A stretch of 64,000 nucleotides of DNA from an uncultured bacterium (lineage in GTDB: Bacteria; Verrucomicrobiota; Lentisphaeria; Oligosphaerales; Oligosphaeraceae). The DNA is taken from NCBI GenBank assembly GCA_902776645.1, contig CACYQT010000032.1, forward strand, positions 1 to 64,000. The letters are read 5' to 3'. Of this stretch, positions 1-64,000 are shown piece by piece (the stretch's first letter is position 1; every line of letters begins with the position of its first letter). The notes under the pieces are model-generated. The model saw only the letters and a list, made by a program, of their open reading frames with translations, did not search any database and was not told where the DNA came from. The position numbers and the translations under genes are program-made.

Positions 1-160
1 TAATCTATAGAAGATTGTCAGCCCGGCGGCGAGGCTTTTCAGTGTATTCAGTGTATTCTGTGGTTTGAAATTTCGTGCTCTTTCGTGCCTTTCGTGGTTA
101 CTGAAAACATTTGGTTGCGGCCAACGGCCGCTCCAGGCCTTTCGTGGTTCTTAATCAATC
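1..160 (-). repeat. Interspersed composite repeat, copy 1 (inverted)
   Basis: Read on the minus strand, this stretch contains GGAGCGGCC..GCCGCAACCAAA, then GTAACCACGAAAGGCACGAA, then an AACCACAGA..ACACTGA block and a GCCTCGCCGCCGGGCTGA block. The same modules in the same order occur on the plus strand at 15362-15500 and in part at 13868-13935 and 18192-18220. It is non-coding and lies downstream of holA. Short translated frames here have no family resemblance. The left edge is cut by the window. Confidence 0.7.
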
Positions 161-253
161 GGTTGATGGGCGGTATCAACGCCGTGGCGAGATTCCGATG
201 TGCCGCCAGCTGCATGCGCTAGCGCATTTGCAAGCGGATACGAATATCTCGCC

Positions 254-1369
254 CTACGGGCGGCTGTTGGTTCTCGGTACAACTCCGATAATTTTAAGCA
301 GTGCGTTCTCCAGCGAGACGCGCGGCGCGGTGGACGATGAGATGCACTGCCAAAGGGCGTCACGAAGCGTGCGGATCGCTTCGATGATCTCCTGCGGCGC
401 ATAGCGGACGGCTTGCTCCGCAAGCATTTGCACACGATACGGATGCATCGTGACAAATTCCGTGCCGTCCGCCACCCATTGCTGTTTCTGGTCGTCGCTC
501 GCGCCTTCCAATGTCCGTTTCAGGGAGACTGGATTGGAGATCTTGTTGACGGCCATGAAGAGGCGGATCTGCAGGGCCTGGCGGAAATACGTGGCGGCGT
601 TGAGAATCAGCGAACGGGCCGCGCGGTCTTCATCCTTGCTCTGCTCCGTAATGACGTCGATGACGCGGAGGCATTCCTGCAAGTTGCGTTGTCCGAGCAC
701 GTTGCCCATGGCCCAGTTGAACTCCTCGCCCTGCCCTACGCAGACTTTCTGGACTTCCTCCAACGTCGGCGGCGTGGTGTCCGCCCCCTTGTAGCAGATG
801 ATTTTCTCCAGCTCGGAATCGATCCGCGCGGTATCCGTGCCAAGCACGTCGATGAGATATTCGACGACGCCGCGGTCCAGCTGGAGCCCCTTCTCCTTGG
901 CGGCCTGCTGGATGCACGCCGTCATTTCCGCCTGCCAGTTGCGGTTCATCTTGTCAGGCTTCGTGAGAAGCATGACTTCGCCATGGGCCATGCAGGCCTT
1001 GTAGAGGGCCTTCCGCTTGTCGATTCCAGGCCCGTCCATGATGAGAATGATGTCCTCCGGAACGCCTTTGGCGATGGTTTCCGCAAGCTCCTTGAGGGCC
1101 TTGCCGATTGGCCCCGTCTTCGAGCCTTCCGCGTCGAAACCGGAGAAATGCTTCAGCCAGACGGTCTTCTTTCCGCCGAGAAACGACGGCGATTTGATGG
1201 ATTTCAGCAAGTTGATGACGAGAGACGGATCCGCCCCCGCATCTCCTTCCTGGAAAACATCATACGAAAACGGATCGGGATTGTCGCCGGCGTATTGGCG
1301 GACGATTTTGTCCGCCTGCGCCGTGATCTGCGATTCGTCGTTTCCGGATATGAGAAAAAGATTGGCCAT
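254..1369 (-). CDS. holA: DNA polymerase III subunit delta
   Basis: A 371-residue protein with the HolA family layout: an N-terminal AAA+-like fold (FLISGNDESQI at residues 4-14, then FLGGKKTVWLKHFSGF and an acidic EDIILIMDGPGIDKR strand), a middle domain (VEYLIDVLGTDTARIDSELEKI) and a C-terminal helical collar domain. The delta subunit opens the beta sliding clamp within the clamp-loader complex. As expected for delta, no functional Walker A motif is seen. The length fits the family (about 330-370). The start lies 2 bp after the stop of the upstream DAHP synthase gene on the same strand, so the two are probably co-transcribed. Confidence 0.9.
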   Translation of the reverse strand: MANLFLISGNDESQITAQADKIVRQYAGDNPDPFSYDVFQEGDAGADPSLVINLLKSIKSPSFLGGKKTVWLKHFSGFDAEGSKTGPIGKALKELAETIAKGVPEDIILIMDGPGIDKRKALYKACMAHGEVMLLTKPDKMNRNWQAEMTACIQQAAKEKGLQLDRGVVEYLIDVLGTDTARIDSELEKIICYKGADTTPPTLEEVQKVCVGQGEEFNWAMGNVLGQRNLQECLRVIDVITEQSKDEDRAARSLILNAATYFRQALQIRLFMAVNKISNPVSLKRTLEGASDDQKQQWVADGTEFVTMHPYRVQMLAEQAVRYAPQEIIEAIRTLRDALWQCISSSTAPRVSLENALLKIIGVVPRTNSRP

Positions 1370-1371
1370 GT

Positions 1372-2442
1372 CTATTGCTGTTGTGCGATGGATTCAAGAT
1401 GGATGCGGTTGAAGACATCCGTGACGAAATCTTCCCCGAGGCCGAGCTGTTTGCCGCGCTCAATGGCCGTCGCGAGGACTTTCTCCCAGCGGGACGTCTG
1501 CAGGACGGTGATGCTGTTGTCTCGCTTCAAGTCGCCTATTTCACGAGAGATGCGCATGCGGTGGGCAAGCGTCGTCAGGAGGGTGACGTCCAATTGGTCG
1601 ATGGCGAGCCGCAGTTCGTCCAATTTCAATTGGCCTTCCGGATTTTCGGACGTCCGGTCGCGCAGCACAAGCTTCTGCATGAGCATGCGAAGCTGTTCGG
1701 GCGTGAGCTGCTGCTTGCTGTCCGAAAGAGCGGTCGGCGGATTGATGTGGGTTTCGATCATAAGCCCTTGGAAATCAAGATTGAGAGCCTGCTGGGCGAT
1801 TTCCTGCACCAACGCGGCGTCGCCTGCGATATGGGACGGATCGCAAAGGCATGGCAGGCTCGGCAGACGGCGCTTCAGCTCGATCGCGAGATTCCATGCG
1901 GGCGCGTTGCGGTATTTGCCCGACGCGATGCCGCTGCAGCCGCGCAGGATGGCGGCGACGCGTTTCACGCCCGCTTGGGCGATCCGCTCGATGGCGCCGA
2001 TCCACAGCTCCAGATCCGGATTGACGGGATTCTTCACGAACACAGGGATGTCCACGCCGTGGATGGCGTCCGCGATCTCCTGCACGGCGAACGGCGTGAC
2101 GGTCGTCCTCGCGCCGATCCATATTGCATCAACTCCATGGGCCAGAGCAAGTTTGACATGCTTCGCGTTGGCGACCTCCACGGCGAACGGGATGCCCGTC
2201 TCCGCCTTCGCGCGGTTCAGCCAGTCGAACGCCTTTTCGCCTGCGCCTTCGAAGGTGCCAGGCCGCGTGCGCGGTTTCCACACGCCCGCCCGCAGGAAGG
2301 CGATCTGTTCCTTTGGCAAGGCGCGAGCCGTCGCCAGAACCTGCTCTTCCGTTTCGGCGGAGCATGGTCCGGCCAGCAGCATGCGCTGTCGGGACGACAG
2401 TTGGACGCCCCATTGGGTGATGTTCATGAAGTCGTATGGCAT
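1372..2442 (-). CDS. Bifunctional 3-deoxy-7-phosphoheptulonate synthase / chorismate mutase
   Basis: A 356-residue protein. Residues 1 to about 260 form a type I-beta (KDO8P synthase-like) DAHP synthase: LLAGPCSAE near residue 22, FLRAGVWKPRTRPGTFEG, FAVEVAN, IWIGARTTV, FVKNPV and LCDPSHIAGD are recognisable active-site segments. Residues from about 270 to the end form a chorismate mutase type II (AroQ) helical domain (KLDELRLAIDQLD, RMRISREIGDLKRDN). The enzyme makes the first committed shikimate intermediate and probably also converts chorismate to prephenate; the CM domain may also act as a feedback sensor. This domain order is the one common in Bacteroidetes and PVC bacteria. It is the first gene of a minus-strand pair with holA. 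Confidence 0.9.
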   Translation of the reverse strand: MPYDFMNITQWGVQLSSRQRMLLAGPCSAETEEQVLATARALPKEQIAFLRAGVWKPRTRPGTFEGAGEKAFDWLNRAKAETGIPFAVEVANAKHVKLALAHGVDAIWIGARTTVTPFAVQEIADAIHGVDIPVFVKNPVNPDLELWIGAIERIAQAGVKRVAAILRGCSGIASGKYRNAPAWNLAIELKRRLPSLPCLCDPSHIAGDAALVQEIAQQALNLDFQGLMIETHINPPTALSDSKQQLTPEQLRMLMQKLVLRDRTSENPEGQLKLDELRLAIDQLDVTLLTTLAHRMRISREIGDLKRDNSITVLQTSRWEKVLATAIERGKQLGLGEDFVTDVFNRIHLESIAQQQ

Positions 2443-2537
2443 GTTTTGCCTCGGGCTGGAAAGATTTATTTGGAGATTATAATATATTACTATAATTTAA
2501 ATAGAAAACCAAACAGCCACAATTAAGGAAAGAATCG
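2443..2537. promoter_or_regulatory. AT-rich divergent intergenic region with promoter-like hexamers
   Basis: This 95-bp gap separates the DAHP synthase gene (minus) from the RlmD gene (plus) and must hold both promoters. TATAAT hexamers occur at 2478-2483 and 2491-2496 on the plus strand, with a weak TTTGGA 16 bp before the second one. AAGGAAAG just before 2538 serves as ribosome binding site. No convincing -35 box is visible on either strand. Confidence 0.35.
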
Positions 2538-3764
2538 ATGGAATATGCGCGTGTCATCATAACGGATATCGCCTACGGCGGCGACGGCGTGGGGCGTCTG
2601 GCGGACGGATCGGTCGTGTTCGTGCCGTTCACGGCCGTCGGCGACGACGTGGAGATAGAAATCACGGAACGGAAGGCCGCCTTCTGCCGCGGCGTCGTGC
2701 GGAAGTTCGTGGCGGCCGGCCAAGGCCGTGCCACGCCATGTTGCCGCTATTATGGCCGTTGCGGCGGATGTTCCTATCAGCACTTGACTTACGAGACGGA
2801 AGTCGCCTGCAAGGCGAAGCAGTTCAAGACGCTGATGGCCCGCGTCGGCAAATTCGAATCGTTCCCCGAACTGGAATCCGTCAATCCGTCGCCGCAGGAC
2901 TACGGCTACCGCAACAAGCTCCGTCTGGAGCCCGGCGAACGGACGCTGGAGGCCACTGGCTACTACGTGCCCTACGGCTATTTCGAACGCGACAACACGA
3001 CGTTCATGATGGTTAAAAGCTGCCCATTGGCGCAGGACGCCCTCAACAAGATGCTGCCGAAGGCCATCCGCAGCGACTGGGGCAAGCAGAACGCCAAACG
3101 CAAGGAGCCTTATCCGTTGACGTTGCGCATCACGACGGATGGCGACTGCTGTTTCTATTTCGGGCAGGCCTCGCCGAAGCTCTCATGGCTGAAGGAGAAG
3201 CTGCTCGGCGTGACCTACCGTGTGCCCGTCGGCGGCTTCTGGCAGGTGAATCCCCCTGTGGCGGAACGACTTCTGCAAACGGTGAAGGCATGGTGCGAAG
3301 CGCTTCCCGCGAAAGGCACTCTTCTGGACATCTACGGCGGCGCGGGAACGTTCACGATGCAGCTCGGCCCGATGTTCGACCATCGGTCGCTCGTCGAAAG
3401 CGACGTTCCCGCCGTCAACGCTGCTGATTTCGCCCTGCAGGAGGCGGGTCTTGTCACGGAATTGTGGAAAGGCCCCGCGGAGGAATTTCTGTCGGCGGCG
3501 GATGGCCCGTTGGCCAACATCGATCTGGACCAGACGGTCGCCGTCATCGATCCGCCGCGCATGGGCTGTCTGCCGAAAGCCATTTCCGCCCTGCGCGACC
3601 GTCCGCCGAAATATCTGATCTACGTCTCCTGCAATCCCGCCACCCTCGCCCGCGATTTGAAACTGCTCTGCGCAGACGGCCTCTACACGCCCGAAAAATG
3701 CGCCCTCTTCGACATGTTCCCCCGAACAGCGCATTTTGAATCGGTGGTTCTTCTTACTCAATAG
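2538..3764 (+). CDS. rlmD: 23S rRNA (uracil-5-)-methyltransferase, RlmD/TrmA family
   Basis: A 408-residue protein with an N-terminal TRAM beta-barrel (residues 1-55), an iron-sulfur cysteine cluster (C68/69, C75, C78, with another Cys in VKSCPLAQ) and a C-terminal Rossmann methyltransferase domain. Seen motifs: LLDIYGGAGTF (SAM binding), VIDPPRMG, the catalytic SCNPATLARD (Cys365) and PRTAHFE (Glu401, general base). The family makes 5-methyluridine in 23S rRNA or tRNA; which site is modified cannot be told from sequence, and RlmD/RumA type is preferred because of the Fe-S cysteines. It is the last ordinary-composition gene before the AT-rich insert. Confidence 0.88.
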   Translation: MEYARVIITDIAYGGDGVGRLADGSVVFVPFTAVGDDVEIEITERKAAFCRGVVRKFVAAGQGRATPCCRYYGRCGGCSYQHLTYETEVACKAKQFKTLMARVGKFESFPELESVNPSPQDYGYRNKLRLEPGERTLEATGYYVPYGYFERDNTTFMMVKSCPLAQDALNKMLPKAIRSDWGKQNAKRKEPYPLTLRITTDGDCCFYFGQASPKLSWLKEKLLGVTYRVPVGGFWQVNPPVAERLLQTVKAWCEALPAKGTLLDIYGGAGTFTMQLGPMFDHRSLVESDVPAVNAADFALQEAGLVTELWKGPAEEFLSAADGPLANIDLDQTVAVIDPPRMGCLPKAISALRDRPPKYLIYVSCNPATLARDLKLLCADGLYTPEKCALFDMFPRTAHFESVVLLTQ

Positions 3765-3804
3765 TTGTATTTTTTTAATTTTTTTTAATGAAAGGAGAAA
3801 TGAC

Positions 3805-5229
3805 ATGAATATAGATAATATTTATTTGTTACATTCTTTGAATAAAACTCAATACTATCAATTTATTCAAACCTGTTTAGGGATAACTGTATTTCTGAAT
3901 AATAATAATCTGCTTAATAAAGATTTTCAACATAATAATGAATCTCAGAGTTTTAATGAATTTTGGAATTTTAATGAATTTCTTAATTATAATAAGAATG
4001 TTGAGGTTTTAGCAGGTATAGATTCAGAAGAAGAAAAGCAATATTCAGAGGAACAACGTTTTAGAGAAAGGAACCTTAGTAAAAAATATGTTAGAAGAAC
4101 ATATCTTAAAATTCTGGCATATTTCAAAATAAATAAAAGTGTAGTAAAAACATTTTTAATTAATGAAAGAGATTATGAAGAAATGACATTTAGAGATAAT
4201 AATAATAATATATATAATATTCTAGTTACTTTTAATTTTCTTGGTGATAGCCTTCTGTTTATATTATTAATAGGAATATGTGGTTTTTCTATGATATATT
4301 TTCAATACATAATAAATAATATCGAGAGAATAATAAGAGAAATCACAATTTATAATACCTTGAATTTTAGGCCAGATCCTGGTTGCCTATCAAATTATGA
4401 TTTCATATTAGGTGCTGGGGTTAATGTTAATTTTAAAATAGGTAATTGGAAATCATTAATACAAAAAATAGAAAAAGCAATTAGAACAGAAACTGGATTA
4501 CAATACTTTGAATTACAAAAATTTAAAGGAATGCTTTCAAATACAAACTATATATCTCCTCAAATATTGAAAGATTATAACGAAAAACATTATTTGGACA
4601 TAATATATAGTACTTTATATAATAGAAACCACCAATCCTTTATGAAAAAAATCTCAAATCCCTCTCGTTTTGGTATAAAACTAGAAAAATTTAATCTTTT
4701 TCAGGTCGCGCGTATTGCATCTTTACAGGAACGAACAACTAAAGTATTGACATTTAATTATGACAATGTTTTAGAGCAACTTATTAATAACTCATTTTCT
4801 GGGATAAATTTCAATAGTGTTTTTAAAAATAGTAAAACACCTTTAAACACACCAGATATTGAGATAATTCATTCACATGGATACATGCCTATGAGTTCAC
4901 CACCTCACAAGAGTTATTCGATTATTTTTTCTAGTTTTGAATATATGGAAGCATATAAGACACCGAATATATTTGCAAGAAAAAAGCTTATTGAACAATT
5001 AAGAAACACAAATCTAATTATTGGAAATAGCCTTTCCGACTATGAAGAACAGAAGGTGTTTTATGCCAACCATAGAAAATTCTTAAGCCATTTTGATTAT
5101 ATTTTTGTTTGTAGAAATAAGAAGCTGTGGATGGATATATATCAAGCAATATATTTTTATCAAATGGGAGTAATTCCTATCTTTTTTGATGATTTTAATC
5201 GTATGAATGATTATCTACAACAAATATAA
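3805..5229 (+). CDS. SIR2-like domain protein with an internal membrane segment
   Basis: A 474-residue protein. The start at 3805 is chosen for the AAAGGAG at 3791-3797. Residues 1-140 are Asn-rich and unrecognised; residues about 146-170 (LGDSLLFILLIGICGFSMIY) form one hydrophobic, probably transmembrane, helix. Residues about 199-430 match SIR2-like NAD-binding folds: ILGAGVNVNFKIGNW (201-215), TFNYDNVLEQ (315-324, with the Asn expected for NADase chemistry), HSHGY (356-360) and LIIGNSLSDYEE (404-415). SIR2-like domains of this kind deplete NAD+ in several anti-phage systems (Thoeris ThsA, DSR, prokaryotic Argonaute partners); a role here is inference. The gene is far richer in A+T than its neighbours, pointing to transfer. 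It converges with the HEPN gene and lies beside a type I RM operon. Confidence 0.72.
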   Translation: MNIDNIYLLHSLNKTQYYQFIQTCLGITVFLNNNNLLNKDFQHNNESQSFNEFWNFNEFLNYNKNVEVLAGIDSEEEKQYSEEQRFRERNLSKKYVRRTYLKILAYFKINKSVVKTFLINERDYEEMTFRDNNNNIYNILVTFNFLGDSLLFILLIGICGFSMIYFQYIINNIERIIREITIYNTLNFRPDPGCLSNYDFILGAGVNVNFKIGNWKSLIQKIEKAIRTETGLQYFELQKFKGMLSNTNYISPQILKDYNEKHYLDIIYSTLYNRNHQSFMKKISNPSRFGIKLEKFNLFQVARIASLQERTTKVLTFNYDNVLEQLINNSFSGINFNSVFKNSKTPLNTPDIEIIHSHGYMPMSSPPHKSYSIIFSSFEYMEAYKTPNIFARKKLIEQLRNTNLIIGNSLSDYEEQKVFYANHRKFLSHFDYIFVCRNKKLWMDIYQAIYFYQMGVIPIFFDDFNRMNDYLQQI

Positions 5230-5345
5230 ACTCATATATTAATACTATATCTTATTGAATTAGGATTTATATTATGGTATCTCAATTGTAAACTGATTTT
5301 TCCAATATAGATATTTTAATACTTAATAATCAATTATATGTTTTT

Positions 5346-6836
5346 TCATCTACTTAATTGCTTACAATATTTATACCATTCATCTTTTATTTTATTTGTA
5401 GTTGGTCTTACTGAATTTTTAAAATTATTGTATATTTGAGGGAAATACTCATATATTTGTGCAACAACTTGTTTAAAAATCTCAAAACTATCATCATCAA
5501 TTTTATATGGCATTTCCTTTTCTGTAGTATTTTGCCAATCAACACGTTTCAGATATTTAACAAAATGATTATTGTGATTATGGACAAAATTACTCCTAGC
5601 ATCATACATATTTATTATTGCTTTCTTTATAACTTTTTTTCTAGGGAATCTTTTAGTATATAATTTGCTTATTACGTTAGCTAAAGGATGCTTTTTTGAA
5701 CCCATTCCTGAAAACCCCAAAAATAATCTTTCAAGAGCAGAAAACATTAAAACTAAACGAATAAAAAAATAATCTGGTATCTGATAATTTGAATCATCAT
5801 CCCAACAAAATGATTTTAGGCTCTCTTTATATATATTCATTATAACATCATCATTTTTATAAGGAAATATGAATGATTTAAAAAAATCTAAATGCTTATA
5901 CATTTTATTTGCATTTATTATATATGGGAAGAATAATGTATTTGTTCTTAATGCTTTTGTATTATAATCCATTGAATTAAAAACCAAATAATGTTTTACT
6001 TGATTATTTTCCATATATATTTCTATATCATCGCAATCAAAATTTTCAACTAAAGCAATAACTTTCAGATAACATTTTATGTAATTACCAATTTCTTTCG
6101 AATAATATTCAAATGTATCAAAAACGGTAGTATCTTGAATTATAAGTAATGGATATAACAGAAATCCCTTCGAATATTTAAGAATATTTGAAATAGCTTC
6201 ATCAAACTTTTCATTTTCTTCTTTTGATAAATGACAAAATCTTCGGACTTGGGAAACTAGTTGTTTTTGCGATATATCACTATAATAACTCATTGATGAG
6301 AAAAACTTTTTATTCGGATTATTTGACTTCCACCTTGTATTTATTATATGAATATTATCACTTAAATGAATACTTTTATTAATTCTCAATTTGGGTAAAG
6401 GAAGTACACAAAAACAACGTTTTGTTTCATTTTCAATAAGAATTAAAAAACTATCAATTAAACTTTTTATTGTAATATCTGTGGGAATTATAAAATCAGA
6501 TTTAACAATATTATTTTCATACCAATCTAAAAATATTTCCCAAGAAAAGACTTTATTATCTAACAATGCTAATTCAGATAATTGGTCTATTAAAATCATA
6601 TATTCCTGAGGCGGTTTGTCATTAGTATGATTTATATCACGAATATAATTATCAACATATTCTACTATTTTAGTATTATTTGATTTTAAAAATGGTTTAA
6701 TATATTTTTCAATTTTAGCAATAAATTTTTGATCATTATTTTCTGCCAATTGATATTGTGTTCTTCTTTTATAGAAAATGATTTTTATGGTTTTTAAAAG
6801 TTTATCTTTTTGATCTTGAATACCATTGTTTACCAT
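5346..6836 (-). CDS. HEPN-motif protein, predicted RNase-type defence component
   Basis: A 496-residue AT-rich protein. Most of the length (1-360) is unrecognised. The C-terminal part looks like an Apea-type HEPN domain: FSALERLFLG at about 365-374, followed by a helical stretch and MYDARSNFVHN, which gives an R414-x4-H419 motif as in HEPN ribonucleases. HEPN proteins of this kind are effectors of abortive infection and toxin-antitoxin systems; the target is unknown here. TAGGAAAAATGTT precedes the ATG and a TATAAT (6851-6856, minus strand) lies upstream. The gene converges with the SIR2-like gene, 116 bp apart, so they are neighbours but not an operon. Base composition matches that gene, suggesting arrival together. 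Confidence 0.6.
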   Translation of the reverse strand: MVNNGIQDQKDKLLKTIKIIFYKRRTQYQLAENNDQKFIAKIEKYIKPFLKSNNTKIVEYVDNYIRDINHTNDKPPQEYMILIDQLSELALLDNKVFSWEIFLDWYENNIVKSDFIIPTDITIKSLIDSFLILIENETKRCFCVLPLPKLRINKSIHLSDNIHIINTRWKSNNPNKKFFSSMSYYSDISQKQLVSQVRRFCHLSKEENEKFDEAISNILKYSKGFLLYPLLIIQDTTVFDTFEYYSKEIGNYIKCYLKVIALVENFDCDDIEIYMENNQVKHYLVFNSMDYNTKALRTNTLFFPYIINANKMYKHLDFFKSFIFPYKNDDVIMNIYKESLKSFCWDDDSNYQIPDYFFIRLVLMFSALERLFLGFSGMGSKKHPLANVISKLYTKRFPRKKVIKKAIINMYDARSNFVHNHNNHFVKYLKRVDWQNTTEKEMPYKIDDDSFEIFKQVVAQIYEYFPQIYNNFKNSVRPTTNKIKDEWYKYCKQLSR

Positions 6837-7258
6837 AACATTTTTCCTACATTATATTAAAATTTATTTCTTTTCTGTAAATTAATCCATTTTTTTTATA
6901 TTTCAAATATTTTCTTAGCATTACTTTTAGAGCAAATTTACACAGGATCAGTGCCATAAAATACACATAAAACTAAATATCTACAAACTTTCTCCTACAA
7001 TCAATTGCCGTCTTCCATATTTTTCTATCCCTATATCAATACACGATAATAGTGAAACAAACACATCACCCACTCTCAAAAATGAATTTCCAAATAAATA
7101 ATCCATCTTAACAATCATCTCCAAAGAAGTGCCACTATAACTTGTCATATAATAATACGACAAATTTTTATAAATATTATTTTTAATTAGTTATAACAAT
7201 TATTATATTATATTAATTTTGTATATGATAATATATTTAATACTCAAACAAGTCATAA
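6837..7258. other. AT-rich intergenic stretch, no convincing gene
   Basis: About 420 bp between the HEPN gene and the hsd promoter region. The composition is like the SIR2/HEPN insert. A 60-codon frame at 6981-7163 on the minus strand (ends ..IGIEKYGRRQLIVGESL) has protein-like character but no good ribosome binding site and no recognised family; it could be a remnant of a decayed gene. No terminator hairpin with a T-run was found. Confidence 0.4.
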
Positions 7259-7347
7259 GAAGTCATAGAAAGTCATAAGGATTCCTATAAAATCCTTGAA
7301 AATCCTATTCCTTAAGATATAATAGAGTTATGACTTTCTATGACTTC
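7259..7347 (+). promoter_or_regulatory. hsd promoter flanked by perfect 20-bp inverted repeats
   Basis: TTGAAA (7296-7301), a 16-bp spacer and TATAAT (7318-7323) form a good sigma-70-type promoter for hsdM. It lies between two perfect 20-bp inverted arms: GAAGTCATAGAAAGTCATAA at 7259-7278 and its reverse complement at 7328-7347. AGTCATA is itself repeated three times from 7251. The arrangement fits either a pair of operator sites for a repressor or a small invertible promoter segment; no recombinase or regulator gene is adjacent. Confidence 0.7.
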
Positions 7348-7371
7348 ACCGATACTATTTGACAGACCATA

Positions 7372-8949
7372 ATGGCTAGAGACAAAACAAATCAAAAAGA
7401 ACAGAAGCCGATTGAGCAGACACTGTGGGATGCGGCCAACAAACTGCGCGGCAAAGTCGAATCGGCGGAATACAAGCATGTCGTACTGTCGTTGATCTTC
7501 CTGAAATACGCGAACGACCAGTTCGATGAACACAGGAAGCAGATGACTTCAAATGGGCAGCAGATGTTTCTGGAGATGATGCCCTTCTACACGAAGGACA
7601 ACGTGTTCTACATTCCAGAGTGCGCACGATGGGATTTCATCATGAAGAACGCGAAGCAGCCCGACATCGCCATCAAAATCGATACCGCGTTGCATGAGAT
7701 TGAGATGAAAAATCCGTCTCTGGAAGGCGCTCTACCAGACAACTACTACTCCCGTCTGCACATGGATCCAAGCGGATTGTCTTCCCTGCTTGATCTAATC
7801 AACGGACTGGAACTGCAGGTCGGCGGCGACAAAGATATTTTCGGCAAAGTGTACGAATACTGCCTCCGTGAATTCGCGTTGAAAGAAGGAAAAGGAAAAG
7901 GCGAATTCTATACGCCACGCACCGTCGTCGCCCTGCTCTGCGAATTGATCGAGCCCTATTCCGGCATCGTTTACGACGGCGCATGCGGTTCCGGCGGCAT
8001 GTTCGTCCAATCCATGCGCTTCGTCGATGAACACAAAGGAAATCGTCTGAACGTCTCTATCTACGGACAAGAATTGACGGACACGACGCGCCGCCTGGCG
8101 AAGATGAATCTCGCCATCCGCGGCATTTCCGCGAATCTCGGCGCGGAGGCCGCCAATACGTTCTTGAACGACCAGCATAAAGATCTGAAAGCGGACTTCT
8201 CATTGGAAAATCCGCCGTTCAATCAAAAGGATTGGCGTGAAGAAAACCAATTGAACGATGATCCACGTTGGAATGGCTATCCCACGCCACCGACCAGCAA
8301 CGCCAATTACGGCTGGATATTGAACACGCTGTCCAAGCTTGGACAAAACGGTGTTGGTGTAGTGCTGTTGGCGAATGGTGCACTGTCAGCAGGCGGTGAA
8401 GAATACGAAATCCGCAAACGCATGATTGAAAATGATCGCGTTGAAGCAATCGTTATCCTGCCTCGTAACATGTTCTACACTACAGACATTTCTGTGACTG
8501 TATGGATTCTGAATAAAAACAAAAAGTCCCGTAAAGAGAAACATCCTGAAGGCGATGTAACCTTCCGTGACCGTTCCAATGAAGTCCTTTTTATGGATCT
8601 ACGGCAGATGGGGCATCCTTACGAGAAAAAGTACATAGAATTTACAAAAGAAGATAGAGCAATCATTGTTGACCGTTTCAAATCATGGCGTTTGGACGGA
8701 TATCAGACTCCGTATGAGAATATCCCTGAATTCTGCTATGCAGCAAAGAAGGCCGAAATTATTGAAAAGGATTATAGCCTTGTCCCCAGCCGATACATTG
8801 AATTTGTAAATAAAGATGAATCGATAGGTTACGAAGAAAAGATGTCTCAGCTTCAGAGCGAGCTAAAAAACTTGCTCGTTCAGGAACTGCAGTCCAGACA
8901 AGATCTGTTGGAAGTAATGAAAGGGCTGGGATATGAAATCAAATTATAA
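7372..8949 (+). CDS. hsdM: Type I restriction-modification system, DNA methyltransferase subunit
   Basis: A 525-residue N6-adenine methyltransferase. The HsdM N-terminal helical domain (LWDAANKLRGKVESAEYKHV, LIFLKYAND) is followed by GEFYTPRTVV, the SAM-binding motif YDGACGSGGM (about 200-209) and the catalytic NPPF (280-283, in SLENPPFNQ). HsdM2-HsdS methylates the recognition sequence; with HsdR it restricts unmodified DNA. The start ATG follows a poor ribosome binding site. hsdS overlaps its 3' end by 17 bp. GC content returns to the chromosomal level here, unlike the two defence genes upstream. Confidence 0.95.
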   Translation: MARDKTNQKEQKPIEQTLWDAANKLRGKVESAEYKHVVLSLIFLKYANDQFDEHRKQMTSNGQQMFLEMMPFYTKDNVFYIPECARWDFIMKNAKQPDIAIKIDTALHEIEMKNPSLEGALPDNYYSRLHMDPSGLSSLLDLINGLELQVGGDKDIFGKVYEYCLREFALKEGKGKGEFYTPRTVVALLCELIEPYSGIVYDGACGSGGMFVQSMRFVDEHKGNRLNVSIYGQELTDTTRRLAKMNLAIRGISANLGAEAANTFLNDQHKDLKADFSLENPPFNQKDWREENQLNDDPRWNGYPTPPTSNANYGWILNTLSKLGQNGVGVVLLANGALSAGGEEYEIRKRMIENDRVEAIVILPRNMFYTTDISVTVWILNKNKKSRKEKHPEGDVTFRDRSNEVLFMDLRQMGHPYEKKYIEFTKEDRAIIVDRFKSWRLDGYQTPYENIPEFCYAAKKAEIIEKDYSLVPSRYIEFVNKDESIGYEEKMSQLQSELKNLLVQELQSRQDLLEVMKGLGYEIKL

Positions 8950-10126
8950 GAAGCTTGGCAATTATATCCGACAAATTGATGAAAGAAACAATGACGGCAC
9001 CCTTGGAGAGGATAATCTCTATGGTATCTCCGTCACAAAGGAATTCATCATATCCCACGCAAATTTGGTTGGAGTAACTTTTGATGGATATAAAGTTGTT
9101 GCCCCAAAGCAATTTGCCTATATTCCTGACACATCTCGTCGTGGAGACAAAATTGCAATATCTTTGAATACATTCGGAGAAAAAATTATTGTCAGTAGTA
9201 TCTGCTCAGTGTTCGAGATTATAGACGAAAATGAACTACTTCCCGAGTATTTGATGTTATGGTTCATGCGACCAGAATTCGACCGTTATGCACGTTTCAT
9301 GTCCAATGGTAGTGTACGCGAAGTATTCGATTGGGACTGTATGTGCAGCGTAGAACTTCCCGTTCCATCACTCCAAGAACAGCATAAGATCATCCAAGAT
9401 TTTCATGTCATTACCGATCGGTTAGAGATATTACATAAGATGAATGTAAATCTTACAACTCAGTGTTGCGTAAATTATCAACTAATGCTTAACGGTTTCA
9501 CAGAAGAAAGTGATAAAAAAACTCTTCCCGAAGGTTGGTCTATTGGAAGTATTGGTTCATACTCTGATTTGAAATCTGGATATGCTTTTAAGAGTGAGTG
9601 GTGGACGAACAAAGGATATAAAGTAATAAAGATTGCAAATATTACCAATAACTCTATTGATTTAGACTCTTGTGATTACGTAATAGAAGAACATGCGAAA
9701 CTGGCCAAAATATTCATAAGTGTTCCAGGTGACGTTTTCATCGCAATGACAGGTGCTACAACAGGGAAAATTGGTATCCTTCCATTCTGTAAAGATAAAG
9801 TTGTTGTAAATCAACGTGTTGGAAAATTCTTTCTGGGGAAAGAACCGATTTTGAAGGTACCGTTTTTATTTGCGACATTACTTTCATCGCGTGTCGTTCA
9901 ACAGCTTCAGCCTGATGGGATGGCTGGAAGTGCACAAGATAATCTTAGCGCTGATGATATAAAAAATGTGGAAATCGTACTGCCCGACACTACAACGATT
10001 GAAAAATTCAATGTTCAAAACCGAAGCATTATTGAGAATATTATGGCCAATTTAGCAGAATTGCGATTGATGCAAAAATTGTTAGTTTTACTACTTTCGA
10101 AAATGACCACAAAAGAAGGAGCATGA
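8933..10126 (+). CDS. hsdS: Type I restriction-modification system, specificity subunit
   Basis: A 397-residue HsdS with two target-recognition domains. TRD1 covers roughly residues 1-150, followed by a coiled-coil spacer (LQEQHKIIQDFHVITDRLEIL); TRD2 starts near LPEGWSIGSIGSYSDLKSGYAFKSEWW (about 197-225) and ends with a second helical spacer (FNVQNRSIIENIMANLAELR). The TRDs decide the bipartite DNA target, which cannot be predicted by eye. The gene is more AT-rich than hsdM and hsdR, as is usual for the fast-exchanging specificity gene. It overlaps hsdM by 17 bp and ends 5 bp before hsdR. No second or inverted hsdS fragment is visible in the window. Confidence 0.92.
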   Translation: MKSNYKKLGNYIRQIDERNNDGTLGEDNLYGISVTKEFIISHANLVGVTFDGYKVVAPKQFAYIPDTSRRGDKIAISLNTFGEKIIVSSICSVFEIIDENELLPEYLMLWFMRPEFDRYARFMSNGSVREVFDWDCMCSVELPVPSLQEQHKIIQDFHVITDRLEILHKMNVNLTTQCCVNYQLMLNGFTEESDKKTLPEGWSIGSIGSYSDLKSGYAFKSEWWTNKGYKVIKIANITNNSIDLDSCDYVIEEHAKLAKIFISVPGDVFIAMTGATTGKIGILPFCKDKVVVNQRVGKFFLGKEPILKVPFLFATLLSSRVVQQLQPDGMAGSAQDNLSADDIKNVEIVLPDTTTIEKFNVQNRSIIENIMANLAELRLMQKLLVLLLSKMTTKEGA

Positions 10127-10131
10127 TATAA

Positions 10132-13100
10132 ATGCCCGCAATCTTTTCTGAAACCGTTCTTGAGCAAGCCGTTATCGATAAATTCGTAACGGAAGGCTAT
10201 GAACACGTCTCTGGCGATAATCTTCATCGGGAGCTGACGGATGTTCTCATTGAAGACGATCTGTCTGCGTTTCTTGCGGCAAAATATGCGTCAGAAGGCA
10301 TCACGGCTTCAGAAATTGATTCCATCATCCGCTCCCTACGGTATGCCTCCGCAACGCCGATATACAGCGCCAACAAGAACATGTTCCTGAAAATGGTCGA
10401 AGGCGAGACATTCGTCCGCGAAGACCGTAGCGCCAAGGACTTCCATCTGCGACTGATCGATTTTGACAAAACAGACAACAAGAATATCGTCAAAATCGTC
10501 AACCAGATGACCATCAAAGGACCGAAAACAACCCGTCGGCCGGACGCTATAGTGTATGTCAACGGCCTGCCGGTGGTCGTGATGGAATTCAAATCCGCCA
10601 TCAAGGAAGACACGACGATTCATGACGCATATGTGCAGATCACGACACGATACATGCGGGACATTCCGGAATTGTTCAAATACAACTGCTTCGCCGTGCT
10701 GTCTGACGGCGTGAACACGAAGGCCGGAAGCATCTTCACAGACTACGAATATTTCTTCTCCTGGCGACGCATAGAGGAGACGGACCGCCCGTCTGACGGC
10801 ATCGACACGCTGGATACGATGGTCAAAGGCATGTTCCGAAAGGAACGGCTGTATGACATCATCCACAATTTCATCTACTTTCCGGATACGGACAACAGCA
10901 AGAAGATGAAAATCGTCGCCAGTTATCCGCAGTATTTCGCCGCACGAAAACTGCTGGCGAACGTCCTCACGCATCAAAAGCCGCTTGGCGACGGCAAAGG
11001 CGGCACCTATTTCGGCACGACCGGCTGCGGAAAATCCTTCATCATGTTGTTTTTGACACGGCTGATCATGCATGAACAGAACCTCCATTCGCCGACGGTG
11101 CTGTTGATCACCGACCGATCCGATCTGGACGACCAGCTGTCCCGCCTGTTCCTGAACGCCAAACGGTTCATCGGCGACAAAACGGTCGTGGAGATGGACA
11201 GCCGTGTCCAGTTGCAGGACGTTCTGGCGAAGACGGCCAGCGGTGGCGTCTATCTGACGACCATCCAGAAGTTTGCAGACGAATTCGGCGAACTCAGTTC
11301 ACGGCAGAATATCATCTGCATCTCCGATGAAGCGCATCGGACGAGCAACAATCTGGACATGAAACTGGTCGTAAAATCCGACGAAGTGTTGAAGCGTTAC
11401 GGCTTTGCGACCTTCCTCCATACGGCGCTGCCGCAGGCGACCTATATCGGTTTCACGGGAACGCCCGTGGACGCCACCATGGACGTGTTCGGCCCTGTCA
11501 TCGACCAATATACCATGACGGATTCCGTGAAGGACGGCATCACCGTCCGCCTCGTGTATGACGGCAGGCCTGCACGGGCTGTTCTCGACAGCGGCAAAGT
11601 GCAGGAAATAGAGGAATACTACAAGCAATGCCTCTCCGCCGGAAGCAATGAATATCAAGTGGAAGCCAGCAAGAAAGCCGTTACGAAGATGGCGGCGATC
11701 GTGGGAGACGACGACGTGCTCAATTCCGTCGCTGATTATTTCATCGACCATTATGAGACACGCGTCAAGGAAGGCTCCACTGTTGCGGGTAAATGCATGT
11801 TCGTCTGCATGAACCGCCCGATTGCGTTCAAATTCTACAACATCCTCAAAGCCAAACGGCCGGAATGGTTTGAGCTGAAAGTCGCACCGGATGGCGTGGA
11901 GCTTTCAGAACAGGATAAAAAAGAACTGATTCCGATGCCGATGTGCCAATTCGTGGCGACGCGTTCGAATGACGATCCGCAGGACATGTACGATCTGCTC
12001 GGTCCGGATGCCGTTCGCAAGACGGCGGCGATCCAGTTCAAAAACATCCACAGCAATTTCAAGATCGCCATCGTCGTTGACCTATGGCTGACAGGCTTCG
12101 ACGTACCGTTTCTGGATACGATCTACATCGACAAGCCGATTACGCAGAGCCATACCATCATTCAGACGGTTTCCCGCGTGAATCGGTCATTTGCGGGAAA
12201 AGACAGCGGCCTGATCGTCGATTTCATCGGCATCAAGATTGGCCTGCTGGCGGCGTTGCATACATACACGGATTTCAAACCGGAGACGTTTGATGAAAAC
12301 AGCACGCAGGCGGCGATCCGCGTTGTCCGCAACCAGCTGGAAATACTGGATGCCATGATGCATGGTTTCGACAACAAGAAATATTTCACAGGCACGCCAG
12401 TTGAAAAACTGCAATGCCTGAACGAAGCGGCTGAATTCATCCAGGAGACGAAGGATCTTGAACAGCGTTTCATGTCCAATGTGCTCCGCATGTCCAAGGC
12501 GTTCAATCTCTGCAACAGCGGAAAGGATTTCAGTCATTACGAGTTGGATCTTATCCACTATTACAAAGCCGTGCGGTCCATTTTGTTCAAACTGACGAAA
12601 GGCGACGCTCCAGACACGGATACCATGAACGCCCACGTTCAGAAGATGCTGCAGGACGCCATCAAATCCGAAGGCGTGGAGGAAGTTTTCTCGACGAAAG
12701 CGGAAGTGAACGCCGAAGCCGTGGATCTTTTCAGCGATGAATATCTTGTCCGCATCAGCCGTATCAAACTGCCGAACACGAAGGTGAAGATTTTGGCGCA
12801 GTTGCTGAAGAAGAAGGTCAACGAATTCAAGCGGGTCAACAAAATCAAAGCAAAGACGTTCGAAGAACGGTTGCAACATGTTCTGGACGACTACAACAAC
12901 CGCATGAAGGATGCCGATTATGTGAAGAGCATTCTTGACGACGTTTCCGCCCAGTTGATGGATCTGATGAAAAAGCTGAAAGAAGAACAGGAATCCTTCA
13001 ACGAGATGGGTATCGATTACGAAGAAAAGGCGTTTTTCGACATTCTTGTGGCGGTCGCGGAAAAGTTCCAGTTTGAATTTCCTGAAAGTGAAAATATCGA

Positions 13101-13308
13101 ATTGGCGAAGGAGATTCGTGCCGCGCTGCGGGATAAGGAGAAATATGCCGATTGGGCCAATAGCACTCAGATCAAAGCACTTATGCAGGCCGATATCATT
13201 CTGATTCTGGCGAAACACGGCTATCCACCCACGCCGCCGGAAATCTACGAAAAGGTCTATAACGACATCTTGGAGCAAACGGAAAACTTCAAGAAATACA
13301 ATGATTGA
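10132..13308 (+). CDS. hsdR: Type I restriction endonuclease subunit R
   Basis: A 1058-residue motor and nuclease subunit. The PD-(D/E)xK nuclease centre is D138..E152-x-K154 (RPDAIVYVNGLPVVVMEFKSA). SF2 helicase motifs follow: GTTGCGKS (295-302, Walker A), ITDRSDLDDQL, ISDEAHRTS (398-406, DEAH box), FTGTPVD, and motif VI in TVSRVNRSF. The C-terminal third is helical and binds the methylase core. All catalytic motifs appear intact, so the system is probably active. Third gene of the hsdMSR operon. Confidence 0.95.
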   Translation: MPAIFSETVLEQAVIDKFVTEGYEHVSGDNLHRELTDVLIEDDLSAFLAAKYASEGITASEIDSIIRSLRYASATPIYSANKNMFLKMVEGETFVREDRSAKDFHLRLIDFDKTDNKNIVKIVNQMTIKGPKTTRRPDAIVYVNGLPVVVMEFKSAIKEDTTIHDAYVQITTRYMRDIPELFKYNCFAVLSDGVNTKAGSIFTDYEYFFSWRRIEETDRPSDGIDTLDTMVKGMFRKERLYDIIHNFIYFPDTDNSKKMKIVASYPQYFAARKLLANVLTHQKPLGDGKGGTYFGTTGCGKSFIMLFLTRLIMHEQNLHSPTVLLITDRSDLDDQLSRLFLNAKRFIGDKTVVEMDSRVQLQDVLAKTASGGVYLTTIQKFADEFGELSSRQNIICISDEAHRTSNNLDMKLVVKSDEVLKRYGFATFLHTALPQATYIGFTGTPVDATMDVFGPVIDQYTMTDSVKDGITVRLVYDGRPARAVLDSGKVQEIEEYYKQCLSAGSNEYQVEASKKAVTKMAAIVGDDDVLNSVADYFIDHYETRVKEGSTVAGKCMFVCMNRPIAFKFYNILKAKRPEWFELKVAPDGVELSEQDKKELIPMPMCQFVATRSNDDPQDMYDLLGPDAVRKTAAIQFKNIHSNFKIAIVVDLWLTGFDVPFLDTIYIDKPITQSHTIIQTVSRVNRSFAGKDSGLIVDFIGIKIGLLAALHTYTDFKPETFDENSTQAAIRVVRNQLEILDAMMHGFDNKKYFTGTPVEKLQCLNEAAEFIQETKDLEQRFMSNVLRMSKAFNLCNSGKDFSHYELDLIHYYKAVRSILFKLTKGDAPDTDTMNAHVQKMLQDAIKSEGVEEVFSTKAEVNAEAVDLFSDEYLVRISRIKLPNTKVKILAQLLKKKVNEFKRVNKIKAKTFEERLQHVLDDYNNRMKDADYVKSILDDVSAQLMDLMKKLKEEQESFNEMGIDYEEKAFFDILVAVAEKFQFEFPESENIELAKEIRAALRDKEKYADWANSTQIKALMQADIILILAKHGYPPTPPEIYEKVYNDILEQTENFKKYND

Positions 13309-13376
13309 TGGCTTCTCCGAGGTAAAAAAACATGAGCAGGTAAACCATTCGGATTACAATTGAAGGAGGGCAGATC

Positions 13377-13835
13377 ATGGAATATAAGATTGAAAAATGG
13401 GAAGCAATGGACTTGCTGGTGCATGCAAGGGATTTTCACACCGAAACAAGTGAAGCCGAAATTCCGAAGTTCTGGGATGAGTATTATGCAAATGATGCAT
13501 ACAAGAAGATTCCCGCCTATCTGGCTGTATGTGCTCAGAAGAAAACAGACAAGAATGAATTTCGCTATGGGATAGGCTGTAAAGCATCCGATGTGGAAGG
13601 AGTTCCAGAAGGATTCGAAATCTTGCATATTCCAGAATACACATGGGCTGTCTTCATGTGTGTCGGCCCCATGCCGAACGCGATTCAGGATATGTGGGAA
13701 CGAATCAACAAAGAATGGCTTCCAACAGCGGAATATGAAATGATTCCCGATTACGATATCGAGAATTATCTTCCTGGCGACCCCACATCGCAGGACTATG
13801 TAAGCGAGATATGCATTCCCGTCAAAAAGATGTAA
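13377..13835 (+). CDS. GyrI-like small-molecule-binding domain protein
   Basis: A 152-residue stand-alone AraC effector-binding (GyrI/SOUL-type) domain: YKIEKWEAMDLLVHARDF at the start, a WDEYY segment, YGIGCKASDVEGVPEGFEILHIPEYTWAVFMCVGPM in the middle and a C-terminal EICIPVKKM strand. Family members bind hydrophobic small molecules, or act as DNA gyrase inhibitors or antibiotic sensors; the ligand is unknown. AAGGAGGG sits 6-7 bp before the ATG. It begins the run of small accessory genes after hsdR. Confidence 0.8.
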   Translation: MEYKIEKWEAMDLLVHARDFHTETSEAEIPKFWDEYYANDAYKKIPAYLAVCAQKKTDKNEFRYGIGCKASDVEGVPEGFEILHIPEYTWAVFMCVGPMPNAIQDMWERINKEWLPTAEYEMIPDYDIENYLPGDPTSQDYVSEICIPVKKM

Positions 13836-13867
13836 CAGGGACAATTTCAAAACTGCTCAAATGTCTA

Positions 13868-14045
13868 TGTTAAGGAAACCACAGATCACACAGATTACAC
13901 TGATTTTTCACTGATAGCCTTGCCGCCGAGGCTGAAAAAAATGCTTAAGATTCTGAATAAAAAAAGAATATAAAAAAAGCAGGATTCATCGGCCTCCGGC
14001 GCCAAGGCTGGTTCTGAAAATCACAGATTATAACTATGCTAAAGT
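13868..14045 (+). repeat. Interspersed composite repeat, copy 2 (partial)
   Basis: The segment AACCACAGATCACACAGATT..ACTGAT at 13877-13910, followed by a GCCTTGCCGCCGAGGCTGAAAA module, matches repeat copies at 1-110 (inverted) and 15420-15500. The CACGAAAGGCACGAAA module is missing. Degenerate sequence with another AAATCACAGATTATAAC echo continues to about 14035. It fills the gap between two small genes and encodes nothing recognisable. Confidence 0.65.
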
Positions 14046-14115
14046 AAGACTGTTGCAATTTCATCAACAGATAAGAAATTTGCAGGTCACATCTCTAATT
14101 TGAAGGAGTAAGAAA

Positions 14116-14418
14116 ATGAAACTGTCAAAAATATTTGAAGAAAAGCCTAAACAATGGGGATTCAGGGGAGATCCGTATTTTTGGAATCACTTAAAAGGAC
14201 TCGCGGAGAATATGGATATGATTTCTCCGGACGAACTGGAGGATTGGATCAAAAAGGAATATCGTTCTCTCTCAGGCAAGGCGTTGACCAATGAATACGG
14301 CGATTTTGCCGTAATCAAGCAGTTTGCCCATGGAGGAATGAGTTCCGGCGGTGTCGATAACGAATGGTGGATGAATGAAGGAATTCCGCTGCTGAAAAGC
14401 AGGTTGACGAAGCTCTGA
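14116..14418 (+). CDS. Conserved hypothetical protein (about 100 aa)
   Basis: A 100-residue soluble protein. It contains QWGFRGDPYFWNHLK (13-27) and FAHGGMSSGGV (70-80), a combination I know from short uncharacterised proteins in Firmicutes and other gut bacteria. No function is known to me. TTTGAAGGAG lies 10 bp before the ATG, supporting the start. It precedes a GNAT gene on the same strand. Confidence 0.65.
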   Translation: MKLSKIFEEKPKQWGFRGDPYFWNHLKGLAENMDMISPDELEDWIKKEYRSLSGKALTNEYGDFAVIKQFAHGGMSSGGVDNEWWMNEGIPLLKSRLTKL

Positions 14419-14440
14419 CAAATTCAATAACAGATATGGC

Positions 14441-15364
14441 TTGTTTGTCCAAACAATGAGCATGACGACGAAACAGTTTCAGTTATTATCGGATGTCAAT
14501 CTCGTATGGGATTTTCTTGTCGATATCTATGATCGGGAGAATGGCGGCGGAATGGCCGCCCCGTTCTTCGAGCATGCCCTCCAATCGTCATGGATGGATT
14601 TGTCATATACATTTCTCGACAGGCTGTGGCTCGACGGTGACAAAGTCGTGGCGTTCGTCTATTATGAATCGCCTGTGACGGACATATACTTCAATGTCCG
14701 AAAAGGCTATGAGTTCCTTGCGGATGAACTCATTGACTATGCCATGACAACCATGCCGAATTGGGAATACAAACAACAGCTGGTTCTTTTCAACGGACAG
14801 GAATTTCTGAAGGAAGCCGCTTCGAAACGCGGCTTTCAGATGATCAATGAATTTGACGACAGGATTTTTGATTTCAGAAATGAACTCGATTACAAACTGC
14901 CTGACGGATATCATTTTGTGGAACAGGAAGACATTGATATTGATAAGTTAGCGAAGCTATGTTGGGATGGTTTTGACCATGACGGCAGTTTTGATGGATG
15001 GGACAAAGAAGATCAATCATATGAATGGACACCTGCAAAGTCGTACAAAGGCGTGATTGGGCCATGGATGTCGCCGTCGCCGCATGCGACGCCGGAGTTC
15101 AATCTCGTTATCGCAGATGATAAAGAAGACTATGGTTGTTTTTCAGGCATGTGGTGGGTTCCGGAAAATCATTTGGCGTACATGGAACCGCTGTGCACGG
15201 CGCCGAAGCACCGTCGGAAAGGACTTGCGGCGGCGGCTCTTTCCAAGCACTATCATAGGATGAAAGCGTTGGGCGCCACGCATATGACCGGCGGCAGCAA
15301 TCCGTTTTACGAAAAGATTGGTTACGAAAAAGGATACCACTGGACTTTTTGGAAAAAACCGTAG
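14441..15364 (+). CDS. GNAT family N-acetyltransferase, double-domain
   Basis: A 307-residue protein with two GNAT-like halves. The N-terminal half (1-150) lacks a clear acetyl-CoA motif. The C-terminal half has the motif A loop, LCTAPKHRRKGLAAAAL (about 247-263), followed by GGSNPFYEKIGYEKGYHW typical of the GNAT C-terminal strand. Substrate unknown. The start is uncertain: 14441, 14456 or 14462 are in frame and none has a strong ribosome binding site. Confidence 0.8.
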   Translation: MFVQTMSMTTKQFQLLSDVNLVWDFLVDIYDRENGGGMAAPFFEHALQSSWMDLSYTFLDRLWLDGDKVVAFVYYESPVTDIYFNVRKGYEFLADELIDYAMTTMPNWEYKQQLVLFNGQEFLKEAASKRGFQMINEFDDRIFDFRNELDYKLPDGYHFVEQEDIDIDKLAKLCWDGFDHDGSFDGWDKEDQSYEWTPAKSYKGVIGPWMSPSPHATPEFNLVIADDKEDYGCFSGMWWVPENHLAYMEPLCTAPKHRRKGLAAAALSKHYHRMKALGATHMTGGSNPFYEKIGYEKGYHWTFWKKP

Positions 15365-15650
15365 CTGTCAAGCCGCAACCAAAACATTAAATTGTAACCA
15401 CGAAAGGCACGAAAAGACACGAAATTTTAAACCACAGATCACACAGATTTCACTGATAATACAATCAATGCCTCGCAGACGTCGGCCGAAAAGCTGAAGG
15501 TTTTGAATGGACGTGATATGATGGATTGCTGAAGATCAAGATGGCCTCCGTCTGCTCGGCGGTTGTCATCGCTTCGCGAGCTGTAAAAGATCTCATGCGG
15601 AAGCTCTAAGCTTTTCAGAAAACAAGAAAATGAACGATAGTAATACAGAT
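15362..15650 (+). repeat. Interspersed composite repeat, copy 3 (longest)
   Basis: Modules in order: TCAAGCCGCAACCAAAAC (15368-15386), GTAACCACGAAAGGCACGAA then AGACACGAAATTTTAAACCACAGATCACACAGATT..ACTGAT (to about 15460), GCCTCGCAGACGTCGGCCGAAAAGC (15473-15497), and at the end CTTTTCAGAAAACAAGAAAA..ACGATAGTAATAC (15613-15647). The last module recurs at 18330-18355 and, inverted, at 30828-30865. The stretch lies directly before the radical SAM gene at 15653 and may supply its leader. Confidence 0.7.
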
Positions 15651-15652
15651 TT

Positions 15653-16408
15653 ATGAACAAATACGTCAAAAATCTCAATCGAATAGAATTCCTGGTGACT
15701 CTTGCCTGCACAGGTCATTGCAAGCATTGTTCGGAAGGAGACCATGCAGGATTCACAGAGCATCTGGATGGCACATGCGCCGCAAAAGCGGTCGATGATA
15801 TTTGCCATGTTTACAAGATCGACTCCCTGATGGTTTTCGGCGGAGAACCGCTGCTTTATCCGGAGGATGTTTGCAAAATATTCGAAGCGGGGAAGAAGGC
15901 TGGAATCAGACGGCGTGATTTGATTACCAACGGATACTTCAGCAAGGATGAAAAACTGATTCAAGAAGTTGCTGAGCAACTGGCCAAAAACGGTCTGAAT
16001 CGTCTCTTGCTTTCAGTGGATGCGTTTCACCAGGAGACGATTCCTCTTGAACCGGTCATGGCTTTTGCAAAATGTATCCAATATACAGGAATCAATATAG
16101 AACTGTCTCCCGCATGGCTTGTCAGTCAAGACGATAACAATCCTTACAACGTCAAGACACGGGAAATCCTCAAGCTGTTTACAGATGTCGGACTTGGCCT
16201 GGGAACGGGAAATGTCATCTGGCCGGAGGGAAACGCGAGGATTTATCTTAAAGACTATTTTAATTTGTCAAAAGAATATGTCAATCCCTATGAAGACGAT
16301 CCAAGAGATGTCAAATCCGTTTCCATCGAACCCGATGGAAAAGTCTTGCAGGGAAACATTTATCAAGACAATATTATCGACATATTAGAAAATTACAGGC
16401 CAATGTAA
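15653..16408 (+). CDS. Radical SAM protein of unknown function
   Basis: A 251-residue protein with the radical SAM cluster motif CTGHCKHC (about 19-26), then VFGGEPLLYPEDV and LITNGYF (sheet elements of the TIM-barrel), and LLLSVDAFHQE. The C-terminal part has SIEPDGKVLQGNI, resembling the start of a SPASM segment, but with no cysteine cluster, so no auxiliary cluster is expected. Substrate unknown. A P-loop kinase gene follows after 24 bp on the same strand. Confidence 0.8.
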   Translation: MNKYVKNLNRIEFLVTLACTGHCKHCSEGDHAGFTEHLDGTCAAKAVDDICHVYKIDSLMVFGGEPLLYPEDVCKIFEAGKKAGIRRRDLITNGYFSKDEKLIQEVAEQLAKNGLNRLLLSVDAFHQETIPLEPVMAFAKCIQYTGINIELSPAWLVSQDDNNPYNVKTREILKLFTDVGLGLGTGNVIWPEGNARIYLKDYFNLSKEYVNPYEDDPRDVKSVSIEPDGKVLQGNIYQDNIIDILENYRPM

Positions 16409-16432
16409 TGGCAGTCATGGAGATAGGGAAAA

Positions 16433-17215
16433 ATGAACTATTTCATAGAGGGCTTGCAAGGAAGCGGCAAAAGCACATTGGTCCGGAAACTTTCAGAACT
16501 GCACGCGGATTATACGGCAGTCAGGGAAGGCGAATACTCTCCTGTTGAACTGTCGTGGTGCGCTTATATGGATGAAACGGCCTATCATGGGATTCTGGAG
16601 AAGTATCCGGATTTGCGACAGTCAATAGAGGAAAAAACGTTTTCCGAAGGCGATAGGAAAATCATTTGCTATACAAAGATCAAGACTGCCAATCGTGGAT
16701 TCTACAAAGATCTGGAACAATATGAAATATATAACAATCGTGTTTCATATGATGATTTCAAATCCATCGTTCTTTCACGATACAGGGCATGGAATCAGGA
16801 CAACATGATCTTTGAATGCTCCCTGTTCCAGAACATCGTCGAAGACATGATTCTGTTCAGATGCGCGTCGGATGATGAGATCATGGAATTCTATCAAGAC
16901 ATCCGCAACATGCTTCATGGCAAGAAATACCATATCATCTACCTGAAAACCGACGATATCCGCGGCAATCTGGAAGTCATTCGCAAAGAACGCTCCGATG
17001 ACAAAGGAAACGAAATATGGTTTCCATTGATGCTTGGATTCTTCAATGATTCACCCTTTGCGAAAAAGAATGGACTGATGGGAGAAGCATCCTTGGTCAA
17101 TCATTTTAGGCATAGGCAGAATCTGGAATTGAGAATTTGCGAAGAAGTCTTTGCGAACAATTATACGGTTGTTCTGTCAAAAGCATATACGGATACCAAT
17201 TTGGCGGCATTGTAA
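16433..17215 (+). CDS. P-loop NTPase, kinase-like
   Basis: A 260-residue protein with Walker A GLQGSGKST at residues 7-15 (MNYFIEGLQGSGKST) and a helical remainder. The conserved arrangement resembles small-molecule or nucleoside kinase-like P-loop proteins often carried beside acetyltransferases in accessory regions. An AAEEF-like second motif is not clear, and the substrate cannot be named. AGATAGGGAAAA precedes the ATG. Possibly co-transcribed with the radical SAM gene upstream. Confidence 0.7.
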   Translation: MNYFIEGLQGSGKSTLVRKLSELHADYTAVREGEYSPVELSWCAYMDETAYHGILEKYPDLRQSIEEKTFSEGDRKIICYTKIKTANRGFYKDLEQYEIYNNRVSYDDFKSIVLSRYRAWNQDNMIFECSLFQNIVEDMILFRCASDDEIMEFYQDIRNMLHGKKYHIIYLKTDDIRGNLEVIRKERSDDKGNEIWFPLMLGFFNDSPFAKKNGLMGEASLVNHFRHRQNLELRICEEVFANNYTVVLSKAYTDTNLAAL

Positions 17216-17257
17216 ACGTTATAAAATAGAAACATAATCATATACAAGGAACAACCA

Positions 17258-17659
17258 ATGAAACGGGAACTTGGAATCGCGCGCTGTGGACTGGCCTGTT
17301 GTCTGTGCTCAGAAAATGTCAAATGCAAAGGATGCAAGCAGGACGGTTTTCTGGAGCTTCCATGGTGCAAGAATGCGAATTGGTGCGAAAACAGAAAATG
17401 CGTGATTGAAAAGAACATCGGCGGCTGTTATGAATGTGAGCCGATGCATTGTCGCAAAGGTTTGTACGCAAATAAGATCAAGGCGCGTGCTTTCGCGGAG
17501 TTCGCCCGAAGATACGGCCTGGAGGAATTGCTGGACTGCCTGGAACGAAATGAACAGGCGGGCATTGTCTATCATCGTGAAGGAATCATGGGCGACTATG
17601 ATGAATTCGATGATATCGAGAAGCTGATTCTCTTTATCAAAACAGGAAAACATTCATAA
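17258..17659 (+). CDS. DUF3795 cysteine-rich protein
   Basis: A 133-residue protein with the DUF3795 cysteine pattern: IARCGLACCLCSENVKCKGC near the start, WCENRKCVIEK, and GGCYECEPMHCRKG. The many cysteines suggest a metal or iron-sulfur site. Function is unknown for the family. A second, more diverged DUF3795 gene lies at 29331. AAGGAACAACC precedes the ATG. Confidence 0.8.
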   Translation: MKRELGIARCGLACCLCSENVKCKGCKQDGFLELPWCKNANWCENRKCVIEKNIGGCYECEPMHCRKGLYANKIKARAFAEFARRYGLEELLDCLERNEQAGIVYHREGIMGDYDEFDDIEKLILFIKTGKHS

Positions 17660-17725
17660 CAAATATTATGAACGAGATATGCATTTCAATTTTATGAATA
17701 GAAAATTTTGTATGGATCGCTAAAA

Positions 17726-18187
17726 ATGCATGAAATAGAATACAGGATCGCGTCTGAAAAGGATATTGATCTTATGATGAGCAGCCGACTGGAAATGCTC
17801 CGGGTGGTCAATGCTTTGGATGCGGATTATCAATTTTCTGAAGATTTTATCCATGACAGCCGTGTCTTTTTTCAAAAAGGAAACCAAACGACGGTTCTGG
17901 CCATTGCAGAGGAAAATGTCATCGGTTGCGCGACAATTTGTTATATTTGGCTCATGCCGACATTTTCCCATCCGACCGGAAAACGAGCGCATCTGATGAA
18001 TGTCTATACATCGGAACCCTATCGCAGGCAGGGAGTTGCGAAGAAAATGGTTTCCATGCTGATGGAAGATGCATGGAATCATGGAGCGACAGAGATAAGT
18101 CTGGATTCGACGCCATCAGGGCATCCTTTCTATGAAAGTCTTGGCTTTGTCGATTCAAAGGAATGCATGGTGTTTGTAAGATCCTGA
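17726..18187 (+). CDS. GNAT family N-acetyltransferase
   Basis: A 153-residue GNAT. The start ATG at 17726 (MHEIEYRIASEKDIDLMM) matches the usual N-terminal strand; an upstream TTG at 17708 is less likely. The acetyl-CoA loop is SEPYRRQGVAKKMV, followed by SLDSTPSGHPFYESLGF. Substrate unknown. Confidence 0.82.
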   Translation: MHEIEYRIASEKDIDLMMSSRLEMLRVVNALDADYQFSEDFIHDSRVFFQKGNQTTVLAIAEENVIGCATICYIWLMPTFSHPTGKRAHLMNVYTSEPYRRQGVAKKMVSMLMEDAWNHGATEISLDSTPSGHPFYESLGFVDSKECMVFVRS

Positions 18188-18191
18188 AACT

Positions 18192-18357
18192 GGCAAGGAG
18201 CGGCCAAGCCGCAATCCAAACGATCACTTCGGCTTCTTTGTCTAGTCGTCTGACATCCTTTGCACGTCTCATGTCTCGCGTCTCGCGTCCAAACCACATG
18301 ATGGCAACACCATTGCCCTCCTGCAGGAATGAAAACAAGAAAATGAACAATAATAGC
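18192..18357 (+). repeat. Interspersed composite repeat, copy 4
   Basis: Modules: GGAGCGGCCAAGCCGCAAT (18199-18217), then a GTCTCATGTCTCGCGTCTCG block (about 18262-18290), an ATGGCAACACCAT hairpin-like spacer, and AAACAAGAAAATGAACAATA near the end. The middle and end match, in the opposite orientation, the repeat at 30828-31040. The ACCACGAAAGGCACGAAA module of copies 1 and 3 is absent, so the copies are mosaics. Confidence 0.65.
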
Positions 18358-18371
18358 ATGGAGTTTTTTTC

Positions 18372-18824
18372 ATGAAAGTCACGATAAGAATAGTCACCAT
18401 AGCCGATTACGACGCGATCTTCGAATTATGGAACAGCACGGAACAAAGCCGCAGGGCGTTGAATCCAGTCGATGACAGCCGCGATGGAATCGACCGATAT
18501 TTGAAACGCAACCCAACCACCTGCTTTGCAGCCGTTATGGACGGCAATATCGTCGGCGTCATTCTAAGCGGCCATGACGGCCGCCGTGGAATCATCCACC
18601 ACCTGTGCGTGCATCCGGACTGCCGCCGCATGGGCATCGCGAGCCGTCTGGTCGCCATGGCCGAGGAGGCGTTGCAGAAGGAAGGTATCCAGAAGGTGTT
18701 CGGACTGGTTTTCAAAGACAACGATGTGGCCAACATGTTTTGGGAAACACAAGGCTACACGGCGCGGACCAATCTGAATTACCGCAACAAAAGCATGAAC
18801 CGTCTCATTCCTGTCGGAAAATAA
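18372..18824 (+). CDS. GNAT family N-acetyltransferase
   Basis: A 150-residue GNAT with VTIADYDAIFELWN at the N-terminus, the acetyl-CoA motif VHPDCRRMGIASRLV (about 80-94) and a C-terminal FKDNDVANMFWETQGY segment, as in the YpeA-like branch. GC content is higher than for the preceding GNAT. It converges with the URO-D-like gene, 7 bp apart. Confidence 0.85.
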   Translation: MKVTIRIVTIADYDAIFELWNSTEQSRRALNPVDDSRDGIDRYLKRNPTTCFAAVMDGNIVGVILSGHDGRRGIIHHLCVHPDCRRMGIASRLVAMAEEALQKEGIQKVFGLVFKDNDVANMFWETQGYTARTNLNYRNKSMNRLIPVGK

Positions 18825-18831
18825 CAGACCG

Positions 18832-19929
18832 TTATTTATTATCCACCCAATGCGCATGGGCGTGGGTCATCAGCTTGTCCGCGTCTCGTTCGGACATCCC
18901 AGGGAAAAGCAGATAGCAGGCTTTTGTACCATAACGGTCCAGAAAACGGTCCGCCCGGTCGATCCAGTTGTCAACATTGCCTTCGTAAATTTGCACCCAC
19001 AAGCACTTTCCGGCAGCGGCAACTTGATCGTAAATATTATACCAGCAAGGTGCCGCGCCGTCCGGTTTTCCCGCTCCCGCGGTCCATTGCAGCGCATCCA
19101 GTGCCTCTATTTCCATGATGGCTGGAAGATGGCGGACCGCGTCAGGCCCGTCCAGATGGTAAACGGAATGATTCAGCCGTTTCACCTGTTTTTTCATCGT
19201 CGGCAGCACAAATTTTCTGTAGTGCTCAGGGGAAATCATCGCCGAAAAATCACACTGCACTTTTGCCACTTTTCCACGCCCAATCACGCAGAAACAATAG
19301 AAACTTGAAACACCTTCCAATGTTTTCAAGGCGTCATAAAGCAAGTCATAGCAAGGGAAATACGTTTCATAAATCTCGTCCAACGCCTGCAAAACCGCTT
19401 CCGGTTCGTCGATCATGTCGATCAGCAATTCCTCCGTGCCGCGCAGGGCGGCAAGAATGTCGATGTTTTCCACAAGATCGGGGAAATTGACGATATAATC
19501 ATTATTTCCGGCGGCTTTTTTCAATTCCTTCAAAACGTCGAAATGCTTTTTGAACCAGTATCCGTTCGGATCGAATGTAATAGGCTGTCTGTTCGTAATA
19601 TCTTGTATACAAGGCTCATACCAGACGGTATTCGGGGCAAAGACAGGCTTTGAACCGAGATAGACGGCAAGCGAACCGGGCCCGATACTGGAAGACGCCT
19701 GCGCATAGCTGTCCGCAAGATAAAGATTGTTCTTCAGGTTCGCTATTGTCTGGCCCAATTTCAAATCAAGACCGATATACCGGTCTTCATCGTCTTTTGG
19801 CGGCGGAGACGGCGTTCTCGCCCCGTCCCGTCTGGCGACGACCCACATCAACGGAAGCCCCTTGTTGTCACGCCGCCACCAATCTTCAAAACGATCCACC
19901 AAATTGTCATTCTGATTTTGAAATATCAT
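18832..19929 (-). CDS. Uroporphyrinogen decarboxylase superfamily protein (methyltransferase-like), copy A
   Basis: A 365-residue URO-D-fold protein. VYHLDGPDAVRHLPAIMEIEALDALQW (about 260-285) is the family block that carries the zinc-ligand region in corrinoid/CoM methyltransferases (MtaA type); here HLDG replaces HxC, so the metal chemistry, if any, differs. It is a diverged paralogue of the protein at 20127-21203. True heme biosynthesis HemE is unlikely because its N-terminal substrate-binding motif is not seen. The ribosome binding site (AGCAGGATGAT) is followed upstream by a heptamer minisatellite. Confidence 0.75.
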   Translation of the reverse strand: MIFQNQNDNLVDRFEDWWRRDNKGLPLMWVVARRDGARTPSPPPKDDEDRYIGLDLKLGQTIANLKNNLYLADSYAQASSSIGPGSLAVYLGSKPVFAPNTVWYEPCIQDITNRQPITFDPNGYWFKKHFDVLKELKKAAGNNDYIVNFPDLVENIDILAALRGTEELLIDMIDEPEAVLQALDEIYETYFPCYDLLYDALKTLEGVSSFYCFCVIGRGKVAKVQCDFSAMISPEHYRKFVLPTMKKQVKRLNHSVYHLDGPDAVRHLPAIMEIEALDALQWTAGAGKPDGAAPCWYNIYDQVAAAGKCLWVQIYEGNVDNWIDRADRFLDRYGTKACYLLFPGMSERDADKLMTHAHAHWVDNK

Positions 19930-19940
19930 ATCATCCTGCT

Positions 19941-20117
19941 ATTTACAATTAACAATTAACAATTAACAATTAACAATTATAAATGATAAATTTAGAATTG
20001 TGGATTGTAAACTGTAAACTGTAAACTGTTAATTGTAAACTGTTAATTGTAAACTGTAAACTGTTAATTGTAAACTGTAAACTGTTAATTGTAAACTGTT
20101 AATTGTTAATTGTTAAT
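19941..20117. repeat. Heptamer minisatellite between two URO-D-like genes
   Basis: From 20006 to 20117 there are sixteen uninterrupted 7-bp units of only two kinds, A = TGTAAAC and B = TGTTAAT, in the order AAABABAABAABABBB. At 19941-19975 five units occur in the opposite orientation (one ATTTACA, then four ATTAACA, the complement of B). The two blocks can fold into a long AT-rich hairpin. The array lies between the stop-proximal gene start at 19929 and the end of the upstream gene at 20127, in the leader of copy A. Confidence 0.9.
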
Positions 20118-20126
20118 TAGAAAAGA

Positions 20127-21203
20127 TCAGCGGAGATCAAGCAGCCGTCGCATCAACGCCTCATCCTGGAAAGGTATTCCGAAGCGGCAGTAGAAACCGT
20201 TCGCCCCGACGATGTCCGACACCTTGAAGAAATCCTCTATCCCGCCGACAAAGAAGATGCCTTTTCCGGCGGCTTTGATCTTCCGGTAAACGTCCAGCCA
20301 GTGCATGGGACCGGGCTTTCCGTCGCCGAACACCCACTGCACCGCATTCAGCTTGGGCAGAGTCAGAAGCGTGTCGAGATGGCATAGCTCCCCGACTCCG
20401 TCCAGATGGTAGATGACATTGTCCAGCCGTTCCGTATCCCGTTCCAATGTTGGCAGGACGAATTTCTTAAACATTTCGTCGCCAATCATATAGCAGAAAT
20501 CGCACTGGACAATATAAGATGGCGTGGGACTGAGAATAACCGACCAGTCCGTCCATCCCATGCTTCCGCCTTTTGGATGGAGGATTGTGCAGAAATCATC
20601 GTATGCCGCATACCAGGCCGTTTCGATTTCGCCAATGAGACGCAGGACTTCCTCCGGCTCGTCGATAAGATCCATCAGGAGGTTTTCCGTGCCGCGCAAC
20701 GTCGCCGCAACATCCATCACGCCTCCGAGATCGGGCATGCCGATGGCCACGACGCCGTCCCACCGGTCCATGCCTGCCTGGTAGATGGCCTTGATCCGTT
20801 TTACCCATTTGTTCTCCGGATCATAGACCGCATGGATGTCGCCTATTTCCCGCTCCTTATCCGGTGAAAACCACACTCTTCCTGAGGAATTATCCAATGT
20901 GGCGCCGCAGAACGCCGCCAGAACGCCTGGTCCAAAAGCGTTCAGATTGACCTGCGGATATCCGTCCCCCGCGAATTCAAGAGTCGAAAGATCTTCATCC
21001 ATCTTTTCAATCAATTCTTCTGGAGACCAGCGGAAGTCCGCACAAGAAGCTTGGCTGAGGCTTGGGGCGCGTGCTTTTCCCGCCGAGGGATGCGCACCAT
21101 AGCGGAGCAATGCCATGAGCGGCCTGTCCAGCTCCCCACGCCACCAGCGGTCATAGTTTCCCATGACTTCCGCCATCCGCTCTTTTGTAAAGTGTATCGC
21201 CAT
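20127..21203 (-). CDS. Uroporphyrinogen decarboxylase superfamily protein (methyltransferase-like), copy B
   Basis: A 358-residue paralogue of copy A with the same plan: WWRGELDRPLMALLRYG at the start, LRGTENLLMDLIDEPEEVLRLIGEIE in the middle (compare LRGTEELLIDMIDEPEAVLQAL in copy A), VQCDFCYMIGDEMF, and IYHLDGVGELCHLDTLLTLPKLNAVQWVFGDG towards the end. Such proteins are abundant in Lentisphaerae and are usually annotated only as URO-D family. A good promoter precedes it at 21284-21312; copy A is probably read from the same transcript across the minisatellite. Confidence 0.75.
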   Translation of the reverse strand: MAIHFTKERMAEVMGNYDRWWRGELDRPLMALLRYGAHPSAGKARAPSLSQASCADFRWSPEELIEKMDEDLSTLEFAGDGYPQVNLNAFGPGVLAAFCGATLDNSSGRVWFSPDKEREIGDIHAVYDPENKWVKRIKAIYQAGMDRWDGVVAIGMPDLGGVMDVAATLRGTENLLMDLIDEPEEVLRLIGEIETAWYAAYDDFCTILHPKGGSMGWTDWSVILSPTPSYIVQCDFCYMIGDEMFKKFVLPTLERDTERLDNVIYHLDGVGELCHLDTLLTLPKLNAVQWVFGDGKPGPMHWLDVYRKIKAAGKGIFFVGGIEDFFKVSDIVGANGFYCRFGIPFQDEALMRRLLDLR

Positions 21204-21283
21204 TGTTTCTTCTCAATCAAAACTGTGTATTGGAACAGTGAACATCTGATCGTGATGTCCTCTGAAAATCTTATCATGATCAA

Positions 21284-21312
21284 ATTGTACATGAGTTCAA
21301 TTCTCTTGTCAA
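21284..21312 (-). promoter_or_regulatory. Sigma-70-type promoter for the URO-D-like pair
   Basis: On the minus strand TTGACA (21312-21307), a 17-bp spacer and TACAAT (21289-21284) give a near-consensus promoter about 80 bp upstream of the copy B start codon. Confidence 0.65.
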
Positions 21313-21442
21313 GGAATCAAAAGTGATTTTCGAAAAGATTTTCTGAAGAAACCTCTTGAAAACTCAAAGATTATAGATACACTAAACAGGAGACGAGTCT
21401 CCAAACTAAATTGATGGTCGAATCATCTTTGGTTGAAGCGAT

Positions 21443-22090
21443 ATGAAAATTGCGAACAACATCATCAAAGCACATCTGAAAAATGTTTACTTCCTATGCG
21501 GCGGAGCATACGGCGGCAAGACCACCATGGCGAAACTGCTTGAAGAAAAACATGGCTTTATCAGACATCGCCAAGGGGATCATTGGGACGACTATGCGCG
21601 TCTGGCAAATGCCACAGAACAGCCTGCCATGAGTACAGACAGAAGCGCTGATTGGCATGGTTATTTCGCTCAGCCGCCTCGTCAATATGCAGATTGGCTA
21701 CACGCTAGCACAAGGGAGGAGGCTGAATTCACAATCGTTGATCTTCTTGAACTTCCGAAAAATCAAAAAATCATCGTGGATGCTCTCATTCCAATCGATA
21801 TCCTAAAGGACATCAGTGATATTGATCATGTGTTCCTGTTGTTTGCTCCTGATGAGATGAAGCGGAAACATTATTTCGATCGCGCGGACAAAGACGATGT
21901 ATATCGTTTCATTCTCTCATTTCCAGATGGAAAAGAATTGCTGGACAATGTGATAGAAGCATTGAACATCGACAATGAAGTTGAACGGCAGAATATCATC
22001 AACAGCGGATTCAAGTATTTGGAAAGAACTGAAAATGATACGATTGAACATACATTAGGCATTATCGAAAAGCATTTTGGATTACGATAA
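21443..22090 (+). CDS. P-loop NTPase, kinase-like
   Basis: A 215-residue protein with Walker A CGGAYGGKTTMAKLL (about 19-33) and a DALIPIDILKDISDIDHVFLLFAPDEM segment that fits the central strand of adenylate-kinase-like folds. Substrate unknown; distinct from the kinase at 16433. Its stop overlaps the first possible ATG of the methyltransferase downstream by one base, so the two are likely co-transcribed. Confidence 0.7.
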   Translation: MKIANNIIKAHLKNVYFLCGGAYGGKTTMAKLLEEKHGFIRHRQGDHWDDYARLANATEQPAMSTDRSADWHGYFAQPPRQYADWLHASTREEAEFTIVDLLELPKNQKIIVDALIPIDILKDISDIDHVFLLFAPDEMKRKHYFDRADKDDVYRFILSFPDGKELLDNVIEALNIDNEVERQNIINSGFKYLERTENDTIEHTLGIIEKHFGLR

Positions 22091-22107
22091 TGGGAGGTCG
22101 TTTTGGA

Positions 22108-22863
22108 ATGAGAGACTATAGTACACAGAACAAAAAAGCTTGGGAATATAATGCTTACGATTTCTGGGTAAAAAATGCAGGAACACCAGAAGAAATGGCC
22201 AAGAAGAATCTGGAGAATCCCAAAAAGATGCTTCGGAAATATGCCCAATACTTTGATAAATTTGAAGGTATCAAGGTTGCAAATATCTGCGGTTCATGCG
22301 GCAAGAAAGCCATTCCGCTGGCCTTGCTTGGAGCCGATGTGACGATTTTCGATATCTCTGAACACAACAAACGGTACGCAATGGAAGTCGCCGTCGCTGC
22401 AAATACGACAATAAACTATGAAGTCGGCGATGTATTGGACATTGATTTGAATCAGTATGGCGGATACTTTGATGTTGTGTTCATGGAAGGCGGAATCCTT
22501 CATTATTTCCATGATATCGACGAATTCATGGAAAAGATGAACGCCATTCTAAAAAAGGGTGGCAAAATGATTTGCAGCGATTTCCATCCGTTTACCAAAA
22601 TCATCGATTCTCTTGGTTTCCAGTGGTCTTCCATGAACTATTTCTCCACGGACGTCTTTGAAGGCGAGATGGCGCATGCGCGTTTTTTCGATGAAGAGAC
22701 ACGCAAAAACATGCCGAAATGCAGCTATCGGAAATACACGATTAGCGAAATCATCAATTCGATTATCGGAAACGGTTTTACTCTTCAGAGATTTGACGAA
22801 CATCCCTCTTGGGAAAATGCGGAACTGCCAGGAGAATTCACGGCAATTGGAATTAAGCCGTGA
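22108..22863 (+). CDS. Class I SAM-dependent methyltransferase
   Basis: A 251-residue protein from the ATG at 22108, which follows GGGAGG at 22092-22097; an in-frame ATG at 22090 would add six residues. Motif I is VANICGSCGKKAIPLALLGADVTIFDIS, then YEVGDVLDI and FDVVFMEGGILHYFHDIDEFM, as in ubiE/YrrT-like methyltransferases. Substrate unknown. Paired with the kinase gene upstream. Confidence 0.8.
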   Translation: MRDYSTQNKKAWEYNAYDFWVKNAGTPEEMAKKNLENPKKMLRKYAQYFDKFEGIKVANICGSCGKKAIPLALLGADVTIFDISEHNKRYAMEVAVAANTTINYEVGDVLDIDLNQYGGYFDVVFMEGGILHYFHDIDEFMEKMNAILKKGGKMICSDFHPFTKIIDSLGFQWSSMNYFSTDVFEGEMAHARFFDEETRKNMPKCSYRKYTISEIINSIIGNGFTLQRFDEHPSWENAELPGEFTAIGIKP

Positions 22864-22878
22864 TTATTCGTGTCTCCC

Positions 22879-22929
22879 TAGTTGACATTTGAACGGTAAA
22901 AAGTTATAGTATCAAACAAATGTCAACTA
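22879..22929 (+). promoter_or_regulatory. abiE promoter with inverted-repeat operator
   Basis: TTGACA (22882-22887), a 17-bp spacer and TATAGT (22905-22910) make a near-consensus promoter. A perfect 13-bp inverted repeat, TAGTTGACATTTG at 22879-22891 and CAAATGTCAACTA at 22917-22929, covers the -35 box and the probable start site. AbiEi antitoxins are known to repress their own operon by binding inverted repeats in the promoter, so this is the expected operator. Confidence 0.8.
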
Positions 22930-22944
22930 ACAAGGAGTATGATC

Positions 22945-23541
22945 ATGAGTAGCATTAATCCAATTATCATGAGGTCGTTGGTCAAGAACAACAACATGAT
23001 CACGACATCCGAGGTTCTTGCACTCGGTTTTTCCAGACAACTTCTTCAGAAATATGTTTTCGCAGGTTTATTAGAACGGATACGTCAAGGAGTCTATATT
23101 CTACCCGATACAATCCATGATGACATGTACACGTTGATGCAACGATCCAAGCATATCATTTTTTCTCATGAGAGCGCACTTTTTCTGAACGGTTTATCTG
23201 ACAGAACGCCGTTTATTCATAGCATTACACTGCCAAGCAACAAGGCCGTTCCAAACTCGATAAAAGATGAATGTGTTTGTTTTTATATTAAATCTGAATT
23301 TCATAAACTTGGTCTAATTGAACTAAATACTAGCTTTGGAAACAAAGTCCGTTGCTATAATCCTGAGAGGACAGTGTGTGATTTTTTACGAACAAGAAAT
23401 CGTTGTGATGAAGAGACTGTAGTTTCTGCTATCAAGAATTACGCAACTTACGACAAAAAAGATTTAAACCGCTTGGCTGATTATGCAGAACAGTTGAAAG
23501 TCAATACTGACTTAAAGAAGTACATGGAGGTGCTACTATGA
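22945..23541 (+). CDS. abiEi: AbiEi-type antitoxin and transcriptional repressor
   Basis: A 198-residue protein. The ATG at 22945 is preferred because AAGGAG at 22931 is then 7-8 bp away; 22939 would be too close. The N-terminal winged-helix region (NNMITTSEVLALGFSRQLLQKYVFAGLLERIRQGVYIL) and the C-terminal antitoxin domain (RCYNPERTVCDFLRTRNRCDEETVVSAIKNY) are both typical of type IV TA antitoxins of the AbiE family. It should bind the inverted repeat upstream and neutralise AbiEii. The stop overlaps the toxin start by ATGA. Confidence 0.88.
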   Translation: MSSINPIIMRSLVKNNNMITTSEVLALGFSRQLLQKYVFAGLLERIRQGVYILPDTIHDDMYTLMQRSKHIIFSHESALFLNGLSDRTPFIHSITLPSNKAVPNSIKDECVCFYIKSEFHKLGLIELNTSFGNKVRCYNPERTVCDFLRTRNRCDEETVVSAIKNYATYDKKDLNRLADYAEQLKVNTDLKKYMEVLL

Positions 23542-24374
23542 GTTCAAAAGCCATGAGCTTGAAGGATAGAATTCGAAATCATGCAAAAAAGAACCATATA
23601 GCAGCACAAGTAGTCCTCCAAAACTTCTTGTTTGAACGATTTCTCGTCAGGCTTTCCAAATCAAAATACAAGGATAAGTTTATTATCAAAGGCGGAATGC
23701 TCATTTCAGCTATCGTTGGTCTAGATACACGCTCAACGATGGATCTTGATACAACTTTAAAAGACTTGCCACTTACAGAAGAAATCATTCGTGCTGCTAT
23801 TGATGCTATCAGTAATGTAACGCTTGATGATGAAGTGGAATTTCACATTGTATCTATTGAATTGATCCGAAAAGATGATCAATACGGTGGTTATCGAGTC
23901 AAGTTAAATGCAGTATATGATACAATAAACACACCACTATCGATTGATGTTTCAACTGGAGACGTTATTACGCCTGGTGCCATTCAATATGAATTCAGCG
24001 GACTCTTTAATGAAAATGAACATATCACATTATTGGGATATAATATTGAAACAGTCTTAGCAGAGAAAGTCGAAACCATTCTCAGTAGAGGGGTTTTCAA
24101 TACCAGACCAAGAGATTATTATGATATCTATATTCTAGCAACGACACAGAATTATAGTCAAGAAATTTTTGATATGGCGCTTTCCGCGACAGCAACCCAT
24201 AGAGGAAGTACTAAAATCATTTCAGATCGGACCGCTATTGTATCGCGTATCGCTGGAAGTGAAGTGCTTCAAGAAATGTGGATGAAGTATCAGAATCGTT
24301 TTTCATATGCAAAGGAAATCCCGTTCACAGTCATTATAGAAGCTTTGAAAAACTTACTCGGACTTTTGTCATGA
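23538..24374 (+). CDS. abiEii: AbiEii-type nucleotidyltransferase toxin
   Basis: A 278-residue protein of the DUF1814/AbiEii family. Key nucleotidyltransferase residues are seen: FIIKGGMLI (48-56, KGG at 51-53) and RSTMDLDTT (65-73, DLD at 69-71), then IDVSTGD and the C-terminal LAEKVETILSRG..RPRDYYDIYIL block. AbiEii toxins transfer nucleotides to tRNA or other targets and give abortive infection; the target here is not known. Translationally coupled to the antitoxin. The pair is more AT-rich than the neighbouring nadE. Confidence 0.88.
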   Translation: MSSKAMSLKDRIRNHAKKNHIAAQVVLQNFLFERFLVRLSKSKYKDKFIIKGGMLISAIVGLDTRSTMDLDTTLKDLPLTEEIIRAAIDAISNVTLDDEVEFHIVSIELIRKDDQYGGYRVKLNAVYDTINTPLSIDVSTGDVITPGAIQYEFSGLFNENEHITLLGYNIETVLAEKVETILSRGVFNTRPRDYYDIYILATTQNYSQEIFDMALSATATHRGSTKIISDRTAIVSRIAGSEVLQEMWMKYQNRFSYAKEIPFTVIIEALKNLLGLLS

Positions 24375-24430
24375 GATAATTATTATTCAGTAATATATTG
24401 TGATATTCTTATAGATAGGAAATTTTAAAC

Positions 24431-26350
24431 ATGAAACATGGATTTATCAAAGCGGCAACAATCACTCCGGAATTAAAGGTTGCGGATGTTGATTTCAACT
24501 GTGAGAAAATACTCACGTATATGGATGATGCCGCGAAGCAAGACTGCAAAGTCGTTATTTTCCCTGAATTGTGCATCACGGGATACACATGCCATGATTT
24601 GTTCTTGCAGGACGAACTCTTGGAAAAGGCCAAAGAAGCGTTGGTTCGAATCGCGGAACACAGCAAGAAATTGGAGGGGCTGTTTTTCGTAGGACTTCCA
24701 CTGGCCATAGATGGAAAATTGTATAATGTGGCTGCGGCAATCAATACGGGGACGATACTCGGCATGGTTCCAAAACTTTATCTTCCGAATTATAATGAAT
24801 TCTATGAAGCCAGGCATTTCCATTCTGGGAAAAATATTAAAAACACAATTGTTCTGAATAGCCAGATCGTTCCTGTCGGCAGTAAAATGATGTTCTGTTG
24901 CAATGAGATGCCTCAGCTTCGTATAGCAGTGGAATTATGCGAAGATCTTTGGGTTCCGAATCCTCCCAGTATCGGCCATGCGCTTTCTGGAGCAACAATG
25001 ATCGTGAATCTTTCCGCGTCCAATGAAATCACCGGAAAGAGCCGTTATAGAAGGGAACTTGTGGCCGGTCAATCTGCGCGGCTTGTCTGCGCCTATCTGT
25101 ATGCGTCGGCAGGCGGCAGTGAATCTACACAGGATGTCGTATATTCAGGCCATAATATTCTGGCTGAAAATGGAAAACTGTTGGCAGAATCAAACGTGTT
25201 TTCCGAAGGAATGACATCTGCCGTCTTTGACATGAAACGTCTAGAAGCTGAACGACGGCGCATGACGACATACGAACATGGAAACAACAATGATTATGAA
25301 CATGTAAACTTCTCCTTGCGTCTTACAGAAACAAAACTTGAACGATTTATCGATCCTCAACCTTTTGTTCCAAGCAATAAGGAAGAACGGAATCAACGAT
25401 GCAATGAGATTATCTCAATCCAAGCCATGGGATTGAAGAAACGTCTGCAACATATTGGCTGCAAAACAGCCGTCATTGGCATATCTGGCGGCCTGGATTC
25501 GACTCTTGCGCTTCTTGTGACAGTTCGTGCTTTTGACATGCTTGGACTCGACCATAAAGGGATTCTTTCAGTAACCATGCCAGGCTTTGGCACAACAGAC
25601 CGCACATATGACAATGCTGTTAACTTAATTCATTGTATCGGTGGGGAATTCAAGGAAATCAACATCGTCAATGCCGTGAACACCCATTTTGCTGACATTG
25701 GGCAAGATCCACAACTGCATGATGTTACCTATGAGAATTGCCAAGCCCGTGAACGGACGCAAATCCTAATGGATTTAGCCAACAAAACCAACGGAATTGT
25801 AATAGGAACAGGTGATCTTTCTGAACTGGCGCTAGGCTGGGCTACCTACAACGGCGATCACATGTCGATGTATGCCGTCAATTCTTCCGTCCCGAAAACT
25901 TTGGTCAGATATCTTATCCAATATTATGCTGATACCAGTCAGGACAAAATGCTTTCCAAAACATTGTATGATATTTTGGACACGCCTGTTTCACCAGAAC
26001 TCCTGCCTCCGGAAAAAGGGCAAATCTCACAGAAAACGGAAGATTTGGTCGGCCCGTATGAACTCCATGATTTTTTCCTGTATCACATGCTTCGTTGCGG
26101 CAGCACACCGGATAAAATCTTCCGTCTGGCAAAAAAGGCTTTTGAAGAAAAGTATTCTGCGGAAGTTATCCTTAAATGGCTGAAAACATTCTACAAGAGA
26201 TTCTTTGCACAGCATTTCAAAAGAAGCTGCCTGCCTGATGGTCCCAAAGTTGGTAGTGTGGCTATTTCACCTAGAGGTGATTTGCGCATGCCGTCAGACG
26301 CCTCTGCTGCAATTTGGATGAACGAACTGGAAAAACTAGAGGCAGAATAG
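24431..26350 (+). CDS. nadE: Glutamine-dependent NAD+ synthetase
   Basis: A 639-residue two-domain enzyme. Residues 1 to about 270 form a nitrilase-type glutaminase with the catalytic triad E46 (FPELCITGY), K115 (MVPKLYLPNY) and C170 (VELCEDLW). The synthetase domain carries the PP-loop GISGGLDST (350-358) and GTGDLSELALGWATYNGDHMS. It converts nicotinic acid adenine dinucleotide to NAD+ in the last step of NAD synthesis. The length fits the glutamine-dependent class. The location among accessory genes may be chance, although NAD supply is relevant to SIR2-type effectors. Confidence 0.93.
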   Translation: MKHGFIKAATITPELKVADVDFNCEKILTYMDDAAKQDCKVVIFPELCITGYTCHDLFLQDELLEKAKEALVRIAEHSKKLEGLFFVGLPLAIDGKLYNVAAAINTGTILGMVPKLYLPNYNEFYEARHFHSGKNIKNTIVLNSQIVPVGSKMMFCCNEMPQLRIAVELCEDLWVPNPPSIGHALSGATMIVNLSASNEITGKSRYRRELVAGQSARLVCAYLYASAGGSESTQDVVYSGHNILAENGKLLAESNVFSEGMTSAVFDMKRLEAERRRMTTYEHGNNNDYEHVNFSLRLTETKLERFIDPQPFVPSNKEERNQRCNEIISIQAMGLKKRLQHIGCKTAVIGISGGLDSTLALLVTVRAFDMLGLDHKGILSVTMPGFGTTDRTYDNAVNLIHCIGGEFKEINIVNAVNTHFADIGQDPQLHDVTYENCQARERTQILMDLANKTNGIVIGTGDLSELALGWATYNGDHMSMYAVNSSVPKTLVRYLIQYYADTSQDKMLSKTLYDILDTPVSPELLPPEKGQISQKTEDLVGPYELHDFFLYHMLRCGSTPDKIFRLAKKAFEEKYSAEVILKWLKTFYKRFFAQHFKRSCLPDGPKVGSVAISPRGDLRMPSDASAAIWMNELEKLEAE

Positions 26351-26397
26351 AAGAAATCACGCAAACGGTGGCGCATTTTACTGTGATATTAGGAACC

Positions 26398-27063
26398 ATG
26401 AACGCGAAATTAATCGGTTTTTTCAGCGGTTTTCCGACCCGTCGCTTCACGGATGAGATCGCCGATATCCTTCGGGAGGAACTTACGGCGCGGGACAGCC
26501 TTGTGTTTGTCAGCGCCTGGCCGGAGGATTTCACGCAAAACGACGACGATTCAGACGGCATGCATGGCATGTTCGCCGAAAGAGACATGCCGTTTGCGCA
26601 ACACCATGTCATCGACAATCGCACAACGGCGGATGAGGCGCGGAATCTCGTCCATTGCGCGTCATGCATCTTCCTCATGGGAGGAAACGCCACGCTGCAA
26701 TTCCAGCTGATGCGCGACAAAGGCATCGTGGACGCGATACGCCAAAGCAACGCCGTGATCCTTGGCGTAAGCGCAGGTGCCATGAACATGGGAAAACATA
26801 CGGTTGACATATACGAATCGCTTGTGCCGTATGAAGGACTGGGATTCGCCGATATTACGGTAAAAGCACATTATCCATTGGAAGAAGATTTATTGCAAAA
26901 AGTGAAACAGGTCTCCATGAAACTCCCTGTGTGTCTCATGGAAAACGAAAGCGCCATATTTATAAAACAAAATCACATCATGCAAATTGGACGAATTCAT
27001 CTGATGGTCAAAGGTGAAATATCCCCATTGACACAGGAAGATTTGGAACGGATGAAGATTTGA
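26398..27063 (+). CDS. Peptidase S51 family protein (peptidase E / cyanophycinase-like)
   Basis: A 221-residue protein. The start at 26398 follows TTAGGAACC and gives the usual N-terminal strand KLIGFFSGFP; a longer frame from 26314 is unlikely since it runs through the end of nadE. FLMGGNATLQ (92-101) and VSAGAMNMG with Ser125 in the nucleophile elbow mark the S51 alpha/beta fold; the C-terminal strand pattern fits. Substrates in the family are Asp-dipeptides or cyanophycin; not determinable here. Confidence 0.82.
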   Translation: MNAKLIGFFSGFPTRRFTDEIADILREELTARDSLVFVSAWPEDFTQNDDDSDGMHGMFAERDMPFAQHHVIDNRTTADEARNLVHCASCIFLMGGNATLQFQLMRDKGIVDAIRQSNAVILGVSAGAMNMGKHTVDIYESLVPYEGLGFADITVKAHYPLEEDLLQKVKQVSMKLPVCLMENESAIFIKQNHIMQIGRIHLMVKGEISPLTQEDLERMKI

Positions 27064-27064
27064 T

Positions 27065-27721
27065 ATGAACAAAGATTGGTCGGAATTGAACAAAACCATG
27101 CAGCTTCTGCTCAAGAAAGAGGAAAGCATGCATGCTGGTATCAAGACGCTTGTCGATCTTCGAAATCAGCTTATGGACGTATTGCTCTCTTTCAAAAAAG
27201 ATTTGAAAAGAGCAGATTTTGACGCCATTCCGTTCATGAATGCCAGCGGATACCACTGCAAGACGATCGGCTATTCAATCTGGCATATTTTTCGGATTGA
27301 AGACATCGTCGTCCATACATTGATAGCTGGTAATGACCAGATATTTTTCACAGGAAATTATCGGCGGCGAATCCATTCGCCGATTATCACGACAGGCAAT
27401 GAGCTTGTGAAACAACAGATAGCGGATTTTTCACGGCAGCTTGATTTGGACGAACTATACGCCTATATTACTGACGTGAAAAGAAGCACTGAAACAATCG
27501 TCAATCATCTGCCGTACAACAGGCTGAAATGGAAGGTGCCGGAAGAAAGGAAGGAACGCCTGAAATCATTGCAAGTTGTCAGCACGGATGAAAGAGCATC
27601 ATGGCTGATTGATTATTGGTGCGGCAAGGATATTCGCGGGTTGATCCAAATGCCGTTTTCACGGCATTGGATCATGCATATCGAGGCATGCTTGAAGATA
27701 AAGAACAAGATTCATCCGTAA
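27065..27721 (+). CDS. DinB-like superfamily protein
   Basis: A 218-residue four-helix DinB-type protein. YSIWHIFRIEDIVVHTLIA (about 75-93) and the C-terminal FSRHWIMHIEACLKIK supply His residues like the metal-binding triad of the DinB/YfiT family. These are often damage-inducible metal-dependent enzymes or thiol transferases of unknown substrate. The ATG is one base after the stop of the S51 gene, so they form an operon. Confidence 0.72.
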   Translation: MNKDWSELNKTMQLLLKKEESMHAGIKTLVDLRNQLMDVLLSFKKDLKRADFDAIPFMNASGYHCKTIGYSIWHIFRIEDIVVHTLIAGNDQIFFTGNYRRRIHSPIITTGNELVKQQIADFSRQLDLDELYAYITDVKRSTETIVNHLPYNRLKWKVPEERKERLKSLQVVSTDERASWLIDYWCGKDIRGLIQMPFSRHWIMHIEACLKIKNKIHP

Positions 27722-27737
27722 AAAGGAGAAAAACCAT

Positions 27738-28142
27738 ATGAAAATGAAAGAAGGATTAGGCTGGAAAGCTTGTCATAACGAAGAGAAAGACGTTTACGGA
27801 GCGGAGATTATGTTTCAGGGATCATGGAATCTTTATGAAATATCCGGTTCGGTCTTTGATCGCCTCAACAAAAACATGAGCAGTCGCGAAGTGGAAGAAT
27901 TGATCGAATCCGGGCGTCACCTGTATTCGCATGTCAACGACCGGTACAACCCGCCATATACCATTGTTCTCGACGACGATTATGCCGTTTATTGCCAATG
28001 GATGGCCGAAAGCAAACCTAAACCTGCCGGAAAGACATGGAGCAAGGAAATGACCGACGCGGCGGTCGAACTGTTCGAATCCGAAAAGGACAACCGTGAA
28101 CAGCGGCGAAAGAAGCGCGAACAGCGGCAGAAAAATAAATGA
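27738..28142 (+). CDS. Conserved hypothetical protein, basic C-terminus
   Basis: A 134-residue protein that I do not recognise. It has a mixed N-terminal domain (VYGAEIMFQGSWNLYEISG, YTIVLDDDYAVYCQWM) and a highly charged helical tail (NREQRRKKREQRQKNK) that could bind nucleic acid. AAAAAGGAGAAAAACC before the ATG is a strong ribosome binding site. It sits between the DinB-like gene and a GNAT gene on the same strand. Confidence 0.6.
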   Translation: MKMKEGLGWKACHNEEKDVYGAEIMFQGSWNLYEISGSVFDRLNKNMSSREVEELIESGRHLYSHVNDRYNPPYTIVLDDDYAVYCQWMAESKPKPAGKTWSKEMTDAAVELFESEKDNREQRRKKREQRQKNK

Positions 28143-28152
28143 CCGTCAAATC

Positions 28153-28617
28153 ATGAAAATCGAAACCGAACGATTGCTTCTTTATCCGATCAGCGACAAG
28201 GAGATGGTCCAGTTGGTTGATAATGAGCAGGATGCGGATTTGAAACAGGCCTATTCGGAGATGCTGCAAGGCTGCGTCAGCGAGCCGGAAAAACGGATCT
28301 GGCATGCCGTGTGGTTCATGGAGCTGAAAAGCCATCCAGGAACAATTGTCGGCGACTTGTCCTTCAAAGGGCTTGCCGCGGACGGCATGGTCGAACTCGG
28401 ATACGGCCTGCGGGACGGCTATTGCGGACATGGCTACATGACGGAGGCCGTCAAGGCGATTTCCGCATGGGCGGTCGTTCAAAAAGGCGTCACGAGAATC
28501 GAAGCTGAAACAGCGCCGGAAAATACGGCCTCCCAACATGTTCTGATGAACGCGGGCTTCATTCCGACTGGCGAAAGCGGCGAAGAAGGCCCGAGATTCC
28601 TGTACAAAATGACATAG
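28153..28617 (+). CDS. GNAT family N-acetyltransferase, RimJ/RimL-like
   Basis: A 154-residue GNAT of the RimJ/RimL type: IETERLLLYPISDKEM at the start, VELGYGLRDGYCGHGYMTEAVKAISAW (acetyl-CoA loop) and ETAPENTASQHVLMNAGF. The start ATG at 28153 fits the family; a longer frame from 28096 runs inside the preceding gene. Usual substrates are protein N-termini or small amines; not known here. Confidence 0.85.
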   Translation: MKIETERLLLYPISDKEMVQLVDNEQDADLKQAYSEMLQGCVSEPEKRIWHAVWFMELKSHPGTIVGDLSFKGLAADGMVELGYGLRDGYCGHGYMTEAVKAISAWAVVQKGVTRIEAETAPENTASQHVLMNAGFIPTGESGEEGPRFLYKMT

Positions 28618-28625
28618 GAAATCGT

Positions 28626-29327
28626 ATGTGCACAAGCATCGTCGTAAACAAGAAGAAGACGATTGTCGGATGGAATCTTGACATCATGGACTTTGTCTGG
28701 CGTGTGCGGACGGCGGCGGACGGCGTCACCATTGAAATCAATGATCCGAAGGAAGGCTGGCTTCCGCTGTTCGGCGCGAATTCACGGGGCGATTTCGTGG
28801 GAATGCCGACCTGCTGGCCGTTTGACGAGCGGAGCAATCCAGCGGGCGACGGCGAAAATGTCATCCTGCTGGACATCGATCTCCTGATGCAGAAGAAAAC
28901 GATGCAGGAGATTCGTGGAATCGTGGACAAACGGCCTGTTTATAGTGTTCCAGGCTGCACCTTTATGTCAGCGTTGTCGGATGCGGCGGGAAACGTGCTG
29001 CATATCGTTCCGGGCCAGGGCAATCTGTACTACGAACGGCCGGAATACAAGATTCTGACCAATTTCTCGCCGTTCAAGCAAGATTCGGAAAAGCATCCAT
29101 GGATGGGATGGGACCGATATCAGAAGGCGGAATCCATGCTGCAGGCCGCAACGGACGATTTTGATGCAAAGGACTGTTTCGACGTTTTACAGGCGGTGTC
29201 GCAGACGGTCTGCCCGACCGTCGTCTCCATGGTCTTCGACGTGCAGGAGCGGACGGTCCAATGGTGTGAAAACAGGGCGTGGGATATTGTCCACACGGTG
29301 AAACTTGCAAACAAAGAGGAGATGTAG
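28626..29327 (+). CDS. Ntn-hydrolase family protein (choloylglycine hydrolase / acylase-like)
   Basis: A 233-residue protein that begins MCTS; Cys2 would be the N-terminal nucleophile after Met removal, as in linear amide C-N hydrolases. Further family marks are IVGWNLDIMDFVWRV, PLFGANSRGDFVGM and ILTNFSPF with SVPGCTFMSA. It is shorter than bile salt hydrolases (about 320) and closest in plan to small uncharacterised relatives in gut bacteria. The amide substrate is unknown. Confidence 0.72.
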   Translation: MCTSIVVNKKKTIVGWNLDIMDFVWRVRTAADGVTIEINDPKEGWLPLFGANSRGDFVGMPTCWPFDERSNPAGDGENVILLDIDLLMQKKTMQEIRGIVDKRPVYSVPGCTFMSALSDAAGNVLHIVPGQGNLYYERPEYKILTNFSPFKQDSEKHPWMGWDRYQKAESMLQAATDDFDAKDCFDVLQAVSQTVCPTVVSMVFDVQERTVQWCENRAWDIVHTVKLANKEEM

Positions 29328-29330
29328 ACG

Positions 29331-29762
29331 ATGGACACGATTTGCGGAGCCAAATGCGAAGGATGCAATTTCAGAAATGCATGCCACGGCTGTTCTGAGA
29401 CTTGCGGCAGGCCATTCGGCGGAACATGCATCGCCGCGGAGATCATCAAGGCATGCGGCAAAGAAAAGTATGCGGACTTCAAACGGAATCTTCTGAATGA
29501 AATCAATGCCTTCTTGCAAGCAAACGACATTCCGCCGGCGGACGCGCTTCATGAGCTGCCGGGCTTTTTCGTCAACCTGCCCTACCCTCTTCCGAGCGGT
29601 GAAACGGTGAAATTTCTGGATGACAAAAACGTGTATCTCGGCACGCAGATCGAAGCTTCGGACGCCTGCTACGGCGTCATCGCCGATCAGCGGTTCATCC
29701 TTGTCTGCCGCTACAAAGCCAACGGCGCGGAACCGCAGCTGATAGCGTATAAAAAGCGGTAA
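29331..29762 (+). CDS. DUF3795-like cysteine-rich protein, second copy
   Basis: A 143-residue protein with an N-terminal cysteine cluster ICGAKCEGCNFRNACHGCSETCG and GGTCIAA, then a helical and beta region (LPGFFVNLPYPLPSGETVKFLDD). The cysteine spacing and the helix after it resemble DUF3795, but the second cysteine group of the 17258 protein is missing. It starts 3 bp after the Ntn hydrolase gene, so the two are co-transcribed. Confidence 0.65.
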   Translation: MDTICGAKCEGCNFRNACHGCSETCGRPFGGTCIAAEIIKACGKEKYADFKRNLLNEINAFLQANDIPPADALHELPGFFVNLPYPLPSGETVKFLDDKNVYLGTQIEASDACYGVIADQRFILVCRYKANGAEPQLIAYKKR

Positions 29763-29787
29763 GATTCAATCGGCTTGATTTATCACA

Positions 29788-29815
29788 TGCCTGTCATGGC
29801 CATGTGGCAGGCATT
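29788..29815 (+). other. Intergenic hairpin
   Basis: ATGCCTGTCA and TGGCAGGCAT pair with one wobble around an 8-nt loop, and outer CTTGAT/ATCAAG can extend the stem. There is no T-run, so it is not a classical terminator; it may mark the 3' end of the preceding operon. Confidence 0.4.
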
Positions 29816-29893
29816 ATCAAGAAAACAGAATATATTATCGATATTTTGCGTCACCGACGTTGAACGACCACGTAAAAGAAAGGAGCAAGACGT

Positions 29894-30571
29894 ATGAGAT
29901 ACAATGTTGAAGGCGACAACCTGCCCGTGCTGAAAGTCTATCTTGAAGCAGGTGAGCAGATCCAATGCGAAGCGGGCGCGATGTCATGGATGGATGAAGG
30001 CATCGAGATGCAGACATCCGCAGGCGGGCTGGGGAAAATGCTCGGCCGCATGTTCACGAATGAAAACGCTTTCATGAACACCTATATCGCCAGCCAGACC
30101 GGCGAAATCGCGTTTTCCTCCAAGTTCCCGGGCTCCATCCGCGCCGTGGAAATCACGCCCGGAAACGGGCTGATCGTCCAGAAAGGATCCTATCTGGCGT
30201 CGGTCGGAAATCTGACGAACGAAGTGTATCTGCAAAAGCGTTTCAGCACGGGCTTCTTCGGCGGCGAAGGTTTCCTGATGCGGAAATTCAGCGGCACGGG
30301 ACTCGTCTTTCTGGAAATCGACGGTTCCGCGCATGACTACGACATCCCGGCGGGATCCTGCAAGATTGTCGATACAGGCTATTTGGCGGCCATGAGCGAG
30401 AGTTGCTCCATGGAAATCCGTTCCGTCAAAGGACTTAAGAACATGCTGTTCGGCGGCGAAGGCTTTTTCAACACCGCCGTGAAAGGCCCTGGGCGGATCA
30501 TTCTCCAAAGCATGCCCATCAGCTCCACGGCCACGGTGCTGTATCAGTTCATGCCGCATTCATCCCATTGA
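29894..30571 (+). CDS. AIM24 / TIGR00266 family protein
   Basis: A 225-residue all-beta protein of the AIM24-like family: LKVYLEAGEQIQCEAGAMSWM at the start, GLGKMLGRMF, YIASQTGEIAFSSKFPGSIRAVE, GLIVQKGSYLAS and FLEIDGSAHDYDI. Bacterial members have no firmly known role (trans-membrane stress or phage-shock-like contexts have been proposed). AAAGGAGC lies 8-9 bp before the ATG. It is the last gene of the plus-strand accessory stretch. Confidence 0.85.
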   Translation: MRYNVEGDNLPVLKVYLEAGEQIQCEAGAMSWMDEGIEMQTSAGGLGKMLGRMFTNENAFMNTYIASQTGEIAFSSKFPGSIRAVEITPGNGLIVQKGSYLASVGNLTNEVYLQKRFSTGFFGGEGFLMRKFSGTGLVFLEIDGSAHDYDIPAGSCKIVDTGYLAAMSESCSMEIRSVKGLKNMLFGGEGFFNTAVKGPGRIILQSMPISSTATVLYQFMPHSSH

Positions 30572-30653
30572 TCGTTGCGTTTTTCGTTTCCAGGATTCTT
30601 GCAGGATAGACTTCTGGAAATTGCATGGGCCGCAGATCACATTCTTTCCCCGT

Positions 30654-30695
30654 CAAGGCGGCGACTTTTGAAAAAATACAAAAGTCGCCGCCTTG
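30654..30695. terminator. Perfect 17-bp stem-loop downstream of the AIM24 gene
   Basis: CAAGGCGGCGACTTTTG (30654-30670) and its exact complement (30679-30695) enclose an 8-nt A-rich loop. The stem is GC-rich and very stable. No T-run follows on either strand, so termination is inferred from position only: it lies between the plus-strand AIM24 gene and the minus-strand SNF2 gene. Confidence 0.55.
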
Positions 30696-30827
30696 CCTAT
30701 TATTGAATACTTTTTCCAAAAGTTTGAAATTCTTGCGAATCAATGCCGAGCAGTTGAAGCCCTTGCGGGAGATGCTCCAGGAGAAGCGTGCTGCCGTCAT
30801 GGCAGATTGATGGCTTGAGATGCATTG

Positions 30828-31040
30828 TACTACTATCGTTCTTTTTCTTGTTTTTCTGAAAAGAAGATTTTTCTTCTTTTCCTGCCGTCTATTGTCTCCT
30901 GTCTTCGCTCGTCTCACGTCTCGCGTCTCGCGTCTCATGTCAATTCCCTGTCGGGTGGCGTAATGGCTTCGCCATTGCGCTGTTTTGACGAGAGACGAGA
31001 GACATGAAACGTGCAAAAGACATCAGACGGCCAGACAAGA
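30828..31040 (-). repeat. Interspersed composite repeat, copy 5 (inverted)
   Basis: Read on the minus strand: GTTTCATGTCTCTCGTCTCTCGTC, the hairpin GCGCAATGGCGAAGCCATTACGC (30958-30980), GAGACGCGAGACGCGAGACG, and at the end CTTTTCAGAAAAACAAGAAA..GAACGATAGTAGTAC. This corresponds to copy 4 (18239-18357) over its whole length with a longer centre. The left and right TCTCG-rich flanks are themselves inverted repeats around the hairpin, a MITE-like plan. No gene is seen in 30572-31136. Confidence 0.65.
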
Positions 31041-31136
31041 GACCGAATAATTGACCATTTGGCTGCGGCACACCAGACGGCGGGGACGCAGCGAAACGCG
31101 ACGGCGGGACGCCGTCGTTACATCGCGCAAAGCGGT

Positions 31137-34100
31137 TCAGCTTTCCGTAATGAGTTTGAGGAGCTCTTCGGCGGTGATGGAGCCAGGCGTGTCCGTGCCG
31201 GAAAGGATCTTCTCCGCCAGATCGCGTTTTTCATTGTGGAGCGCGATAATCTTCTCCTCGATGGTCTGTTTCGCGATGAGGCGGTAGATGGTGACGGGCT
31301 TTGTCTGGCCGATGCGATGCGCACGGTCGGAGGCCTGGTCCTCGACGGCCGGATTCCACCATGGATCAAGCAGGATGACAAAATCCGCACGCGTAAGATT
31401 GAGGCCAAGGCCACCGGCCTTGAGGCTGATAAGGAAGAGGTTGGAATCGCCTTTCTGGAAGGCCTCCACGGCGTCCGCGCGGTCCTTCCGCTGCGTCGAG
31501 CCGTCGAGATACTGGTAGGAGACGCCTAGTTCATCCAGAATGGGCCGTACGATGTCCAGATGGCGGACGAACTGCGAGAAGACGAGAGCCTTGTGGTTGG
31601 CGGCGACAAGATTCTGGACGAGCTGCACGAACGTCTCAAGCTTCGCGCTCGGCACATCCGCTTCCGGTTCAATGAGTTTGGCGTTGCAGGCGGCCTGGCG
31701 GAGCTTCGTGATGGCGGCGATGATGCGGATGCGGTTCTGCTTGGCGGAACCGCTCGGCTGGTTCTGCAGTTCATCGATGAGATTGAGCCTGACGGCTTCG
31801 TAGAAGGCCCGTTCCTTTTCGGTGAGTTCGACGAAGTACGGGATTTCGGTCTTCGGCGGCAACTCCTTGAGCACCTGATCTTTGCGTCTGCGAAGGAGGA
31901 AAGGCTTGACGATGCGGCCGAGCCGTTCCGTCTCCACGCGGTCCTTTTCGTTTTCAATCGGCACCGCGAATTTATTCTGGAAATGGAGCCGCGACTTGAG
32001 CAGGCCGGGCGTGATGAACTGGAACATTGTCCACAGTTCCGAAAGGTTGTTCTCCAGCGGCGTGCCCGTCGTGATGATCTTGAACTGCGCGTTCAGCTTG
32101 AGGGCGGCTTGCGACCGTTTCGTCTGGCTGTTCTTGATGGCCTGCGCCTCGTCGAGCACGACGACGCGCCAACGGACTTTGCGGAACGACTCGATTTCGC
32201 TTTGGAGCAGACCGTAGGAGACGACCATAAGCGTCGACGGCGCGGTCTTCGCGAGCATTTCGGCGCGGTTCCCCTGCCCGAAGACGACAGGCTTGAGCGT
32301 CGGCGTGAACCGTTCGCACTGCTCCAGCCAATTGTGGCAGACAGTTGTCGGCGCGACGACCAAAGCGGGGCCTTCCTCCGCCTTGGAGGCGATGAAGGCG
32401 AGGGCCTGAAGCGTCTTGCCGAGACCCATGTCGTCGGCGAGACAAGCGCCCGCGCCCCAGGCGTCAAGCCTGGTAAGCCATTGGAAGCCTTCGATTTGGT
32501 ATTTTCTCAGCTTGACGTTCGGGCTCAGGTTGTCCGGCAGTTTTGGCTTGAGGGCCATGGCGGCATTGATTTTTTCCATTTGGCGCAACCATTCGGCGGG
32601 GCGCATGCAGTCGGCGAAGCCAGCGTCGTCGAAGAGCAGTTGCGTCGCGGGGACGGCGAAACGGTTGATGACAAAGCGCCCCTCCGGATCGAAGGCGCCG
32701 ATGGCGTTGAAATCGTCCAGGCGGCGTTTGAAATCCTTCGCAAGAGCCAGAATCTGGCCGTTGCCGAGAGTGATGAAATTGCCTTTCTGCTGCGAGGCGA
32801 GCTCCAGAAGCTGGCGGAAGCTGATGGTCTGCTCGTCGCTGACGTTCACGGAGCCATCCAGTTCGAACCAGTCTTCCGTGCTGCTTATGGTGACATGGAC
32901 GTTGGAGAGCCCCAGTCGCCGCGAAACGCTCGGATGCTTGTTCTGCTTCCAGCGGACGATCAGGAAGTCGTTGAGCTCGTGGAGCATGAGAAGCAGTTCG
33001 AAAATGTCGTTATGCTCCGTCAGCCGCCAATTGAGCGGCGACGTCTCCGTCTCGGGGCAAAGCTGCGGGCAGAGCTCCAGCAGACGCGCGGCCTGCCGCT
33101 CCTCCTCCGACGTGTTCCGCAGGATGCGGATGGGACTTCCCATGGCGGACGGAAGGAATTCGCAGGGGCCTGATCCGGGCAGGCAGAGTTGCTCCAGCTG
33201 CTTGAACGGCTTGAAGACCAATTCGACGGTCAGGATGTCGTTGGAATAGTCGAGATTGAGCACAGGGGTCGGTTCGGCCTGCAGGACTTCGAAATCAAGG
33301 CCTTCCAACGGGATGTCCGACACGATGTCCAGTTCCCGTTGCAGGAAGGCGCAGACTTCGCGGATTTCGTCTTTCGCCTGCAGGGGGATCTGCAGCCCGC
33401 GGCGGATGATCTGCGCGAGATCCAGCTGGATCTGCGAGAATGCGCATAGCTTCAGGACGTCCGCGGAGTCATGGATCGGGACGACGCGTTTGAAGCTTGG
33501 ATTGTCCGGATGGATGGTGATGCACAGTTTTGTGTCGTCGCTGGAGAAACGGACGAAGGGCGACGACTGCTTGCAGACCAGCGGGACCTGCTCATCCTTG
33601 TCCGCCCAGTAGAGGCACGGATGGCCGATGAGGGCGAAGAGCGGGGCCAGACGGTTGAAATTCATCTCATAAAGGCCTTTTTCGTTCTTTTCGGCCAGCA
33701 TCCGCAAGTCATGGATGATGGAGATGACATGGATGTCCTGGCTGGTGAAATGGGACGGCCATTCGTTGTTCTTGTCCTTCACGTCAAGCAGCAGCTTGTC
33801 CAGATTGACGGCATGGCCCTTCGTCCATTTGCCTGTTTTGGTCAACTGCTGTTCAATCGGCCTCAACGACATGCAGACAGGCGGCGGAGCGGGTTCGACG
33901 AGCCACGCGAGGCGTGTGCCGCGCTTCTGGCTTTCTTCGTCGATCCGATGGCGGAGCTTGTTGAGCTCGATGGTCCATGTCGGGAGGACGTCATGGCAGA
34001 GGAGGATGGATTCGCAATGGTGATCCGCCCAGAAGGCGACGGAGCTTGGCGTGTTCGGAATCCACGCGGAATCGAGGCGTGCGATCAGTTCATCGCATTC

Positions 34101-35261
34101 GGCGACGACGAGGCCGTAGTTGTTCTGCGCCGCCTGGTTGCGGAAAGACTGGACGGCGGCGAGCTGCGTGTTCGCGAAAAGGAGCGGATCCCGCCAGTAG
34201 TCCAGTATGAAGGCGAAGAATTTGGTGAAGTTGTTGCGCGGCTCCGTCGCCATCGTGCGGAAGGTGCGCGATTCGCCGTATGTGAGCGTCATGAGAAAAT
34301 CGTGCAGATGTTCATAGACGCCTCCCCACAAGGGATTTCCAAGCGCCAGTTTCGTATAGGCGAGGGCGTTGGAGATGGAATTCGACGATTTCTGGCGGAT
34401 CAGCGCCAAAATGTAGACGATGCCGGTGATGGCGCTGAAATAATAGTCCGTCTGATAGGAGGAGCGACGGATCGTGTCCAGCATGTTGGAGAAGACGGCG
34501 GTGGCCTCCTGCAAGTTGCCGTGCAGGAAATGGAGCCACGCCTTCCGCGTCATGACGGCGTCATGATGGTCGTTCTTCAGGAGGTTTTCGGCCTCTTCGA
34601 GACGGCCTTGGAGGATCAGCGCGTCCGTCATCGCGTAAATGGCGAATCCGAGAAGCGTGTCGTGCCGCGGCAGCATGAAGTCGAGAATCGGATCCAGCGG
34701 CTTCAGATTGACGATCATGGAGGGGATGAGATGGCGCGCGCAGAACGAAAGGAATTCCGTCGGAAGATTCTGGAACCACGGCGTGTCCAGAAGCGGGAGG
34801 ATGAACTGGTACGGCGTGGCGAAGGCGTAATCCTGCGGAAAATGCTTCTGAAGATTCTCCAGACTGCGCTGATGCGCCTTCATGTCTTTCGCCAGCAACG
34901 TGTTGCGGACATCGCGGGCCAGGCGTTCGTAGTTCGCGGCGCCGTCCGGCATGATGAACGGAAGGGCCTTGGAGACGGCGTCCGCCGCGGCGGCGCTGCC
35001 GGGCGTCGAGAAGAAATCGATGGCGTGCTCCAGCAGGTCGTCCACGATATACGTGTACTCGTCGTCCTGCCGGTCGACGACCTTGTCCGAAACCATGCGT
35101 CCCAAATCGTCCTGCAGATTGCCGGCGCCATTGGAGGCGTAGCGCGGCAGATAGTCCGTCAAGGCATGCGCGACCGCCTGCATTTCAGGCAGTGTCTGCG
35201 TTTTGCCGCCAATTGCGAAGACGAGTCTCAATTCTTTGGAGCTGTTGTTGGAAGAATTCAT
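31137..35261 (-). CDS. SNF2-family DEAD/DEAH-box helicase
   Basis: A 1374-residue protein. The C-terminal 470 residues hold the Swi2/Snf2 ATPase: LRKYQIEGFQWL, DDMGLGKT (Walker A, about residue 945), VLDEAQAIKN (motif II, about 1035), TGTPLENN, and the helicase C domain ending with DPWWNPAVEDQASDRAHRIGQ. The N-terminal 900 residues are mostly helical (TPR-like in the first 400) and then resemble the region that precedes bacterial SNF2 motors. These translocate on duplex DNA or remodel protein-DNA complexes; the partner is unknown. No nuclease domain is seen. Composition is that of the core chromosome. Confidence 0.88.
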   Translation of the reverse strand: MNSSNNSSKELRLVFAIGGKTQTLPEMQAVAHALTDYLPRYASNGAGNLQDDLGRMVSDKVVDRQDDEYTYIVDDLLEHAIDFFSTPGSAAAADAVSKALPFIMPDGAANYERLARDVRNTLLAKDMKAHQRSLENLQKHFPQDYAFATPYQFILPLLDTPWFQNLPTEFLSFCARHLIPSMIVNLKPLDPILDFMLPRHDTLLGFAIYAMTDALILQGRLEEAENLLKNDHHDAVMTRKAWLHFLHGNLQEATAVFSNMLDTIRRSSYQTDYYFSAITGIVYILALIRQKSSNSISNALAYTKLALGNPLWGGVYEHLHDFLMTLTYGESRTFRTMATEPRNNFTKFFAFILDYWRDPLLFANTQLAAVQSFRNQAAQNNYGLVVAECDELIARLDSAWIPNTPSSVAFWADHHCESILLCHDVLPTWTIELNKLRHRIDEESQKRGTRLAWLVEPAPPPVCMSLRPIEQQLTKTGKWTKGHAVNLDKLLLDVKDKNNEWPSHFTSQDIHVISIIHDLRMLAEKNEKGLYEMNFNRLAPLFALIGHPCLYWADKDEQVPLVCKQSSPFVRFSSDDTKLCITIHPDNPSFKRVVPIHDSADVLKLCAFSQIQLDLAQIIRRGLQIPLQAKDEIREVCAFLQRELDIVSDIPLEGLDFEVLQAEPTPVLNLDYSNDILTVELVFKPFKQLEQLCLPGSGPCEFLPSAMGSPIRILRNTSEEERQAARLLELCPQLCPETETSPLNWRLTEHNDIFELLLMLHELNDFLIVRWKQNKHPSVSRRLGLSNVHVTISSTEDWFELDGSVNVSDEQTISFRQLLELASQQKGNFITLGNGQILALAKDFKRRLDDFNAIGAFDPEGRFVINRFAVPATQLLFDDAGFADCMRPAEWLRQMEKINAAMALKPKLPDNLSPNVKLRKYQIEGFQWLTRLDAWGAGACLADDMGLGKTLQALAFIASKAEEGPALVVAPTTVCHNWLEQCERFTPTLKPVVFGQGNRAEMLAKTAPSTLMVVSYGLLQSEIESFRKVRWRVVVLDEAQAIKNSQTKRSQAALKLNAQFKIITTGTPLENNLSELWTMFQFITPGLLKSRLHFQNKFAVPIENEKDRVETERLGRIVKPFLLRRRKDQVLKELPPKTEIPYFVELTEKERAFYEAVRLNLIDELQNQPSGSAKQNRIRIIAAITKLRQAACNAKLIEPEADVPSAKLETFVQLVQNLVAANHKALVFSQFVRHLDIVRPILDELGVSYQYLDGSTQRKDRADAVEAFQKGDSNLFLISLKAGGLGLNLTRADFVILLDPWWNPAVEDQASDRAHRIGQTKPVTIYRLIAKQTIEEKIIALHNEKRDLAEKILSGTDTPGSITAEELLKLITES

Positions 35262-35327
35262 CCTGAAAACTGGCAGATGGCTGTGAAGAAATGGAATATT
35301 ATCGGTTCATGCGGCGGGAGGGAACGG

Positions 35328-36621
35328 TCATTCGACCATGATTTCGCCGAAGAGGGAATTGGCCGTCGTGCGTTTGATGCGCACGTTGACGAGATCGCCC
35401 GGCCTGATCCCCTCCACGGGGAGGAAATTGCAGACTTTGTTGAGCGTGGTCCTGCCCGTCCACCGTTCGGAATTGCGTTTGCTGACGCCTTCGACGAGAA
35501 TCTCCTGGACGGTATCCTTGAAACGCGCGTTCCGTTCGGCCGCGCCTGCTTCCAGATCCTCCAGAAGGATCTGGTTGCGGAGATGCTTCGTCTCCTCAGG
35601 CACGTCGTCCGGATAGTCCCGCGCGGATTTCGTGCCCGCGCGCGGCGAATAGCGGAAGATGGAAATCCTCCTCCGTCTCCGTCGGGAAACCGACGATGAC
35701 GTCCGTCGTGAAATTGACTTCCGGCAGCCCTTCGCGGATTTTACGGATGCAGTCCAGATATTCGGCCGCCGTGTAGGAGCGCCGCATGAGCTTCAGGATC
35801 CTGTCGGATCCGGACTGGAGCGGCACATGGAAACACTTGCAGACTTTCGGGAGGTCGCGGACGGCCTGGATGAACTTGTCGTTCATGAAATGGACATGGG
35901 GCGACGTGAAGCGGATGCGGGCCAGCCCAGGCACGTCGTTGACGGCCGCCAGAAGATCCGCGAAGGCGGAGAAATCCTTCGTATAGGTGCCGTCCTGCCG
36001 CGCCTCGGCGACGCCGTAGGCGGTGATGTTCTGGCCAAGGAGGAGGATTTCGCGCGTCCCCGCGTCCACAAGCCGTTTGACCTCTTCGACAATGGCCGGA
36101 ATGGGGCGGCTTTTCTCCCGCCCTCTTGTATGCGGGACGATGCAGTAGGAGCAGAACTGGTCGCAGCCGCGCATGACGGCGACCTCCGCGACAACCGCGC
36201 CCGGATGGTGGCCGTCCAGTTCGGGGCGGATGATCTTGTCCAGTTGCGTTTCGGCGGTCCTGCGTCTCGTCCGGAGGATGTCCTTCACGATTTCGGGCAC
36301 GCGGTGGATCTGGTCCGTCCCGACGACGAAATCGAGCACGGGAAGATCCTTCAGAAGCTTGTCGCCGTAGTTCTGCGCCATGCATCCGATGCAACCGACG
36401 ACCAGCCCGGGCTTGCGGGCCTTGATTTTCTTCATGAAGCCGATCTTCCCGATCGCCTTCCGCTCCGCCTGGTCACGGACGGAGCAGGTATTGAACACGA
36501 TGAGATCGGCGTCCTCCTCCGAATCGGTGGAGACGGCGCCGTCGGCTTCCAGAAGGCAGGCGAGCGCTTCGGAATCGCGTTCGTTCATCTGACAGCCATA
36601 TGTTTTTATATGGAATTTCAT
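35328..36621 (-). pseudogene. miaB: tRNA methylthiotransferase MiaB, broken by an internal deletion
   Basis: The frame starting at 36621 (MKFHIKTYGCQMNERD) has the UPF0004 domain with three cysteines (YGCQ, NTCSV, GCIGCM), the radical SAM motif RGCDQFCSYC, and runs to VGFPTETEEDF. It then goes out of frame and stops at 35596. The other frame supplies IFRYSPRAGTKSARDYPDDVPEETKH and a complete C-terminal TRAM domain to 35328. In intact MiaB about 16 more residues lie between EEDF and the IFRYSPR strand, so about 47 bp are missing near 35656-35666. The gene would make ms2i6A37 in tRNA. The product is probably inactive, or the deletion is an assembly error. Confidence 0.85.
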
Positions 36622-36674
36622 GGACACGATATCAACTGGCACGATAGAAAACACGGAGGCGCGGCGGAAAACCG

Positions 36675-37667
36675 TCACAGGGGGATGTACGGTTCGTAGA
36701 TGAGCCGTTCATAGGGGATTTTTCCGCTGAAGTACTCGTCGATGAAATCTTCGGAGGAGCAGAAGAGGGTCGTGCCCCGTTGCATGACCGCCTGCTCGAA
36801 CTGAAGCATGTGCCTGGAGCAATTGTATTGCTGGCAGGCTCTTCCGCAAGGCTTGTCCGTCATGACGAACGTGCGCTGCGGATCCAGGACGCCGGCGGTG
36901 GGGCAGTTTCGCGCGGCCGCGATGAAGTTCCAGGGGAAGTAGAAGCCGAGGAAGAGGCCCCAGCCGTCTTCCGGCCTGGTGACGGCCTGCGGCGTCATGT
37001 CCAGATCGACATGCGTGAAGCCCCAGTTCTTGACTTCGCGGAGGTAGTCCGGATTGGAGAGGCTGATGTCGCGGAAGGCGTTTAGCTGCGCGAGGCGGAT
37101 GTCCTTCTCCGGCGTGTCGATGCTGCTCATGTGGACGGGCGGCATCTGGCCGGCGTGCGAGAAGAGATTCAACCGCGTCTGCTTGTTCAGGATGCGGCCG
37201 AGGACCATGTGGCCCATGAGCTGCGGATATTCGTTGTGGATGATGTTGAGCGTGCCCCAGTCGTTGACGACGACTTCCAGATTGGCGCGGATCTCCTTCA
37301 TTTTCTCGATGTTCGCGCGGATCTTGTCATGGCCTTCCTCCGTGAGGTATCCGTTCGTGACGTAGGTGAAGTCCCAGCCGAACTGCTTGCTGATGTAGTA
37401 GGCTTGTTCGAGCTCGTCGGGCGACGGGATGAGATTCTGGCAGAATTCCTGTCCGAAATAGAGCCGCGAAAAGTCGAAGCCAGCGTCCTGGACGGAACGG
37501 AGCCACGTCAGGGAGCTCAGGTTGATGGAATAGTCGTACAGGTTGGGGTTCATGGAGAAGATGGTGCCGAAGAGATAGGAGGAGATGTTCTTCGTGTCGA
37601 TGTAGCGCAGGGCATCGTCCATCTGCTCAAGGCGCTTCAGATTGGAGAAGTAGATTGCAAGTTCCAT
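36675..37667 (-). CDS. U32-peptidase-like protein, partner B
   Basis: A 330-residue TIM-barrel-like protein, MELAIYFSNLKRLEQM at the start, FVTNGYL-like strands (FTYVTNGYLTEEG) in the middle and a C-terminal cysteine group (KPCGRACQQYNCSRHM). The plan resembles U32 proteins of the YhbV/UbiV branch, where cysteines bind a 4Fe-4S cluster. It lies 22 bp after partner A on the same strand, like ubiU-ubiV. The assignment rests on weak similarity and context; no peptidase activity is implied. Confidence 0.5.
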   Translation of the reverse strand: MELAIYFSNLKRLEQMDDALRYIDTKNISSYLFGTIFSMNPNLYDYSINLSSLTWLRSVQDAGFDFSRLYFGQEFCQNLIPSPDELEQAYYISKQFGWDFTYVTNGYLTEEGHDKIRANIEKMKEIRANLEVVVNDWGTLNIIHNEYPQLMGHMVLGRILNKQTRLNLFSHAGQMPPVHMSSIDTPEKDIRLAQLNAFRDISLSNPDYLREVKNWGFTHVDLDMTPQAVTRPEDGWGLFLGFYFPWNFIAAARNCPTAGVLDPQRTFVMTDKPCGRACQQYNCSRHMLQFEQAVMQRGTTLFCSSEDFIDEYFSGKIPYERLIYEPYIPL

Positions 37668-37689
37668 GATGTTATTCCCGCGGAGTTGG

Positions 37690-38778
37690 TTATTTCATGT
37701 TGGGATGCGCTTCGGGGACGCAATAGTAGCAGTTGGTCAACGCGTCGCAGAACGCGGGGCTGTCGATAAGGCTGCGGCAGAATTCCGGCGTGGGATTCTC
37801 ATGCGTCATGACCTTGTGGACGAGCTTGAGGGACTGCAGCTTGAATTCGGAGGATCCGCGGAGCGGGACCTTGAAGCAATGGACGCCCATGTCGCGGAAA
37901 GCCTTGATGGCGCAGAGGCCGCAGTTCTGGTAGACCGCCTTCGCCAGCTCCTGGTCCAGTCCGCCGCAATACGGCCCGTCGTCGTCGAAACGGGGCGGCG
38001 GGGGCACCGGCTGGGCCATGTGCATGCGGAATTCGTTCAGGAGGGAATGCTCCTCGAAGGCGCCGTTCGGATCGTCGATGATGGACTGGACGACGTCCTT
38101 CCAGTTGTCCGGGAAGCGCCGCGTGACGAACGACTGCCCGAGGGAGACGTCGCCGCAGAGGTTCCGCCGGGAGCCGCTGTGGACGGAATGGCAGTCCTCG
38201 TCATTGAAGTAGCAGCGGTAGCCGATGATCATGATCTCGAATTCGATGTTGACGTCCTTCAAGTTGTCGATCATGAGCTTCGTCTCGCGGATGGTCATCT
38301 TGCGGGGGATGACGACGCGGCGGATGTTGAACTGCTTGCAGAAGAAGCGGACGGCCTCGGAGGAGAAGCAGCCGACGCCCGTGCTGAGGTGGATGGGCTT
38401 GTTGATGCCCCACGCCTTGAGGCTGAACATGACGGCGGGATCCGCCACGATGTATCCGTCCGGATCGAACTGCTCCATGGTCTCCACGGTGGCGCGGAGA
38501 TAGGGGAGCCGTTCAGAGCCGTTGTCATGGGCGTTGATGGCGAGATTGAGCCGCCCGCCGTTGTCATGGATGGCCTTCGCGACCTCCCGCAGCTCCGCGA
38601 CCTGCAGGAAGTTGTAGGTATGGCCGAGGGGCCTTCGGTTGGGGCACACCTCCCAGCCGTATTTGGAGAGCCAGTTGCGGGGGATGAATCCCGCGAAGAA
38701 CTCCTCCGCGCCGTATTTCATGTACTCCTTGATCTTTTCGGGCGTGTCAGTCGTGTCTAGGCCAAATGTGACGAACAT
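37690..38778 (-). CDS. U32-peptidase-like protein, partner A
   Basis: A 362-residue protein from the ATG at 38778 (MFVTFGLDTTDTPEKIKEYMKYGAEEFFAGF), the usual U32 N-terminal strand. The IHLSTGVGCFSSEAVRFFCKQFNIRRVVIPRKMTIRE block (middle) matches the U32 core, and GYRCYFNDEDCHSVHSGSRRNLCG plus QNCGLCAIKAF give four or more conserved-looking cysteines for an Fe-S cluster. U32 proteins act in O2-independent hydroxylations (UbiUV, TrhP/RlhA) or as collagenase-like factors. An upstream in-frame ATG at 38814 is less likely. It forms a tandem pair with partner B. Confidence 0.65.
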   Translation of the reverse strand: MFVTFGLDTTDTPEKIKEYMKYGAEEFFAGFIPRNWLSKYGWEVCPNRRPLGHTYNFLQVAELREVAKAIHDNGGRLNLAINAHDNGSERLPYLRATVETMEQFDPDGYIVADPAVMFSLKAWGINKPIHLSTGVGCFSSEAVRFFCKQFNIRRVVIPRKMTIRETKLMIDNLKDVNIEFEIMIIGYRCYFNDEDCHSVHSGSRRNLCGDVSLGQSFVTRRFPDNWKDVVQSIIDDPNGAFEEHSLLNEFRMHMAQPVPPPPRFDDDGPYCGGLDQELAKAVYQNCGLCAIKAFRDMGVHCFKVPLRGSSEFKLQSLKLVHKVMTHENPTPEFCRSLIDSPAFCDALTNCYYCVPEAHPNMK

Positions 38779-38841
38779 AATAATAATTAAATAAGGTATA
38801 AATGAAAGTTGCATGCCATGCCATGCGGCATGGCGGCGGGC

Positions 38842-40350
38842 TTATTTCCTCTTGCCGTGGCATTCCTTGAAGGGTTTGCCGGAGCCGCAGAAGCAGAGGG
38901 CCTCCATCTTGACGGATGCCTTGGCGGCCCTTTGCTGCTGTTGTGTGAAGCCGGTGGCGTAGTGGTCGGCCACTTTGGCGAGCGACGTCGTGAAGATGAC
39001 CATCTCCTCGTTGAGGCATGTCGTGCGCACCTTGTGGAGCTTGTTGAGCATGGCCTTCGCGAGAACGCGGCGGATCTGCTTCCACGGGTCGTACTTCTCC
39101 GTGAAATCGATGATGTTGAAGAGCTTCTTGAACTGGGCGTCCTCTTCGTAGATGGCGAACAGGCTGTCCTCCAGGGAGAAGTAGATCTTCGGCTGCTGCG
39201 TCTCCTTGAACATGAGCTTGCTGAACGAGAAGAGCTTGTCATGGACCGCCATGCTGACGAAATGCTCCGCGACGAAGAGCGCGCCTTCGCAAAGCGGTTC
39301 GTCCTGGAACACGAGCGGCGACGGCAGGCCGCGGAAGATCATGATCCGCCGCTTCTCGTCTCCGGTCTTCATCTCGAAGAACGTGTTGATGTCCGCCGAA
39401 CGGGTCGTGAACGTGAACTCCAGGCCGCTCTTGCGGAATTCCTCCTGGATTTTCATGAGGATGGGATCCGAATAGCAGATGACGAAAGCGTTGCCCTTCG
39501 CCTTCGCGACGTCGTTGGCGACGGCGGAGGCGCGTTCCTCCATGGTGCGGTAGGTGAAGGCCGAATACGGAAGGTGCTTGTCCCCTTTCAGAGGCTTCCG
39601 GAGGGCGGGCCCAAGGACGAAATTGTCTTCCTCCGCGACATACGGGTCGATGTGGCAGGAGGATCCGGCCAGCGTGAGCTTGGCTTCCTTCAGGTATGTC
39701 ATGATGTCCAGGATGTCCCCGCCGTTGTTCCAGCTTTCGGGGATCTTGCCCGTGGACTTGTAGACAATGCCGGTGGCCTTCGGGATGTTGTGCTCGAAGG
39801 CCATGATGCGGTTGGCGTAGAGGCTGAAGTCGCCCTCCAGGATGAAGATGGCCTGGACTTGGCTCTTGAAGATGTCCGGCTGGCGCTTGATGGCCGAGAA
39901 GAACTGGAAATAGTCCGCGAACGCGAAATCGCAGTTCTGGCAGTCCGAAAGATGGCGGTGGGCCGCGCCGACGCAGTGGCCGAGCAGGTCGACGCGCACC
40001 TTGTCGATGGCGGTGATGCGTTCCGTCAGATGGCGGATAGTCAGCGCGTCGATGACCAGCGGGCAGCAGATGAACGTCCGTCGATGGCAGAGGAACTGGT
40101 AGAGGGCGTATAGGAAGCCCAGCTCGACCTGCGGGCATTTGGGATGGGAGACGATTGTCCCGCCGACGGCGTTCCTGAGCAGGCCAAGCCTGGTGTCCTT
40201 GTCTATAGCGCGCCAATGGACGAAGGATCCGTTGGCGTCGTTCTCCGCCGCCGTGAATTCCTCCGACCATGGGATGAACTGTTCAAGAAGCTGCTGCTCC
40301 GAGGCTGTCGTCGCCTTGCGCATCTGCTGCCATTGTTCTTGTATGGACAT
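38842..40350 (-). CDS. Degenerate SecA-like protein with C-terminal SEC-C zinc motif
   Basis: A 502-residue protein. The end, ALCFCGSGKPFKECHGKRK, is a SEC-C motif (C486, C488, C497, H498) as on SecA. Residues 266-317 (TYRTMEERASAVANDVAKAKGN, AFVICYSDPILMKIQEEF, then KSGLEFTFTTRSA) follow the SecA second RecA domain (EKF.A....I..GQPVLVGT..IE.SE..S..L...GI.H.VLNAK). Residues 72-130 may match the first RecA domain, but Walker A (GEGKT) and DEVD are missing. It is therefore not a translocase motor as known; chaperone or regulatory roles are open. AGGAAAC precedes the ATG. Confidence 0.5.
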   Translation of the reverse strand: MSIQEQWQQMRKATTASEQQLLEQFIPWSEEFTAAENDANGSFVHWRAIDKDTRLGLLRNAVGGTIVSHPKCPQVELGFLYALYQFLCHRRTFICCPLVIDALTIRHLTERITAIDKVRVDLLGHCVGAAHRHLSDCQNCDFAFADYFQFFSAIKRQPDIFKSQVQAIFILEGDFSLYANRIMAFEHNIPKATGIVYKSTGKIPESWNNGGDILDIMTYLKEAKLTLAGSSCHIDPYVAEEDNFVLGPALRKPLKGDKHLPYSAFTYRTMEERASAVANDVAKAKGNAFVICYSDPILMKIQEEFRKSGLEFTFTTRSADINTFFEMKTGDEKRRIMIFRGLPSPLVFQDEPLCEGALFVAEHFVSMAVHDKLFSFSKLMFKETQQPKIYFSLEDSLFAIYEEDAQFKKLFNIIDFTEKYDPWKQIRRVLAKAMLNKLHKVRTTCLNEEMVIFTTSLAKVADHYATGFTQQQQRAAKASVKMEALCFCGSGKPFKECHGKRK

Positions 40351-40484
40351 GTTGTTTCCTGTCGATGTCTGTGGATTCGGTGTTTGGTTGATAGGTTGAA
40401 AACATTACTATAAGTTAATAAATGACAAATGACAGAGGGAATCGCGAAAAAGTGTCGATTTTCTTTAAAAAAAAATGGATTTAT

Positions 40485-40512
40485 TTGAAAAAGGCTGAAG
40501 TGGGTGTATAGT
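40485..40512 (+). promoter_or_regulatory. Promoter of the tRNA-Lys gene
   Basis: TTGAAA (40485-40490), 16-bp spacer, TATAGT (40507-40512). The predicted start lies about 20 bp before the mature tRNA 5' end. Confidence 0.6.
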
Positions 40513-40538
40513 AGAAGATGTTTTTTCCACCTGCAAAT

Positions 40539-40612
40539 GGGATGGTAGCTCAGTCGGTAGCAGCATCGCACTTTTAATGCGGGGGTCCCGGGTTCGAGTC
40601 CCGGCCATCCCA
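40539..40612 (+). tRNA. tRNA-Lys (anticodon UUU)
   Basis: A 74-nt cloverleaf. Acceptor GGGATGG pairs with CCATCCC and discriminator A is at 40612; the CCA end is not encoded. The D stem is a 3-bp GCT/AGC helix with a slightly long loop containing GG. The anticodon stem TCGCA/TGCGG closes the loop CTTTTAA with anticodon TTT. The variable loop is GGGTC; the T stem CCGGG/CCCGG closes TTCGAGT. Confidence 0.95.
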
Positions 40613-40747
40613 CTTTTGCTTGGAAGAACAAGCACGTCAAGCATCAAGGCTGGCCTGTGGGGAAGACCAGGAGAGAGAACGGGCGGCATGGATGCGGGAT
40701 GATGCGAAGACCATACTTGCGGATGCGGATCCAGCAGATGTAAAACT

Positions 40748-40777
40748 GCCGTGCGGGATGGGAGGCACGGTTTTTTT
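40748..40777 (+). terminator. Rho-independent terminator after tRNA-Lys
   Basis: CCGTGC (40749-40754) pairs with GCACGG (40765-40770), with a possible closing G-T pair, followed by seven T. The 135 bp between the tRNA and this hairpin hold no gene that I can recognise. Confidence 0.75.
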
Positions 40778-40848
40778 ATTGTTGGGAGTATGGTTTTTTT
40801 AAAAAGGTTTCAAAACAACATCACCCATAGGAATCAGAGGTCACTACA

Positions 40849-41076
40849 ATGAGCAATGTGTGCGAGATTTGCGGCAAGCGCCAAGTCGTTGGCGGCCATA
40901 TCACGTATCGTGGTTTGGCGAAGAAGAAAGGCGGCATCGGACTGCACGTTGTGAAAAACACGAAGCGCACGTTCAAGCCGAACATCCAGGTCGTCCGCGC
41001 CCTGGTCAACGGATCCGTCGTGAAGATGAAAGTCTGCACCGCCTGCATCCGGTCGAACAAGATTGTCAAGGCCTGA
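40849..41076 (+). CDS. rpmB: 50S ribosomal protein L28
   Basis: A 75-residue L28: CEICGKRQVVGGHITYRGLAKKK and FKPNIQVVRALVNGSVVKMKVC. C5, C8, C63 and C66 form the zinc-binding (C+) form of the protein. The length fits the family. TCAGAGGTC lies before the ATG. A terminator follows at 41171. Confidence 0.95.
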   Translation: MSNVCEICGKRQVVGGHITYRGLAKKKGGIGLHVVKNTKRTFKPNIQVVRALVNGSVVKMKVCTACIRSNKIVKA

Positions 41077-41170
41077 TTTTGAAAGAAAACAGCCGTCAAC
41101 ATGCGGGAAAGCCATGCGTGGCTGGCGGAGGCCTAAATGCCATAGGAATTGTCATGGCGTGACATGCATG

Positions 41171-41208
41171 AAAAAACGGACACAGACGCGTCTCTGTGCC
41201 CGTTTTTT
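41171..41208 (+). terminator. Rho-independent terminator after rpmB
   Basis: AAAAAACGG-a-CACAGA (41171-41186) pairs with TCTGTG-c-CCGTTTTTT (41193-41208) around a 6-nt loop, leaving one mismatch; the T-run is part of the stem end. The A-run makes it potentially bidirectional. Confidence 0.8.
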
Positions 41209-41228
41209 GTTGTAAAAGGGCGAATGCG

Positions 41229-41921
41229 ATGAAAAACCGTTCACTGAATGAAATGAAATTTGAGCACGGCTGCTTGGTGGCGCCATCGATTCTCGCGGCG
41301 GATTTCAGCCGCCTTGGAGAGGCGATTTCGGGCGTGGAGACCGGCGGCGCGGATTTGCTGCACGTGGATATCATGGACGGGCATTTCGTCCCGAACCTTT
41401 CGATGGGGCCCGGCGTGGTCTCCTGCATCCGGAAGGGAAGCGACCTGCCGTTTGACGTGCATCTGATGCTGTCCGAGCCCGGCCGCTACATCGAGCCGTT
41501 CGCGAAGGCCGGTGCGGACCATATCACGGTCCATGTCGAGAGCCGCGGCGATCTGGCGGACGTGATCCGCCGGATCCACGATCTCGGCTGCAGCGCGGGC
41601 GTCACCCTCCGTCCGGGCACGCCGGCGACAAGCCTGCGCCCATATCTGGAAATGGTGGAAATGGTTCTCGTCATGACGGTGGAGCCCGGCTTCGGCGGGC
41701 AGTCGTTCATGGAAGGCCAGCTGCCGAAAATCGCCTCCCTGCGCAAGATGATCGACGCGACGGGCAAGAAGATCTATCTGGAAGTGGACGGCGGCATCGC
41801 CGTCGGCACGGCCCGCCAGGTGAAGGCGGCCGGAGCGGACGTTCTCGTGGCCGGCAGCAGCGTTTTTGGTTCGAAGAACGGTTTCGCCGCCGCCATCAAG
41901 GCGGTCCGCGAAGACGCGTGA
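41229..41921 (+). CDS. rpe: Ribulose-phosphate 3-epimerase
   Basis: A 230-residue TIM-barrel enzyme interconverting ribulose 5-phosphate and xylulose 5-phosphate. Motifs: APSILAADFSRLG, LLHVDIMDGHFVPNLS (metal ligands and catalytic Asp), DVHLMLSEP, MTVEPGFGGQSF and EVDGGI (catalytic Asp). The start at 41229 (MKNRSLNEMKFEH) follows AAAGGGCGAA; the alternative GTG at 41196 lies within the rpmB terminator. Confidence 0.95.
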   Translation: MKNRSLNEMKFEHGCLVAPSILAADFSRLGEAISGVETGGADLLHVDIMDGHFVPNLSMGPGVVSCIRKGSDLPFDVHLMLSEPGRYIEPFAKAGADHITVHVESRGDLADVIRRIHDLGCSAGVTLRPGTPATSLRPYLEMVEMVLVMTVEPGFGGQSFMEGQLPKIASLRKMIDATGKKIYLEVDGGIAVGTARQVKAAGADVLVAGSSVFGSKNGFAAAIKAVREDA

Positions 41922-41980
41922 CGGCGTCGTTTTGAAGAAGGAAATCAAATAATATTTGACTCTATAACAAGGATTCTCAC

Positions 41981-44719
41981 ATGATCATCAGTAGCTTCAA
42001 CCGTTATTTTGAGAAGCACGGCCGCAAGACGTACATCGTGCTCGGAATTATCATCAGTGTGATTTTCGTTTTCTCGCTGGGCGGCGGCATGGACAGCTGC
42101 GGCTATCGCGAGCCCGGGCTGAAATCATTCGGCAAGATGTACGGCAAGACGTTGAAGTCCAAGGAGACCATGGAGCTGATGCGCAGGGCCGATGTCGGCT
42201 ACGTTCTGCGCACGGGCATGTCGCTCGGCCGCAACAACAGCGATTCACAGCTGTTGCAGCTGACGCTTCAGCGCATGCGCGCCCTCCACAAGGCCCATGA
42301 ACTGGGTCTGGACAAAGTGTCGGACGCAGAGCTTCTGGACGCGATCCAGTCTCAGCCGATTTTCGGCGGCAAGGAGAATTTTTCCAAGCAGCGCTATCTT
42401 GATTTCGTCAACAACTACATGATTCCGAACCGCATGAGCGGCGGCGACCTCGACGAAATCATCAAGGAGAATTTGATCATCGACCGTCTGGAAGAAAAGG
42501 CCACCGAAGGCGTCGAAGTGACGGACGACGAAGTCAACGAATATCTTGAACAGTACACGATCAGCCAGCACGACTTCACGATGAACATCGCGAAGGACTC
42601 CGCCCCGTCCGATGACGAAATCGCGAAATTCTTCGAAACCCGCAAGGGCGAACTGACGCTGGACGACCAGAAGAAGGCCGTCGTGGCGAGCATCACGGTT
42701 GAAGATGTCTTGGCGAACGCCAATCTGAAGGCGCAGGTCGAGCCGAAGGAAGAAGAACTGAAGGACATGTTCGAGAAGGGCAAGGCCCATCTTTACAAAG
42801 ACAAGAAATATGAAGATGTGAAGGAATCCATCCGCAAGCAGGTCAGCCGCCGCAAGGCCAGCGAGACCGCCCGCAAGGCCATCGCGGATCTCGCCGCCAA
42901 AGTCGCGGAAAAACCCGCCGGCGAGAAGCCCGAAGAATCCATCGCCAAATTCACGAAACTTGCTGAAGCGGCTGGTGCCAAAGTTGTTACGACTGGTTTC
43001 TTCTCCAGCGGCGACGAAATCCCCGGCATGACCGGCCATGTCAGCGCCCTCGCCCGCGCCATCCGCGCGTTGAATCAAGTTGGTGCCGTGACGAAGGAAG
43101 TCGCCACGATCGGCGCTTTCAACGTGGCCATTCTGGCGGAACAGAAGCCCGGCGAAATGCCCGCCGCCATCAATGACGAAGTCAAGGCGAAAATCACCGA
43201 CAAATTGACCAGCGAGAAGGCGTTGGCCTATTTCAACGAAAAAATCGCCCCGTTCAAGGACAAAGTGGCCGGTCTGGAAAGCGTCTGGGATCTGATGGGG
43301 CCGTTCCAGAAGGAACTTGAGGACAAGAAGTTGGACGAAGAGGCCATGATGGCCGAATACTCCAAATACCAGGAGTTCCTCAGCGACAACGTCATGCCGT
43401 TCTTCAAGGAAGAACTGCGCAGCGCGAAGATCGTCGCCTTCAAGCCCGCGACTTTCGAAGGCCGTTTCGAAATCACCGAAGCCGAAAAGAAGGCCGAATA
43501 CGAATCCCGCAAGGCTGAATTCGAAAAGAAGCAGGTTCGCATGAACAAAATTTCCGTCAATCTGGAAGCCGACAAGGCGGACGAGAATGCCGCCAAGAAG
43601 GCGAAGCTGACCGAAGCGCTGAACAAGCTGAAGGAAGGAAAGGAATTCACGGAACTCGTCGCGGAATACTCCGAAGACGTGGTGACGAAGAACAAGCAGG
43701 GCGACACGGGCCTCGTCGATGTCACGACTTTGGACGAGACCATCGCCAAGGCTGTTCTGGACATGGAAATCAACCAAGTGAGCGGCATTCTGGAGACCAA
43801 GGACTCCATGATGATTGTGAAACTGATCGAAAAGGACATGGGCAAGACGTATGAGGATCCTGTCGTCCAGGCCGAACTGGTCAAATCCATCACGGCTGAA
43901 AAGACGAAGAATCTCGCCGCGGACGCCGCCCATGCGTTCTCCACGAGATTCACTGAAGCCTGCGATCAGAACGACAAGGCCGGCGCCGCCAAGAAGGCGT
44001 TGGTCGAAGTCTTCGAAGAACTGGTCGCCGCCGGCGTTCAGGACGCGGAAATCATCGATCTGCCGAGCTCCGCAAGATCCGCCGACATCCCCGGCTTCGG
44101 TCGCGAGACGCAGCTGATGACGCTGTTGTTCAGCCGCACGCCCGAGAATCCCTGCACATACATGGTGGCCGGCCAGAACGCAAGCTACGTGGCCTGCCTG
44201 AAAGACGTGAAGCCGTCCTATCTGGCCGTTCCGTCCGCCGAAGATCCGAACACCTTCAACCGCCTGAAGAACCTGTACAGGAAGGAAACGGCCATGGCCG
44301 CCGTCAAGAAGACGGCTGAAGAGAAAGCCGCCGCCATCAACAAGGAACTGGCCGCCGGAACGCCGCTGGACAAGGCCGCGGGCGACATTGAATTCAAGCC
44401 TGTGAAGGAAGCCTTCGATTTCATGGGCGTCCAGCAGAACCGCGAACTGCACGCGAAGGACAAGATGGGCCTTCTTAAGGCGTTGCATCGTGGCAAGGTC
44501 GGCACCGTCATCGAGCCTGTCAAGACCTATACGGGTTATGATCTGGTCTATCTGGACAAGCGTGAACTGAAGAGCGACGACGATTCGAAGCGTCTTGCCG
44601 AGCAGATCAAGACGAGCCTTGGCAACCGCAAGAAGAGCCGCAAGCTGATGGAATACTACGAGCAGCTGGAAGCCGAATCCAACACGCAGCTGGTCGAAGG
44701 CCTCATCCGCCAGAAGTAA
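41981..44719 (+). CDS. PpiD/SurA-like periplasmic peptidyl-prolyl isomerase, membrane-anchored
   Basis: A 912-residue protein. A short cytosolic N-terminus is followed by one membrane anchor (TYIVLGIIISVIFVFSLGG, 17-35), then a large periplasmic part: a SurA_N-like helical region (residues 75-200), a long charged helical section, and a parvulin-type domain (about 515-640: RMNKISVNLEADKADEN, EFTELVAEYSEDVVTKNKQGDTGLVDV, then MEINQVSGILETKDSMMIVKLIEK). It probably assists folding of envelope proteins at the Sec exit, as PpiD does. It is longer than E. coli PpiD (623). AAGGATT precedes the ATG and a terminator follows. Confidence 0.82.
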   Translation: MIISSFNRYFEKHGRKTYIVLGIIISVIFVFSLGGGMDSCGYREPGLKSFGKMYGKTLKSKETMELMRRADVGYVLRTGMSLGRNNSDSQLLQLTLQRMRALHKAHELGLDKVSDAELLDAIQSQPIFGGKENFSKQRYLDFVNNYMIPNRMSGGDLDEIIKENLIIDRLEEKATEGVEVTDDEVNEYLEQYTISQHDFTMNIAKDSAPSDDEIAKFFETRKGELTLDDQKKAVVASITVEDVLANANLKAQVEPKEEELKDMFEKGKAHLYKDKKYEDVKESIRKQVSRRKASETARKAIADLAAKVAEKPAGEKPEESIAKFTKLAEAAGAKVVTTGFFSSGDEIPGMTGHVSALARAIRALNQVGAVTKEVATIGAFNVAILAEQKPGEMPAAINDEVKAKITDKLTSEKALAYFNEKIAPFKDKVAGLESVWDLMGPFQKELEDKKLDEEAMMAEYSKYQEFLSDNVMPFFKEELRSAKIVAFKPATFEGRFEITEAEKKAEYESRKAEFEKKQVRMNKISVNLEADKADENAAKKAKLTEALNKLKEGKEFTELVAEYSEDVVTKNKQGDTGLVDVTTLDETIAKAVLDMEINQVSGILETKDSMMIVKLIEKDMGKTYEDPVVQAELVKSITAEKTKNLAADAAHAFSTRFTEACDQNDKAGAAKKALVEVFEELVAAGVQDAEIIDLPSSARSADIPGFGRETQLMTLLFSRTPENPCTYMVAGQNASYVACLKDVKPSYLAVPSAEDPNTFNRLKNLYRKETAMAAVKKTAEEKAAAINKELAAGTPLDKAAGDIEFKPVKEAFDFMGVQQNRELHAKDKMGLLKALHRGKVGTVIEPVKTYTGYDLVYLDKRELKSDDDSKRLAEQIKTSLGNRKKSRKLMEYYEQLEAESNTQLVEGLIRQK

Positions 44720-53238: not shown

Positions 53239-55899
53239 TTAGGCTTTGATGAGACTTTCCAGCGTTTCATACAACGCTTCCGGCTCGACCGGCTTGCTCA
53301 GATGGGCGTTCAGCCCCGCCTGCATGCTCCGCTGGACGTCTTCATCAAACGCATTCGCCGTCAAGGCGATGATGGGGATGCTCTTCGAATCCGCGCGATT
53401 CATCGCGCGGATGGTTCTCGTCGCGGTAAGTCCATCCATTTCAGGCATTCTCATATCCATCAGAATGGCGTCGTAATATCCTTCCGGATGGGACTCGAAC
53501 AGCTCGACGGCGATCCTTCCGTTTTGCGCAAGCTCCACCTTCATCTCACGCGCCTCCAGAATCATGACCATGATTTCCGCGTTGATTTGGACGTCCTCCG
53601 CCAGAAGAATCCGCCGCCCCTTCAGATCCGCCTTCTGCTTGTTGTTTTCAGCTTGGGCCATCTTCTTCTTCAAGGCGATTTGGAGCTCATCCATCAGGGT
53701 GGAGGCGAACAACGGCTTGGGGATGAAGCTGTCGATGCCCGCCGTCAACGCCTCCTCAAGCACGTCGTCCCAACGATATGCAGTCAGAATGATGATGGCC
53801 GATTCATCTCCGACAAGGGAGCGAATCTGGCGGGCGGTCTCCACGCCGTCCATTTCCGGCATCTTCCAGTCAACGACTATCAGATTGTAAGGCTGCCGTC
53901 TTGCGTGGCGAAGTTTCACCATTTCAATGGCTTCCTTACCGGAAGAAGCGATTTCGGACGCTATGCCTATCTTTTCGAGCACGAGCTTCCCATGCTGGCA
54001 GGCGACTGGATCGTCGTCCACGATCAGCACGCTCATCTCCTGTGGATTGATGGTGACCTCCGCGTCCTTGTCTTTGGTCATCTTGGAATCCATCAACGTC
54101 ACCGTGACCGTGAAAACGGTGCCTTTCCCCTTTTCGCTCTCGACCTGGATGTTGCCGTTCATCATTTCGACGATGTTCTTGGTGATCGCAAGACCTAGGC
54201 CGGAACTGCCGTATTTATTCGTCGTGGATCCATCTTCCTGCGAGAAAGCATCGAAGATACGCGGTAGGAAGTCCTTGCTCATTCCAATGCCGGTATCCTT
54301 GATTGTGAAGCGAAGCGTCGATTTATCGTTCAAGCTTGCAATTTTTTCGACCTCGACATCCACCTTCCCGCCCGACGGCGTGAATTTGACGGAATTGCCA
54401 AGAATATTGATGAGAACCTGCCGCAGTTTCATATTGTCGCCGATGTAGTAGTCGTCGAGATGGCCATTGATATGGCACTGGTAGTCCAGCCCTTTCTCCT
54501 GGCATTGGCCGCTGAAAATGGTATTGATGTTCTCGATCAGCTTGGAAAAGGAGAACTCTTCGTTCTTGAGCGTCATTCGTCCGGATTCGATGCGGGACAT
54601 GTCCAGAATGTCATTTATCAGATCCAGCAGATGATGTGCGCTGCCACTGATTTTCGCGAGATATTCCTTGATTTTCGGCGTCGCCTCCGGATCGTTCAAG
54701 GCGATGTTGTCCAGACCGATGATGGCGTTCATCGGAGTCCGGATCTCATGGGACATGTTGGAAAGGAAAACCGTTTTCGCCTTGCTGGCGTCTTCGGCGG
54801 CCGTCAAGGCGTCGCTCAATGCGTGGCTTTGCTGGATAAGCTTGTCCTGCAAGATGATACGTTCGCCAAGCTCCGCCTGCTTTCCCCTCAGTTCCGCTTC
54901 GGATGTCTCCTTCTCCAACTGAAGACGGGCGTTCGCCTTGTTCTGTCTCATGATATAGATGAAGATGCCCAGAAGAACCAAGGCATTCAATGCGGACAGG
55001 ATGGTGCTTTCCCGTATGAGCTTCTTGTTGATGTCGATGATTCTGCTGCTGATGACATGTTCGCGGATCAGATAGGTCAGCATCCAGTCAGTGCCTTTAA
55101 TCGGTATATAGCACATCGTTTCCTCCACTCCGTCATACATGAACGAAATGACGCCTTTCTTTCCTTCCTTAAAATCTTGCTTCATCGTTTCAAGGGAGTA
55201 GCCCTTTTCTAAGACAGCGTGGTTCATCGCCTCGAACAGATTGTCTTCATTCGCCTTTCCGTCGAGCACCAGATTGCTCAAGGCGTATCCTTCCGGTGAA
55301 TAGATATTGGAAAACGTCACGTTTTCTTCCTGCGACGTCATGGACACACCGGCAAGCATTTCATCCATGTGCATTTCCATGAAGCAAATCTTGAACGTTT
55401 CTCCGTTGAAGGGAATGTCAACCGGCACGGCGAAAACCACTTCCCTCTCTTTATTGTTCTCCATATTCTTTATGGAGATTTCAGGCGCGCTGATGGTCTT
55501 GTGGTTGAAAGCATACTTGTCAATGTCCGTCCGCATGCCCAAGGCCGTGTAAATCAACCCTTTCGTATCGACAAAGGCAAATTTTTCCAGCTTGAAAAGC
55601 TTCTTCATTCTTGTCTGGAACGCCTGCAGATGCTCGATGTCCTTTAAATCATCCTCTTCCATCATGTTTGTCGCCACCGTGATCCGCCTGAGGTTGTTGT
55701 TCAAGACGTCTTCAGCAACCTTGTTCCGCCGTTCGGCTAGTTCGTTCAAATACAACAGACTGACGGAACGAACGGCTTTTATCGTACTTTGAGAAGCATC
55801 TCGTCCAATCCAGACCGTACCGATGATCATAATCAAAGCCACGACTATTCCACCCGCCATGGCGGCGATCAGCATATTATGTTTTCTATCCGTAGCCAT
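53239..55899 (-). CDS. Hybrid sensor histidine kinase with two receiver domains
   Basis: An 886-residue membrane sensor. TM1 at about 9-32, a periplasmic sensor domain of about 260 residues, TM2 at about 305-325, a short coiled coil, HisKA with the phospho-accepting His in MSHEIRTPMNAIIGL (near 382), HATPase_c, then two receiver domains with Asp in VVDWKMPEMDG (near 676) and ILMDMRMPEMDG (near 815). There is no HPt domain; a separate one would be needed for a phosphorelay. The signal is unknown. It lies upstream of the radical SAM gene on the same strand, 95 bp away, and may be co-transcribed. Confidence 0.9.
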   Translation of the reverse strand: MATDRKHNMLIAAMAGGIVVALIMIIGTVWIGRDASQSTIKAVRSVSLLYLNELAERRNKVAEDVLNNNLRRITVATNMMEEDDLKDIEHLQAFQTRMKKLFKLEKFAFVDTKGLIYTALGMRTDIDKYAFNHKTISAPEISIKNMENNKEREVVFAVPVDIPFNGETFKICFMEMHMDEMLAGVSMTSQEENVTFSNIYSPEGYALSNLVLDGKANEDNLFEAMNHAVLEKGYSLETMKQDFKEGKKGVISFMYDGVEETMCYIPIKGTDWMLTYLIREHVISSRIIDINKKLIRESTILSALNALVLLGIFIYIMRQNKANARLQLEKETSEAELRGKQAELGERIILQDKLIQQSHALSDALTAAEDASKAKTVFLSNMSHEIRTPMNAIIGLDNIALNDPEATPKIKEYLAKISGSAHHLLDLINDILDMSRIESGRMTLKNEEFSFSKLIENINTIFSGQCQEKGLDYQCHINGHLDDYYIGDNMKLRQVLINILGNSVKFTPSGGKVDVEVEKIASLNDKSTLRFTIKDTGIGMSKDFLPRIFDAFSQEDGSTTNKYGSSGLGLAITKNIVEMMNGNIQVESEKGKGTVFTVTVTLMDSKMTKDKDAEVTINPQEMSVLIVDDDPVACQHGKLVLEKIGIASEIASSGKEAIEMVKLRHARRQPYNLIVVDWKMPEMDGVETARQIRSLVGDESAIIILTAYRWDDVLEEALTAGIDSFIPKPLFASTLMDELQIALKKKMAQAENNKQKADLKGRRILLAEDVQINAEIMVMILEAREMKVELAQNGRIAVELFESHPEGYYDAILMDMRMPEMDGLTATRTIRAMNRADSKSIPIIALTANAFDEDVQRSMQAGLNAHLSKPVEPEALYETLESLIKA

Positions 55900-56031
55900 C
55901 GTCTATTTCACTTCAGTAAAAAACAATGCGACATATCACATTATATGACATGGACTCTGTTTCTGATTTGGAATTATATCCATTGAAACAATATAGCCGC
56001 TTTTCCGCTTTTTTCCTGTCAAGGAATCCGT

Positions 56032-56775
56032 CTAATTCACCTTTCTCGCCCTGACCAGCAGAAAATACGGCTTGTGAAGCAAATCTGCATGTTCCGGATG
56101 CGCTTCCAGAATTTCCGCCGTCGTCGTTGGCTCGATCATTTTTTCAATCATGAAACCACTGTCAATCAACGTGTTGAGAATAGTGGAAAACATCCTGTGG
56201 TATTTTTTCACATGATCGACAAACCACGTGCTTTCCCATTCTTTTTCAACGCAGTAGTTCGAAATATTCGCATGCAGTTTCCGGCCGTTTTCATCCCGTG
56301 TCCATCGGTCGCCTTCCGAAAAACATGTGTTCATGGGATGTTCCTGTGAAAAGACAAACAGGCCATTGTCTTTCAGCAGTTCATGGACGTCATGCACAAG
56401 CGTCTGGTAATCCTCCACATAGTGGATGGCCAGCGAACTGACCGCCATGTCGAATCTCTCCTTGATGGATGAAATATCCTCCATCGCCATGTGCAGATAG
56501 GTGATCTTCGGATGGCTGTTCTCTGATTTCGCAACCGCAAGCATCTTTTCGGAAATATCGATGCCGACGACTTTTGCGGCGCCCCGTCGAACATATTCCA
56601 TGCAATGTTCGCCATAACCACAACCTAAATCGATGACGGTTTTGCCCTCCAACGGCGGCAGCAGCGAAAACAACGCGGGCTTCTCGAACAGCTCGTTCGC
56701 GTTGTTTTTCCTTTCGCGTATCTTGCTGTATCCGTCAAAGAAAATGTCGTTGTCGAAAATATTCTGCCTGGCCAT
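56032..56775 (-). CDS. Class I SAM-dependent methyltransferase
   Basis: A 247-residue methyltransferase with motif I TVIDLGCGYGEHC (about 49-61), VVGIDISEKMLAVAK, and VSSLAIHYVEDYQTLVHDVHELLKDNGLFVFSQEHP. Small-molecule type; substrate unknown. The next gene upstream on the strand is also a methyltransferase, but the two share little sequence. Confidence 0.88.
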   Translation of the reverse strand: MARQNIFDNDIFFDGYSKIRERKNNANELFEKPALFSLLPPLEGKTVIDLGCGYGEHCMEYVRRGAAKVVGIDISEKMLAVAKSENSHPKITYLHMAMEDISSIKERFDMAVSSLAIHYVEDYQTLVHDVHELLKDNGLFVFSQEHPMNTCFSEGDRWTRDENGRKLHANISNYCVEKEWESTWFVDHVKKYHRMFSTILNTLIDSGFMIEKMIEPTTTAEILEAHPEHADLLHKPYFLLVRARKVN

Positions 56776-56787
56776 ATTTCTTTACAG

Positions 56788-57543
56788 TTATATTAGAGGC
56801 TTCTGCGACCGCATGGCGAGAAACGTCGGGATACGCAGTTCATGGAGACGGCCCTGCCCGTTGGTGTCTTCATACAATTCCTTCAGGATGAAGCCCGCCT
56901 CCAATTGGCCGCCGATTTGCTCCTCCAATGAATGGGAAAATTCCACGCCCGACTGGCTCTGTTGCACTTGCGCCATCTGTTCTGGATTCTTCAAAGGATT
57001 GAACGGCAATGAATTGACAATCATTTTCTCATCATCGTCAACCATGAAATTGATAAAATGATCCGTTCCCGCAAGCAGCCATCCGCCTGGTTTCAAGACA
57101 CGGAAGCATTCTTTCCAAATCGGTTTGACTTCCTCCACATAACAATTGGATACAGGATGGAAAATCATATCGAATTCACCGTCGTCGAACGGCAGCCGTT
57201 TCGTCATATCTGCACGGATGATGCGAATCGAATAGCCTTCCCTTTCCGCCACAAGTTTTTCGCTTTCCAATTGTTTTCTGGAATAATCCAAAACTGTGCA
57301 ATCCGCCCCGAGCGCGGCGAATATCGGCATCTGCTGTCCGCCGCCGCTGGCCAGGCCGAGAAGTTTCTTCCCTTGAAGATCTCCAAACCATTCACGCGGA
57401 ACGGGTTTTGTCGGCGTCAGGACAACCTGCCAATCGCCGTCTTTTGCTTTCAGAAACGTCTCATGGCTGATTGGTTTGCCCCATGTCCAGCCTTCCTCGA
57501 CCCATCTGTCGATGGTTTCCGCATTGATGTCCTGATAATTCAT
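56788..57543 (-). CDS. Class I SAM-dependent methyltransferase
   Basis: A 251-residue protein from the ATG at 57543 (MNYQDINAETIDRWVEEGWTWG). Motif I is KLLGLASGGGQQMPIFAALGADCTVLDYS, then IRADMTKRLPFDDGEFDMIFHPVSNCYVEEV and VLKPGGWLLAG. This subgroup with the GWTWG start is widespread in Firmicutes; substrate unknown. It lies 12 bp upstream of the other methyltransferase on the same strand. Confidence 0.88.
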   Translation of the reverse strand: MNYQDINAETIDRWVEEGWTWGKPISHETFLKAKDGDWQVVLTPTKPVPREWFGDLQGKKLLGLASGGGQQMPIFAALGADCTVLDYSRKQLESEKLVAEREGYSIRIIRADMTKRLPFDDGEFDMIFHPVSNCYVEEVKPIWKECFRVLKPGGWLLAGTDHFINFMVDDDEKMIVNSLPFNPLKNPEQMAQVQQSQSGVEFSHSLEEQIGGQLEAGFILKELYEDTNGQGRLHELRIPTFLAMRSQKPLI

Positions 57544-57583
57544 GATCGTTGAGCCGCAATGGTTTTCCACAGCCAAAAATACA

Positions 57584-57617
57584 AAGCGAGGCGTCTTTTG
57601 AAAAAGACGCCTCGCTT
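57584..57617 (-). terminator. Terminator after the aldolase-SDR gene
   Basis: AAGCGAGGCGTCTT pairs with AAGACGCCTCGCTT across a short loop, and on the minus strand a T-rich tail (TTTGTATTTTT) follows. It separates the aldolase-SDR gene from the methyltransferase pair. Confidence 0.8.
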
Positions 57618-57629
57618 GCTTATCTTACG

Positions 57630-59552
57630 TTAGTGCAACATGTTCTGGCCGCCAGTCACAGGAATGGCCTGGCCGGTTTCATAATCCTGCTCCACGCAGT
57701 AGATGATGGCTTTCGCCACATCCGACGGGAAGCAGCCGCGCCGCATCGGAACTTTGTCCATGTAGTATTTGCGGACGTCTTCGACGCTCTTCGCGCCCGG
57801 AACCTTTCCGGCCTTCCAGTACTGCACGAACAGACCTTTCACAGGATCGCTCCACAACGGGCCGTCCAGATAATTGCCCGGGCAGACGCTGTTCACTTTG
57901 ATATGGTCCTCAACCAATTCTTTCGCAAAGCTTTGCGTGAGACCGATGGAGCCGAACTTGGAGCCGGCGTACGCGCCGTTCTTGTTGCTGCCCTCCAGAC
58001 CGGACTTCGAATTGACCTGCACGATGTCCGTCCAGCGGCCTTCGCCGTCTACGATCTGCTTCGCCATCAGCCGCGCGGCATGCTTGCAGCAGAGGAAATA
58101 ACCTGTGTAGTTGATGTTCGTGACGAACGTCCAGTCTTTCAGCGTCAGCTCCTTGACGGAACCGGAACGGACGACGCCGGCGTTGGAGACGAACAGGTCG
58201 ATGCCGCCGACTTCGCGGGCGATCGTGTTGACCATGGCCTCCACGGATTCTTCATCCGACACGTTGACGCCGACGGCGAACGCACGCTTCGCGCCATACT
58301 TCTTGCAAAGCTCTTCGGCCGTGGCCTGAGCGCCTTCCAGATTCAAATCCGCCACGACGATGATGCCGCCGTTCTCCGCCAGATATTCCGCGATTCCAAG
58401 GCCGAAGCCCTGTGCGCCGCCGGTCACGACGCAGATGCGGTTCTGCAAACGGCCGCCCGCCGCGCCTTTGAGGCTGACGCTGCGGCGATAGGATTCGACT
58501 TCCCAGTTCTCAATGAATTTATATTGTTTTTCCGTCAGGAAGTTGGGGCCGCCGAAAGCGTCCGTCAATTTCTGGCAGAGAAGCGCGTTCTCCAACGCGA
58601 TGGCCACGGCGTCCGCGTCCTTCGGCGTGTCGCCCGTCACGAAAAGTCCTTTGTCCTTTACGCACAGGACTTTCGGAGCATAGCCATATTTCGCCTTGAA
58701 GGCTTCGAAACTGGCCTTCGAGCCATCGCCGACGTATGCGAACGATTTGGCGTAGACCACATGGTCGGGCGTCAATGGACCGCCGTACGGCAGGGCGTTG
58801 CCCACGCACCGGACAACGGGGCGGACGCCATCGGCGTTGGCGAGCAGCTGGCGGAGGACGGGAGCGGATTCGAAGACGTCTTCATCCTTGGCTTCCGCCA
58901 ACTTAGGTGCCGTGATGGTGATTTTCGCCTTCTTGTATTCGGCCTTCAGTTTGCTCATCATATCCTTGTACAACGCGTCGATCTCCTTCGGCGTGTCCGC
59001 GGAGACGAACACGCCGTGGTTCTGCAGGAAGAAGACGTTCGGCTGCTTGCCGGTCTTGGCCTTGACAGCGTCCAGCTGCTTCTTCACGAAGAACGAAAGC
59101 GTGCAGCCCGGATCCGTGTACTCAATCCACAACGCTTTGGGGAAGAGTTTCTTGCAGATTTTTTCGCCTTTCTTGGCGCAGGTCATGCCGTTGACAAGAG
59201 CAGGATGGAGATGGACGACATACGTGTAGTCGATGACGCCGTGCAACGGCGTCTCGACGGACGGACGGCCCGCCCCAAGCGGACGAACGGAGGACTCCAG
59301 GATGAATTTGGCCACGGCTTCCCGCGCCGTCACATCCGGCGGCATTTCCAGCGTGAACAGGCGGTTCAACGCTTCGCGGTCGATGCAGAGGAACTGCTCC
59401 GGCTGGATCGTCGCCAACGCGACGCCGCTCGGCTTGATGTAAAGCTCTTTCTCGTTCTTCACGGATGTGTTGCCGCCACCAAGAAATACATAGTTCGGGT
59501 CCGAGCCGTATTTCTGGGACAAGGCTGCGATGTTCTTCAGTTTCGTTTCCAT
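57630..59552 (-). CDS. Class II aldolase / short-chain dehydrogenase fusion (RhaD-like)
   Basis: A 640-residue fusion from the ATG at 59552 (AAGGAAACACC before it). The N-terminal aldolase domain has FLGGGNTSVK and VVHLHPALVNGM (His-x-His zinc ligands); the C-terminal SDR domain has VTGGAQGFGLGIAEYL (NAD binding) and the active-site YAGSK after a VNSKSGL segment. The family splits rhamnulose-1-phosphate or related sugar phosphates into dihydroxyacetone phosphate and lactaldehyde and then oxidises or reduces the aldehyde. It fits rhamnose or fucose use, but no kinase or isomerase is next to it. Confidence 0.85.
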   Translation of the reverse strand: METKLKNIAALSQKYGSDPNYVFLGGGNTSVKNEKELYIKPSGVALATIQPEQFLCIDREALNRLFTLEMPPDVTAREAVAKFILESSVRPLGAGRPSVETPLHGVIDYTYVVHLHPALVNGMTCAKKGEKICKKLFPKALWIEYTDPGCTLSFFVKKQLDAVKAKTGKQPNVFFLQNHGVFVSADTPKEIDALYKDMMSKLKAEYKKAKITITAPKLAEAKDEDVFESAPVLRQLLANADGVRPVVRCVGNALPYGGPLTPDHVVYAKSFAYVGDGSKASFEAFKAKYGYAPKVLCVKDKGLFVTGDTPKDADAVAIALENALLCQKLTDAFGGPNFLTEKQYKFIENWEVESYRRSVSLKGAAGGRLQNRICVVTGGAQGFGLGIAEYLAENGGIIVVADLNLEGAQATAEELCKKYGAKRAFAVGVNVSDEESVEAMVNTIAREVGGIDLFVSNAGVVRSGSVKELTLKDWTFVTNINYTGYFLCCKHAARLMAKQIVDGEGRWTDIVQVNSKSGLEGSNKNGAYAGSKFGSIGLTQSFAKELVEDHIKVNSVCPGNYLDGPLWSDPVKGLFVQYWKAGKVPGAKSVEDVRKYYMDKVPMRRGCFPSDVAKAIIYCVEQDYETGQAIPVTGGQNMLH

Positions 59553-59632
59553 GGTGTTTCCTTCATTTGGTTTGCCCGCAAGTGGCGTTCGGGTCATGTA
59601 TGAACAATGGAATCAACTATCCTGTACTAATA

Positions 59633-60769
59633 CTAAAGATTGAGACGTGAATATGTCGGCAGATCCAGATTCTCCCCGAAGTATTTTGTCGGATCCTTGG
59701 CACTGAAGATGCCCAGATCGTCCTCCTTGAACACAAACACCATCTGGCCGTCGGATGCCTTCGGTTTCCGTCCGCCCTTCTTGCGCGGAGGCTCCGGATT
59801 CGGCTTCTCCCCTTCTGTTTTCGCTTCCGGCTGCTCGATCGGTTCCGCGGACTCCACGGAACGCAGAAGCGCCGCGACACGGATGCCCTCCTGCAGGGAG
59901 TTGTCGACGCAGATGCAAGGCTCCAGATGAATGGTTTCGTCAAAAACCCCCTTGATCCGTCTCAACGCCTGATGGGCCTGGTCGAGGGATACCTTGGGGG
60001 CGACGCTGAGGATGACCAGCCCCGCATCGACCGCATACGCCTCCTTGGCGCTTTTCAAAAACGGCGACTGCACAAGTTGTTCTATCGCCTCGTCGGCCGC
60101 GTTCGGGCCTCTTCCAAGACCAAAACCCACGGAGCAAATGGAATTCTTCCGCTTGACAAGCCATTCCAGACGGGCCGCATTCGTGTCGGAGACATTCTCC
60201 AACGCGAATGGCCGCGCCACGCCCGCCACCGCTTCCGCAAACCATTTCGTCGCGCGTTCGTAGGCTTCCTTCACATCCAGCTTGCCGGAAATGGTCCGGA
60301 AAAGCGTGTCGTCCGGAATGACGACGCTTGCGTTCGCGAGCCCTTTCAGCGTCTCCATGGCGTCCTCCGCCGCTTTCAATTCCGTTGCGCTTGTGAACTG
60401 CTTGCTCGGCATCCGCGTGAAAACGACGAATGGCACGTTCATCTCCGACGTGACCTGCGCCATTTTTTTGACGGCGTTGATCTCATGTTCGCCGCCCAGT
60501 TTGACCAGAATGAAGGCATAGCTGACGCCTTGAAGGCATCGCCTGTAGTCTTCACGCCATTCGACATCCAGATCAATGCGTTCCGCCTTCGCAAATCGGA
60601 AACTGGAAAGCGACACACGTTTGTCCGCCAGAACGGGCCGGAGCCCCGGCATGCCGTAGTCCTTCGCGATGGCGACGACGGCCTTGCAGCCACCTTCGCC
60701 GACGCCGACCATCAGCATGTTCGCCTGTTCGTAACTGTTTTCAAATTCCTGATCGATATCGTAATCCAT
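59633..60769 (-). CDS. ftsZ: Divergent FtsZ-like protein lacking the tubulin GTP-binding signature
   Basis: A 378-residue protein directly after ftsA. FtsZ landmarks: NMLMVGVGEGGCKAV (17-31, the first nucleotide-binding loop), FVVFTRMP (114-121; FtsZ VVT.PF), ASVVIPDD (FtsZ livIpND), GFGLGRGPNAADEAIEQLVQSPFL (FtsZ GiG.a.GenRa.eAa..AisspLL), and a C-terminal FGENLDLPTYSRLNL that copies the FtsZ conserved tail that binds FtsA. The tubulin signature GGGTGTG is replaced by LGGEHEIN (91-98), so GTP hydrolysis as in normal FtsZ is unlikely. A Pro-, Lys- and Glu-rich linker precedes the tail. I cannot say whether another FtsZ exists in the genome. Confidence 0.72.
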   Translation of the reverse strand: MDYDIDQEFENSYEQANMLMVGVGEGGCKAVVAIAKDYGMPGLRPVLADKRVSLSSFRFAKAERIDLDVEWREDYRRCLQGVSYAFILVKLGGEHEINAVKKMAQVTSEMNVPFVVFTRMPSKQFTSATELKAAEDAMETLKGLANASVVIPDDTLFRTISGKLDVKEAYERATKWFAEAVAGVARPFALENVSDTNAARLEWLVKRKNSICSVGFGLGRGPNAADEAIEQLVQSPFLKSAKEAYAVDAGLVILSVAPKVSLDQAHQALRRIKGVFDETIHLEPCICVDNSLQEGIRVAALLRSVESAEPIEQPEAKTEGEKPNPEPPRKKGGRKPKASDGQMVFVFKEDDLGIFSAKDPTKYFGENLDLPTYSRLNL

Positions 60770-60816
60770 ATCTTATTTCCCTCCCAGTTGCAAAAAACAA
60801 TCACCTATGTGACCTA

Positions 60817-62076
60817 TTACCAATTAAGCATGTTTATGATAAAATTCCTGAATTTTCCAGCGGTGTCATGCGGATGATTTTGAATTTCAATATCATAGCT
60901 CTGCTTCCCGTATCTGGCGAGCCCCAACGGCACAAGCGCGGACGGTGAATCCACGACATCTGAACGCCCCTCGGCGCCGTATGTCCGCGCAATGGCCACG
61001 GGACGGTTGAAGACATCGCCCGCAAGCTCCGAGATTTTCGGTATCCGCGCGCCGCCGCCGCATATCATGACGCCCCCCGTGGCCCACTGCCATGCGTCTT
61101 CATCTTTGATTTTCTTGTTGATGATATTGAAAAGCTCCTGGAAACGGAGCTGCACGATCTGCTCAACCCGCAACGCGGGAATGTTCTCCGTCGAACCGCT
61201 GATGTCCTTTTCCGCCGCGATGTAGCGGCGGCGACCGTCGATTTCCGGCATGACGGAGCATTGCAGATTCCCGAAATCGCGCAGAATCTTGCGCGTCGAA
61301 TTGATCGGAAGACGGAAGTTTATGGCGAGATCGTTCGCCGCATGGTCGCAACCGACCGTGATCTGCCCCATCGTGAAGAAATCGCGCCCCGTATAGAGGA
61401 CGTACGACGTGACGCCCGCCCCGATGTCGATGAGCAGGCATCCCTCCGCCTGGACGCCGCTCTGCCGTTTGAAGGCCGCGAACGCCAAGGCGAAAGGCGT
61501 GTAGGCGACCGCGTTCGGAGGCCCGTCGATGACATCGGCGGCGATAGACGCATACGCCTCCAGATACCGCCGTTGGAAGACAATGGACTCGTTCTGTACC
61601 TGGACACATGTCGAATAGCTGCCAACGGGAGGCGAAAGAAGGATCTCGTCTTTGTCAAGGCGGTAGAAACGCGTATATTCACCGTCCACGATCTGCGAAT
61701 CGTCTTTCGGTGTATAGATCGCCTGCCGCGCCGCCGCGATGATATGCTCCTCCGTGATCTGCATGCTCCCGTTCTCGAACGTGATCGTGCCCTCCGTCCG
61801 GACAAGATTGACAAAACGACCGCCGACCGATAGCGTCACAAATGTCTCCGAAATAGGAGTTTGCGCTTCAGTCTCCGCCTGTCTCACGGCTCGCGTGAGC
61901 TGCTGGCAGACAAAGTCGCGGTCTTTCACCTCCCCCTTGATGACTTTGATGGACGGCGCCTCCCCCCAGCCCAGAAGCGTGACGCCGTAGTCGTCCGCCA
62001 CGGAACAGATGGCGACTTTGATCGTCGCCGTGCCGATTTCGATGCCCGTGTAGATTGCCTGTGAATGACTCGCCAT
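60817..62076 (-). CDS. ftsA: Cell division protein FtsA
   Basis: A 419-residue actin-like ATPase from the ATG at 62076, which follows AGGGGAGG. Phosphate-1 loop IYTGIEIGTATIKVAIC, the SHS2/1C domain (ETFVTLSVGGRFVNLVRTEG), phosphate-2 LLIDIGAGVTSYVLYTG, the adenosine motif GVMICGGGARIPKISELA and a C-terminal amphipathic end (KFRNFIINMLNW) that would hold it to the membrane. It tethers FtsZ filaments. The order ftsA-ftsZ is that of the dcw cluster, but ftsQ and the mur genes are not upstream. Confidence 0.9.
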   Translation of the reverse strand: MASHSQAIYTGIEIGTATIKVAICSVADDYGVTLLGWGEAPSIKVIKGEVKDRDFVCQQLTRAVRQAETEAQTPISETFVTLSVGGRFVNLVRTEGTITFENGSMQITEEHIIAAARQAIYTPKDDSQIVDGEYTRFYRLDKDEILLSPPVGSYSTCVQVQNESIVFQRRYLEAYASIAADVIDGPPNAVAYTPFALAFAAFKRQSGVQAEGCLLIDIGAGVTSYVLYTGRDFFTMGQITVGCDHAANDLAINFRLPINSTRKILRDFGNLQCSVMPEIDGRRRYIAAEKDISGSTENIPALRVEQIVQLRFQELFNIINKKIKDEDAWQWATGGVMICGGGARIPKISELAGDVFNRPVAIARTYGAEGRSDVVDSPSALVPLGLARYGKQSYDIEIQNHPHDTAGKFRNFIINMLNW

Positions 62077-62107
62077 GTTTGGATTTTCCTCCCCTTGTTT
62101 TTTCGAC

Positions 62108-62133
62108 AAAAAAAACCGCAGACAGACGTCTGC
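62108..62133 (-). terminator. Terminator-like hairpin in the ftsA leader
   Basis: GCAGAC/GTCTGC with a 4-nt loop (62118-62133); on the minus strand it is followed by GG and eight T (62115-62108). It lies between the region that must hold the ftsA promoter and the ftsA ribosome binding site, so it could act as an attenuator. The stem is only 6 bp. Confidence 0.45.
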
Positions 62134-62194
62134 TTTCCCGTTTTTTTTAAAACGTAACATCTCAGACGACTATTTTCAAGCTTTCTTTCCTATG

Positions 62195-62223
62195 TTGTCG
62201 CAAAAAATGCATTATAGTATAGG
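62195..62223 (+). promoter_or_regulatory. Possible promoter for the small coiled-coil gene and obgE
   Basis: TTGTCG (62195-62200), 17-bp spacer, TATAGG (62218-62223), about 40 bp before the start at 62263. Confidence 0.4.
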
Positions 62224-62262
62224 TTTTACCATGAATGGGCAACAGACAACAGGGTGAAGAAC

Positions 62263-62535
62263 ATGAAAAGCGCGTTTGAGTTGGCGATGGAGCGGCTGGG
62301 CGGCGGAAGCCGTCAGTACACGGAGGAACAAAAGGCACAGTTCAATGAAATCGACCGCGAATTCGACGCCCGGCTGGCGCAGATCAAGCTGCAGGCCCAG
62401 TCGGACAGGCTGAAAGTCGCGGATGACGCGGAAAAACTGAAGCAGTTTGAAGACCAGCTGGCGGAGGACATCCGTCGGCTTGAGGCGAAGCGCGAAGACA
62501 AGAAGGAGTCTTTGCGGCGGGAATTTGCAAAATAG
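62263..62535 (+). CDS. Small charged coiled-coil protein, unknown
   Basis: A 90-residue helical protein (MKSAFELAMERLGGGSRQYTEEQKAQF and a long Lys/Glu/Gln/Arg-rich helix to REFAK). No family recognised. The ATG at 62263 follows GGGTGAAGAAC; a GTG at 62254 is in frame. It lies 27 bp before obgE and is probably co-transcribed with it. Confidence 0.65.
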   Translation: MKSAFELAMERLGGGSRQYTEEQKAQFNEIDREFDARLAQIKLQAQSDRLKVADDAEKLKQFEDQLAEDIRRLEAKREDKKESLRREFAK

Positions 62536-62562
62536 AGGCGATGGAGGCGCGGGAAACGGAAT

Positions 62563-64000: not shown

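Follow-up and report, generated by a model that had tools for sequence, protein, structure and literature searches.

The locus considered here raises the question of whether two adjacent, very AT-rich genes, one encoding a SIR2-domain protein and the other a protein with a HEPN-type motif, form a defence pair. They lie between rlmD and a type I restriction-modification (RM) operon in a contig of an uncultured member of the Oligosphaeraceae, of which a stretch of 64,000 nucleotides (the window) was analysed. A sequence-only reading had proposed that the two genes arrived together as an insert and act in the same or parallel systems.

A variable site downstream of rlmD

The main features of the site are the following:

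3758 to 13337, no strand: variable block, bounded by rlmD and a GyrI-like/Cass2 gene (Cass2 by Pfam); the sister species G004 carries about 2.3 kb of other genes instead
3791 to 3797, forward strand: ribosome-binding-like site AAAGGAG, read from the sequence, 7 nt upstream of the ATG of the SIR2 gene
3805 to 5229, forward strand: SIR2 protein gene, 474 aa, Pfam SIR2_2
5346 to 6836, reverse strand: HEPN-like protein gene, 496 aa, orphan
7372 to 13308, forward strand: type I RM genes hsdM (7372-8949), hsdS (8933-10126) and hsdR (10132-13308)

At the local base composition, open frames of this length would arise by chance with odds of about 1e-19 (SIR2) and 1e-20 (HEPN-like). The two genes are convergent, with an intergenic gap of 116 bp, and have a GC content of 0.252 and 0.234, respectively (GC3 0.18 and 0.15); among their neighbours, the GC content is 0.61 in rlmD, 0.47 in hsdM, 0.37 in hsdS, 0.51 in hsdR and 0.44 in the gene past the hsd operon. 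They are thus real genes of foreign base composition, and the earlier description of two convergent, very-low-GC open frames at 3805-6836 was accurate in coordinates, orientation and GC. A common type of donor for both would follow from a single property, their base composition.

The first 20 kb of the window were compared with the rlmD regions of four genomes of the same genus (G001-G004). With the sister species G004 (L058), the window is collinear at 387-3757 (91%) and again at 13338-15356 (88%), with no match between. This block measures 9,580 bp in the window and contains the SIR2, HEPN-like, hsdM, hsdS and hsdR genes; in G004, it measures about 2.3 kb and contains three different genes: one for GrpB, one for a GNAT acetyltransferase and a frame whose LRR match falls below threshold. 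The start of the same GrpB-GNAT cargo is visible in G002 (L059), whose contig then ends, and the more distant G001 and G003 (67-68%) have a different 496-aa frame after rlmD. An assembly artefact is disfavoured because the flanks are collinear on both sides of the block. Since the block also includes the hsd genes and is replaced as a whole in G004, the locus is best described, from these comparisons, as one variable chromosomal site with defence-type cargo, exchanged between related species, and not as a separate two-gene insert. The AT-rich insert of the sequence-only reading therefore keeps its foreign, low-GC genes, but it is larger than proposed and takes in the type I RM operon. The near-identical GC of the SIR2 and HEPN-like genes would fit a joint arrival of these two; the hsd genes in the same block differ from them in composition. 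If this inference holds, the locus adds a chromosomal site downstream of rlmD with cargo swapped between related species, and the same spot in related genomes can be read for further cargo.

In G004, a diverged second 3' end of rlmD lies inside the cargo (14309-14340 of L058), 1.3 kb past the true one, a hint that the rlmD tail has repeatedly undergone insertion or recombination. A search of the window for a second copy of this tail found none.

The SIR2 protein and its relatives

Within the SIR2 protein, the following features are distinguished:

3805 to 4371, forward strand: N-terminal region, residues 1-189, candidate sensing part, no significant Pfam match (best E 0.027)
4240 to 4296, forward strand: hydrophobic stretch, residues 146-164, without counterpart in four relatives
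4753 to 4767, forward strand: FNYDN, residues 317-321, with the catalytic-type N318; N318, Y319 and D320 invariant in alignment A2
4870 to 4881, forward strand: HSHG, residues 356-359, with the catalytic-type H358; H356, H358 and G359 invariant, H358 aligned with KomC H146
5023 to 5040, forward strand: GNSLSD, residues 407-412; G407 and D412 invariant

Pfam SIR2_2 (PF13289) matches residues 313-426 of 474 (E 8.9e-10, 39.2 bits, cut-off 24.5), and Pfam gave no other match in this protein. The SIR2-like motifs named in the sequence-only reading are all present (GAG at 203, FNYDN at 317, HSHG at 356, GNSLSD at 407), with the domain above cut-off and the catalytic positions intact. Alignment A2, which comprises the window protein and its relatives from L037, L038, L039 and L040 (34, 25, 23 and 24% identical to it, respectively), has 24 invariant columns, including G203, G205, N318, Y319, D320, H356, H358, G359, G407 and D412. 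Among solved structures, the profile built from these five sequences matched KomC (3.6e-10), FAM118B (9.9e-9) and ThsA (5.9e-8). The structure model from the same five sequences had a pLDDT of 41.5.

KomC (PDB 8zsf), the SIR2 NADase of the Kongming system, shares with the window protein a SIR2 domain with NYD and HG motifs; H358 falls on KomC H146, the residue changed to N in PDB entry 9xvc. However, KomC has 264 aa and its SIR2 domain runs from its start, whereas about 190 residues precede the domain in the window protein. The likeness to ThsA of Thoeris consists of the SIR2 domain matched by the profile; ThsA has a SIR2-SLOG layout, as given in the abstract of PMC11204291, whereas the SIR2 domain of the window protein is C-terminal and Pfam found no SLOG match. 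Identity with ThsA was rejected on this difference in layout, and PADLOC's ThsA models gave no match to the window protein either. Identity with Dsr1/Dsr2 was likewise set aside: a very long protein with an N-terminal SIR2 domain would be expected, and the window protein has 474 aa, a C-terminal domain and no PADLOC Dsr match. Matches by phmmer to designed pentatricopeptide proteins were caused by repeats and were dropped. Taken on its motifs and profile matches, the SIR2 protein is a credible NADase candidate and probably a phage-defence protein, and it would be active as an NADase.

The part before the domain is less clearly related to other proteins. The N-terminal region is weakly similar to that of the L037 relative (E 0.0016), but it scores no better than shuffles against a profile made from the N-terminal parts of four relatives; an N-terminal domain common to the window protein and its relatives is likely on the basis of their shared layout. 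A membrane helix had been proposed in this region, and a hydrophobic stretch does exist there: residues 146-164 carry no charges and have a mean Kyte-Doolittle hydropathy of 2.14, which would suit a membrane-anchored NADase. The same mean is reached by 257 of 5000 shuffles of the protein, and no comparable stretch occurs anywhere in the four relatives (maxima 1.11-1.54). A conserved membrane anchor thus finds no support, anchoring of the window protein is improbable, and we would not call it SIR2-TM.

The SIR2_2 domain is common, with matches in 34 of 145 genomes of the phylum, but protein searches with the whole SIR2 protein returned its own copy only, both among 98 relatives' genomes and among 387 phylum genomes. 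In the class of L037, for which 391 genomes were searched with the five-sequence profile, two genomes were matched, one being the seed and the other matching in the SIR2 domain only. A scan of genome contigs yielded five loci (L037-L041), listed here with two further SIR2-domain relatives:

L037, Butyrivibrio sp. AE3009: match over residues 98-474, 34% identical, same layout as the window protein
L038, Erysipelotrichaceae: SIR2 relative of similar layout
L039, Bacillales: SIR2 relative of similar layout
L040, Streptococcus mitis: SIR2 relative of similar layout
L041, Bacteroidales: match over residues 200-384 only, SIR2-domain relative
L003, Cupriavidus plasmid: SIR2-domain relative
L042, viral contig: SIR2-domain relative

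The neighbours of the four similar-layout relatives (23-34% identical to the window protein) differ. In the Butyrivibrio locus (L037, 6935-9173), an FRG-domain gene (PADLOC candidate PDC-S15) ends 10 bp upstream of the SIR2 gene, making a candidate operon of two NAD-related proteins; unlike the window, this locus has no HEPN-like gene and its SIR2 protein no hydrophobic stretch. An AAA_13 gene (PADLOC candidate PDC-S06) lies upstream of the SIR2 gene in L038, and an HTH gene does so in L040. Two Firmicutes-type loci, L038 (2979-6335) and L039 (7569-11486), have, after the SIR2 relative, first a similar-looking frame that Pfam does not match, presumably TcmP-like, and then a radical SAM gene. 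In L041, type I RM genes are nearby, as is an FRG gene. Because the neighbours differ, there is no fixed partner, and SIR2 genes of this branch look like genes that travel in defence neighbourhoods. The defence setting proposed for the two genes is supported: a type I RM operon lies in the same block, and SIR2 relatives have FRG (PDC-S15), AAA (PDC-S06) or type I RM genes as neighbours. In a separate locus, L045 (6766-11166), a SIR2 gene, whose 433-aa product has the domain near its N-terminus, adjoins a 1,032-aa frame without Pfam match.

The HEPN-like protein

Two features of the second protein bear on its assignment:

5580 to 5597, reverse strand: RSNFVH, residues 414-419, Rx4H motif, from the sequence
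5730 to 5732, reverse strand: E369, which lies 45 positions ahead of R414 and is a candidate for the acidic residue, chosen by eye

The HEPN motif is described in an excerpt of PMC3710099 as Rx4-6H with a polar residue after R, usually N, D or H. R414-SNFV-H419 fits this pattern, and the residue after R414 is S, which is polar, yet outside the usual three. An upstream acidic residue, placed in helix 2 and often within Ex3[KR], belongs to the HEPN type as well; E369, picked by eye, fits by position, and Ex3[KR] is not matched. Likeness to the HEPN superfamily, and especially to its ApeA-like members, thus consists of a C-terminal Rx4H after a large N-terminal part and of the upstream glutamate, whereas the ApeA-like profile PF18739 does not match the protein, S follows R and Ex3[KR] is lacking. 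HEPN finds no support from Pfam, PADLOC, NCBIfam or PHROGs profiles (the single NCBIfam match, E 0.038, is sub-threshold), nothing was matched among solved structures, and the structure model of the protein alone (pLDDT 34.4) is too poor for a helical bundle to be read. The C-terminal Rx4H motif of the sequence-only reading is present, but some Rx4H arises in 30% of shuffles of this protein and profiles lend it no support.

Relatives of the HEPN-like protein are not found in 98 relatives' genomes, plasmids, phages or 207 genomes of the class of L041, and 387 phylum genomes gave its own copy and a single short match, weak in score (E 0.003) and spanning residues 10-73. Scans of viral contigs and genome contigs, which with a single protein detect close relatives only, gave none either. 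In viral contigs, a scan for the pattern YDARS-VHG found three proteins with the motif near the C-terminus:

L063, 1 to 918: 306 aa, stop to stop
L064, 4947 to 6356, reverse strand: 470 aa, stop to stop
L065, 6775 to 8277: 501 aa, stop to stop

In these proteins, a glutamate in a hydrophobic stretch precedes the arginine by 43, 43 and 46 residues, respectively, as against 45 in the window protein (glutamates picked by eye), and 72, 66 and 68 residues follow the motif arginine, as against 82. The L063 protein can be aligned with about 60 residues of the HEPN-like protein (E 2.6e-5, in a set of three motif-selected targets), and the comparison with the motif masked is not significant (rank 272 against 5000 shuffles). 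There was no Pfam match in the two of these proteins scanned and no PADLOC match in any of the three.

Pairs of single-sequence profiles had no power as a HEPN test: PF18739 matches both L035 and L062, the latter below cut-off, yet these two missed each other. PF18739 searches of 59 and of 186 genomes yielded too few sequences to improve the profile, and L035 had no match in plasmids.

From RSNFVH and the upstream glutamate, a HEPN domain in the second protein is probable, and HEPN RNase activity is plausible. It is somewhat unlikely that the protein is another AT-rich accessory protein, with RSNFVH there by chance and no active HEPN RNase. Such an origin of the motif would agree with the frequency of Rx4H in shuffles, the lack of a profile match, the S in place of N, D or H (PMC3710099, in excerpt) and the masked comparison with L063, and it is at odds with the glutamate at 43-46 residues and the similar C-terminal distance shared by three viral-contig proteins, themselves picked by motif. 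This orphan, like the three viral-contig proteins that share its motif layout, suggests that proteins of this sort can escape current profile libraries.

Independent genes, a joint system or guards of the RM operon

The most likely reading, which we put at about an even chance, is that the variable site carries a type I restriction system and two abortive-infection candidates, each a single gene, presumably independent of the other and with a putative role in defence. In the SIR2 protein, the N-terminal region would detect infection, after which the C-terminal SIR2 domain would deplete NAD+; the second protein would have a sensing N-terminal part of its own and act as a HEPN-type RNase. The NADase part is supported by SIR2_2 above cut-off, the invariant N318 and H358 and the KomC and ThsA profile matches; the varied neighbours of the SIR2 relatives and the convergent orientation argue for independence, the block is shared with hsdMSR, and the FRG and AAA neighbours matching PADLOC candidates PDC-S15 and PDC-S06 argue for a defence setting. 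Against this, the similar GC of both genes would equally fit a joint origin, and for the second protein there is HEPN without profile support, a weak motif-masked test and no relatives found.

A joint two-component system, in which one protein kills and its partner acts as sensor or restraint, or NADase and RNase act in sequence, would explain why the genes are adjacent, have nearly equal and unusual GC and GC3, and are both missing from this site in the sister species. It is nevertheless unlikely: a HEPN-like relative was found at none of seven loci with SIR2 relatives (L003, L037-L042; unfiltered phmmer, best E 2.9) and in none of the five genomes of L037-L041, the SIR2 relatives have other neighbours, and the genes, being convergent, do not form a co-transcribed operon. 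The co-occurrence counts lean against a pair with limited power, as fairly close copies only are detectable for an orphan protein without detectable relatives in any dataset searched, and the failure to find co-occurrence reflects this status as well. Action in the same system, as proposed in the sequence-only reading, is thus not borne out, and among open-licence PMC papers no SIR2-HEPN pair was found under literal pair names. It is more doubtful still that the SIR2 protein represents an unnamed branch of C-terminal SIR2 NADases whose undescribed N-terminal sensing region works with a partner swapped between genomes (FRG, AAA ATPase, HEPN-like), so that an orphan RNase partner here would make a two-effector attack on NAD+ and RNA.

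PrrC guards a type I restriction system and fires when that system is inhibited. A comparable role of the two genes as guards of the adjacent type I restriction system, set off when it is inhibited, is very improbable: they share the variable block with the hsd operon, and the SIR2-domain relative in L041 is also near type I RM genes, but their base composition differs from that of the hsd genes and no RM genes were seen near L037-L040 (by eye, selected Pfam scans).

The SIR2 and HEPN-like locus is ordinary in kind and rare in sequence. Should the reading as two independent genes hold, it would add a rare branch of defence sirtuins whose enzymatic domain is C-terminal.

Elsewhere in the window, a perfect 20-nt inverted repeat, GAAGTCATAGAAAGTCATAA, lies at 7259-7278 and 7328-7347, 25-113 bp upstream of hsdM, with extra copies of AAGTCATA adjoining it; it may serve the RM operon as an operator or promoter structure. 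At 22939-24371, an AbiE-type pair, with AbiEi antitoxin domains and an AbiEii nucleotidyltransferase toxin (E 2.6e-39), is a further predicted defence or toxin-antitoxin module.

Follow-up and report, generated by a model that had tools for sequence, protein, structure and literature searches.

Division in the Oligosphaeraceae, a family of bacteria from rumen and sludge, probably does not depend on an FtsZ ring powered by GTP, because the sole FtsZ has lost nearly all of its GTP site, many relatives retain only half of the protein, and both the position next to ftsA and the tail are kept. Bacterial division is generally taken to be powered by the turnover of GTP by FtsZ. The explanation that we consider likely is that FtsZ in this family is a pseudo-GTPase that now serves as an adaptor bound to FtsA, while FtsA and the wall-synthesis machinery drive division. 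Orthology, the lost sites, the loss of a domain, purifying selection and the FtsA site were read from sequences and predicted folds, and from these we infer the adaptor role and the lead of FtsA in division.

The window ftsZ, its GTP site and its FtsA partner

The window, the whole 64,000-nucleotide stretch that was analysed, belongs to contig 32 of a 5.01-Mb genome assembled in 164 contigs and 89% complete. Profile searches, a PDB sequence search, a structural model and dN/dS identified in it a degenerate ftsZ ortholog of 378 amino acids on the minus strand (59633..60769), with an ATG start and a good ribosome-binding site (GGGAGGG) ∼10 nt upstream. The ftsA gene (60817..62160, minus strand; NCBIfam FtsA, E 1.9e-40) lies in the same operon, with a gap of 47 bp between it and the downstream ftsZ. 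This agrees with the sequence-only reading, which had placed an FtsZ-like protein beside ftsA and whose open reading frame has exactly these limits.

The protein matched the NCBIfam ftsZ profile (TIGR00065) with an E value of 2.6e-13 and a score of 50 bits, where 295 is required, and Pfam FtsZ_C (E 1.1e-4, residues 214-302) and Pfam Tubulin (E 0.0019) at scores far below the curated cut-offs. A PDB sequence search returned FtsZ chains (best E 3.7e-14). An AlphaFold2 model, built from 22 sequences with no templates, had a pLDDT of 76.8 (mostly >90 in the N-domain) and a pTM of 0.73, and contained both FtsZ domains. Its superposition on FtsZ gave a Z score of 34.8 and an rmsd of 2.3 over 282 residues; structure prediction had been proposed earlier as a check, and it returned the FtsZ fold. 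The C-terminal (activation) domain, recognised by Pfam FtsZ_C and in the model, spans approximately residues 210-306 (59852..60142, minus strand) and is missing in most sister genera. The fold match, the NCBIfam match and the ftsA-ftsZ neighbourhood together identify the protein, on sequence and predicted structure, as a genuine homolog of FtsZ and the true FtsZ ortholog of its lineage. A frameshift of a canonical FtsZ was considered and rejected, because the tail and both domains lie in one frame.

As revealed by alignment, the T1 loop reads GVGEGGCKA (residues 22-30, 60680..60706; canonical GxGGxGxNA), the T4 (tubulin signature) loop reads LGGEHEIN in place of GGGTGTG (residues 91-98, 60476..60499; identical in genomes G002 and G004), and the equivalent of the T7 (synergy) loop reads VSDTNAAR (residues 193-200, 60170..60193), all on the minus strand. 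The catalytic Asp position of T7 (D209, E. coli numbering) is occupied by Asn and D212 by Arg, the NxDxxD motif is absent, and loop T3 is deleted. Neither the GGGTGTG signature nor the canonical set of nucleotide loops T1-T6 was found in the window protein. The sequence-only reading had recorded the T1 and T4 loops as given here, with no GGGTGTG, but it understated the extent of the loss, since T3 and the T7 catalytic Asp are gone as well. We scored 26 nucleotide and T7 positions (loops T1-T7) against one canonical FtsZ from the same phylum. The window protein keeps 5 of the 26, a count in which low identity may shift single alignment columns, although the alignment leaves no doubt about the gap at T3 or the changes in T4 and T7; the column of the H7 Asp, maybe one residue off, was given no weight. 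Canonical relatives in the phylum keep 19-26 of these positions (one partial row aside), and for relatives within the order and class the number is mostly 13-18, GGGTGSG and the first Asp of T7 usually being among what they retain. Judged from the alignment and the model, nearly all of the GTP site is lost in the window FtsZ.

FtsZ filaments are built by docking the nucleotide face of each subunit onto the T7 face of its neighbour, and hydrolysis depends on T7. Since the phosphate-holding residues and the T7 Asp, which serves hydrolysis in the neighbouring subunit, appear to be lost, GTP-dependent protofilaments are not expected of the window protein; the sequence-only reading had not expected polymerisation without the signature loop, and the low count of retained positions, the deleted T3 and the altered T7 point the same way. 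We infer that both GTP turnover and the canonical polymer are absent; the protein could still bind GTP weakly.

The opposite end of the protein is conserved. An extended tail motif, QMVFVFKEDDLGIFSAKDPTKYFGENLDLPTYSR (59642..59746, minus strand), was defined by its invariant residues in 16 family members and ends in a putative core FtsA-binding peptide, ENLDLPTYSR (residues 366-375, 59645-59674, minus strand), recognised at the sequence level. The residues invariant across these 16 proteins are three glycines of T1 and G353, F355, D369, P371 and R375 of the tail. The FtsA-binding type of tail noticed earlier is thus present as written, and its motif is a family feature. The window FtsA matched solved FtsA structures in the PDB sequence search (E 1.1e-22), and its R339 and E342 align on R300 and E303 of the 7q6d sequence, which we take to be E. 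coli FtsA. R300 and E303 of E. coli FtsA are implicated in binding of the FtsZ tail by genetics and by the structure of FtsA with the FtsZ tail. Every FtsA of the family that was aligned retains their equivalents, including the partners of FtsZ proteins that lack a domain. Hence, the FtsZ tail and the FtsA site appear from their sequences to have been retained as a matching pair. The C-terminal tail of the window FtsA looks amphipathic. FtsW/RodA family proteins were found in 29/29 family genomes; MreB family proteins were also found in 29/29, weakly in some incomplete ones, and a strong match was absent in some, including the assembly to which the window belongs.

Domain loss and selection in the Oligosphaeraceae

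The family sample comprised 29 genomes. One of them, a single contig of 5,729,305 bp (5.73 Mb), is that of Oligosphaera ethanolica DSM 24202 (Lentisphaerota, Oligosphaeria, Oligosphaeraceae), an isolate in culture. Two congeners of the window genome match MAGs from water buffalo forestomach. Most genera of the family have a syntenic FtsZ that lacks the C-terminal domain and consists of the N-domain and helix H7, followed by a linker and the FtsA tail. In genera g2, g3, g4, g5, g8, g9, g10 and g12 the open frames encode ∼247-342 amino acids, except for one 371-amino acid frame with an upstream extension and one fragment at a contig end, and the FtsZ match ends after helix H7 and jumps to the tail motif. 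The model of the O. ethanolica FtsZ aligns with FtsZ residues 12-207 only. Genera g1 and g7 keep the C-terminal domain and have lost nucleotide loops, and Oligosphaera (g8) has no C-terminal domain and keeps GGGTGTG in the N-domain, so that it may still bind nucleotide. No full-length FtsZ of the family retains the T7 Asp. A tree built from FtsA and the TubZ-like protein described below is compatible with the C-terminal domain having been lost once or twice.

The ftsA-ftsZ-aldolase/dehydrogenase order extends through most of the family, the genera with truncated FtsZ included. Its markers in the window are a gene for an aldolase/short-chain dehydrogenase fusion (57630..59597, minus strand), which flanks ftsZ in most of the family and lies outside the division machinery, and a small ORF, MKNMKSAFELAMERLGG... 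(62254..62535, plus strand), which is beside ftsA in O. ethanolica too. The O. ethanolica order, small ORF, ftsA, ftsZ, fusion gene, is that of the window. In genus g2, ftsA has been relocated away from ftsZ. The sole split pair seen in the family is that of genome G005 (loci L193 and L073), where the two genes share a contig but are ∼91 kb apart.

Selection on these genes was measured by dN/dS, which was 0.13-0.19 for ftsZ in the window genus, with 0.14-0.19 for the window gene (0.08-0.19 by region of the N-domain), 0.16 in Oligosphaera, and 0.13-0.27 in the family where measurable. The T4 sequence LGGEHEIN is identical in three species at 82% and 75% protein identity, and two further congeneric species have LGSEQDSS and LGSEQESS. 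The identity of this loop in three species and the low dN/dS argue that the odd T4 is more than chance, and the conservation of the N-domain in the window genus implies that this domain has a role beyond holding the tail. A pseudogene or an assembly error was discarded in view of the purifying selection, the intact frames, several independent MAGs and one isolate genome.

A related proposal is that ftsZ is a decaying relic of trivial or no use and that division is FtsZ-free, as in Planctomycetes and Chlamydiae. The stepwise loss across the family would fit it, as would very fast evolution, with FtsZ identity between genera of 20-30%. We nevertheless regard it as improbable, given that the frames are open in every family member found, that selection is purifying throughout the measured range, and that the invariant tail and the ftsA neighbourhood are kept. 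Somewhat less improbable, though still unlikely, is that the window protein still assembles into filaments, either free of nucleotide or bound to some other ligand, using the original interface or a novel one, so that a ring exists without GTP-driven treadmilling. The window genus retains both domains and the fold, and its N-domain is under strong constraint; on the other hand, the T3, T4 and T7 changes tell against such filaments, and in most sister genera the T7 face is missing altogether.

The pseudo-GTPase explanation would account for these observations as follows. An FtsZ ortholog would have become a pseudo-GTPase, keeping the fold and losing the phosphate-holding residues and the T7 Asp. 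Selection would maintain the fold and the long tail motif with its terminal FtsA-binding peptide, and FtsA would maintain the matching site. The most likely job of such a derivative would be that of an adaptor or clamp on filaments of membrane-bound FtsA, an actin-like ATPase. The sequence-only reading had named a GTP-independent scaffold with FtsA as one alternative, which may be correct; FtsA does retain the residues for binding FtsZ. These ATP-dependent FtsA filaments would mark the division site and drive septal wall synthesis of the FtsW/FtsI type. The sister genera would have gone further by deleting the C-terminal domain, leaving the N-domain, helix H7, a flexible linker and the tail. 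More tentatively, and with slightly less than even confidence, we propose that FtsA is the leading filament in the Oligosphaeraceae, the cultured isolate included, and that FtsZ was stripped stepwise, of its GTP chemistry and then of a domain, to an adaptor, so that these living bacteria would stand midway between division driven by FtsZ and division without it.

The search for a second FtsZ and the TubZ-like tubulin

The sequence-only reading had offered, as one of two possibilities, that a second, true FtsZ exists elsewhere and that the window protein modulates it. Such a gene might sit in the unassembled part of the genome, the assembly being 89% complete. No other FtsZ was found in that assembly, where the only further hit was a weak Tubulin match on contig 1. 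In the single-contig O. ethanolica genome there was no FtsZ besides the truncated one, which makes a hidden second copy unlikely; its second tubulin is the equivalent TubZ-like protein. Canonical FtsZ was found in none of the 29 family genomes, so that we give this possibility almost no weight. Three of the 29, all fragmented (G017, G019 and G024), gave no FtsZ match even with a family profile.

The TubZ-like tubulin (∼370 amino acids) has an intact GTP loop, SSTGGGTGNG, and is present in 28/29 family genomes with 46-70% identity. It also occurs in several other families of the class, some of whose members have normal FtsZ loops; among the f14 and f24 genomes listed, none gave a match. Its gene follows a conserved gene for a winged-helix protein of 107-117 amino acids. 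The winged-helix profile had TubR (4asn) as its best match, a weak one (E 0.01), and the tubulin profile matched FtsZ and RepX. A scan of 35 loci detected the winged-helix-tubulin order in 30, and the motif used had no match in the remaining 5. In the window genome the TubZR-like pair is on contig 1 at 76.8-78.2 kb (L122:4761-6229), and pairs were also recorded at L123, L124, L128, L129, L132 and L133. Phased repeats, ACTATACTATACTAT, lie upstream of the TubR-like gene (L122:4461-4512) and are possibly a centromere. TATA-centred repeats in this genome numbered 7 against 0.57 expected (0/200 shuffles); they are enriched in some loci and absent in others. A gene for an Hsp70/actin-fold ATPase (L122:2501-4318) adjoins the TubZ-like gene, and Ser/Thr kinase genes adjoin it at L123 and L124.

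From its sequence and gene context, the second tubulin looks like a chromosomal TubZR-type module rather than a division FtsZ; its TubR-like partner and the lack of an FtsZ-type tail led us to reject it as an FtsZ. A chromosomal type III partition system would be unusual. That this tubulin took over the dynamic role of FtsZ is very unlikely in our view, even though it is found almost throughout the family and is far better conserved than FtsZ. It has no tail for FtsA and accompanies normal FtsZ loops in some relatives, and the winged-helix gene ahead of it and the upstream TATA-centred repeats of several genomes fit DNA partition.

The wider class and known systems

The FtsZ equivalog cut-off was passed by 0/197 class genomes, 11/115 genomes of the phylum sample and 13/14 control genomes. 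FtsZ is thus divergent class-wide; the loss of the signature loop is nevertheless restricted, since most class members keep a T4 loop of the GGGTGSG type. The earlier suggestion of a lineage trait of the Lentisphaerae accordingly holds within the family and fails for most of the class. In genus g33 (G051, G054 and G063, of which G051 was read) the signature loop is also lost. The G051 FtsZ (L080:2750-3820; two-contig genome) has ∼357 amino acids, LDNLERG at the loop and the tail KLKVPTYKRLG. This loss looks independent, because another member of its family (f11) keeps GGGTGSG. Outside the class, an FtsZ of phylum family f30 (G202, L136:3912-5168) has a damaged loop (LGGTTGS) and a normal tail.

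Like canonical bacterial FtsZ (TIGR00065), the window protein has the two-domain fold, the place behind ftsA and the C-terminal FtsA-binding peptide; it differs in the lost GTP and T7 positions and in its low profile score, and the second domain is missing from its sister genera. Regulators of division that resemble FtsZ, such as plant ARC3, are derived from FtsZ, act on division while another protein is the main polymer, and coexist with a true FtsZ. The window family shares the FtsZ origin with them, but no true FtsZ was found in the Oligosphaeraceae.

That Lentisphaera has an odd FtsZ was already noted: a reviewer's remark printed in PMC2474590 calls its homolog non-functional. That homolog is probably the one of genus g33 here. 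It resembles the window protein in its missing signature loop and its class, and as g33 it differs in belonging to a separate lineage with its own replacement loop and length. The passage of the same paper on Methylacidiphilum, of the same superphylum, reports accelerated ftsZ evolution and describes no domain loss; fast evolution is the likeness to the window family, and the difference is that it alone is reported there. A literature search for Oligosphaera with FtsZ returned nothing relevant. What appears to be new is the loss of the domain, the evidence from an isolate genome and the series across the family, with no description in the literature searched, which did not cover Pilhofer 2008.

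According to reviews of the PVC bacteria, Lentisphaerota have kept FtsZ and FtsZ-mediated fission is the ancestral state; the route by which Planctomycetes and Chlamydiae arrived at division without FtsZ has yet to be explained (PMC5147048, PMC12283558). With these FtsZ-less bacteria the Oligosphaeraceae would share a division that is presumably not powered by the FtsZ GTPase; they differ in retaining ftsA and an ftsZ derivative, which looks like an intermediate state. A sole FtsZ that keeps its link to FtsA and lacks the GTPase residues, and in most genera also the polymer-forming half, would supply graded intermediates, and the cultured species of the family lets division independent of FtsZ GTP turnover be tested directly.
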